A DNA stretch of 34,407 nt from Clostridia bacterium (GTDB taxonomy: Bacteria; Bacillota; Clostridia; Christensenellales; Aristaeellaceae), in the NCBI GenBank assembly GCA_030529995.1, contig JAUMVT010000027.1:1-34407 (forward strand), given 5' to 3'. The position numbers and the translations under genes were made by a program. Below are positions 1 to 34,407 of this stretch, in pieces; position 1 is the first letter of the stretch; each line of letters begins with the position of its first letter. The notes beneath the pieces were generated by a model that was not told the origin of the DNA, ran no database searches, and saw nothing but the letters and a program-made list of their open reading frames with translations.

Positions 1-68
1 TTGGGTTCTCTTTTCTTTACCTTTGTGTTACCTATGTATTGTACCTTAACAAATGCAAATCGTCTGTC

Positions 69-97
69 TTGCACAACCCATGTGAAAATGGTACAAT
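69..97 (+). promoter_or_regulatory. Sigma-A type promoter for trmL operon
   Basis: TTGCAC (69-74) and TACAAT (92-97) are separated by 17 bp. Transcription from here would begin just before the GAGGTG ribosome site of the first gene, giving a very short leader. Confidence 0.6.
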
Positions 98-115
98 CTT
101 TACGAGGTGAATCCC

Positions 116-637
116 TTGGCATTACAGATTGTTTTGGTGAACCCTGAAATTCCGCAGAACACGGGAAACATTGCCCGCAGCTGTGCCGCCACCGGTGCTA
201 CGCTGCACCTGATTGAGCCCCTGGGCTTTTCCCTGAGCGATAAATACCTGAAGCGTGCCGGGCTGGATTACTGGAACCTGATGACCTACCACGTGTACCC
301 CGATGTGGAGGACTTTCTGCTGAAGCATCCCCATGCCCGGATGCACTTTGCCAGCACTAAGGCTCCCAGAAGCTATACGGAGGTTGCCTACGAGGATGAG
401 GATTTTCTTGTCTTCGGCTGCGAATCCCGGGGCTTGCCGGAAAACCTGCTGGAAAAGGTGTACGACCGGTGCATCCGCATTCCCATGCGGCCGGAAGCCC
501 GGAGCCTGAACCTGTCCAACTCCGTGGCCATTGTGCTCTACGAGGCACTTCGGCAGCTGGACTTCCCCGGCCTGAGTGCCGAAGGCCACCTGACCGGCCG
601 AACGGAGCAGGATGCCCCCTGGCTGGACTATGTGTAA
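116..637 (+). CDS. trmL: tRNA (cytidine/uridine-2'-O-)-methyltransferase TrmL
   Basis: SPOUT-class methyltransferase expected to 2'-O-methylate the wobble base (position 34) of tRNA-Leu isoacceptors using SAM. The 173-residue protein has the family hallmarks: N-terminal NPEIPQNTGNIAR, LIEPLGF, a central FGCESRGLP and the C-terminal SLNLSNSVAIVLYEALRQL segment that forms the knotted SAM site. Length matches the family, about 155-175 residues. I place the start at the TTG at 116 because GAGGTG at 104-109 is correctly spaced from it; a GTG at 107 in the same frame overlaps that ribosome site. It is the first gene of a forward run of six closely spaced genes. Confidence 0.93.
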   Translation: MALQIVLVNPEIPQNTGNIARSCAATGATLHLIEPLGFSLSDKYLKRAGLDYWNLMTYHVYPDVEDFLLKHPHARMHFASTKAPRSYTEVAYEDEDFLVFGCESRGLPENLLEKVYDRCIRIPMRPEARSLNLSNSVAIVLYEALRQLDFPGLSAEGHLTGRTEQDAPWLDYV

Positions 638-655
638 CCCGAAGGAGGGGTAAGT

Positions 656-1033
656 TTGGCTTATTTTACCCATAACGATCAAAACAGCGCCCCTCATGAG
701 CGTGTGTTCCATCAGCCTGTACAGGATGACTGGGCAGACAATCCCGAAGACGACTATGACGATGCCATGGATGACGACGGTTCTTATCCTCAGGAGCCCT
801 ACGATGATGACCTGGAGGACGAAGATCCGGATGACGAGCCCCTGACCCCGGAAGAGAAGAAGATGCTGCGCAAAGGACGCTTCCGTGTGGCTGCCGGTAT
901 TTTTGATTTCTTCAGCGTCATTGCAGGCACGGTGGTGATTCTGATTTTCATTGCTCTGCTGGTCAGCCTGATCACCTGGCTTCAGTCTGACTTTGACCAG
1001 ACCTTTACCCTGATCACCCGAACCTTCGGCTAA
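656..1033 (+). CDS. Small acidic single-pass membrane protein, unknown function
   Basis: I do not recognise this 125-residue protein. Residues about 25-70 are strongly acidic with repeated Asp/Glu-Asp and Pro, followed by a basic KKMLRKGRFR patch and one hydrophobic segment at about 83-110 (IFDFFSVIAGTVVILIFIALL). The basic patch ahead of the helix suggests the acidic N-terminal half is cytoplasmic. The start is a TTG at 656 preceded by GGAGGGG. It lies 18 bp after trmL and 19 bp before a uracil-DNA glycosylase gene, so it is probably co-transcribed with them. Real coding is supported by spacing and ribosome site; no function can be assigned. Confidence 0.7.
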   Translation: MAYFTHNDQNSAPHERVFHQPVQDDWADNPEDDYDDAMDDDGSYPQEPYDDDLEDEDPDDEPLTPEEKKMLRKGRFRVAAGIFDFFSVIAGTVVILIFIALLVSLITWLQSDFDQTFTLITRTFG

Positions 1034-1052
1034 CAGAAAGAAGGGTGCTGCC

Positions 1053-1652
1053 GTGACAGCCATTACCTGGGAGCTTTTCAACCATCAGGTTGCCGAATGC
1101 AGGCGATGCGGCCTGTGCGGCGGCATTCACCACAAGGTGCCCGGACAGGGAGACCCCCATGCCCCGCTGATGCTCATTGGCGAGGGTCCCGGTCAGGTGG
1201 AAGATGAGCAGGGACTGGCTTTCGTAGGTCCTGCCGGTCAGCTGCTGACCCGGATGCTGGCTGCCATTTCCCTGCCGAGAGACCGGGTGTATATCTGCAA
1301 TGTAGTGAAATGCCGCCCGCCGAACAATCGTGTTCCCACCGCTGAGGAAGCCGCTGCCTGCATGATGCATTTACGGATGCAGGTGTCCCTTGTGCGCCCG
1401 AAGGTAATTGTGCTGCTGGGCTCTACAGCCGCCAAGAACACCCTGGGGGATACCCTTCGCATTACCCGTGACCGTGGGCAATGGTTTGAGCGGAACGGCG
1501 TCTGGATGATGCCCACCTATCACCCCTCTGCCCTGCTCCGGGATCCCAGTAAGAAGCGTGAGGCGTGGGAGGATATGCAGACCCTCCGGGACAAGCTGAT
1601 GGAGCTGCAGCTGTACCCGGATCTATACGGAGTGAGTAATGACCATGCATGA
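1053..1652 (+). CDS. Family 4 uracil-DNA glycosylase (4Fe-4S type)
   Basis: Removes uracil arising from cytosine deamination or misincorporation, starting base excision repair. The 199-residue protein has motif 1 GEGPGQVED (residues 43-51), the FVGPAGQLL segment and the C-terminal YHPSALLR motif that contacts DNA. Four cysteines at 16, 19, 87 and 103 have the CxxC...C...C spacing that ligates the [4Fe-4S] cluster of family 4 enzymes. Start is GTG at 1053, 7 nt after AAGAAGGG. A second, related gene begins before this one ends, so the two are translationally coupled. Confidence 0.9.
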   Translation: MTAITWELFNHQVAECRRCGLCGGIHHKVPGQGDPHAPLMLIGEGPGQVEDEQGLAFVGPAGQLLTRMLAAISLPRDRVYICNVVKCRPPNNRVPTAEEAAACMMHLRMQVSLVRPKVIVLLGSTAAKNTLGDTLRITRDRGQWFERNGVWMMPTYHPSALLRDPSKKREAWEDMQTLRDKLMELQLYPDLYGVSNDHA

Positions 1653-2247
1653 AATGGAGGCACGCTGCCGGAAAGCCGCCGGAGAAACGTGGCCGGAGAA
1701 AACAGTGGTCTTTGGCGAAGGCAACGAGCATCATCCGGCAGTGATGCTCATCGGGGAAGCCCCCGGTGAGCAGGAATCCCTGCAAGGCCGCCCCTTTGTG
1801 GGCAAGGCAGGCAAGAATCTGGATCAGTTTCTGGATGTGCTGCAGCTGAACCGGTGGGACATCCGCATCAGCAATGTGGTCAAAATCCGCCCCACCAAGA
1901 TCAGCCCCAAAGGGCGCATGTCCAATCGTCCCCCTACCAAAGAGGAGATCGCCTTCTTTGCGCCTTACTTGTACGAGGAAATCCTGCTGGTGCAGCCCCG
2001 AATGCTGGTGACCCTGGGCAATACCGCCCTCCACGCCATCGTAGGCGATGCAACCATTGGTAGCTGTCACGGGCAGGTAATGCAGACCGTCATTAAGGCA
2101 GGAGACACGGAGGCAGGCTTTTCCGTCTTTCCCCTTTACCACCCTGCATCCATTATCTATAATCGGGGGCTTGCCCAGGTGTATCAGGAGGATCTGCTGA
2201 TTCTCCGGCGTGTTCTGGAACAAGGTGAGCCTTCATTTTTTGAATGA
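1645..2247 (+). CDS. Second uracil-DNA glycosylase-like protein without the Fe-S cysteines
   Basis: A 200-residue member of the uracil-DNA glycosylase fold with GEAPGEQE, FVGKAGKNL and YHPASIIYN at the positions equivalent to the motifs of its upstream neighbour. Only one of the four cluster cysteines survives: the N-terminal CxxC is reduced to one Cys, and the KCRPP element reads KIRPT. It therefore probably lacks the iron-sulfur cluster. Two ATG codons, 1639 and 1645, overlap the end of the preceding gene; GGAGTGAG at 1630-1637 is better spaced for 1645. Whether it acts on uracil or another damaged base is unknown. Confident on family, moderate on activity. Confidence 0.85.
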   Translation: MHEMEARCRKAAGETWPEKTVVFGEGNEHHPAVMLIGEAPGEQESLQGRPFVGKAGKNLDQFLDVLQLNRWDIRISNVVKIRPTKISPKGRMSNRPPTKEEIAFFAPYLYEEILLVQPRMLVTLGNTALHAIVGDATIGSCHGQVMQTVIKAGDTEAGFSVFPLYHPASIIYNRGLAQVYQEDLLILRRVLEQGEPSFFE

Positions 2248-2255
2248 GGAAAACC

Positions 2256-3413
2256 ATGAGTATATATTTCAAGTGCCCCGTTGCTGCCCGCTGCGGCGGA
2301 TGCCAGATGACGAAGCTCCCCTATCAGGAGCAGCTGCGTGTCAAGCAGCGCCGCATGGAGGAGCTGCTGCGCCCCTTCTGCCCGGTGGAACCCATTCGAG
2401 GCATGTCCTCTCCTCTGCACTATCGCAACAAGGTGCATGCCGTGCTGTCCGTGGACAAAAGCGGACGGCCTATTTCCGGGGTTTACGCCGCCGGAACGCA
2501 CCGGGTGGTACCGGTCAAACATTGCCTGATTGAGGATCAGCGGGCGGATCAGATTATCCGCAGCATTGTGGAACTTCTGCCGAAATTCCGCCTGAGAATT
2601 TATAACGAGTACACCCATCGGGGTTTTCTGCGGCACATCGTCATCCGCACCGGCCAATTCACGGGGCAAATCATGGTGGTGCTGGTCACCACCTCCCTGG
2701 AGTTTCCCGGAAAGAAGGAGTTTGTGCAGGCACTTGTGCAGCTTCACCCGGAAATCACCACCATCGTGGTCAACGAAAACAATCGTCAAACCAGCGTGGT
2801 GCTGGGCAATCGGGAAAATGTCCTTTACGGCAGCGGCTACATGGAGGACGAACTTTGCGGCAAGCGATTCCGCATTTCCCCACGTTCTTTCTATCAGGTC
2901 AATGCCCAGCAGGCAGAGGTACTGTACGAAACAGCCATCGATCTGATGGGACTCACCGGCAAAGAAACCCTGCTGGACGCCTACTGCGGCACCGGCACCA
3001 TCGGTCTTTGCGCCTCCGACAAGGCTGCAAGGCTCATCGGCGTTGAGCTGAACGCCGACGCCGTGAAGGACGCCCGCATCAATGCGGAAGCCAATCAGGT
3101 TCATAACGCATCCTTTTATTGCGATGATGCAGGCCGCTTCATGACCCGCATGGCCAGGGAAGGTCACGTGCCGGATGTGGTGTGCATGGATCCTCCCCGT
3201 TCCGGCAGTGATGTGCCCTTCCTCACTGCTGTCAAATCCCTTGCACCCAAGAAAATTGTGTACGTCTCCTGCGGTCCCGATACGCTGGCGCGCGATTTGG
3301 ATTTTCTGTGCAGGGACGGGCAATACAAAGTGTTGACAGCCGTGCCTGTGGATATGTTCCCCTGCACGGAACATATAGAGACAGTCGTCTCCCTCTCCCG
3401 AGTTTCCCGGTAA
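2256..3413 (+). CDS. 23S rRNA (uracil-5-)-methyltransferase, RlmCD/RumA type
   Basis: SAM-dependent RNA m5U methyltransferase. In Firmicutes one RlmCD enzyme usually modifies U747 and U1939 of 23S rRNA. The 385-residue protein opens with an iron-sulfur site, Cys7, Cys13 and Cys16 plus Cys90, followed by a Rossmann methyltransferase domain with [13 protein letters not shown] (SAM binding), DPPRSG, the catalytic-Cys motif [12 protein letters not shown] and CTEHIE with the general-base Glu. No N-terminal TRAM domain is present, making it shorter than the usual 430-460 residues. I choose ATG 2256, spaced 6 nt from GAGG, over ATG 2244, which overlaps the previous stop and lacks a suitable ribosome site. 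Confidence 0.9.
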
Positions 3414-3435
3414 GGTTTGCAAGGAGGCAAGCATC

Positions 3436-3819
3436 ATGAAGATCGAACACGTTGCCCTGTATGTCAATGACCTGGAGAAAGCCCGGAATTTCTTCATGAA
3501 GTATCTGGGGGCAAGCTCTAACGACGGATACCACAACCCGAAGTCCGATTTCCGCTCTTACTTTCTTTCCTTTGACGATGGTGCCCGGCTGGAGCTCATG
3601 CAGAAACCCGGCATGTCGGATTTGCCTAAAGAGCTTGCCCGCACCGGCTATGCCCACATTGCCTTCAGCGTGGGCAGCAAGGAAAAAGTCGATGCCCTGA
3701 CCGCCGTGCTGAAGGCAGACGGCTACGAGGTCATCAGCGGCCCCCGTACAACGGGAGACGGCTACTACGAAAGCTGCATCGTTGTCGTAGAGGGTAATCA
3801 GGTGGAAATCACAGTTTGA
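3436..3819 (+). CDS. VOC (glyoxalase/bleomycin-resistance fold) protein
   Basis: A 127-residue protein of the vicinal oxygen chelate superfamily, starting [19 protein letters not shown] and ending EGNQVEITV, the two ends of the paired beta-alpha-beta-beta-beta units. His5, the histidine of GYAHIAFSV and the C-terminal Glu are candidate metal ligands. Members include lactoylglutathione lyases, epimerases and resistance proteins, and the substrate cannot be told from sequence. GGAGGC precedes the ATG. It ends the trmL operon and faces the MerR-family gene with a 21-bp gap. Confidence 0.8.
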
Positions 3820-3840
3820 GACTGTGTGCACTGCGCTTGC

Positions 3841-4245
3841 TTATTCTTTCATCAACTCCGGCACCAAATGACTGTAGTACGCCGTTTTGCCGGACAGCAC
3901 ATCATCATAAAATCCCTGCTTCCAGTCGATGTATGCTACTGCTTCCTGCAGTTTCGCGATTGATCGAAGCAGGGATTCCCTTTTGGCTGCAAGAATGACC
4001 TTTCGCTCAGGAATCGAACTTTCGCCCTTCATGCAAAGTGCCAGATACGCCTTCATTTCCTCAATGCCCATGCCGCAGCTTTTCAGGCAGTTCAGGCTTT
4101 GAATCCATTTGATGTCATGCTCATCAAAAATCCGATAATTTCGACAATCCCGTTTCACATTGGGGACTAACCCCTCATTGCAGTAAAATTTCAAATTTTC
4201 ATAAGTCATACCAGTCAGCGCACAAGCCTCTTTCATCGAATACAT
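3841..4245 (-). CDS. MerR-family transcriptional regulator, likely redox or electrophile sensing
   Basis: A 134-residue MerR protein. The winged helix-turn-helix occupies residues 1-70 (EACALTGMTYENLKFYCNEGL, then NYRIFDEHDIKWI), and a dimerisation coiled coil follows from about 75 to 110. Six cysteines occur at 8, 22, 34, 53, 57 and 71; thiol-sensing MerR proteins such as AdhR and NmlR use a conserved Cys near position 53, so thiol chemistry is plausible but inferred. The gene is divergent from a flavodoxin and two aldo/keto reductases whose promoter has the stretched spacer MerR proteins act on. AAGAAGGG precedes the ATG by about 6 nt. Confidence 0.88.
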   Translation of the reverse strand: MYSMKEACALTGMTYENLKFYCNEGLVPNVKRDCRNYRIFDEHDIKWIQSLNCLKSCGMGIEEMKAYLALCMKGESSIPERKVILAAKRESLLRSIAKLQEAVAYIDWKQGFYDDVLSGKTAYYSHLVPELMKE

Positions 4246-4275
4246 AAAAAATCCCTTCTTTCTTCAAAAAAGTTC

Positions 4276-4306
4276 TTGACCGGGAGCAACTACCGGCTGC
4301 TATCAT
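4276..4306 (+). promoter_or_regulatory. MerR-type promoter/operator of the flavodoxin-AKR operon
   Basis: TTGACC (4276-4281) and TATCAT (4301-4306) are 19 bp apart, two more than the optimum, as in promoters activated by DNA-distorting MerR proteins. The spacer contains a dyad centred on 4288, CCGG-G-AG-CAA-CT-A-CCGG (4280-4296), placed where MerR dimers bind. Confidence 0.75.
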
Positions 4307-4368
4307 CATAGTGCACTGAACAGTCCCTTGTCAACGTGCAAAAATGATAACGAAGGAGTGGTTCCAAT

Positions 4369-4965
4369 ATGAACAAAACCTTTGCATCGATCATGAGTGT
4401 CCTGCTGCTCTTGGTTCTTTCCGCATGCGGAAAGAATGCGTATGCCCTGGCAGAGGACTCTTCTCTGCCATGTGCAGCCGATTCGAAAACTTTGGTTGTC
4501 TATTTCTCCGCAACGGGAAGCACGAAAAGAATCGCCCATGTGATCGCCGAGGAAACCGGCGGCGATCTGTTTGTATTGGAGCCGGTCAATCCCTACAGCA
4601 GCGAAGATTTGGATTGGACGGCTGACGGCAGCCGCGTAAATCTTGAGCATGATGATGAATCCTTGCGATCCATTGAGCTCGTGAGCACTTCTGTCGAGAA
4701 TTGGGATTCGTATGACACGGTATTCATCGGTTATCCGATCTGGTGGGGCATTGCAGCATGGCCGGTCAACGAATTCATTGCTTCCAATGACTTTTCAGGC
4801 AAAACAGTTATCCCATTCTGCACCTCTATAAGCTCCGGTATCGGTGAAAGTGCTACTTTGCTATCCGAAATGGCAGGAACAGGTAACTGGCAGGACGGTC
4901 AGCGATTCAGCAGCAGCACCTCGGATTCCGAGATAACTGAATGGCTTTCCACCCTCAACTATTAA
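4369..4965 (+). CDS. Flavodoxin-domain lipoprotein
   Basis: A 198-residue exported flavodoxin-like protein. Residues 1-20 form a lipoprotein signal with lipobox LLVLSAC, so Cys20 is the likely acylated residue anchoring it outside the membrane. The flavodoxin fold follows: KTLVVYFSATGSTKRIA carries the FMN phosphate loop, and FIGYPIWWGIAAWPVNEF the second FMN-contacting region. It probably binds FMN and acts as an extracytoplasmic quinone or thiol reductase, but its partner is unknown. It is the first gene behind the MerR-type promoter, with AAGGAG before the ATG and an aldo/keto reductase 20 bp downstream. Confidence 0.87.
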   Translation: MNKTFASIMSVLLLLVLSACGKNAYALAEDSSLPCAADSKTLVVYFSATGSTKRIAHVIAEETGGDLFVLEPVNPYSSEDLDWTADGSRVNLEHDDESLRSIELVSTSVENWDSYDTVFIGYPIWWGIAAWPVNEFIASNDFSGKTVIPFCTSISSGIGESATLLSEMAGTGNWQDGQRFSSSTSDSEITEWLSTLNY

Positions 4966-4985
4966 TCCGAAAGGAAGGCATCACC

Positions 4986-5873
4986 ATGGAATACATCACA
5001 TTAAGCAATGGCGTAAAAATGCCCCAGCTTGGCTACGGCGTCTATCAGGTCACACAGGACGAGTGTGAGCGCTGCGTACTGGATGCTCTGAAGGTCGGCT
5101 ACCGTGCCATCGACACCGCACAGAGCTATTTTAATGAGGAACAGGTCGGTGCTGCCATCGAGAAGTCAGGCATTAACCGCAAGGACATTTTCCTGACCAC
5201 CAAGGTCTGGGTAGAACACTATGGCTATGAGGAAGCAAAAAAGTCCGTGTTAGAATCCATGCGAAAGCTTCGCACTGACTATCTTGATCTCTGTCTCCTG
5301 CATCAGCCGTTTTCCGATTATTACGGCGCATGGCGAGCACTGGAGGAGCTGTATGAAGCCGGCACCATTCGTGCCATCGGTGTATCTAATTTTTATCCAG
5401 ACCGTCTGGTGGACATCTGCTCCTTTGCCCGAATCCGTCCGATGGTCAATCAGGTGGAGACGCACCCATTTAACCAGCAGATCGAGGCAAAAAAGTGGAT
5501 GGATAAGTACGGTGTACAGATCGAAGCCTGGGCACCCTTCGGCGAAGGCCGCGGTGGTATGTTCGCTCATCCTGTGCTGAATGAAATCGGTGCAAAATAT
5601 CATAAGAGTGCGGCGCAGGTCATCCTCCGCTGGCATCTGCAGCGTGGCGTGATCATCATTCCGAAATCCACCCACATCGAACGAATGCAGGAAAATCTGA
5701 ATGTCTTTGACTTCACACTTTCCGAGGAAGACATGGCTTCCATAGCAGCGCTGGACAAAAAAACCAGTGCCTTCTTCTCCCACGATGATCCTGCTATGGT
5801 AGAGTGGTTTGCCAAGATGGTAGAGGAACGAAAGCAAAACCACGACTGCGACAAAGAGAAAAAGGAATGGTAA
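4986..5873 (+). CDS. Aldo/keto reductase 1
   Basis: NAD(P)H-dependent oxidoreductase of the aldo/keto reductase superfamily, predicted to reduce reactive aldehydes or ketones. The 295-residue protein shows the catalytic tetrad Asp43, Tyr48, Lys73 and His106 (IDTAQSYFNEE, TTKVW, LLHQP), the NQVETHPF strand and the cofactor segment IPKSTHIERMQENL. Length fits the small bacterial 2,5-diketogluconate-reductase-like group. The start at 4986 follows GAAAGGAAGG; an in-frame upstream codon at 4941 lies within the flavodoxin gene. A paralogue follows 14 bp downstream. Confidence 0.92.
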   Translation: MEYITLSNGVKMPQLGYGVYQVTQDECERCVLDALKVGYRAIDTAQSYFNEEQVGAAIEKSGINRKDIFLTTKVWVEHYGYEEAKKSVLESMRKLRTDYLDLCLLHQPFSDYYGAWRALEELYEAGTIRAIGVSNFYPDRLVDICSFARIRPMVNQVETHPFNQQIEAKKWMDKYGVQIEAWAPFGEGRGGMFAHPVLNEIGAKYHKSAAQVILRWHLQRGVIIIPKSTHIERMQENLNVFDFTLSEEDMASIAALDKKTSAFFSHDDPAMVEWFAKMVEERKQNHDCDKEKKEW

Positions 5874-5887
5874 GGGAGAACGGTAGG

Positions 5888-6742
5888 ATGAACTATGTGA
5901 CGCTAAACAACGGCATCCAAATGCCGATGGTCGGCTACGGTGTGTTTGAAATTCCGACAGAGCAGACCGCCCGGTGTGTATTCGATGCGCTGGAAACCGG
6001 TTATCGGCTGATTGACACCGCACAGGCCTACTACAACGAAAAAGAGGTCGGCGACGGCATTCAACGTGGTATTCAGGAGCTTGGTATTCGCCGAGAGGAT
6101 ATCTTCCTTACCACAAAGGTTTGGGTAACGGAATTCGGCTATGAAAAGACAAAGGCCTCTGTGGAAGAATCTCTCCGTAAGCTCCAGACCGATTACCTCG
6201 ATCTGGTACTGATTCATCAATGCCTGTCTGATTATTACGGTGCCTATCGTGCTCTTGAGGATTTATATGATGAAGGTAAGATCAGAGCCATCGGCATCTC
6301 CAACTTCAGTGCCGAGCGTATGGCGGACATTGCAACCTTCAACCGTATTCTCCCTGCGGTCAACCAGGTGGAAACCCACCTGTTCTGGCAGCAATATGAA
6401 CTGCATGAATGGATGGAAAAGTATAACATTCAGCACGAGGCATGGGGTCCGCTTGCCCAGCACCGATTAAAAGAAGTACTCGAAAGCCCCATTGTAAAGC
6501 ATATTGCGGCCGCCCACGGTAAAACTCCCGCACAGGTTGCCCTAAGACAACATGTTCAGCGCGACATTGTGGCAATCCCAAAGAGCACACACAAGGATCG
6601 TATGCAGGAAAATCTGGATATTTTTGATTTTGAGCTGACTGCCGATGAAATGGAACAGTTCAAGACGCTGGATGAGAACCGTTCTATGTGGGCAGCATAT
6701 GATGATCCCATGATTGTGCAGTACGCCATGGCGGAGGATTAA
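5888..6742 (+). CDS. Aldo/keto reductase 2 (tandem paralogue)
   Basis: A 284-residue aldo/keto reductase closely related to its upstream neighbour. The tetrad is Asp43, Tyr48, Lys77 and His110. The NQVETH strand and IPKSTHKDRMQENL cofactor segment are kept. It differs at the substrate loops: LAQHRLKEVLESP replaces FGEGRGGMFAHP, suggesting a different carbonyl substrate. ATG at 5888 is preceded by AGGGAGA. It is the last gene of the MerR-controlled cassette and is followed by a strong terminator. Confidence 0.92.
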   Translation: MNYVTLNNGIQMPMVGYGVFEIPTEQTARCVFDALETGYRLIDTAQAYYNEKEVGDGIQRGIQELGIRREDIFLTTKVWVTEFGYEKTKASVEESLRKLQTDYLDLVLIHQCLSDYYGAYRALEDLYDEGKIRAIGISNFSAERMADIATFNRILPAVNQVETHLFWQQYELHEWMEKYNIQHEAWGPLAQHRLKEVLESPIVKHIAAAHGKTPAQVALRQHVQRDIVAIPKSTHKDRMQENLDIFDFELTADEMEQFKTLDENRSMWAAYDDPMIVQYAMAED

Positions 6743-6797
6743 CGGCGGCTGCTCTCAGCAAGCACTGATCAGCTGCCGACATTCCGTGCACAAAACC

Positions 6798-6846
6798 AAG
6801 CTCCTCATCATCGGAAGATCTTCGTTGATGAGGAGCTTGACTTTTT
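6798..6846 (+). terminator. Rho-independent terminator of the AKR operon
   Basis: A 13-bp perfect stem (AAGCTCCTCATCA, 6798-6810, with 6826-6838) is followed by GAC and five T. Confidence 0.9.
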
Positions 6847-6860
6847 CTATGATGATGCAG

Positions 6861-6904
6861 TAAAAGAAATCACCCGCCAAAGCATTGAAAACCTTGGCGG
6901 GTGA
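6861..6904 (-). terminator. Terminator of the secreted SH3/Ig protein gene
   Basis: A 12-bp stem (ATCACCCGCCAA, 6869-6880, with 6893-6904) continues on the minus strand into TTCTTTTAC. It lies just past the stop of the reverse gene at 6919. Confidence 0.85.
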
Positions 6905-6918
6905 TGCTGTATGATGGT

Positions 6919-8955
6919 TTAGTTATCCGTAGGGGATGCTACCAGATCAGACTGCACATAGCATCCGTTGCTGGTTGCGTAGCCAACCACGTTGCTGTCC
7001 AGGGAGGTGATGCGAACGGTGACGGACTTGCCGGCCATGCTGCTCGTCAGCACAAAGGAGGAAGAGCCGGAGTTCTCCAGCAGACCGTCAACGTACCAGT
7101 CATAGGTCACCTGAGAGGCATTGTTGTTGGTCACAGAGGGAGAAAGCACGCTGCCCACGGTGCTGGTGCTGGGCAGGCTGACCGTGCCTGTGTAGGCAAC
7201 AGGAGAAGGCGTTGCCGCAGACACAGCGCAGGAATTGCTGGTCACAGAACCGGTGTAGCCATCCGTGCCGTTGGCGGTGGCCGTCACGGTCAGCACGCCG
7301 CCGGCCATGGAGTCACTCACAGTGATCGAGGAGCCTGTAGCCCCTGCAATGGTGCTGCCGTTCAGCTGCCAGGAATAAGACACGTAGGAAGAATTCAAGG
7401 AAGGAGCCGCCACCACGACGGATCCGGTAGTTGCAGTAGACGGAATGCTGATGTCGCCCTGCAGCTGCTGCTTAGCGGCAGATTCGGTGATGGTCATTTC
7501 CCCGGACTCCACATAGCCGGTGTAGCCGCTGCCGCTCTTGGCGGTAGCACGCACCTTCAGCTTGCTGCCTGCGTTGTTAGGCACCTGCAGGCTGCTGGTG
7601 CCGGAGGACATCAGCCATCCGTCCAGATACCAGCTGTAATCCACCTGGGTGGTGTTCAGGCTGGCCAAAGCCGTTACCGTGCTGCCGGCGGTCGTAAAGC
7701 CGGAGATGGACAAGGTGCCGCTCAGGGGCGTATCCACAGTGCCGGTGGTTACGGCTGCCGTGTTGGAGGAGTAGGCAGTTCCGCTGTAGCTGCCGGTACC
7801 CACTGCCACGCAGTACAGGGTGCGGCCAACATCGCTGCTCTTCACCAGATAGGTCTGACCTGCGCCCACTGCCGTGCCGTCACTGCGGTACCATACATAG
7901 CTGGCGGTTGCCGCAGTGGGATTGGCCGTTGCGTACAGAGTCTGTCCCACCACAGGGCTGTAAGAGTTCAGGTTCACGCCCAGAAGGGTCGTACCGCTGT
8001 TGGTAATGGTATTGGACAGGGTGCTGGTGGCCGTGCCGGTGTACAAGCCGGTGCCGGTCACGGTAACACGGATGCGCTCGCCGTTATCATAAGGCGTTAC
8101 CACATAGCTGGAGCCGGTGCCCACCAAGGTACCGTCGCTATAGGTCCAGCGATAAGTAACGGTAGCGGCGGAAGGCGTTACCACAGCCACCAAGGTGTCG
8201 CCCACCTTGGGAGAGGCATTGTTCAGTGCAACCTTGGAAACCGTGTTCACCACCTGAGAGGTGGTCAGGAACTGGGTCATCATGTAGCCGGTACGGCTGC
8301 CGATGCGGATGTAATCCCAGGTGCTGCCGTGGGTCAGCACGGTCACTTCCGTGCCAACGCTGTACACGCCCAGCACCGCATAGCCTGTGCCTGCGCCTGC
8401 ACGAAGCCGCACGCCCAAGCCATTTTTACTGGTCACCCGTGCCAAATAGCCGGAAGAAGGAGTAGGGGTTACGGAGCCGTCCGTCAGGAACTGACTCATC
8501 ATGTAGCCGGTCTGGGTACCCACACGGATGAACCACCAATAGGTGCCCTTGGCCAGCACCGTCACCGTTGTGCCCACAGGCACCACCTGAATGATGCCGT
8601 ATGCCACGCTGGGGCCGGTACGAAGCCGCACGCCCAAGCCATTGCTGCTGATGACCGTTGCCGTGGAGGTGCTTCCGGAGTCGCCGGAAGCTTTCAGGTA
8701 CTTGGCGTACATGTAGCCGTCGTACCCGTCGCTGGCACGTACATGATACCAGTTGCCATCGCCGGCCGTGCCCAGCACCGTCACTTTCGTGCCTGTATAG
8801 TAACTGGCAAGCGTGGTCGCCGTGAAGTTAGGCAGTGCACGGAGCCGCAGCCAGCCTCCCGTCACCACCATGGTGGTTTCTGCACTGGCTGACATGATGG
8901 GGAGAACCCCGATCAGAAGCGTCAGTGTCAGGATGATTGCAAGAAAACGTTTCAT
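6919..8955 (-). CDS. Secreted protein with three SH3b domains and five Ig-like repeats
   Basis: A 678-residue exported protein. A signal peptide (residues 1-25, ending MSASA) is followed by three bacterial SH3 domains at about 28-92, 98-160 and 168-230, each with a WLRLRALP or LGVRLRTGP core. SH3b domains usually bind peptidoglycan. From about 238 to 670 there are five repeats of about 80 residues built on a V-G-x-x-L...Y-x-W-Y-x-D-G core, resembling bacterial Ig-like domains. No catalytic domain, sortase motif or transmembrane anchor is seen, so it is probably a wall-associated structural or adhesive protein. GGAGGG precedes the ATG. It is 26 bp downstream of another exported protein and likely co-transcribed. 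Confidence 0.85.
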   Translation of the reverse strand: MKRFLAIILTLTLLIGVLPIMSASAETTMVVTGGWLRLRALPNFTATTLASYYTGTKVTVLGTAGDGNWYHVRASDGYDGYMYAKYLKASGDSGSTSTATVISSNGLGVRLRTGPSVAYGIIQVVPVGTTVTVLAKGTYWWFIRVGTQTGYMMSQFLTDGSVTPTPSSGYLARVTSKNGLGVRLRAGAGTGYAVLGVYSVGTEVTVLTHGSTWDYIRIGSRTGYMMTQFLTTSQVVNTVSKVALNNASPKVGDTLVAVVTPSAATVTYRWTYSDGTLVGTGSSYVVTPYDNGERIRVTVTGTGLYTGTATSTLSNTITNSGTTLLGVNLNSYSPVVGQTLYATANPTAATASYVWYRSDGTAVGAGQTYLVKSSDVGRTLYCVAVGTGSYSGTAYSSNTAAVTTGTVDTPLSGTLSISGFTTAGSTVTALASLNTTQVDYSWYLDGWLMSSGTSSLQVPNNAGSKLKVRATAKSGSGYTGYVESGEMTITESAAKQQLQGDISIPSTATTGSVVVAAPSLNSSYVSYSWQLNGSTIAGATGSSITVSDSMAGGVLTVTATANGTDGYTGSVTSNSCAVSAATPSPVAYTGTVSLPSTSTVGSVLSPSVTNNNASQVTYDWYVDGLLENSGSSSFVLTSSMAGKSVTVRITSLDSNVVGYATSNGCYVQSDLVASPTDN

Positions 8956-8981
8956 AAACCTATCCCTCCAAATATGCTCGG

Positions 8982-10013
8982 TCAGCCGATGCCAAGTTCA
9001 TCCGCACTGAAGGAATTCATCATGTAGTCGCTGTAAAGCGAGAAGTCCATGGCAAGGGAATTTGCGTAGGACAGCTGTGCCTGATAAACCCACTGGGTGG
9101 TCACGATGTAGATATCCACCACCGTCCGGCCATCCTGCTGGGTCACCACACGGCCGCAGCCGCTAATTTCGTTGATGAGGGTATCTGCGTCAGGATCCTG
9201 CTGCTTTCTGGCATCAATCACCTTTTCCAGCGTCCAGGAGGAAGAGTTGCTGGTCTTCTTGGCGAAGAAGGATGCCGTGCCGTCCGCCAGCTTGGCGCTG
9301 ATGCCGTCCTGGCTTTCCGTCAGGGTATCATCGGTAAACACTGCCGGATACTGAATAGCGAAGCCCAGGTTGGTATTAATGTACTCCACCATGGTCTCAT
9401 TAAAGTAGGTCAGAGTGGTTTCTTCCATGTCCAGTTCCGCATCCACGGAGAAGGAGGAAACCTTCCAGCCGAGGGGTGCTGCGCTGTCCTTCACAAAATC
9501 CATCACAGCCCGCTTATCCAGCCAGCGAACCTCTGCATACTCGTCCTCCGTCAGCTGATCCAGCCGGCCGTTGGCCTGATACAGGTTGCCGATCAGCCGC
9601 ACGCTCTTCCCATCAGCGGACAAGTCAGCATCCATGATGCAGACGCCGATGTAGTCGTAATTTTCTCCCGTGCTGAGAATGCCGTCCAGGGAAGGCAGGC
9701 TGCAGGAGAAAGTGTTTTTCAGGTAGGTTCCCTGCTTGGAGGTGTCCGTCAGCATATCAGCAGTAATACCAAGGGATGCATCCGCCTTCTGCCCAATCAG
9801 GAAGAAATTATGGATGAACGTCTCGGACAGGGTACCGTCCGCCGAAATGATCTCCGGGGATTCTCCCACCCGCATGGCGGCTGACGCTGTCAAGTCCACC
9901 AAGGGTGTCAAGGTATTCAGATCTGTTTCTTCAGCCTGAGCGCAGGTCATGATGCCGCACAATGCCAGCACCAATGCCATGAACAGCGCCAAGCCGTTTC
10001 TATTCTTTACCAT
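8982..10013 (-). CDS. Exported protein of unknown function
   Basis: A 343-residue protein not recognised. An N-terminal hydrophobic stretch ends in AQA-EE, a good signal-peptidase I site near residue 27, so it is probably secreted. The body is acidic, with no obvious catalytic motif, repeat or transmembrane helix. Segments such as NLGFAIQYPAVF and DIYIVTTQWVYQAQLSY suggest a compact mixed alpha/beta domain like those found in small surface lipoproteins. GGAGGG lies 9 nt before the ATG. It is immediately upstream of the SH3b/Ig-repeat gene, suggesting a shared envelope role. Confidence 0.7.
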   Translation of the reverse strand: MVKNRNGLALFMALVLALCGIMTCAQAEETDLNTLTPLVDLTASAAMRVGESPEIISADGTLSETFIHNFFLIGQKADASLGITADMLTDTSKQGTYLKNTFSCSLPSLDGILSTGENYDYIGVCIMDADLSADGKSVRLIGNLYQANGRLDQLTEDEYAEVRWLDKRAVMDFVKDSAAPLGWKVSSFSVDAELDMEETTLTYFNETMVEYINTNLGFAIQYPAVFTDDTLTESQDGISAKLADGTASFFAKKTSNSSSWTLEKVIDARKQQDPDADTLINEISGCGRVVTQQDGRTVVDIYIVTTQWVYQAQLSYANSLAMDFSLYSDYMMNSFSADELGIG

Positions 10014-10119
10014 GCTTTCATACCCTCCTTATTGCCCGGCCAAGGCGGCCTTGCAATTCGCTTTTCACCCATATAACGCACGAGGAGCTTCTTTTCTTGC
10101 AATTTTTACAGAAAAAAAG

Positions 10120-10150
10120 AAAAACCTCTGTCCTCAGCGGGACGAGGTTT
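10120..10150 (-). terminator. Terminator of rpsT
   Basis: AAACCTC-t-GTCC (10122-10133) pairs with GGAC-GAGGTTT (10140-10150); on the minus strand the hairpin runs into TTTTTCTTTTTTTC. Confidence 0.9.
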
Positions 10151-10175
10151 ATCTGGACGCGTTTTCCTCACAGGA

Positions 10176-10442
10176 TCACACGGCAGCAGCCTTGCTCAGC
10201 TGCTTGGCCAGGCGAGCCTTCTTGCGATTTGCAGCGTTCTTGTGGATAATACCCTTGGACGCAGCCTTATCGATCGCGGAGGTGGTCGCGGTCAACTGCA
10301 CATTAGCGGTCGTAGGATCGGCACTCAGCGCAGCAACAAACTTCTTTTCGGAAGTACGCATGGCGCTCTTGACCATCCGATTGCGGAGATTCTTCTTCTC
10401 GCTTACCTTGACGCGCTTCTTAGCGGACTGGATGTTCGGCAA
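10176..10442 (-). CDS. rpsT: 30S ribosomal protein S20
   Basis: An 88-residue, strongly basic, helical protein with the typical N-terminal PNIQSAKKRVKVSEKKNLRN and the C-terminal IHKNAANRKKARLAKQL, matching bacterial S20, which binds 16S rRNA early in small-subunit assembly. The start is TTG, 6 nt after a full AAGGAGGTGA ribosome site; weak start codons are common for S20. It has its own promoter and terminator and is monocistronic. In many Firmicutes rpsT lies beside holA; here it is about 18 kb from holA and on the other strand. Confidence 0.97.
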   Translation of the reverse strand: MPNIQSAKKRVKVSEKKNLRNRMVKSAMRTSEKKFVAALSADPTTANVQLTATTSAIDKAASKGIIHKNAANRKKARLAKQLSKAAAV

Positions 10443-10485
10443 CTCTGTTCACCTCCTTAATCAGGATCAAAAATTGTCGCCTATG

Positions 10486-10514
10486 ATTGTATCATGCATT
10501 CGGCGAAAAAGCAA
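10486..10514 (-). promoter_or_regulatory. Promoter of rpsT
   Basis: On the minus strand TTGCTT (10514-10509) and TACAAT (10491-10486) are separated by 17 bp, with the rpsT start 44 bp downstream. Confidence 0.7.
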
Positions 10515-10605
10515 GCTTTTCAGAAAAAAAACTCACGACGCCGCCGGAACGTCACCGAAGCATGCGGAAAATATCCCGAATTTACAACACTTTCGCCTTT
10601 CCCTG

Positions 10606-10635
10606 TTGAAAAACATCCTTCTGATGTACTATACT
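10606..10635 (+). promoter_or_regulatory. Promoter of the ABC transporter operon
   Basis: TTGAAA (10606-10611) and TATACT (10630-10635) are separated by 18 bp, upstream of a ribosome site and ATG at 10669. Confidence 0.65.
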
Positions 10636-10668
10636 ATTCCTACCCCATGATAATAGGAGGACGAAGCA

Positions 10669-11376
10669 ATGCTTCAAATCGATCACCTTTCCAAGATCTA
10701 CGATGGCTCCAAGGCAGTGGATGACCTGTCCCTGCACATTCATCCCGGTGAAATTTACGGCTTTATCGGCCATAACGGCGCCGGCAAAACCACCACCCTC
10801 AAGTCCGTTGCCGGTATTCTCCGCTTTGAGGAAGGACAAATCCTCATCGGCGGCAAGTCCATTCAGGAGGATCCCATTGCCTGCAAGCAGATCATGGCAT
10901 ACATCCCCGATAACCCTGACCTGTATGAATTCATGACCGGCACCAAGTACCTGAACTTTGTGGCCGACGTGTTCCGTGTCTCCACAGCCGACCGGAAGGC
11001 ACGGATTGCCGACTATGCCGCCCGGTTCGAGCTGACCGGCGCCCTGGATCATCCCATTTCTTCCTATTCTCATGGTATGAAGCAGAAACTGGCCATTATT
11101 GCCGCATGGATTCATCAGCCCAAGCTGGTACTGATGGACGAGCCTTTCGTCGGTCTGGATCCCATTGCCGCCCATCTGCTGAAGGGCATGATGCGTGAAC
11201 TGTGTGACCAAGGCGGCGCCATCTTCTTCTCCACCCACGTGCTGGAAGTGGCAGAAAAGCTCTGCGACAAGGTAGCTATCATCAAGGGCGGCAAGCTGAT
11301 TCGCTCCGGCGATATGGCGGAAGTCCGGGGCGATGCTTCTCTGGAGCAAGTCTTCCTGGAATTGGAGGGTGAGTGA
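10669..11376 (+). CDS. ABC transporter ATP-binding protein
   Basis: A 235-residue nucleotide-binding subunit of an ABC-2 type transporter. Walker A is GHNGAGKT (34-41), the signature is a variant SHGMKQK near 130, and Walker B is LVLMDEP with D-loop GLDP following. The SxGMKQ type of signature is typical of ABC-2 exporters of lipids, peptides, drugs or sodium. It is followed after 2 bp by a large permease gene, so the two subunits form one transporter. AGGAGG precedes the ATG. Substrate cannot be inferred. Confidence 0.93.
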   Translation: MLQIDHLSKIYDGSKAVDDLSLHIHPGEIYGFIGHNGAGKTTTLKSVAGILRFEEGQILIGGKSIQEDPIACKQIMAYIPDNPDLYEFMTGTKYLNFVADVFRVSTADRKARIADYAARFELTGALDHPISSYSHGMKQKLAIIAAWIHQPKLVLMDEPFVGLDPIAAHLLKGMMRELCDQGGAIFFSTHVLEVAEKLCDKVAIIKGGKLIRSGDMAEVRGDASLEQVFLELEGE

Positions 11377-11378
11377 GC

Positions 11379-12980
11379 ATGCTGAAGGTTCTGCTGAAAA
11401 AGCAGATGGCGGAGATCTTCCGCAAGTTTTACCGCACCTCCAAGAACGGCAAACCGCAAAACAAGCTTTTGAATACCGTTGCCTATGGCTTCTTTATGGT
11501 GCTGCTGGTTGCTATTCTGGTGGGTGCTTTTTCAATGGTATCTTGGGGTGTAGGCAACAGCCTGATTGCCAACGGGTTTGACTGGCTGTATTTCGACATC
11601 ATGGGGCTGATCGCCATTTTCATGGGCTGCTTCGGCAGCGCCTTCAATACCTATGCCAGCCTGTACTTGGCCAAGGACAACGATATGCTGCTGTCCATGC
11701 CTATTCCCCTGCGCAGCATTATCGCTTCCCGGCTGACCAGTGTTTACCTGATGGGACTGATCTACAGCGGCATCGTCATGGTGCCTGCCATCATCGTCTA
11801 TTGGTGTCTGGGCACGGTAAACGTTGTTTCCGTCATCAGCCCCATTTTGCTGCTGCTGCTGATCTCCCTGTTTGTCCTTGCCCTTTCCTGCGCACTGGGC
11901 TGGGTCGTCGCCAAGCTGAGCCTGAAACTGAAGAACAAGGGGCTGCTGTCTGCCATCGGCGGTCTGCTGCTGTTTGGCCTGTATCAGCTGCTGACCCGGT
12001 ATTTCACCAATGCGGTGCAGACGCTGGCCGAAAATGCCCAGACCATTGGTTTAACCATTCAGGGTTCCGTTTATCCCCTCTATTTGTTCGGCAAGGCCGG
12101 CACGGGGGATATTCCCGCCTTGCTGCTGGTGGCAGCGGTGGTGCTGATCATCTTCGCACTGGCTTGCCTGCTTCTTTCCCGCAGTTTCCTGAAGATGGCC
12201 ACCATGACCACCAGTGTATCCACCAAGTCCGTCCGCAAAACCAAGCTGGAAGCCAGCAGCGTTTCCCTTGCCCTCTTGAAGAAGGAACTGGATCACTTCT
12301 TCAACAATGCCACCTATATCATGAACTGCGGTGAAGGTTTGATCCTGCTGCCTCTGGCCGGTCTTGCGGTGCTCGTTAAGGGCGGCGAATATGTACCCCT
12401 GCTGCAAACCGCTCCCTTCTTCGAGTCCGGCCTGGTGGCCGCCGGCATCTGCGGCCTGATCGCCATGCTGGCAGGCATGAACAACATTGCGGAGCCTTCC
12501 GTGTCCATGGATGCCAAGCAGATGTGGCTGCTGAAGTCCCTGCCCCTGACTCCTTGGCAGATGCTCCGGGCAAAGATGGAAGCCCACTGGGTATTGACCG
12601 GCCTGCCGGTGCTGTTCTGCTGCATCTGCGTGCTGATCATTCTCCCTGTCAGCCTGCTGCAGGGCATCTACCTGCTGCTGTTCCCGCAACTGTTTGTAGT
12701 GTTCTGTGCCGCACTGGATCTGTTTATCGGCCTGAAAATGCCGGTAATGGACTGGACCAATGAAATGACGGTCATTAAGCAGAGCGCAGGCGTGTTCGTC
12801 TCTCTGGTTGCCTCCTTCGGCTATGTGGCGGCACTGGGCGGCCTGTATGCCCTGCTGATGGAGCACGTTACCGCTGACATCTTCATGGTGTGTGCCTGCC
12901 TCGTCACCCTGGTATTCGATGTGCTGCTGATCCTGTGGCACCGTCAAAAGGGTGCTGCCTGCTTCCAGAAGCTGCACTAA
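11379..12980 (+). CDS. ABC-2 type transporter permease
   Basis: A 533-residue polytopic membrane protein with roughly 11-13 hydrophobic segments, the first at about 35-55 after a basic N-terminal cytoplasmic region. A central cytoplasmic stretch of about residues 280-310 (STKSVRKTKLEASSVSLALLKKELDHFF) separates two halves. This architecture fits the large ABC-2 permeases often called YtrC/YtrD- or YhaP-like in Firmicutes. The ribosome site GGAGGGTGAG lies inside the end of the ATPase gene, giving coupled translation. The cargo is unknown. Confidence 0.88.
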   Translation: MLKVLLKKQMAEIFRKFYRTSKNGKPQNKLLNTVAYGFFMVLLVAILVGAFSMVSWGVGNSLIANGFDWLYFDIMGLIAIFMGCFGSAFNTYASLYLAKDNDMLLSMPIPLRSIIASRLTSVYLMGLIYSGIVMVPAIIVYWCLGTVNVVSVISPILLLLLISLFVLALSCALGWVVAKLSLKLKNKGLLSAIGGLLLFGLYQLLTRYFTNAVQTLAENAQTIGLTIQGSVYPLYLFGKAGTGDIPALLLVAAVVLIIFALACLLLSRSFLKMATMTTSVSTKSVRKTKLEASSVSLALLKKELDHFFNNATYIMNCGEGLILLPLAGLAVLVKGGEYVPLLQTAPFFESGLVAAGICGLIAMLAGMNNIAEPSVSMDAKQMWLLKSLPLTPWQMLRAKMEAHWVLTGLPVLFCCICVLIILPVSLLQGIYLLLFPQLFVVFCAALDLFIGLKMPVMDWTNEMTVIKQSAGVFVSLVASFGYVAALGGLYALLMEHVTADIFMVCACLVTLVFDVLLILWHRQKGAACFQKLH

Positions 12981-13170
12981 GTGCTTTCGCCCAAGCGGCT
13001 TTGCACGTTGGTGAGTGTAAGAAAACGGTTTCTTGCAAAATCGTGTGAAAACCGCCGCCATGTCGTCGGTTTTCGATTGGAAGTCGGAAGGCTTGCAAAC
13101 CTTCCAACGCCACCCTGGGTTTGTTGATGCCCTGATCGTCCAAGCAGTGATGCTTGGGCGATTTTTCTTT
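12981..13170 (+). ncRNA. Structured intergenic region, candidate RNA or 3' UTR element
   Basis: This stretch has dense complementarity. GAAAACCG (13047-13054) pairs with CGGTTTTC (13067-13074). GGAAGG (13086-13091) pairs with CCTTCC (13100-13105). The terminator strand at 13152-13161 can also pair perfectly with TCGCCCAAGC at 12987-12996, closing the whole region into one long structure. I match it to no known RNA family (RNase P, tmRNA, SRP, T-box checked by eye). It may be the 3' UTR of the ABC operon or a separate RNA; no promoter was seen inside the permease end. Confidence 0.35.
13137..13170 (+). terminator. Rho-independent terminator upstream of mrfA
   Basis: CGTCCAAGC (13137-13145) pairs with GCTTGGGCG (13152-13160), one G-T wobble, followed by ATTTTTCTTT. 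Confidence 0.85.
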
Positions 13171-13172
13171 GC

Positions 13173-13201
13173 TGGACATTCCGCCTGCATGGTGTTATCA
13201 T
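13173..13201 (+). promoter_or_regulatory. Promoter of the mrfAB operon
   Basis: TGGACA (13173-13178) and TATCAT (13196-13201) are spaced 17 bp, just after the preceding terminator and 33 bp before the mrfA start. Confidence 0.55.
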
Positions 13202-13234
13202 TAGCAGTATCATTGGGCAAAGGAGGCGAAGCAC

Positions 13235-15505
13235 ATGAACGTGGATCAGTTGGCGGATCAACTGCGCCGGGATGAAGCATTCATGGAAAATGTGGTGCGC
13301 TGGGAAGAGCTTCCTACCCGTCCTGCCCGGTACGTTCCTTTCCCCGATACGTTGGATGCCCGGCTGATTCCCGTGCTTGAAAAGCGTGGGATTCATCAGC
13401 TGTATACCCATCAGGCACAAAGCATTGCTGCCACTGCCGCCGGGAAGGACGTGGTGGTGGTCACTCCCACCGCCTCCGGCAAAACCATGTGCTACAATCT
13501 GCCTGTGCTTTCCGCCATATTGCAGAATCAGGATGCCCGGGCGCTGTACCTGTTCCCCACCAAGGCATTGTCCGCCGACCAGGTCAGTGAGCTGTACGAG
13601 CTGATTGAAGCCATGGACGTGGACATCAAAACCTACACCTATGACGGGGATACCCCGGGAGCTGCCCGGAAAGCTGTTCGGCAGGCAGGGCACATCGTGG
13701 TTACCAATCCGGACATGCTTCACAGCGGCATTCTCCCCCACCACACCAAGTGGGTGAAGCTGTTTGAAAACCTTCGCTATATCGTCATTGATGAAATTCA
13801 CACCTACCGGGGCGTCTTCGGCTCCAACTTGGCCAACGTGCTGCGTCGGCTCATGCGGCTGTGCGCCTTCTACGGCAGCCATCCTCAATTCATCCTGTGC
13901 AGTGCCACCATTGCCAACCCCAAGGAACTGGCAGAAACCCTGATCGGCCGTTCCGTGGAGATGATTGACGACAACGGTGCCCCCATGGGCAAGCGGCACT
14001 TCGTGTTCTACAATCCTCCGGTGGTCAATCGTCAGCTGGGCATCCGCAAGGGCGTCATCCCCGTAACGAGGGACATTGCCAGCATGCTGCTGAAGTGCGG
14101 CATTCAGGCCATTACTTTTGCCAAGAGCAGATTGACCGTGGAGGTACTGACTCGCTACCTGAAAGATCTGGTGCGGGATCCCTTGGGCAATGCCGGCCGG
14201 GTGCGGGGCTATCGGGGCGGCTATCTGCCCACGGAGCGGCGGGAGATTGAGCGTGGCCTACGAGCCGGGAAGATCGATGCGGTGGTATCCACCAATGCGC
14301 TGGAGCTGGGCATTGACATCGGCGCCCTGGACGCCTGCGTCATGTGCGGCTATCCCGGCACCATTGCCAGTGCGTGGCAGCAGGCCGGCCGTGCAGGCCG
14401 CCGAAAGGATACCAGCATTATTTTTTATATTGCTTCCTCCGCGGCCATTGATCAGTACATCGTATCCCATCCTGATTATTTCCTGCGGCAGTCCCCGGAA
14501 AATGCGCTGCTGAACCCGAATAACCTTTACATTCTTCTGAGTCACTTCAAGTGCTCCGCCTTCGAGCTTCCTTTTGAGGACGGAGAAAGCTTCGGCAATG
14601 CGCCGGGCAGTGAGGAACTGCTGGAATACCTAGCGGACAGCAGCATTCTCCGCCACGTGGACGGCCGGTATCACTGGTCTGCCGAGGATTTTCCTGCATC
14701 GGAGATCTCCCTGCGCTCCGCCGCCAGCGAAAATTTTGTGATCGTTGACATTACTGACCCGGCGCATCATCGGGTCATCGGTGAAATGGATCGGTACACC
14801 GTGCCCATGCTGCTGCACGAGAATGCCATCTACATGCACGAAGCTCAGCAGTATCAGGTGGAAAAGCTGGACTTCGATGCCTGCAAAGCCTTCATCCGCA
14901 AGGTGGATGTAGGCTACTACACGGATGCGGACCTGAACGTTTCCCTTTCCCTGCTGGATGTGGAGCAGCAGCAGGAGGCTCCCGGCGGCGGCGTGTGTGC
15001 CTTGGGCGAGGTGAAGGTCACCACCTTGGTGACCATGTTCAAGAAGATCCGCTTCGACACTCACGAAACCTTAGGCTTCGGACATGTGCGACTGCCGGAA
15101 ACGGACATGCATACCACTGCCATGTGGTGGACGCTGTCCGATGCACTGGCTGCCCGCTTCTCCAGCGACACGCTGAAAAACGGCATGCTGGCCATTGCCA
15201 ACCTGCTGCGCATTGTGGCGCCCCTGTACCTGATGTGTTCCCCCCAGGATGTGGTGGTGGTGTATCAGGTCAAGAGTCCCATCACCGACCAGCCTACCAT
15301 CATTCTGTATGACAGCTGTCCCGGGGGCATCGGGCTTGCTCAAAAAGCCTACGGCATGCAGCGCCTGCTGCTGGAAAAAGCCCTGCAGATTGCCCGGGAT
15401 TGCTCCTGTGCGAAAGGCTGTCCTTCCTGCGTTGGGCCGGAAGGAGAAATCGGCGAGGATGGCAAAAGCACCGCCATGCTGCTGCTGAAGGAGCTGACTC
15501 GATGA
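13235..15505 (+). CDS. mrfA: DEAD/DEAH-box DNA helicase MrfA (YprA family)
   Basis: A 756-residue superfamily 2 helicase. The ATPase core shows Q-motif YTHQAQSI, Walker A TPTASGKT, DEIH box, SAT motif and the second RecA domain ending QQAGRAGRR. The C-terminal MrfA domain ends with a cysteine cluster CSCAKGCPSC that binds zinc in the family. In Bacillus subtilis MrfA with the exonuclease MrfB repairs mitomycin-C damage independently of UvrABC. The next gene is a MrfB-type exonuclease overlapping by 4 bp, which supports the assignment. AAAGGAGGCG lies upstream of the ATG. Confidence 0.93.
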   Translation: MNVDQLADQLRRDEAFMENVVRWEELPTRPARYVPFPDTLDARLIPVLEKRGIHQLYTHQAQSIAATAAGKDVVVVTPTASGKTMCYNLPVLSAILQNQDARALYLFPTKALSADQVSELYELIEAMDVDIKTYTYDGDTPGAARKAVRQAGHIVVTNPDMLHSGILPHHTKWVKLFENLRYIVIDEIHTYRGVFGSNLANVLRRLMRLCAFYGSHPQFILCSATIANPKELAETLIGRSVEMIDDNGAPMGKRHFVFYNPPVVNRQLGIRKGVIPVTRDIASMLLKCGIQAITFAKSRLTVEVLTRYLKDLVRDPLGNAGRVRGYRGGYLPTERREIERGLRAGKIDAVVSTNALELGIDIGALDACVMCGYPGTIASAWQQAGRAGRRKDTSIIFYIASSAAIDQYIVSHPDYFLRQSPENALLNPNNLYILLSHFKCSAFELPFEDGESFGNAPGSEELLEYLADSSILRHVDGRYHWSAEDFPASEISLRSAASENFVIVDITDPAHHRVIGEMDRYTVPMLLHENAIYMHEAQQYQVEKLDFDACKAFIRKVDVGYYTDADLNVSLSLLDVEQQQEAPGGGVCALGEVKVTTLVTMFKKIRFDTHETLGFGHVRLPETDMHTTAMWWTLSDALAARFSSDTLKNGMLAIANLLRIVAPLYLMCSPQDVVVVYQVKSPITDQPTIILYDSCPGGIGLAQKAYGMQRLLLEKALQIARDCSCAKGCPSCVGPEGEIGEDGKSTAMLLLKELTR

Positions 15506-16656
15506 ATCTTCGCGACAAGCTCCGTGCCATCGACACGCCGAAGAAGCCGGCGGCAGTACCACCGGCACCCGCTTTTTCCTCCTGCTGGAGCAGGCGGGAA
15601 ATTCGTGATCCGGACGACTTCCCCGAAGCTTTTCAGCTGCGTCGTGACACGGTTGATCTCATGTGCGGCGCCTTAACGCCTTCCTTGCCTTCAGTTCTCG
15701 ACCCTACCCGGATCCTCTACCTGGATACGGAAACCACGGGGCTTGCCGGAGGCACGGGCACGGTAGCCTTTCTGGTAGGGCTGGGACGGCTTACCCGGGA
15801 AGGTTTCGTGGTGGATCAGTACGTTATGCGGGATTATCCGGAGGAGCGGTATGTGCTGGCCAAGGTGGAGGAGGCCTTGCAGCACTGCGATGTGCTGTGC
15901 ACCTTCAACGGCCGCACCTTCGATATTCCCCTGCTGCGGGATCGGTTCCTGCTGAACCGGATGCAGCCCGGCTGCTTTGATCTGCCTCACATCGATTTGC
16001 TGCACATTGCCCGTCGTGTGTGGAAAATGCGGCTGAAGCGATGCACCTTGTCCCACCTGGAGGAAGCCGTGCTGGGCACACCCCGCCTCCATGACCTGCC
16101 CGGCAGTGAAGCCCCTCAGCGGTACTTTGCCTACCTGAAAACAGGGGAGTTCGCCCTGCTGGACGAAGTGCTGACCCACAACGCGCAGGACATTGCCAGC
16201 CTGTGCACCCTGCTCAGTGCCATGGCGCACCTGTATGAGCACCCGGATGCCCATCCTCATGAGGAAGACGTGTTCTCCATGGGCGTGGCACTGGAGCGGT
16301 TCCATCATCCGGAGGAAGCACGGCAGTGCTATCACCTTGCCAGTCGGGGCATGACCCGAACCAAAGGGCAGCTGTATCTGGCACGCAGCTGGCGGCGCAG
16401 CGGAGAACGTCAGGAAGCTGCTGCCATCTGGCAGGGCATGATTGACCGTCATGAAGGGGGCATTGTCCCCTACGTGGAAATGGCCAAGCATTATGAGCAC
16501 GTGGATCGTAATCTGCCCATGGCCATGGAAATGACCCGGCGTGCCATGATGCTGCTGGCAGAGCCTACCCTCTTTGACAGCGTGGATACGCAGGAACAGC
16601 GTGCTGCGCTTCAGCATCGATATGACCGACTGAAACAGAAAATGAAAAAGGAGTGA
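15502..16656 (+). CDS. mrfB: MrfB-type DEDDh exonuclease with TPR-like C-terminus
   Basis: A 384-residue protein with an RNase H-fold exonuclease domain: DTE (Asp75, Glu77) in YLDTETTGLAGG, FNGRTFDIP with Asp141, and HNAQDIASL supplying the third-motif His and Asp. This is the YprB/MrfB pattern of a metal-dependent 3'-5' exonuclease. Residues from about 255 onward are helical with tetratricopeptide-like pairs (GVALERFHHPEEARQCYHLA). Its ATG overlaps the mrfA stop (ATGA), so the two are translationally coupled and probably work together in interstrand or bulky-adduct repair. Confidence 0.92.
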   Translation: MNLRDKLRAIDTPKKPAAVPPAPAFSSCWSRREIRDPDDFPEAFQLRRDTVDLMCGALTPSLPSVLDPTRILYLDTETTGLAGGTGTVAFLVGLGRLTREGFVVDQYVMRDYPEERYVLAKVEEALQHCDVLCTFNGRTFDIPLLRDRFLLNRMQPGCFDLPHIDLLHIARRVWKMRLKRCTLSHLEEAVLGTPRLHDLPGSEAPQRYFAYLKTGEFALLDEVLTHNAQDIASLCTLLSAMAHLYEHPDAHPHEEDVFSMGVALERFHHPEEARQCYHLASRGMTRTKGQLYLARSWRRSGERQEAAAIWQGMIDRHEGGIVPYVEMAKHYEHVDRNLPMAMEMTRRAMMLLAEPTLFDSVDTQEQRAALQHRYDRLKQKMKKE

Positions 16657-16661
16657 ATCCC

Positions 16662-17465
16662 ATGGGTTTTATGGCAAACCTGAAAGGACAGCAGGCATTG
16701 AGCCTGCAAGGAAAGAAAAAGATGGAAGAGGCCAAGGCAAAATACGCCGAAGCCTATGCGGAGGGCATGGATCAGCCCCGGCTGCTGCTGGCCTATGCGG
16801 TGCTGCTCATCCGGGATAATGAATTTCAAAAGGCCAAGGAACTGCTGGCGAAGATGCAGAAATCTCCCATGTCCCCTGACCAGAAAAACCAGATGTACAT
16901 GGACTATGCCGTGTGCTGCTATAAATTAGGGGATCTGGCCAAGGCCGTGAACCTGCTGGAAAAGCAGCATCGCCGTCAGCATTCCGGGCTGGTGTATGAA
17001 ACCCTGGGCTACCTGTATGCCGAGCAATTCGACCCGGCCAACAAAGCCGCTTTCCTGGCGCAGCCGCATGTCGTCGAGGTAGACGACCGTTTCGGCGACG
17101 AAGCCCCCGAAATTGACCCCGAGCAAGCTTGGGAGGAAGGCAAGCAAAAAGCCCTTGCCTTCAATCAGGAAGCCGTGGAGTACGACGATGAGGATTCTGT
17201 GTCCCTTGACAATTTGGGGCAAACCTATTATCGTGTCCTTGGCGACAAGGAAACGGCTCTGACCTGGTTCACCAAGGCACTGGAGCAAAAGCCGGGGCAG
17301 ATTGACACTCTCTGGTTCCTCAGCCGCTATGATGTGGACAGCAAGGACTATGCCGCTGCCATTGCCAAGCTGGAAAAGGCACTGGAAGGACGCTTCTCGC
17401 CCCTGAACAAGGTTTCCAAGGCCGAGGTGGAGCAGGAAGTTGCCCGGCTGAAGGCATTATTGTAA
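16662..17465 (+). CDS. Tetratricopeptide-repeat protein
   Basis: A 267-residue cytoplasmic helical protein made of TPR-like units: residues about 18-50, 52-85, 86-115 and a clearer pair at 180-240 containing SLDNLGQTYYRVLGDKETA and ALEKAL. An acidic linker (about 130-150) separates the halves. No signal peptide or enzymatic motif is present, so it is probably a scaffold. ATG 16662 is chosen because AAGGAG sits 8 nt ahead; an in-frame GTG at 16653 has no room for a ribosome site. It follows mrfB by 5 bp, which makes it a candidate partner of the repair pair. Confidence 0.75.
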   Translation: MGFMANLKGQQALSLQGKKKMEEAKAKYAEAYAEGMDQPRLLLAYAVLLIRDNEFQKAKELLAKMQKSPMSPDQKNQMYMDYAVCCYKLGDLAKAVNLLEKQHRRQHSGLVYETLGYLYAEQFDPANKAAFLAQPHVVEVDDRFGDEAPEIDPEQAWEEGKQKALAFNQEAVEYDDEDSVSLDNLGQTYYRVLGDKETALTWFTKALEQKPGQIDTLWFLSRYDVDSKDYAAAIAKLEKALEGRFSPLNKVSKAEVEQEVARLKALL

Positions 17466-17510
17466 TCCCGTTGCGCTGATGTGCGCATGCAGAAAGGCAG
17501 GTAATCAATC

Positions 17511-18092
17511 ATGGAGGAGCAGCAAGCTCAACCTCAAAAGCCCAAGAAATCCGTTGGCCGTGAAATCTTCGAATGGGTCATTACCGTCCTGGCGGCTTTG
17601 GCCATTGCCCTGGTCATTCGCACTTTCCTGTTTGAGCCGGTGAAGGTGGATGGCCATTCCATGGATACCACCCTGGCGGATGGCGAAATCATGCTGGTCA
17701 CCAAGACCGAGTATACTTCCCTGAACCTGTTCGGCAACAGCTACAAGATCTTCGGCGATCCCCAGCGGTTCGATGTGGTCATCTGCCACTATCCCGACCG
17801 GGGAAGCACCAACTTCGTCAAGCGTGTGGTAGGTCTGCCCGGGGACACGGTGGAAATCACCGGCGGCTACCTGTACGTCAATGGGGTCAAGTACGAAGAG
17901 GAATACCTGACCTACCGGCCCAATTACACCATGGCAGCCTACACCGTGCCGGAAGGCTACTACTTCGTGCTGGGGGACAACCGTTCCAATTCCAACGACA
18001 GTCACATTATCGGACCCATTGCCCGGGAAATGATTGTCGGCCATGTGCGGCAGGTGGTTTATCCCTTCAGCGACTGGCGGAAGGTTGAGTAA
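17511..18092 (+). CDS. lepB: Signal peptidase I
   Basis: A 193-residue type I signal peptidase that removes Sec and Tat signal peptides outside the membrane. One N-terminal helix (residues 20-38) is followed by the catalytic Ser50 in GHSM, Lys104 in FVKRVVGLPGD and the conserved GDNRSNSNDSHIIGPI box. Size and single helix match Gram-positive SipS-like enzymes. The upstream AAGGCAGG is a moderate ribosome site. It may be the last gene of the mrfA run. Many exported proteins in this window carry suitable cleavage sites. Confidence 0.96.
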   Translation: MEEQQAQPQKPKKSVGREIFEWVITVLAALAIALVIRTFLFEPVKVDGHSMDTTLADGEIMLVTKTEYTSLNLFGNSYKIFGDPQRFDVVICHYPDRGSTNFVKRVVGLPGDTVEITGGYLYVNGVKYEEEYLTYRPNYTMAAYTVPEGYYFVLGDNRSNSNDSHIIGPIAREMIVGHVRQVVYPFSDWRKVE

Positions 18093-18103
18093 CAGCATAT
18101 ACG

Positions 18104-18147
18104 TACAAAAGGCGATACTGAATGATTTGTCAGCATCGCCTTTTGTA
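18104..18147 (+). terminator. Terminator of lepB
   Basis: TACAAAAGGCGAT (18104-18116) pairs with 18135-18147, extended by CTGA/TCAG with one mismatch; the 3' arm supplies the T-rich run. Confidence 0.85.
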
Positions 18148-18164
18148 TTGCAATGGCTAGGCAT

Positions 18165-18206
18165 ATAAAAGAGGGCTGCCTCACTTCATCCTCGTGAGGC
18201 AGCCCT
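18165..18206 (-). terminator. Terminator of the LCP gene
   Basis: AGGGCTGCCTCAC (18172-18184) pairs perfectly with 18194-18206; read on the minus strand it is followed by CTTTTATATG. Confidence 0.9.
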
Positions 18207-18224
18207 GCATGTTGTCTGTCGTTG

Positions 18225-19367
18225 TTACTCAGCCGGATAGTACTGTCCGTAAATAAACTCATGAATGGACTGGACATTCTTCTTCATGTTGTTGGTGCTC
18301 AGATAAATCACCGATGCACCGTTAATGTCCTTGTAGCTGTAACAGCCATCCATAGGCACCCGGTGCTGCTCCAGCAGTTCCTCGCCGGCCTTGGCACGGC
18401 TGATAATATCGCTGCTCAGCACCGTCATGCCCAGCTCCACCATGGTGCTGGGGTTCATGTTGGTAGTTACGTAAGGAACGCAAGTTTCGATCAGGGTCAT
18501 CATCTTATCCAGGCTCATGTCCTGCATGACCTTCTCCAGCAGCAGCTCCAGCAAATGCCGCTGCCGTGCCGTGCGGCCGAAGTCGTTGTCAATCTTCCGC
18601 AGGCGGGCATACATGACAGCCTGCACACCATCCAAGTGCTGCACCCCATCCTTCTTTTCCAGTGCCACACGCTGACTGCCGTCCGTATTGTCATACTTCG
18701 GGGGATGCTTCTTCAGGTAAGTGTTAATGGCACCTGCCTCCGTCTTGGTCAGGTCAATGTCAATGCCGCCGATGGCATCAATGATGGAGGCCAAGCCGTA
18801 AAAGTTAATGGTCACATAATTTTGAATGTTCATTTCAAAGTTCTTATTCACCGTGCGCATGGCCAGCTGGCCGCCGCCCCGGGCGTAAGACACATTGATG
18901 CGGTTCATGTTTTTGTAGCCGGGAATGGTCACATACATGTCCCGCAGCAGGGAGGTCAGCTTGATGGATCCCGTATCCTTGTTGATGGAAAGGATAATCT
19001 GCACATCGCCCTGCTGCAGACCGGAGGTCAGGCTGGTATCCCGGGTATCAATGCCTACCAGCAGAATGTTGATCACATTGTCCGGCAGGTTCGTGTTCAT
19101 ATCCAGCGCGTCAGGATCAATGGAGGTGTCCACTTCCATATCCTGCTGCAAAGCGTCAATGGCTGCCTGGGTGCTGTCATCGATGATGAACTCGCCCATG
19201 TCATCCTCTTCCTCAAGGGTTTCATCCTCTGCAGGGGCTTCCGTGGTGGTGATGACCTGGCTCATATCCCAGTCGGTATCGTCATCCTCCACCGCATAGG
19301 CGGAAGTCGTACCCAGCAGGCACAGCGCCGTCAACAGGGATGCTGCTCGCTTCAGTACACTCTTCAA
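18225..19367 (-). CDS. LytR-CpsA-Psr family glycopolymer transferase
   Basis: A 380-residue exported LCP protein, predicted to attach teichoic-acid-like or capsular glycopolymers from lipid carriers to peptidoglycan. A signal peptide (to about residue 25) and an acidic linker (26-90) precede the LCP domain. The domain shows NILLVGIDTRD, SLLRDMYVTIPG with the conserved arginine and aspartate, INVSYARGGG and GVQHLDGVQAVMYARLRKIDNDFGRTARQRHLL. The start is a TTG with AAGGAGGAG upstream. The signal looks cleavable rather than a membrane anchor, unusual for LCP proteins. Confidence 0.92.
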   Translation of the reverse strand: MKSVLKRAASLLTALCLLGTTSAYAVEDDDTDWDMSQVITTTEAPAEDETLEEEDDMGEFIIDDSTQAAIDALQQDMEVDTSIDPDALDMNTNLPDNVINILLVGIDTRDTSLTSGLQQGDVQIILSINKDTGSIKLTSLLRDMYVTIPGYKNMNRINVSYARGGGQLAMRTVNKNFEMNIQNYVTINFYGLASIIDAIGGIDIDLTKTEAGAINTYLKKHPPKYDNTDGSQRVALEKKDGVQHLDGVQAVMYARLRKIDNDFGRTARQRHLLELLLEKVMQDMSLDKMMTLIETCVPYVTTNMNPSTMVELGMTVLSSDIISRAKAGEELLEQHRVPMDGCYSYKDINGASVIYLSTNNMKKNVQSIHEFIYGQYYPAE

Positions 19368-19403
19368 AAAGGGCTCCTCCTTTATGTGCGAATAAACAAC
19401 ATT

Positions 19404-19432
19404 ATTATACGATGATAAGCTTGAAAATGCAA
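19404..19432 (-). promoter_or_regulatory. Promoter of the LCP gene
   Basis: Minus strand TTGCAT (19432-19427) and a consensus TATAAT (19409-19404), 17-bp spacer. Confidence 0.65.
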
Positions 19433-19525
19433 TAAAAGCAAAATGAAAATGACAAAGAAATTACGAATTCGTCATTTTTCAGAAACATGTGACAGCAAAG
19501 CCGCCCTTCACGCAAAGACTTTGGA

Positions 19526-19554
19526 TTGACAATCTTTTTCCCGAACCTTATAAT
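19526..19554 (+). promoter_or_regulatory. Consensus promoter of xylB
   Basis: TTGACA (19526-19531) and TATAAT (19549-19554) with a 17-bp spacer: a perfect sigma-A consensus. No obvious operator dyad overlaps it. Confidence 0.85.
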
Positions 19555-19589
19555 GAAGAAAACAATAATCGCAAGGAGCGTATACAGCA

Positions 19590-21116
19590 ATGAAATATGT
19601 ACTTGGTATTGATTTAGGAACCTCGGGAACGAAAACCGTACTGTTCGACCAGCTGGGCAAGGCCGTGGCCTCCGCCCTGGTGGAGTATCCCCTTTATCAG
19701 CCTCAAAACGGCTGGGCGGAGCAGGATCCGGAGGATTGGTGGCACGCTGCGGAACAGACCATTCGCACGGTGCTGGAAAAGAGCGGAGTTCAGCCTGCCG
19801 ACGTGGTTTCGCTGGGCATTTCCGGCCAGATGCACGGCCTGGTGATGCTGGATGAAGCAGGCAAGGTGCTTCGCCGCTCCATCATCTGGTGCGACCAGCG
19901 CACTCAAGAGGAATGCGATGAAATCACCGCCAAGGTGGGCTATGACAACCTGATTCGCATTACCGCCAATCCTGCCCTGTGCGGATTCACCCTGTCGAAG
20001 GTGCTGTGGGTGCGGAAGCATGAGCCTGATATTTATGCCAAGTGCCGTCATATTCTGCTGCCCAAGGATTACGTGCGGTATATGCTGACGGGAGACTTCG
20101 CCACGGAAGTGTCCGATGCCAGCGGCATGCAGATGCTGGACGTTCCTCATCGCTGCTGGTCGGATGAGCTGCTGGAAACGCTGGATATTGACAAGCGCCT
20201 GTTGGCCAAGGTGTATGAATCCTGTGAGGTTACCGGCCACATTTCCGCCGAGGCTGCCAAGCTGACCGGCCTTACGGAAAGCACGCTGGTGGTAGGCGGC
20301 GCAGGCGACAATGCGGCAGCCGCCGTAGGCACCGGCGTGGTGGAGGATGGAAAAGCCTTCACCACCATCGGCACCAGCGGCGTCGTGTTTGCCCACACGG
20401 ATCACCTGTCCATTGACCCCAAGGGGCGTGTCCACACCTTCTGCTGTGCCGTGCCCGGCGCATGGCATGTGATGGGCGTAACCCAGGCGGCAGGACTTTC
20501 CCTGAAATGGTTCCGGGATACCTTCTGCACCGCCGAAAAGGAAGCAGCGGCCTCCATGGGGGTTGATCCCTATGACCTGATGAACAAGGAAGCTGCCATG
20601 TCCCCCATTGGTGCCAACAAGCTGCTGTATGCCCCCTACCTGATGGGCGAGCGTACCCCTCACCTGGATGCGGACTGCCGTGGCATGTTCTTTGGCCTGA
20701 GTGCCATGCATCAGCGGCGTGATCTGCTCCGTGCCGTGATGGAAGGTGTCAGCTATTCCCTGAAGGATTGTCTCGGCATTCTGGAAGGCATGGGGGTTGC
20801 CCCTGAACAGATGCTGGCCTGCGGCGGCGGCGGCAAGAGTCCCCTTTGGCGGCAGATGCTGGCGGATGTGTTCAACTGCCCTGTGGCTACCACCATCAAC
20901 ACGGAGGGTCCCGCTCTGGGCGTGGCCATTCTGGCCGGCGTAGGCGCAGGCTTGTATCCTTCCGTGCAGGAAGCCTGCCGAGCCATGATTCACTTGAACC
21001 CTGCGCAGAATCCTATTGAGGAAAACGTGCCTAAGTATGCCAAGGTGTATGATGTTTACACTCAGCTGTATGAGGCCAACAAGCAGGTTTTCAAGGCCTT
21101 GAAGGAAATGGCATAA
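19590..21116 (+). CDS. xylB: Xylulokinase
   Basis: A 508-residue FGGY-family carbohydrate kinase. The N-terminal GIDLGTSGTK holds the ATP-phosphate loop and Asp8; SGQMHGLV is diagnostic of xylulokinases; GGAGDNAAAAVGTG includes the catalytic Asp; CGGGGKSPLWRQMLADV is the C-terminal ATP-site motif. It would phosphorylate D-xylulose to xylulose-5-phosphate in the pentose phosphate pathway. No xylose isomerase, transporter or regulator lies nearby, so it is a stand-alone gene with a constitutive-looking promoter. AAGGAGCG precedes the ATG. Confidence 0.93.
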   Translation: MKYVLGIDLGTSGTKTVLFDQLGKAVASALVEYPLYQPQNGWAEQDPEDWWHAAEQTIRTVLEKSGVQPADVVSLGISGQMHGLVMLDEAGKVLRRSIIWCDQRTQEECDEITAKVGYDNLIRITANPALCGFTLSKVLWVRKHEPDIYAKCRHILLPKDYVRYMLTGDFATEVSDASGMQMLDVPHRCWSDELLETLDIDKRLLAKVYESCEVTGHISAEAAKLTGLTESTLVVGGAGDNAAAAVGTGVVEDGKAFTTIGTSGVVFAHTDHLSIDPKGRVHTFCCAVPGAWHVMGVTQAAGLSLKWFRDTFCTAEKEAAASMGVDPYDLMNKEAAMSPIGANKLLYAPYLMGERTPHLDADCRGMFFGLSAMHQRRDLLRAVMEGVSYSLKDCLGILEGMGVAPEQMLACGGGGKSPLWRQMLADVFNCPVATTINTEGPALGVAILAGVGAGLYPSVQEACRAMIHLNPAQNPIEENVPKYAKVYDVYTQLYEANKQVFKALKEMA

Positions 21117-21152
21117 CCTAGGGTCAGCACGGAAAGTCTGTTTTTGTTCCGG

Positions 21153-21181
21153 TTGAATCCATTGTGAAAAAAGTGTATAAT
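21153..21181 (+). promoter_or_regulatory. Promoter ahead of the exported glycosidase genes
   Basis: TTGAAT (21153-21158) and TATAAT (21176-21181), 17-bp spacer. The predicted transcript start near 21188 is only about 12 nt ahead of an intrinsic terminator hairpin. Confidence 0.65.
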
Positions 21182-21199
21182 AAACTCCGGCATTGTAGC

Positions 21200-21230
21200 G
21201 GGAGACAGCTTTGCCTGTCTCCCTTTTATT
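21200..21230 (+). terminator. Intrinsic terminator or attenuator hairpin
   Basis: GGGAGACAG (21200-21208) pairs with CTGTCTCCC (21215-21223), followed by TTTTATT. It may end xylB transcripts, but it also lies between the next promoter and its gene. Confidence 0.8.
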
Positions 21231-21258
21231 AAAGCAGCAACGAAATGGAGCGGATGGA

Positions 21259-22092
21259 ATGAAACGAATTCTCACTTGGCTGATCCTGCTGATTTTGTGT
21301 CCTGTTTTTGCCCTTGGTGAAGCTTTGCCGAGCGTCGAGGCTTCCGCTTACAGTGCGGATGGCATGAGCTACGATGACGGCACGCTTTCCATCCGCATCG
21401 AGACCGACTATGCCTATGATACCAACATTTACTATACCTATATTACCCTGACGGAGGCCGATCAGCTCCGTACCGCCCTGGCCGCCAATTATCCCTCCAA
21501 AACCGTGCGTCCCGTCAGCAGCATGGCACAGGAGAACAATGCGGTGCTGGCCATTAACGGAGACTATTTCTCCTACCATCACACGGGGGTTGTGGTACGC
21601 AACGGACAAGTGCTCCGGGAGCAGCCGGTTGCCACCCGGGATACGCTGATCATTGATGCCGATGGCAATTTTACCATTCTCACGAAAAATACCCGCAAGG
21701 AATGGGAAGCCTACCGTGACACGGCAGTACAGGCGTTTTGCTTCGGCCCCGGGCTGATTGTGAACGGTGAAGTGCAGCACTTCAAGGCCGGTGACAAGGT
21801 GAGCTGCGGTGCCAACACCAAGGCGCAGCGTCTGGCTATTTGCCAGCTGGATACGCTGCAGTATCTGCTGATTGCTACCGAAGGTCCCGAGCAGAAGGGA
21901 CAGGCCGGCCTGACCATTGCGGAGCTGACCGAGCTGATGGTGCAGAAAGGCGTTCAGCAGGGGTATAATCTGGACGGCGGTTCCTCCACCACCCTGTGGT
22001 TCGGCGGACGCCGTATCAATGCGCCCGAATCCAAGAACCGCAACGTGGGGGACATTATTTATTTCGTGTCCGCCGCAGCTGCTGAAGAATAA
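21259..22092 (+). CDS. Exported phosphodiester glycosidase domain protein (short)
   Basis: A 277-residue secreted protein with a signal peptide (about 1-20, ALG-EA) and one phosphodiester glycosidase (NAGPA-type) domain. Hallmarks are LAINGDYFSYHHTGVVVRNG near residue 100 and GYNLDGGSSTTLWFGG near 238-253. The family hydrolyses sugar-1-phosphodiester links, so wall or capsular phospho-glycopolymers are plausible substrates (inference). GGAGCGGATGG lies before ATG 21259; an upstream in-frame codon at 21211 falls inside the terminator hairpin and is rejected. A longer paralogue follows 31 bp downstream. Confidence 0.87.
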   Translation: MKRILTWLILLILCPVFALGEALPSVEASAYSADGMSYDDGTLSIRIETDYAYDTNIYYTYITLTEADQLRTALAANYPSKTVRPVSSMAQENNAVLAINGDYFSYHHTGVVVRNGQVLREQPVATRDTLIIDADGNFTILTKNTRKEWEAYRDTAVQAFCFGPGLIVNGEVQHFKAGDKVSCGANTKAQRLAICQLDTLQYLLIATEGPEQKGQAGLTIAELTELMVQKGVQQGYNLDGGSSTTLWFGGRRINAPESKNRNVGDIIYFVSAAAAEE

Positions 22093-22123
22093 CTGATTTT
22101 ATCCTTACGGAGGCGTGTTTCCT

Positions 22124-24040
22124 GTGAAAAAGTTTCTCTGTGTGCTGCTCTGCCTGTGCTTTCTTCCGCTGGTTGCCCTGGGCGAGGACGCTGCGGAATC
22201 AGAAGCTGCCCGTGAACTGATGATTGAAGCCACGGACGGCAAAAATCAGCTGGACATGGATGCCCTTCGGGACCGTGTCGACGATACTGCCGTCACCTTC
22301 AAGCGTGGCAAGAGCCTGACCATTGCGGCAGAAATTCCCGAGGAGGAAACCTGCGGACAAATCTACTTGCGCATGGATACCGCTCCGGACAGCATTACCC
22401 TGCGCACAAAGGACAATAAGCGCTGGGTGGATGCGAAAACCTTCTCCGATCCCGGTGCAGAATGCGTGCTGGACGTTCAGGTGACAGGTGCCATTCAGCT
22501 GGTGGTGAATTTCCCCTCCGCCGTCAGTGTTTCCGTCAGTGAGCTTCGGTTCTTCACGGACGGCACCCTGCCCGGCAGCCTCCACGCCTGGCAGCGTGAT
22601 GCTGAGGCGGATCTGCTGCTGGTAGCAGAGACCCCCGCTCAGCTGGACACCGACAAAATTGCCGCATGGGTCGCTGAAGGCCGCAGTGTAGCATGCCTGC
22701 TCATGACCTCCGATGAAGCCACTTCCCTGCTCACCCTCTATGACACCCTGTGGGATGCCGGCGTTCGCCGCACCCCCACCCTGCTGAACCTGACCGCTCA
22801 GGCTGAGGGCACGGAAGAGAAAAAGCTGGACAAGGCATGGACGGATAAGTTCTTCCTGTATCCCTTGGTCAGCGCCATCCGTTCTACCTCCCCTATGGTG
22901 GTACTTTCCGCTGCCGCCAATGGCCGGGAAGACTATCTGCTGCAAAAGGTAACCACCGCAGCAGCAGATGCTCAGGAATCCACCTTCCAAACTGCTGACG
23001 CAGAGGAAAACGGCATCTGGGTCGTCCCTCACGTGTATGCTGTGGACGATGCCGCTTTGGCAGATACCCTCAGCGCATGGGAGGAGCGCAGTGATCGTTA
23101 CATCCGTGATCTGTGCTGGCGTCAGTATGACGGTGCCGTGCACAGTGATCCGTCTACCATTCCCTATCCGGATGATCGGCTGGAGGACGGCTATCTGGCA
23201 GAGGGGGAATTCGTGTATGAGGATGCGGACAACGGCCTGTGGGCTTACCTGTCCTCCACCATTCAGATTGAGATTGTGCGCTACGAGCTGCCGGATAAGC
23301 CTCAGGTCTGGTTCGTCACCGACTTGAAGTTTAAGCCGGAAAGTGAATCCTTTGCTCAGGTGCTGTATGCCAACGCTTCCTTTAAGGGGCAGCAGATTTA
23401 TCCCGAAACTCTGGCGCAGACCTCCAAGCTTGTGCTGGGCGTAAACGGCGACTATTATCCTTACCGGGTGGATCGGAAAACCGGCGTAGGCAACATTCTC
23501 CGCAACCGGGAAGTGCTGTACAACTACGATGCCAAGAAGCGCATGGCTTATCCCAACCTGGACACCATGGCGCTGCGGGATGACGGCACCCTGTCCGTCT
23601 ATGCGGCCAGCGAAATCACCGCCACGGAGCTGCTGGCGGAAGGCAATGTCCACGATGCCCTGTCCTTCGGGCCTTACCTGGCACGGGACGGCAAAATCCG
23701 CATCTACAGCGGCGAAGGCTATGACGCCACCGAGCCCCGCAATGCCATCGGCATGATTGAGGCCGGTCACTACTGCATCATCACCGTGGAAGGCCGGATT
23801 AACCCCGGTCCCAAAGGCGTCACGCTGAACGTGCTGGCTGAAATGATGTACGCTCAGGGCGTGACCGATGCCTTTAACCTGGACGGCGGTTCCACCTCCG
23901 TGCTGATTTTCATGGGTACCAAGTTGAACCGCACCGGTGCCAATTCCGGTCACGGCGTCGGCAGCCCCCGAAACATGCACGAACTATTCGGCGTAGGCAC
24001 CTCTGACCTGGTGCACACCGATGCGGTGAACAAAAAGTAA
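22124..24040 (+). CDS. Exported phosphodiester glycosidase domain protein (long)
   Basis: A 638-residue secreted protein. A signal peptide ends near residue 20 (ALG-ED). Residues about 25-350 are acidic and unrecognised, possibly carbohydrate- or wall-binding. The C-terminal third is a phosphodiester glycosidase domain with LGVNGDYYPYRVDRKTG and AFNLDGGSTSVLIFMG. Start is a GTG at 22124, 11 nt from GGAGG; the earlier GTG at 22115 is too close. Same domain and the same VALGE-type signal end as the preceding gene suggest duplication followed by gain of an N-terminal module. Confidence 0.85.
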   Translation: MKKFLCVLLCLCFLPLVALGEDAAESEAARELMIEATDGKNQLDMDALRDRVDDTAVTFKRGKSLTIAAEIPEEETCGQIYLRMDTAPDSITLRTKDNKRWVDAKTFSDPGAECVLDVQVTGAIQLVVNFPSAVSVSVSELRFFTDGTLPGSLHAWQRDAEADLLLVAETPAQLDTDKIAAWVAEGRSVACLLMTSDEATSLLTLYDTLWDAGVRRTPTLLNLTAQAEGTEEKKLDKAWTDKFFLYPLVSAIRSTSPMVVLSAAANGREDYLLQKVTTAAADAQESTFQTADAEENGIWVVPHVYAVDDAALADTLSAWEERSDRYIRDLCWRQYDGAVHSDPSTIPYPDDRLEDGYLAEGEFVYEDADNGLWAYLSSTIQIEIVRYELPDKPQVWFVTDLKFKPESESFAQVLYANASFKGQQIYPETLAQTSKLVLGVNGDYYPYRVDRKTGVGNILRNREVLYNYDAKKRMAYPNLDTMALRDDGTLSVYAASEITATELLAEGNVHDALSFGPYLARDGKIRIYSGEGYDATEPRNAIGMIEAGHYCIITVEGRINPGPKGVTLNVLAEMMYAQGVTDAFNLDGGSTSVLIFMGTKLNRTGANSGHGVGSPRNMHELFGVGTSDLVHTDAVNKK

Positions 24041-24063
24041 GATGCCAAAGGAGGCCGCTTCAC

Positions 24064-25086
24064 GTGAAAAGATTCCTTGCGCTGGTTTGTGTACTGCTGC
24101 TGTTGGCGGCTTCCGCCATGGCGGATACGGTGGATCTGACGGATCGCGGTGAAATCAACGACAAACAGGTCACTGCCCTGATTGACGAGCTCAGCCTGCT
24201 GCCGGAAGGCACGGAAGTCAACCTGATGGACGTCAAGCTGTCCCTGAAGGGGAAAAGCCAGCTTGCCGCTGCCCTGCCCCAGCTTGTTTTCCGCTGGACG
24301 GTGGATATCGGCAGCTACACGGCTGACAGCCTGGACACCGCACTGGATCTGGACGGGCAGGAGAAGCGTGCCGGATACAACAATTTCTCTTTGGCGCTGG
24401 GTGCTCTTCCCTACCTGAAGGAAGTCACCATGTACGACTACACCTTTTCCACCAAGGAAATGGAAAAGCTCATGGCCGCCTACCCGAATATTCACTTCAA
24501 CTGGACCATTACCCTGAACAATTACCGCATCCGCACCGATGTCACCGCTTTTTCCACGGCCAAAGGGCGGCAGGAACCTCGCTACACCGCCAAGATGCTG
24601 GATGTGCTGAAGTACTGTCCCGATTTGCTGGCACTGGATGTGGGGCACAACAATGTCAGTGACCTGTCCTTCCTGACCCAGTGGCCGCACCTGAAGCGGC
24701 TCATCGTCATTGACTCCCGCACGCCGGTGACGGACATTTCCCCCTTGGCGGAGTTGGACGATTTGGAGTACGTGGAGCTGTTCATGCAGAACATTACCGA
24801 CCTGACGCCGCTGGCCGGAAAAACCAAGCTGCTGGATCTGAACCTGTGCTACAATGATGTGACGGACTTGACGCCCCTGTACAGCTGCACTTCGCTGGAG
24901 CGGCTGTGGATTTCCCGAAACTATCACCTGACTCATGAGGAAATTGACGCCTTCAAGCAGGCACTGCCTAACTGCGTGGTGGAAACGGAAACAGTCAAAT
25001 CCACGGAGGCCGGCTGGCGGGAACACCCCCGGTACTTCATCATGAAGGAAAGCTTTGATACCCGGACGTATATTCCGTTTGAATAA
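24064..25086 (+). CDS. Exported leucine-rich-repeat protein
   Basis: A 340-residue secreted protein. Signal peptide 1-20 (ASAMA-D) is followed by an N-terminal region of irregular repeats and, at about 195-300, clear leucine-rich repeats of the internalin or SDS22 type: LLALDVGHNNVSDLSFL, LKRLIVIDSRTPVTDISPL, LEYVELFMQNITDLTPL, LLDLNLCYNDVTDLTPL and LERLWISRN. No anchor motif is seen. The GTG start has AAGGAGG upstream. It ends the three-gene secreted run and is followed by a strong terminator. Likely a surface or secreted binding protein. Confidence 0.87.
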   Translation: MKRFLALVCVLLLLAASAMADTVDLTDRGEINDKQVTALIDELSLLPEGTEVNLMDVKLSLKGKSQLAAALPQLVFRWTVDIGSYTADSLDTALDLDGQEKRAGYNNFSLALGALPYLKEVTMYDYTFSTKEMEKLMAAYPNIHFNWTITLNNYRIRTDVTAFSTAKGRQEPRYTAKMLDVLKYCPDLLALDVGHNNVSDLSFLTQWPHLKRLIVIDSRTPVTDISPLAELDDLEYVELFMQNITDLTPLAGKTKLLDLNLCYNDVTDLTPLYSCTSLERLWISRNYHLTHEEIDAFKQALPNCVVETETVKSTEAGWREHPRYFIMKESFDTRTYIPFE

Positions 25087-25097
25087 TGCATTGCTCT

Positions 25098-25140
25098 CCC
25101 TGCACGGGCGATTCTGTGCAGGGTTCTTTTTGCTTTTTTT
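25098..25140 (+). terminator. Terminator of the exported-protein operon
   Basis: CCCTGCAC (25098-25105) pairs with GTGCAGGG (25116-25123), followed by TTCTTTTTGCTTTTTTT. Confidence 0.9.
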
Positions 25141-25158
25141 CATCCCTTGACGTATAAT
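25130..25158 (+). promoter_or_regulatory. Promoter of the MBL-comEC-holA run
   Basis: TTGCTT (25130-25135) and TATAAT (25153-25158), 17-bp spacer. The -35 box lies inside the T-tract of the preceding terminator. Confidence 0.55.
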
Positions 25159-25206
25159 GAAGAGGCTTCTATTTTGCTTTCATCTTCTGCAAAGGGGGGA
25201 ATCACC

Positions 25207-25929
25207 TTGCGGCTTACCATTTTAGGCATGAACGGCCCTTATCCCGCACCGGAAAGTGCCTGCTCCGGCTATTTGGTCACGTCAGGAGATACTGCCATTC
25301 AGTTGGATCTCGGCACGGGCACCCTATCTGCCCTGACTGCCCGGATGCCGCCGGAAAGCCTGACTGCCCTTGTATTCAGTCACTGGCACTTTGATCATTG
25401 CAGTGATGCGCTGCCCTTGATTTTCCGTCTGGCAGATCACGCCGGAGATCGTCCCCTGCCGGTGTACGGGCCGAAGGATGACGCTTCGCCTGTTCGCCGT
25501 GCTCTTGCCGGGTGTCCTCAAGTCGCCCTGCATGACCTATCTGCCGGGGATACGGTGCAGCTTGGTACCGTTTGCCTGACGGCTTATGCCGCCCGTCACC
25601 CGGTTCCCGGGCTCATGTACCGTTTGGATGACGGTACCTCCGTCCTGTGCTTTACCGGGGACACCAACACGACGGAAAGTCTCCCTGCCTTTGCCAAGGG
25701 AGCAGATCTGCTGCTGGCAGACGGTCTGTTCACCACCCGGCTCTGGGCAGAGGGAAAGCCTCACCTTTCCGCCTATCTGGCCGCAGCGCTGGCACGGGAT
25801 GCCGGTGCCAAGCAGCTGGTCATTACCCACTTAAACCCCTTCATCGACCCGGCCACCCTTTTGAAGGAGGCACGCTCTGCCTATCCCAGGGCCGTGCTGG
25901 CTCAGTGTGGTGACGTATACGAATGCTGA
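25207..25929 (+). CDS. MBL-fold metal-dependent hydrolase (RNase Z-like)
   Basis: A 240-residue metallo-beta-lactamase fold protein. The metal site is SHWHFDHCSD (HxHxDH), with later ligands in AARHPVPGLMYRL, FTGDTNTT and VITHLNPF. It resembles the YhfI-type group, whose substrates are poorly defined, more than true RNase Z, as the tRNA-binding arm is absent. I start it at TTG 25207, which follows AAAGGGGGG; the in-frame codon at 25147 lies in the promoter. Its stop overlaps the ATG of comEC, so the two are coupled. Confidence 0.85.
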   Translation: MRLTILGMNGPYPAPESACSGYLVTSGDTAIQLDLGTGTLSALTARMPPESLTALVFSHWHFDHCSDALPLIFRLADHAGDRPLPVYGPKDDASPVRRALAGCPQVALHDLSAGDTVQLGTVCLTAYAARHPVPGLMYRLDDGTSVLCFTGDTNTTESLPAFAKGADLLLADGLFTTRLWAEGKPHLSAYLAAALARDAGAKQLVITHLNPFIDPATLLKEARSAYPRAVLAQCGDVYEC

Positions 25930-28193
25930 ACGAGAAGCAGGAGCCTCAATTAGCCTGGGTGCTTCCCTGCATGAGTGCAGGCCTGACCCTGGGGATCCTT
26001 TGCGGGAGAAGCGCCTCCACGCCCCTGTACGGTTTATGTGGTCTGGTGCTGGGCATTCTGGCGGCGATTTTTCTCAAGGGAAACGGACACAAAGCCGCCA
26101 TGCTGGCCGTCTTCTGCGCCTTGGGGGTGGTTGCCGGGCAAATCGGCTATCATCCTTCCCTGCCGGCAGAAGGGGATTATGTCATTGACGGCGTGGTGTG
26201 CGACAGTGTGGTAACCGACAGCTCCACCCGGCGTACCCGAACCCGGCTGTCCAACGTGACCTTAAACGGCGAACCCGTTTCCGGGGTGGTGTACTGGAGT
26301 TGTTATCCTAAATCGGACGCAGCTGCTCTCATTACCCCCGGTGCCCATTTGACCTTTACCGCCTCCGTCTACCATCCTTCCGGCGCAGAGAATCCCGGCG
26401 GATTTGATTTCCGAGAATATCTGCTGGGGCAGGGCATCCGCATTGGCGTTTACGGCTGTACGGACTTGGCCGTGTCTGACACGAAGGTCTTTTCCCTGAA
26501 AGGTACGGCAGCCGCCATTCGGGAGACGCTTTCCCAGCAACTTTACAAGGTGATGGGGAAAGAAAACGGTGCCTATGCCGTAGCCATGGTGCTGGGCAGC
26601 CGCTCCGACCTGCCGGAGGACGACCGTTCCGCCTTTTCCCGAGTAGGGGTTGCCCATTTGCTTTCCGTCAGTGGCTTTCATGTGGGCATTCTGGCAGGGA
26701 TTCTGGCACTTTTGCTGGGATGGTGCTCCCCGAGATTTCGTTTTGCCGTGTGCGCCCTTGTGCTGGCAGCCTATTGCCTGCTGACAGGCATGAACGCCCC
26801 GGTCATTCGTGCTTCTCTGCTGGTGCTGCTGGTCATGTACGGCAGAATCTGCCATCGCCGTGCTCTCGGCTTGTGGATGTGGTTCGCCTGCTACTGCCTG
26901 ACCCTGCTTTTCCGGCCGGCGCAGCTGACCAGTGCCAGCTTTCAGCTGACCTATGCCGCCGTGCTGGGCATTGTCCTTGTAACTCCTTCCCTGCAGCGGC
27001 TTTGGAAACCGCAACATAAGTGGAGTAAAAAGCTTTGGAGCACCTTATGCGCTTCCTTGGGTGCGCAAATCGGTGTCTTCCTGCCCCTGTGCTACTGGTT
27101 TCAGAAGATCCCCCTGCTGGGGCTGGTGGTGAACCTGGTGGCACTGCCCTATGCTTCCCTGCTCATCGGGCTGTACTGGATTGTGCTGCTGCTTTCCCCC
27201 ATTCCCTTTGTGGGCACCTGCTTGGGATCGGTTGCAAGCTTTGGCACAACCCTGTTGACCGCCTCCGTTCGCTATTTGGATACCCTGCCTTTCACCAACC
27301 TTTGGGTCAAGCAGGCCAATCTGCTGACCCTGCTGGGATGGCTGCTGATCATGGTGGGCTGTGTGCGTTTCCTGCCCATCAAACGCCGCCGCTTGCTGCT
27401 TCTTCCCGGCACGGTGCTGATGATCGTCTCCCTGATTGTGTGGCCTCATCACGGCACGGAATACATTCAGTTCAGCGTAGGCAACGCCGATGCTGCCCTG
27501 CTGCATGACGAAAGCATCGTCACCGTGATTGATACAGGGGAAGCCACAGGCGAAGTCACGGACTATCTCCGCCAGCATCGGCTGTCCGTGGATCATTTGG
27601 TGCTGACCCACCTGCACAAGGATCATGCATTGGGATTGCAGAACTTCATGGATGATGATATTCCCGTGAAGGAAATCATCCTGCCCTGGGGGGCGGAGGA
27701 TGCAGCGGTGGATGCTTCCGTGCTTGCCCTGCTGCATCAAATGGAATCTCTCGGCACGACAGTGCGCTATGTCGGCCGGGGAGATACCCTGCCCCTGCCA
27801 TCCGGCAGCATGACCGTGCTGTGGCCGGAAACCGGCCGAGTCCGTCCCGGGCAGGATGCCAATGAATCCAGCCTGACCATGCTGTGCAGCATTCAGGGCA
27901 CCACCATGCTCCTGACCGGTGACCTGGACGGCACCTATGAAAACTACGCCGCTGCGGAAGCTGACATTTTGAAAGTTCCCCACCACGGCTCTGCCGCCAG
28001 CAGCTCCGAAACCTTTCTTGCTGCCGTGTCTCCCAAGGTGGCCATCATTTCCAGCGGCGATGCCAAGCGTCACCACAATACTGCCGCCAAGCTGCCCAAT
28101 GCCACCGTCTACGGTACGGAAAGCTGCGGTGCGGTGATCATTCGCTTTACCCAAGGTTCCTACACCGTAGAAACATGGATTGACGATGAGTAA
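25923..28193 (+). CDS. comEC: ComEC/Rec2 DNA-uptake channel protein
   Basis: A 756-residue polytopic protein with the three ComEC parts. Two N-terminal helices flank an OB-like DUF4131 region (about 80-170, ending FDFREYLLGQGI). The competence domain follows, with many helices (about 210-500; LLSVSGFHVGILAG is characteristic). The C-terminal metallo-beta-lactamase domain has LTHLHKDHALGL, TGDLDGTYE and KVPHHGSAASSS. ComEC forms the inner channel for transformation and its MBL domain is thought to degrade the non-transported strand. It is followed by holA after 12 bp, a common Firmicutes arrangement. Confidence 0.93.
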   Translation: MLNEKQEPQLAWVLPCMSAGLTLGILCGRSASTPLYGLCGLVLGILAAIFLKGNGHKAAMLAVFCALGVVAGQIGYHPSLPAEGDYVIDGVVCDSVVTDSSTRRTRTRLSNVTLNGEPVSGVVYWSCYPKSDAAALITPGAHLTFTASVYHPSGAENPGGFDFREYLLGQGIRIGVYGCTDLAVSDTKVFSLKGTAAAIRETLSQQLYKVMGKENGAYAVAMVLGSRSDLPEDDRSAFSRVGVAHLLSVSGFHVGILAGILALLLGWCSPRFRFAVCALVLAAYCLLTGMNAPVIRASLLVLLVMYGRICHRRALGLWMWFACYCLTLLFRPAQLTSASFQLTYAAVLGIVLVTPSLQRLWKPQHKWSKKLWSTLCASLGAQIGVFLPLCYWFQKIPLLGLVVNLVALPYASLLIGLYWIVLLLSPIPFVGTCLGSVASFGTTLLTASVRYLDTLPFTNLWVKQANLLTLLGWLLIMVGCVRFLPIKRRRLLLLPGTVLMIVSLIVWPHHGTEYIQFSVGNADAALLHDESIVTVIDTGEATGEVTDYLRQHRLSVDHLVLTHLHKDHALGLQNFMDDDIPVKEIILPWGAEDAAVDASVLALLHQMESLGTTVRYVGRGDTLPLPSGSMTVLWPETGRVRPGQDANESSLTMLCSIQGTTMLLTGDLDGTYENYAAAEADILKVPHHGSAASSSETFLAAVSPKVAIISSGDAKRHHNTAAKLPNATVYGTESCGAVIIRFTQGSYTVETWIDDE

Positions 28194-28205
28194 AGGAGGT
28201 CCGCC

Positions 28206-29237
28206 ATGAAGGAATCACCATCCAAGGGGATGAACTACAAGGACTTCCTGCAGAGCCTGAAGCAGGGCATGGTCTATGGTGCCTACCTGTTTGACGGCAC
28301 GGAGGAGAACATCAAAAGCAGCACCCTTGCAGCCGTTCGGAAGGCCGTGCTGCCGGAAGGGCTGGAAGAGCTGAACGAATCCGTCATGGATGACCCGGAA
28401 ACCGATGCGCTGATTGCCGCCGCGGAAACCCTGCCATTTCTGGCAGACAAGCGGATTGTGCTGGTGCGAGACCTGGCCTCCCTGACCGGGCGAAGCGAAA
28501 CCGACGACCGGCTGTGTGCGTATATGGCTCGTGTTCCCACATCCACCATCCTGATTTTCTACGTTCGCGGCAAGGCAGACGGACGCAAGAAGCTGTACGC
28601 CGCCATTAAGAAGCACGGTCACATTGTGTCCTTCGACCGGCTGGGTGATGATGAGCTGAATCGATGGATTCTTCAAACCTTCGCTGCCCTTGGCAAGCAA
28701 TGCTCCCCTGCCACGGCTTCCCTGCTGGCCTTCACCGTGGGCAATGATACAGGCTTGCTGAAGACCGAAATTGAAAAGCTGGCTGCCCACGCCGGGGAAT
28801 CCGCCCAGATTACCGATGAAGATGTACGCGCCCTGGCCACCCGATCCATGGAATGCACCGTGTTCGACATGGTGGATGCGGTAGTGGCCGGACAGCAGGG
28901 ACGTGCTTTCCGTCTCATGCAGGATATGCTGGTCATGGGACAGGAGCGGCTCGGCATTCTGGCCATGCTGCTGCGGCAATATCGGCTGCTTCAGCACGTG
29001 AAGGTGATGCAGTACGAGAAAAAATCTCCTCAGGAGATTCAGCAGAATCTTGGGGTGCCCCGCTTCGCAGCCAACCGATACATGCAGCAGGCCAAAGGCT
29101 ACACCGGCGGTCAGGTGCGCCGGGCAGTCGACATTTGCCTGCAAACCGAGTATGCCGTGAAATCCGGCAGGCTCAATCAGGATGGTGCGCTGGAAAGTGC
29201 CATGCTGCAGATTTTCGCCCTGAAGGCAAAAGCCTGA
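28206..29237 (+). CDS. holA: DNA polymerase III subunit delta
   Basis: The delta subunit of the clamp loader, which opens the sliding clamp. The 343-residue protein has the family start YLFDGTEENIKSSTLAAV, the segment TLPFLADKRIVLVRDL, a domain II boundary at NRWILQTFAALGKQ, the TGLLKTEIEKLAAHAG helix and a collar domain ending ALESAMLQIFALKAK. Length is normal. AAAGGAGGTCC lies before the ATG. Position after comEC supports the call. Confidence 0.95.
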   Translation: MKESPSKGMNYKDFLQSLKQGMVYGAYLFDGTEENIKSSTLAAVRKAVLPEGLEELNESVMDDPETDALIAAAETLPFLADKRIVLVRDLASLTGRSETDDRLCAYMARVPTSTILIFYVRGKADGRKKLYAAIKKHGHIVSFDRLGDDELNRWILQTFAALGKQCSPATASLLAFTVGNDTGLLKTEIEKLAAHAGESAQITDEDVRALATRSMECTVFDMVDAVVAGQQGRAFRLMQDMLVMGQERLGILAMLLRQYRLLQHVKVMQYEKKSPQEIQQNLGVPRFAANRYMQQAKGYTGGQVRRAVDICLQTEYAVKSGRLNQDGALESAMLQIFALKAKA

Positions 29238-29270
29238 TCCTATTTTTATATAAAGCAAGGAGAAACCATT

Positions 29271-30392
29271 ATGTACATTAAGCCCTTCGCTGTGGAAGAA
29301 TGGATGAATGAATTCGAAACCGGCGCCAAGTACAACATTGCCGAAACCTGTGTGGACTCTGTCTCCCTGGATGAGCTGTTTGCCCTGTCCGGTGAGGACA
29401 AGGCTTCCTTCCTGCAAAAATTGTGCAGCACCCGGCTGACCTACGGTGCTATCTTAGGCAGTGATGCCCTGCGTCAGGGCGTCTGCAGCCTGTATCGTAC
29501 CCTTTCCCCTGAGGAGGTTGTGCCCACTCATGGTGCAGCCGGTGCCAATCATCACGTATTCTGCTCCCTGATTTCCGCCGGAGATCGGGTAGTCAGCATT
29601 ATGCCTACCTATCAGCAGCTGTATTCCATTCCCGAGTCCATCGGGGCAGACGTGGCCATTATGCACCTGAAGCAGGAGAAGCATTATCTGCCTGACCTGG
29701 ACGAACTGCGCCGTCTGGCCACACCGGGCACAAAGCTGATCTGCATCAACAACCCCAACAATCCCACCGGCGCACTTATGTCCAAGGAACTGCTGGAGGA
29801 GATTGTTGCCATTGCCCGCAGTGTTGACGCCTATGTGCTGTGCGATGAAGTCTATCGGAACCTGACCCAGGAAGACGGCTACTTCGAATCGATTGTTGAC
29901 CTGTACGAAAAGGGCATCTCCGTCAGCAGCATGTCCAAGGTGTTCTCCCTGGCGGGTATCCGCATGGGATGGATTGCCACCCATGACAAGGATGCGCTGC
30001 GGGCATTCTGCTCCCACCGGGATTACAACCTGATCAGCTGCGGTATGATTGACGATGCCATCGCTTCCCTGGCACTGAAGCACAGCGACAAGCTGCTGCA
30101 GCGGAATCGCACCATTGTCCGGGAAAATCTGGCCATCCTCGACCAGTGGATGCAGTCCCATCCCCACTTCTACTATACCAAGCCTCAGGCAGGCACCACC
30201 GCCCTTGTCTACTACGACTATGACATCCCTTCCTACACCTTCTGCACCCGGCTGTATCAGGAGACCGGCGCTTTCGTAACCCCCGGGGATTGCTTTGAGC
30301 AGCCCCACGCCATGCGCATCGGCTACGCCTGCGACAAGCAGATGCTGGTGGATGGCCTCCATGCGCTGGAACAGTTTGCAGAAAAGCTGTAA
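29271..30392 (+). CDS. PLP-dependent class I/II aminotransferase
   Basis: A 373-residue fold-type I aminotransferase. NNPNNPTG is the substrate and PLP binding motif, CDEVYRNL carries the Asp and Tyr that contact the cofactor ring, and SMSKVFSLAGIRMGW contains the Schiff-base lysine. The C-terminal MRIGYACD includes the substrate-carboxylate Arg. Close to aspartate-type enzymes and to aminotransferases of amino-acid or antibiotic metabolism; the specific amino acid cannot be told. It lies 33 bp after holA with AAGGAG before the ATG, probably the end of that transcript. Confidence 0.88.
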   Translation: MYIKPFAVEEWMNEFETGAKYNIAETCVDSVSLDELFALSGEDKASFLQKLCSTRLTYGAILGSDALRQGVCSLYRTLSPEEVVPTHGAAGANHHVFCSLISAGDRVVSIMPTYQQLYSIPESIGADVAIMHLKQEKHYLPDLDELRRLATPGTKLICINNPNNPTGALMSKELLEEIVAIARSVDAYVLCDEVYRNLTQEDGYFESIVDLYEKGISVSSMSKVFSLAGIRMGWIATHDKDALRAFCSHRDYNLISCGMIDDAIASLALKHSDKLLQRNRTIVRENLAILDQWMQSHPHFYYTKPQAGTTALVYYDYDIPSYTFCTRLYQETGAFVTPGDCFEQPHAMRIGYACDKQMLVDGLHALEQFAEKL

Positions 30393-30450
30393 TCAGATTT
30401 GCCTCCCGAAACTTTTTTTGAAAAAAAGATGTTTCATCCACAAGATATAG

Positions 30451-30459
30451 TGGTATAAT
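30451..30459 (+). promoter_or_regulatory. Extended -10 promoter of the 88-residue gene
   Basis: TGG-TATAAT forms an extended -10 element; the corresponding -35 (GTTTCA, 30431-30436) is poor. Confidence 0.5.
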
Positions 30460-30513
30460 AGGAATGTAAACAACAAGATTCAGTGATGAATCCGGTTTTG
30501 GAGGCGATTTTTG

Positions 30514-30780
30514 ATGGCATGCACAGTCAACGTAACCGGCGGCACTCTGCCCCAGGAAGAAATTAACGCTTATATTATGCGCGCCAAGTCCAAGTTTGGT
30601 CGGGAGCCCTTCGGCATCGACATTCATGTGGATGGAGACTATGTGGATCTGTCCTACGACTTCGGCACCATGCCCTTCCAGCGCATTCGCCGGATTACCG
30701 GCTACCTGGTAGGCACCCTTGACCGCTTCAACAACGCCAAGCGTGCGGAGGAGCACGACCGAGTCAAGCACGGAATTTGA
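30514..30780 (+). CDS. Small protein, possible relation to anaerobic ribonucleotide reductase tail
   Basis: An 88-residue soluble protein. GGAGG lies 9 nt ahead of ATG 30514. The C-terminal RRITGYLVGTLDRFNNAKRAE and DRVKHGI resemble the tail of class III ribonucleotide reductases (NrdD), but the zinc-binding cysteines and glycyl-radical site are absent and no nrd gene is nearby, so I assign no function. The middle (GIDIHVDGDYVDLSYDF) suggests a small beta sheet. It has its own promoter and strong terminator and looks like a conserved single-gene unit. Confidence 0.75.
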   Translation: MACTVNVTGGTLPQEEINAYIMRAKSKFGREPFGIDIHVDGDYVDLSYDFGTMPFQRIRRITGYLVGTLDRFNNAKRAEEHDRVKHGI

Positions 30781-30802
30781 CAAAGCTCTTCTCTTCCTGC
30801 AA

Positions 30803-30848
30803 AAAATTGCCGCAATTGCACTGCCAAGCTGCAATTGCGGCAATTTTT
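30803..30848 (+). terminator. Terminator of the 88-residue protein gene
   Basis: An 18-bp perfect stem (30803-30820 with 30830-30847, core GCCGCAATTGCA) and a T run ending at 30848. Confidence 0.93.
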
Positions 30849-30887
30849 ATTTGCGAACAGTTTGCATTGGCGGAAGCGGTTTCCGTA

Positions 30888-30922
30888 AGAAAAAGCGCCC
30901 ACTTCCAAAGAAGTGGACGCTT
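30888..30922 (-). terminator. Native terminator of the interrupted tRNA-Trp
   Basis: AAGCG-c-CCACTTC (30893-30905) pairs with GAAGTGG-a-CGCTT (30910-30922); on the minus strand it continues into TTTTTCTTACG. It lies 8 bp after the tRNA 3' end. Confidence 0.85.
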
Positions 30923-30929
30923 GACTGAG

Positions 30930-30973
30930 CAGGGGCAGAAGGATTCGAACCCTCAACAAAGGTTTTGGAGACC
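30930..30973 (-). tRNA. tRNA-Trp 3' half (anticodon loop to acceptor), 5' half missing
   Basis: Read on the minus strand, this has anticodon loop CTCCAAA (anticodon CCA, Trp), the 3' anticodon stem ACCTT, a short variable loop, T-arm GAGGG-TTCGAAT-CCTTC with one G-T pair and the acceptor strand TGCCCCT with discriminator G; CCA is not encoded. Similarity stops at the anticodon loop: upstream sequence does not form the 5' stem, no D-arm follows and no AGGGGCA is found in the remaining window on that strand. It is therefore a displaced 3' half, as left at one end (att site) of an integrated element. The fragment cannot be functional alone. Confidence 0.8.
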
Positions 30974-30978
30974 CACGT

Positions 30979-31002
30979 GCACACAGGCTCGCGCCTGTGT
31001 GC
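30979..31002. repeat. Perfect hairpin beside the tRNA fragment
   Basis: GCACACAGGC (30979-30988), loop TCGC, then GCCTGTGTGC (30993-31002). It begins within 6 bp of the end of tRNA similarity. It may be a recombinase-arm or terminator-like structure; role unknown. Confidence 0.75.
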
Positions 31003-31084
31003 AAATAACTAATTCAATAGCGAAATTTTGTTGAAAGTGTATAGTGAAAAGGTGCGGTTTACAAAATCTCTACCAAATAAGCTA

Positions 31085-31113
31085 TTGACAAATATTTATG
31101 CGGAATTATGAAT
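31085..31113 (+). promoter_or_regulatory. Promoter-like element facing the HEPN gene
   Basis: TTGACA at 31085-31090 with a weak TATGAA or ATGAAT 16-17 bp on. The only gene downstream runs the other way, so transcription would be antisense to it. Confidence 0.3.
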
Positions 31114-31117
31114 AACA

Positions 31118-31160
31118 AAAGTAAGCGCCTACCATTTCGCGGAGTGCGATTTGGTAGGCG
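31118..31160 (-). terminator. Terminator of the MNT-HEPN operon
   Basis: CGCCTACCA (31127-31135) pairs with TGGTAGGCG (31152-31160), with an inner CGC/GCG; minus-strand continuation is CTTACTTTTG, a weak T-tract. Confidence 0.55.
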
Positions 31161-31164
31161 ATCA

Positions 31165-31569
31165 TTATTCTGTATAGCGTTTGTTAAGATAATCGCTGAT
31201 GGCGTTGTAGAAGTCTTTCGCGCCCTCTATCAGGCGTTGCGTATCTTCTATGGAGCAGATATAGAAATCTTCGTAGTCGCTTCTGTTGCGTATCAAAGAG
31301 GCGTTGGAAATCAACTTGCCATAGTCGCGCGGGAGAATCTCTGTTTTGAGGTAATTCAGCGTGAAGCGGGCGATCACAGCAGAATGTTTTTTGTAGTCCT
31401 CACCATCAAGAGCAAGAACAGCGCGCATTGCGTGAAAAATGCAATAATAGGCGCGGTTATTGGCGGAGGCATAATCTTCTGCATCCATATCACGCTGGGC
31501 GGTGGTAAGCATTTCGGAGGCTTTATCAAGGCGATAACGCGAAAGGTCAATCACAGAACTATCAAGCAC
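31165..31569 (-). CDS. HEPN-domain toxin of an MNT-HEPN pair
   Basis: A 134-residue helical HEPN protein. The first helical half contains YASANNRAYYCIFHAMRAVLAL, typical of the family, and RNRSDYEDFY near residue 93-102 is the RxxxxY-like active-site motif used by HEPN ribonucleases in this subgroup. It is encoded just after a minimal nucleotidyltransferase, with an 8-bp overlap and GTG start behind GGAAGGAG. In the studied HepT-MntA pair the nucleotidyltransferase AMPylates a tyrosine of the HEPN toxin to silence it; similar control is likely here. The low-GC, GCG-rich codon use matches the element, not the host genes. Confidence 0.85.
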   Translation of the reverse strand: MLDSSVIDLSRYRLDKASEMLTTAQRDMDAEDYASANNRAYYCIFHAMRAVLALDGEDYKKHSAVIARFTLNYLKTEILPRDYGKLISNASLIRNRSDYEDFYICSIEDTQRLIEGAKDFYNAISDYLNKRYTE

Positions 31570-31903
31570 TAATGCGCACTCCTTCCTGCTGAATGTTTTT
31601 GAAGAATGGCAAGAGGTTCGCCTGACTATGGAAATAGTCGCGGTTTTCTACAATGGCAGAAACAACGATGCCGTATTCCAGCAGGAGGTCAGCACAGACT
31701 TCGCCAACCTGCCAGTTCTTTTCTGCAATACTCTGGCGGGACGCATCCACAAGAAATAGCACATCAATGTCTGAACCATCGTCCGCTTCATTGCGGGCGT
31801 ATGAACCGAACAGAATCACATCAAACTGCTCCTGCGGAAACAAATGACGGAGACCTTCGCGCAGTTGATTGATAATTGAAAACACTTCGCTCTGCGAACA
31901 CAT
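31562..31903 (-). CDS. MNT-domain nucleotidyltransferase antitoxin
   Basis: A 113-residue minimal nucleotidyltransferase with the GSx10DxD motif: GSYARNEADDGSDIDV, whose two Asp bind metal, and a further acidic region around VVSAIVENRDYF. This is the MntA-like partner of the downstream HEPN protein. I choose the ATG at 31903, which follows AAAGGAGG by 8 nt; codons farther upstream in frame lack a ribosome site. First gene of the pair. Confidence 0.87.
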   Translation of the reverse strand: MCSQSEVFSIINQLREGLRHLFPQEQFDVILFGSYARNEADDGSDIDVLFLVDASRQSIAEKNWQVGEVCADLLLEYGIVVSAIVENRDYFHSQANLLPFFKNIQQEGVRISA

Positions 31904-31966
31904 CGGCGCAACCTCCTTTCTGCTAATGATATTATAGCACAAGCTGTCTTATTTATTCAAGAGCCA

Positions 31967-32059
31967 ATGCGAAAAGTGCGCTGTTCGCGTTGTGGCGGGC
32001 GTTTCGTGGTATGGCAAAGGGTATACTCTAATGACATAGTTGAAAAGTATGTCGAATAA
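31967..32059 (+). CDS. Possible 30-residue CxxC peptide
   Basis: A short open frame starting MRKVRCSRCGGRF and ending in TAA. It has one CxxC and a basic N-terminus, as seen in half zinc ribbons. The ribosome site (AAGAG) is poor and the end overlaps an inverted repeat that may be a recombination site, so it may not be translated. Confidence 0.25.
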   Translation: MRKVRCSRCGGRFVVWQRVYSNDIVEKYVE

Positions 32060-32103
32060 CTCATTTCAGGACTATTGACATATTTCATAATTTGTGATAA
32101 GAT
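32033..32103. promoter_or_regulatory. Candidate resolution site (res) overlapping the resolvase promoter
   Basis: GACATA (32033-32038) and TATGTC (32048-32053) form an inverted repeat. GACATA recurs at 32077-32082 within the promoter. Resolvases often bind such repeated dyads immediately upstream of their own gene. Confidence 0.35.
32075..32103 (+). promoter_or_regulatory. Promoter of the serine recombinase
   Basis: Consensus TTGACA (32075-32080), 17-bp spacer, TAAGAT (32098-32103); GGAGGG and the start follow. Confidence 0.7.
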
Positions 32104-32134
32104 AAAAGCAACAAAGCCAGCGGAGGGAAAGCGA

Positions 32135-32695
32135 ATGAAGGTCGGCTATGCAAGAGTAAGCACGAAGGAGCAGAACGAGGCAAGGCAGATAAAAGCATTT
32201 GAGGAATTGGGTGTGGAGGTTGTCTACATCGACAAGCAAAGCGGGAAAAACGCAGAACGCCCGAAGCTGAATGAAATGCTTGCGTTCATTCGCAAGGGCG
32301 ATGTGATTATCGCGGAAAGCATCAGCAGAATTGCGCGAAACACAAAAGACCTGCTGACCATCGTTGAAACCATCAACGGCAAGGGCGCGGAGTTTGTCAG
32401 CCTGAAAGAAAGCCTTGACACGCGCACGCCAACAGGAAAGTTTATGCTGACGGTTTTCGGCGCGATGGCGGAGTTGGAGCGCGAATACATTCTCCAGCGG
32501 CAGGCGGAGGGCATAGAAATCGCAAAGGCCGAGGGAAAATTCAAGGGTAAGCCGAAAATGGAGATTGACGAAGAAGCCTTCAGGCGCGAATGTAAGCGGT
32601 GGAGGAACGGCGAACAGACCGCAACAGCAGCAATGAAAAAACTGAATATCAAACCGAACACCTTCTATCGGCGTGTAAAGGAAATGGGGCTGTAA
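32135..32695 (+). CDS. Serine resolvase/invertase
   Basis: A 186-residue small serine recombinase. The nucleophile is Ser9 in VGYARVSTKEQN; the catalytic ESISRIARN and the LKESLDTRTPTGKFMLTVFGAMAELERE helix follow, and the protein ends with a helix-turn-helix (ATAAMKKLNIKPNTFYRRVKEM). Size and order match Tn3/Hin-type resolvases that resolve dimers or invert segments. It is too small to be a large serine integrase, so it probably did not cause the tRNA-Trp integration. ATG 32135 follows GGAGGGAAAG; an in-frame upstream TTG lies at the promoter. Confidence 0.93.
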   Translation: MKVGYARVSTKEQNEARQIKAFEELGVEVVYIDKQSGKNAERPKLNEMLAFIRKGDVIIAESISRIARNTKDLLTIVETINGKGAEFVSLKESLDTRTPTGKFMLTVFGAMAELEREYILQRQAEGIEIAKAEGKFKGKPKMEIDEEAFRRECKRWRNGEQTATAAMKKLNIKPNTFYRRVKEMGL

Positions 32696-32919
32696 AGCCT
32701 CTTTTTTCTATGCCCTGTTCGCGGGACGGTGTACTGCTTCTAAGGTGGGGCGGGTATTTCGGGACAAAATCTTTTTCGCGCCCTGCTTTCTGTTTTGTGT
32801 GGCTCCTGCTCCCGCGAAGAGGTGAAAAAAACTGAAAGACGGTTAGGACAGAAAAGGATAAGCGCCTATCCCTGCTTTTCATATCCCTATGAGGAAATCA
32901 AAAGAAAGAAGGTTTTAGT

Positions 32920-33084
32920 ATGAACGATAAATATCAGACGGTTTCTATTCGCCTCTCTTGGGGCGAATACAAGGCCTTACAGGCGCAGGCACAGGCGGAA
33001 TACACCTCAATGTCAGGCGTGCTGCGCAGGTTGCTAAACGGCTATTTGAAGGGGGCTGCGAACGATGGGCAAGCAAACGGATAA
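32920..33084 (+). CDS. Ribbon-helix-helix DNA-binding protein
   Basis: A 54-residue protein with the RHH plan: a beta strand (QTVSIRLS), helix A (GEYKALQAQAQAEY) and helix B (SMSGVLRRLLNGYL). Proteins of this kind act as plasmid or mobile-element repressors or as relaxosome helpers. AAGAAGG precedes the ATG at a usable distance. It overlaps the next gene by 20 bp, indicating coupled translation. Function is inferred from fold only. Confidence 0.65.
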   Translation: MNDKYQTVSIRLSWGEYKALQAQAQAEYTSMSGVLRRLLNGYLKGAANDGQANG

Positions 33085-33376
33085 CCTGAACGCGCTGCGG
33101 GAACAAAAGGCATTAAAAGAGCGCCTGTATGCCGACACGATGGGCAGATTCGGCGGACAGATGAATGACGCTTACAGGAATTACAACGCACAGAATCACG
33201 CCATTTCAATGCGCCTGCTGGAAAGGGAAATTCAGCAGGCGGAGCGTTTGGCGGACGCGGAACGCGCACAGGAAATCACAGAACAGGTTTTGAAGAATCT
33301 GACGGACAGCGGAGGCAAGGCCGCGAAGGATATTGCGGCGGAGCTACAAAAGGCGCTGAACGGATTGAAGCTATAA
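33065..33376 (+). CDS. Small helical/coiled-coil protein of the mobile segment
   Basis: A 103-residue hydrophilic protein predicted almost wholly helical, with heptad-like Leu/Ala spacing at about 45-95 (RLLEREIQQAERLADAERAQEITEQVL read in segments). Its family is not recognised. Overlap with the RHH gene and AGGGGGC before the ATG suggest a two-gene unit; similar RHH plus coiled-coil pairs occur in mobilisable plasmids, so a DNA-processing accessory role is possible but unproven. A terminator follows. Confidence 0.6.
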   Translation: MGKQTDNLNALREQKALKERLYADTMGRFGGQMNDAYRNYNAQNHAISMRLLEREIQQAERLADAERAQEITEQVLKNLTDSGGKAAKDIAAELQKALNGLKL

Positions 33377-33379
33377 ATT

Positions 33380-33432
33380 GCGGGGCGTTCGCCTTGCGAA
33401 GAAAAAACTCTGCGCGGCGCGCCCCGATTTTT
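33380..33432 (+). terminator. Terminator after the coiled-coil gene
   Basis: CGGGGCG (33381-33387) pairs with CGCCCCG (33420-33426), followed by ATTTTTAT. Confidence 0.65.
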
Positions 33433-33625
33433 ATATTATCCCCTGTTCCTGCCTTGGAACGGACGTTTTTGCTCTGCGCCTGCTCTCAACAGTTGAGGAA
33501 ACGCAGGGATGAAAACAAAAGAGAAAGAAGAAGGGGCGGCGTTCGTGCTGCGGCAATGCTTCCTCTGCGCGACCTGCGCCCGAGGGGAATTGTCTGCTTT
33601 CCTTTTTCTTTTTCTATTGAACGAA

Positions 33626-33670
33626 GGGGGCGTTTCCGCTTGCGGAAACGTCCCCCATTATATTATTTTT
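33626..33670. terminator. GC-rich hairpin followed by AT-rich run
   Basis: GGGGG-CGTTTCCGC (33626-33639) pairs with GCGGAAACG-T-CCCCC (33642-33656), one bulged T, then ATTATATTATTTTTAT. It could terminate in the forward direction or be part of an origin. Confidence 0.55.
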
Positions 33671-33783
33671 ATCCTATTCCCTACTATATTTTATACTATT
33701 TCTTTATTGCGCGGCGGCCTGCTTTGTTCGGCAGGCGGCAGGGGCGTTCGCAAAACGGACGGGAAATCCGCTGGGCGAACGGT

Positions 33784-34146
33784 TCAAAATACGAACTCTT
33801 CAGGCTCCTGCGGTCGCGGTTCGGCTTGCGGCGTGGGCTGCGGCACTTCATAAAAATCATAGCAGTTGCCTTTGCTCCACACCAAATAGCCCTTATCAAT
33901 CATTTTGTTCACATAGGTGTGAAATGTGGTTTTGCGAATGCCCGCGTCCTTTTCCGCGTCCTCCTGCGACAAATTGAAATTATAGCCGTCGCGATTGGAG
34001 GCGAAATAGAGGTAGAGTTGAAGCCCATAGGGCGTTAAATCCTTATTTGCGCGCTTCCAATGCTCATTTTTGATACACAGGAAATCTTTCGCCGCTTTTT
34101 CGCGGTGAACGGTGATATTCTTCTAAAACGGGTGCGATGTTGGCAT
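33784..34146 (-). CDS. Winged-helix replication-associated-like protein with an in-frame TAG
   Basis: From ATG 34146, 9 nt after AAGGAGG, the frame runs 120 codons to TGA with one interruption, a TAG at codon 8 (34125-34123), between Phe and Lys. After it the sequence reads like a winged-helix/phage replication N-terminal domain: LTPYGLQLYLYFASN, DGYNFNLSQEDAEKDAGI and TTFHTYVNKMIDKGYLVW, then a proline-rich acidic tail (PTPQAEPRPQEPEEFVF). No alternative start downstream of the TAG has a ribosome site. If TAG is read (a CAG-to-TAG change would give Gln) the product is full length; otherwise it is a pseudogene. Confidence 0.6.
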
Positions 34147-34160
34147 ACTATTGAGCCTCC

Positions 34161-34370
34161 TTAAAAAATATAGGGTTCGTCGAAGGTTGCGGGTTCATTT
34201 TTATCAAAATCACGAAGCTGCGCCTCCAATGCGGCAAGCATTTCGCTCTATTCAGACAGGTGGAAGGCGATTTCCCGCAATTCATCCGCGATGCGGGCGC
34301 ATTTTCTGCGGAGGTCTTTCTGTTTCAGCTCCATTGCGCTGTTGATGTTCTCCATATTCGGCTTTTTCAC
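34161..34370 (-). CDS. Small coiled-coil protein with an in-frame TAG
   Basis: Starting at GTG 34370 (or in-frame ATG 34355), the frame has 69 codons to TAA at 34161, broken only by a TAG at codon 41 (34250-34248) between Glu and Ser. Both sides are helical and heptad-like (LRRKCARIADELREIAFHLSE before, SEMLAALEAQLRDF after), and the frame stays open either side, so the TAG sits inside a coherent coding sequence. A TATAAT box lies upstream on the minus strand at 34400-34395. It precedes the winged-helix gene in the same direction, whose AAGGAGG begins at this gene's stop. Confidence 0.5.
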
Positions 34371-34407
34371 TTCCTTTTCTCATTTTCTGTATTTATTATA
34401 CCAAAAA

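Follow-up and report, generated by a model that had tools for sequence, protein, structure and literature searches.

In-frame TAG codons at glutamine positions in a winged-helix and GIY-YIG nuclease gene cassette of small integrative elements in standard-code bacteria

Introduction

Phages that use genetic code 15 are described as reading TAG as glutamine (PMC9523058, PMC10607447), and suppressor tRNA genes are reported to be missing from some recoded phages (PMC10607447). In a survey of pig-gut prophages, 38 of 10,742 use alternative codes (PMC12454387). Amber-to-glutamine recoding is already known in phages; in the loci described here it does not extend beyond one cassette, carried by small elements of standard-code bacteria. 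Among the papers listed by a literature search, with many subscription papers and bioRxiv outside its coverage, none deals in its title or the start of its abstract with integrative elements or satellites that are recoded. These TAG-bearing genes are broken up by standard gene calling.

Results

The window, that is, the whole 34,407-nucleotide stretch that was analysed, is the entire contig C82 of the host genome, assembly G000 (2.54 Mb, 102 contigs, 92.2% complete), and it seems to hold one edge of an integrative element in a tRNA-Trp gene. The features of this region are listed below (genomes, contigs and loci carry the prefixes G, C and L).

30930..30996, minus strand: 3' half of a tRNA gene, from the anticodon loop (CUCCAAA) to the 3' end, which we take to be tRNA-Trp from our reading of that loop; tRNA-like match of 21.9 bits, under the cut-off of 29
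31165..31569, minus strand: HEPN-domain protein (Pfam HEPN, E 1.1e-18); no in-frame TAG; ends with TAA
31562..31903, minus strand: MNT-type nucleotidyltransferase beside HEPN (Pfam NTP_transf_2, E 1.1e-11; PADLOC PDC-S09, E 1.1e-23; matches taken on the frame 31562-31912, ATG 31903 being the chosen start); no in-frame TAG; ends with TGA
32135..32695, plus strand: serine resolvase (Pfam Resolvase, E 1.1e-43); no in-frame TAG; ends with TAA
32920..33084, plus strand: ribbon-helix-helix protein (PHROG 6506, Arc-like repressor, E 3.8e-6); no in-frame TAG; ends with TAA
33065..33376, plus strand: 103-residue protein; no in-frame TAG; ends with TAA
33784..34146, minus strand: gene 2 (P2), winged-helix protein of 120 aa, from ATG 34146 to TGA 33784
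34123..34125, minus strand: in-frame TAG of gene 2, codon 8, at the conserved Gln of a PNQ motif
34161..34355, minus strand: gene 1, 64 aa, from ATG 34355 to TAA 34161, with one in-frame TAG
34248..34250, minus strand: in-frame TAG of gene 1, codon 36 from ATG 34355

The sequence-only reading had described two consecutive minus-strand genes with one TAG apiece, and both TAGs are where it placed them, with no other stop within gene 1 or gene 2. Counted from GTG 34370, gene 1 has 69 codons and its TAG is codon 41; 52 bases of contig lie beyond its ATG. An AAGGAGG lies nine bases ahead of the gene 2 ATG. No relatives of gene 1 were found: with E 0.001 as threshold, a search of 308 genomes returned gene 1 itself and nothing else. 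Family matches of gene 2 are weak, both in Pfam (MarR_2, E 0.018; HTH_36, E 0.061) and in PHROGs (replication-initiation PHROG 270, E 0.0059). The C-terminal PYIF of gene 1 is similar to the tails of many relatives of gene 2. An aromatic-x-Phe ending (EEFVF, EPYIF, GEFEF; window positions 33784 and 34161) closes many gene 2 relatives, gene 1 of the window and a small TAG-bearing protein of L137 and L204 (9652-9906 of L137); this ending is perhaps a shared docking motif.

Read from the tRNA-Trp 3' half, the gene order is HEPN-MNT, resolvase, ribbon-helix-helix, P2 and gene 1, similar to that of the related element L137 seen from the other end. The tRNA fragment is the probable edge of an integrated element, by analogy with the tRNA 3'-end repeats that bound its relatives. 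An intact tRNA-Trp is absent among the 32 tRNAs above the cut-off in the G000 assembly, as expected for a gene that would lie beyond the contig break. The ribbon-helix-helix protein has a weak NikA-like match (Pfam, E 0.0016), and in phage contig L235 a small protein of similar appearance, judged by eye, stands ahead of the gene 2 homologue. In that part of the element which the window covers, we saw no relaxase. The HEPN-MNT pair (31165-31903) is of the toxin-antitoxin type.

In the genome searches, stops of all kinds were read through and counted. Matches to gene 2 were found in 18 of 300 genomes of the host's family in one search and in 18 of 308 in another, the window genome included. Five of the 19 matches in the 300 genomes have one TAG each, the window's among them, and none has a TAA or TGA. 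Further relatives of P2 came from GTDB contigs (10 loci, some already known), virus contigs (one locus) and 7 of 300 genomes in the family of one newly found genome (three or four of them weak). An L054-type P2 used as query gave no match in the virus contigs, and P2 gave none in annotated phage and plasmid records. Wider profile matches in G056, G125 and G671 contain TGA or TAA as ordinary gene ends, and a distant match in G465 (L078) has a TAA at its upstream edge.

Across 26 aligned P2 sequences, the codon of the PNQ motif near the start is TAG in six (the window, L054, L056, L055, L058 and L136) and Gln in the other 20, written CAG or CAA wherever codons were listed. Since L054 and L056 are 94% identical, TAG at this site is counted as about five independent cases. 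Other TAGs of the family (in L057, in L137 and L204, and in L138) face Gln of near relatives, and one in L138 is close to the gene end. Altogether, the 26 sequences contain 92 CAA, 97 CAG and 11 TAG codons, with TAGs in five alignment columns; 16 sequences have no TAG, and carriers mostly have a single early one. Left out of the alignment were L065 and L070 (no N-terminal part, a preceding TGA and a truncated look), L069 (contig edge), L071 (distant, with CAG at the PNQ site), L077-L087 (weak or unrelated), phage contigs L233 and L235, and same-locus duplicates. Frames in this alignment and in that of the nuclease below were cut at TAA or TGA and are blind to those stops; the unbiased stop counts are those of the read-through genome searches.

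A second recoded gene, encoding a GIY-YIG nuclease, lies near P2 in L137, L140 and L141; its TAGs fall on Gln positions. It was found by an all-against-all read-through blast, which was full of antisense mirror frames and was used solely for this purpose. The family call comes from a Pfam GIY-YIG match below the Pfam cut-off (E 0.0043) and from PHROG 1111, endonuclease (E 3.3e-7). A profile built from three TAG-bearing sequences, one of which (L137) is itself among the nine strong matches, gave 12 matches in 9 genomes out of 350 searched. Each of the nine strong ones, from six genomes (E 2e-47 or better), has one to three TAGs; TAA and TGA are absent from them. The three weak ones, at E 2.5e-4 to 7.1e-4 and in frames of 608-628 residues, are stop-free. 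The nuclease had no match in annotated phage records and one weak match in annotated plasmid records. Genome G829 has three copies of the gene (contigs C21, C22 and C44), with TAGs in each.

Twelve GIY-YIG sequences were aligned, with phage contigs L232, L233, L235, L241 and L242 left out, and contain 23 CAA, 27 CAG and 32 TAG codons. The TAGs occupy 14 columns, and five loci (L141, L206, L207, L210 and L211) have three internal TAGs in a gene of 140 residues. Five of the 32 TAGs have just three codons downstream and one (L186) has just one; these six late TAGs may be true stops. A few positions speak against Gln: one TAG column has Glu in all 11 other sequences, another has Lys in 8 of 9, and TAGs of two other operon genes face Glu. 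The Glu and Lys columns are scatter of a kind that similar residues could give.

The residue read at TAG was assessed by a blind test, which asks what residue best fits the aligned columns at a codon. Gln was the best fit for TAG in P2, in GIY-YIG and in the two combined (38 TAGs), and in the control 58 of 61 sense codons were assigned correctly. Downstream of a TAG, six stretches have dN/dS values between 0 and 0.18, and so do two whole genes; the comparisons come from five locus pairs. From the Gln-fitting TAGs and the low dN/dS past them, we infer that the P2 and GIY-YIG proteins are made and selected at full length. For gene 2, in which Gln had been suggested for the TAG from the window alone, the Gln at this position in 20 of 26 sequences, the outcome of the blind test and the purifying selection past the TAGs give us high confidence that TAG stands for Gln.

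If the TAGs were instead dead ends in pseudogenes, or sequencing errors, they would suit the decay of mobile elements, the place of the window gene at a contig end and the truncated look of a few distant P2 relatives (L065, L070, L078). For the family, however, TAG at the same codon in six loci with Gln in the remaining 20, the lack of TAA and TGA in 19 P2 and 12 GIY-YIG matches and the low dN/dS past TAGs argue that decay or error is not the cause, and we regard this explanation as very improbable. The six P2 sequences with TAG at one codon might also suggest that this site is specially programmed for readthrough, or that UAG encodes a non-standard residue, yet TAGs stand at other P2 positions and at many GIY-YIG positions and the blind test returned Gln, leaving this explanation hardly any weight.

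The complete relatives are integrative elements of 4-12 kb in tRNA genes, with direct repeats of the tRNA 3' half at their ends.

L136: tRNA-Pro, 6.5 kb, tRNA 3'-half direct repeats
L137: tRNA-Pro, 7.0 kb, tRNA 3'-half direct repeats
L055: tRNA-Val, 6.1 kb, tRNA 3'-half direct repeats
L057: tRNA-Ser, 7.1 kb, 34-base repeat
L209: tRNA-Thr, 11.3 kb, tRNA 3'-half direct repeats
L210: tRNA-Val, 10.4 kb, tRNA 3'-half direct repeats
L207: tRNA-Thr 3' half in three copies, at 297, 12366 and 18224; two tandem elements, the first of 12.1 kb
L139: 4.3 kb, P2 without TAG, tRNA repeat with the tRNA named by eye

Such repeats were not found in the remaining loci checked for them. With these relatives, and with a probable edge kept in the window, the early suspicion of a mobile element is supported. 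Phage-type integrases were confirmed in L136, L137, L141, L055, L207, L209 and L210, and ARAGORN found no tRNA inside the complete elements other than the target gene. By eye, no structural genes appear in the gene lists of L136, L137, L208, L209, L210, L055 and L207, of which some proteins were covered by family searches. A codon-score search for interrupted genes overlooked the short genes of these elements.

The TAGs are unevenly spread within L137. A minus-strand run of four frames (a coil protein, P2, a small protein and GIY-YIG) has one TAG each; the integrase and three cargo frames have no TAG, and in the resolvase frame a TAG, probably the stop of that gene, stands at residue 202. The 13-mer AAAAAGCGCACAA recurs close to each end of two elements, which come from separate genomes, at 8461, 8473 and 14661 of L136 and at 7839, 7851 and 14536 of L137, and its repeats are possibly integrase arm sites. 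A small acidic protein beside GIY-YIG has a TAG at the matching place in L209 (7672-7887) and L210 (9345-9581).

Genetic code 15, known from some gut phages, was rejected as a code for the whole element. The other five genes of the window element contain 31 CAA or CAG codons and zero in-frame TAG, and none of its seven genes uses TAG as stop codon. In the sibling element L140, a TAG at residue 187 closes the recombinase, at precisely the point where TAA or TGA closes five homologues. TAG is sense in the GIY-YIG gene of L140 and stop in its recombinase, giving two readings of TAG within one element. The SprT-like frames of L140 and L207 each meet a TAG near their ends.

Reassignment of TAG throughout the host was likewise ruled out by release factor 1 (RF1), present in all nine carriers tested, by sampled chromosome sequence, about 426 kb from G000 and 400 kb from G964, in which no in-frame TAG occurs, and by the genes that TAG ends. 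TAG is a very rare gene end in G000 (4 of 328 called genes, from window positions 1-30900 and the samples); in G964, which is a single 3.16-Mb contig and may be an isolate, 26 of 253 called genes close with it, as do 13 of 333 genes of at least 100 residues in other loci. The gene caller behind these counts is crude, and some calls are perhaps antisense.

A suppressor tRNA with anticodon CUA, which the sequence-only reading had proposed to look for, was found neither on the loci nor in 11 carrier genomes, incomplete assemblies among them, with a class-I pattern that recovers 66 of 70 class-I tRNAs. The pattern gave 13 hits in the 11 genomes (8 + 5), all rejected as suppressors; nine are tRNA-Arg(TCT) one base off, and the remaining four overlap no ARAGORN tRNA. 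A resident suppressor could have escaped detection if it lies on a plasmid or phage that was not binned, falls in an assembly gap or has an unusual shape, since many carriers are incomplete, G000 itself being 92.2% complete, and the scan covered class-I tRNAs only. Against this stand the negative result in 11 genomes, including G829 with its three TAG-bearing GIY-YIG copies, and the burden that a constitutive suppressor should place on TAG-ending genes such as the 26 of 253 in G964 (where the scan for a CUA tRNA covered fetched stretches only). A missed resident tRNA is accordingly quite unlikely in our judgement.

Relatives of the cassette were found in phage contigs. A winged-helix gene is followed by GIY-YIG and then by terminase genes in virus contigs L233 and L235, and GIY-YIG occurs with both terminase genes in L232; the P2 match of the L233 winged-helix protein is weak (E 0.0002). 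Pfam confirmed the terminase large subunits of L232, L233 and L241 (the latter a 77% relative of the L235 gene), the terminase small subunit of L232 and the integrase of L235, and PHROGs confirmed the small subunit of L233. L235 has 12 and 5 TAGs in tail frames, 10 in the large terminase and none in the integrase. Gln lies opposite 11 of 26 aligned L235 TAGs, against a background of 3.8%, and opposite 9 of 31 in L247, a second recoded contig. The terminase gene has no TAG in L241 and L242 (terminase 77% identical). The GIY-YIG copies of the phage contigs have four TAGs in L233, five in L235 and none in L232 and L242, and the single TAG of L241 is located before the gene start.

On the 27-kb contig of L235, ARAGORN and Rfam, run on three overlapping pieces, found no suppressor tRNA and a tRNA-Thr only. 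The virus contig in question, 3300037249_000425 (L235, L256, L257), has TAGs in many structural genes and no detectable suppressor tRNA. The lack of a visible suppressor tRNA in the nearest recoded phage weakens the case for suppression brought by a phage, and it keeps near-cognate reading by tRNA-Gln, perhaps with a shortage of RF1, a serious rival. UAG is a near-cognate codon for tRNA-Gln. A host tRNA-Gln could misread it without any helper, and TAG would then attenuate expression, so that a dangerous regulator and nuclease stay scarce. TAG, never TAA or TGA, at Gln sites fits such misreading, as do the mostly single early TAG of P2, the tRNA-Gln(CTG) of the host, the similar lack of a suppressor tRNA in the phage and the rarity of TAG stops in the host (4 of 328 called genes). 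However, GIY-YIG genes with three TAGs would yield very little product by this route, yet purifying selection is seen, and three internal TAGs in one gene make leak alone unlikely; moreover, TAG is an ordinary stop in G964, where it ends 26 of 253 called genes. Taken together, we consider misreading by a host tRNA-Gln an unlikely explanation.

Discussion

The account that we propose instead is as follows. Gene 2 would belong to a phage-type cassette of winged-helix P2, GIY-YIG nuclease and small proteins, which is carried by small integrative elements that sit in the tRNA genes of gut Clostridia with the standard code. Within this cassette UAG would be a glutamine codon, and the integrases and most other element genes would be written in the standard code. 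While an element is integrated and quiet, RF1 would terminate at UAG, with the cassette off or nearly off. Amber suppression would arrive from outside, likeliest through a recoded phage entering or induced in the same cell; UAG would then be read as Gln, and full-length cassette proteins would appear. We give this account as a whole, a glutamine-coding cassette silent under RF1 and expressed on outside suppression, slightly better than an even chance. In this account suppression would be conditional, act in trans and be brought by a phage, and the elements would be phage satellites, a label that we infer from the gene neighbourhood.

Until UAG is read by some means from elsewhere, the cassette genes may be locked. 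A stronger form of this idea is a genetic-code lock, in which a regulator-nuclease cassette is silent in a standard-code host and turned on solely by the amber suppression of a recoded phage, either for packaging with that phage or for nuclease attack on it. We offer it tentatively, as somewhat improbable. The copies without TAG, in 16 of 26 P2 sequences and in the GIY-YIG genes of phage contigs L232, L241 and L242, indicate that such a lock is not universal. If suppression does come in trans, a difference in genetic code would act as a switch between mobile elements, and if the lock is true, the reading of a stop codon would be a phage sensor. A small system of this kind also opens to testing the recoding without a visible suppressor tRNA that is described for some phages (PMC10607447).

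Three described systems resemble these elements in part. Like integrative mobilizable elements, they are tRNA-borne and have a resolvase and a ribbon-helix-helix protein with a weak NikA-like match; unlike them, they show no relaxase in the part of the element inside the window. The code 15 phages, as far as they are described in the sources cited above, share with them TAG at Gln positions and standard-code hosts, and the integrase of L235 is likewise without TAG in a phage whose other genes are recoded. They differ from those phages in that recoding is limited to a small cassette in integrative elements of 4-12 kb with no structural genes seen, and in that TAG still ends another gene in a sibling element. 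Dependence on amber suppression is not known among the features of phage satellites. In their genes and insertion sites, the elements resemble phage satellites such as phage-inducible chromosomal islands (PMC6092414): they are small and tRNA-borne with a tyrosine integrase, and their cassette is related to a phage module that lies beside the terminase.
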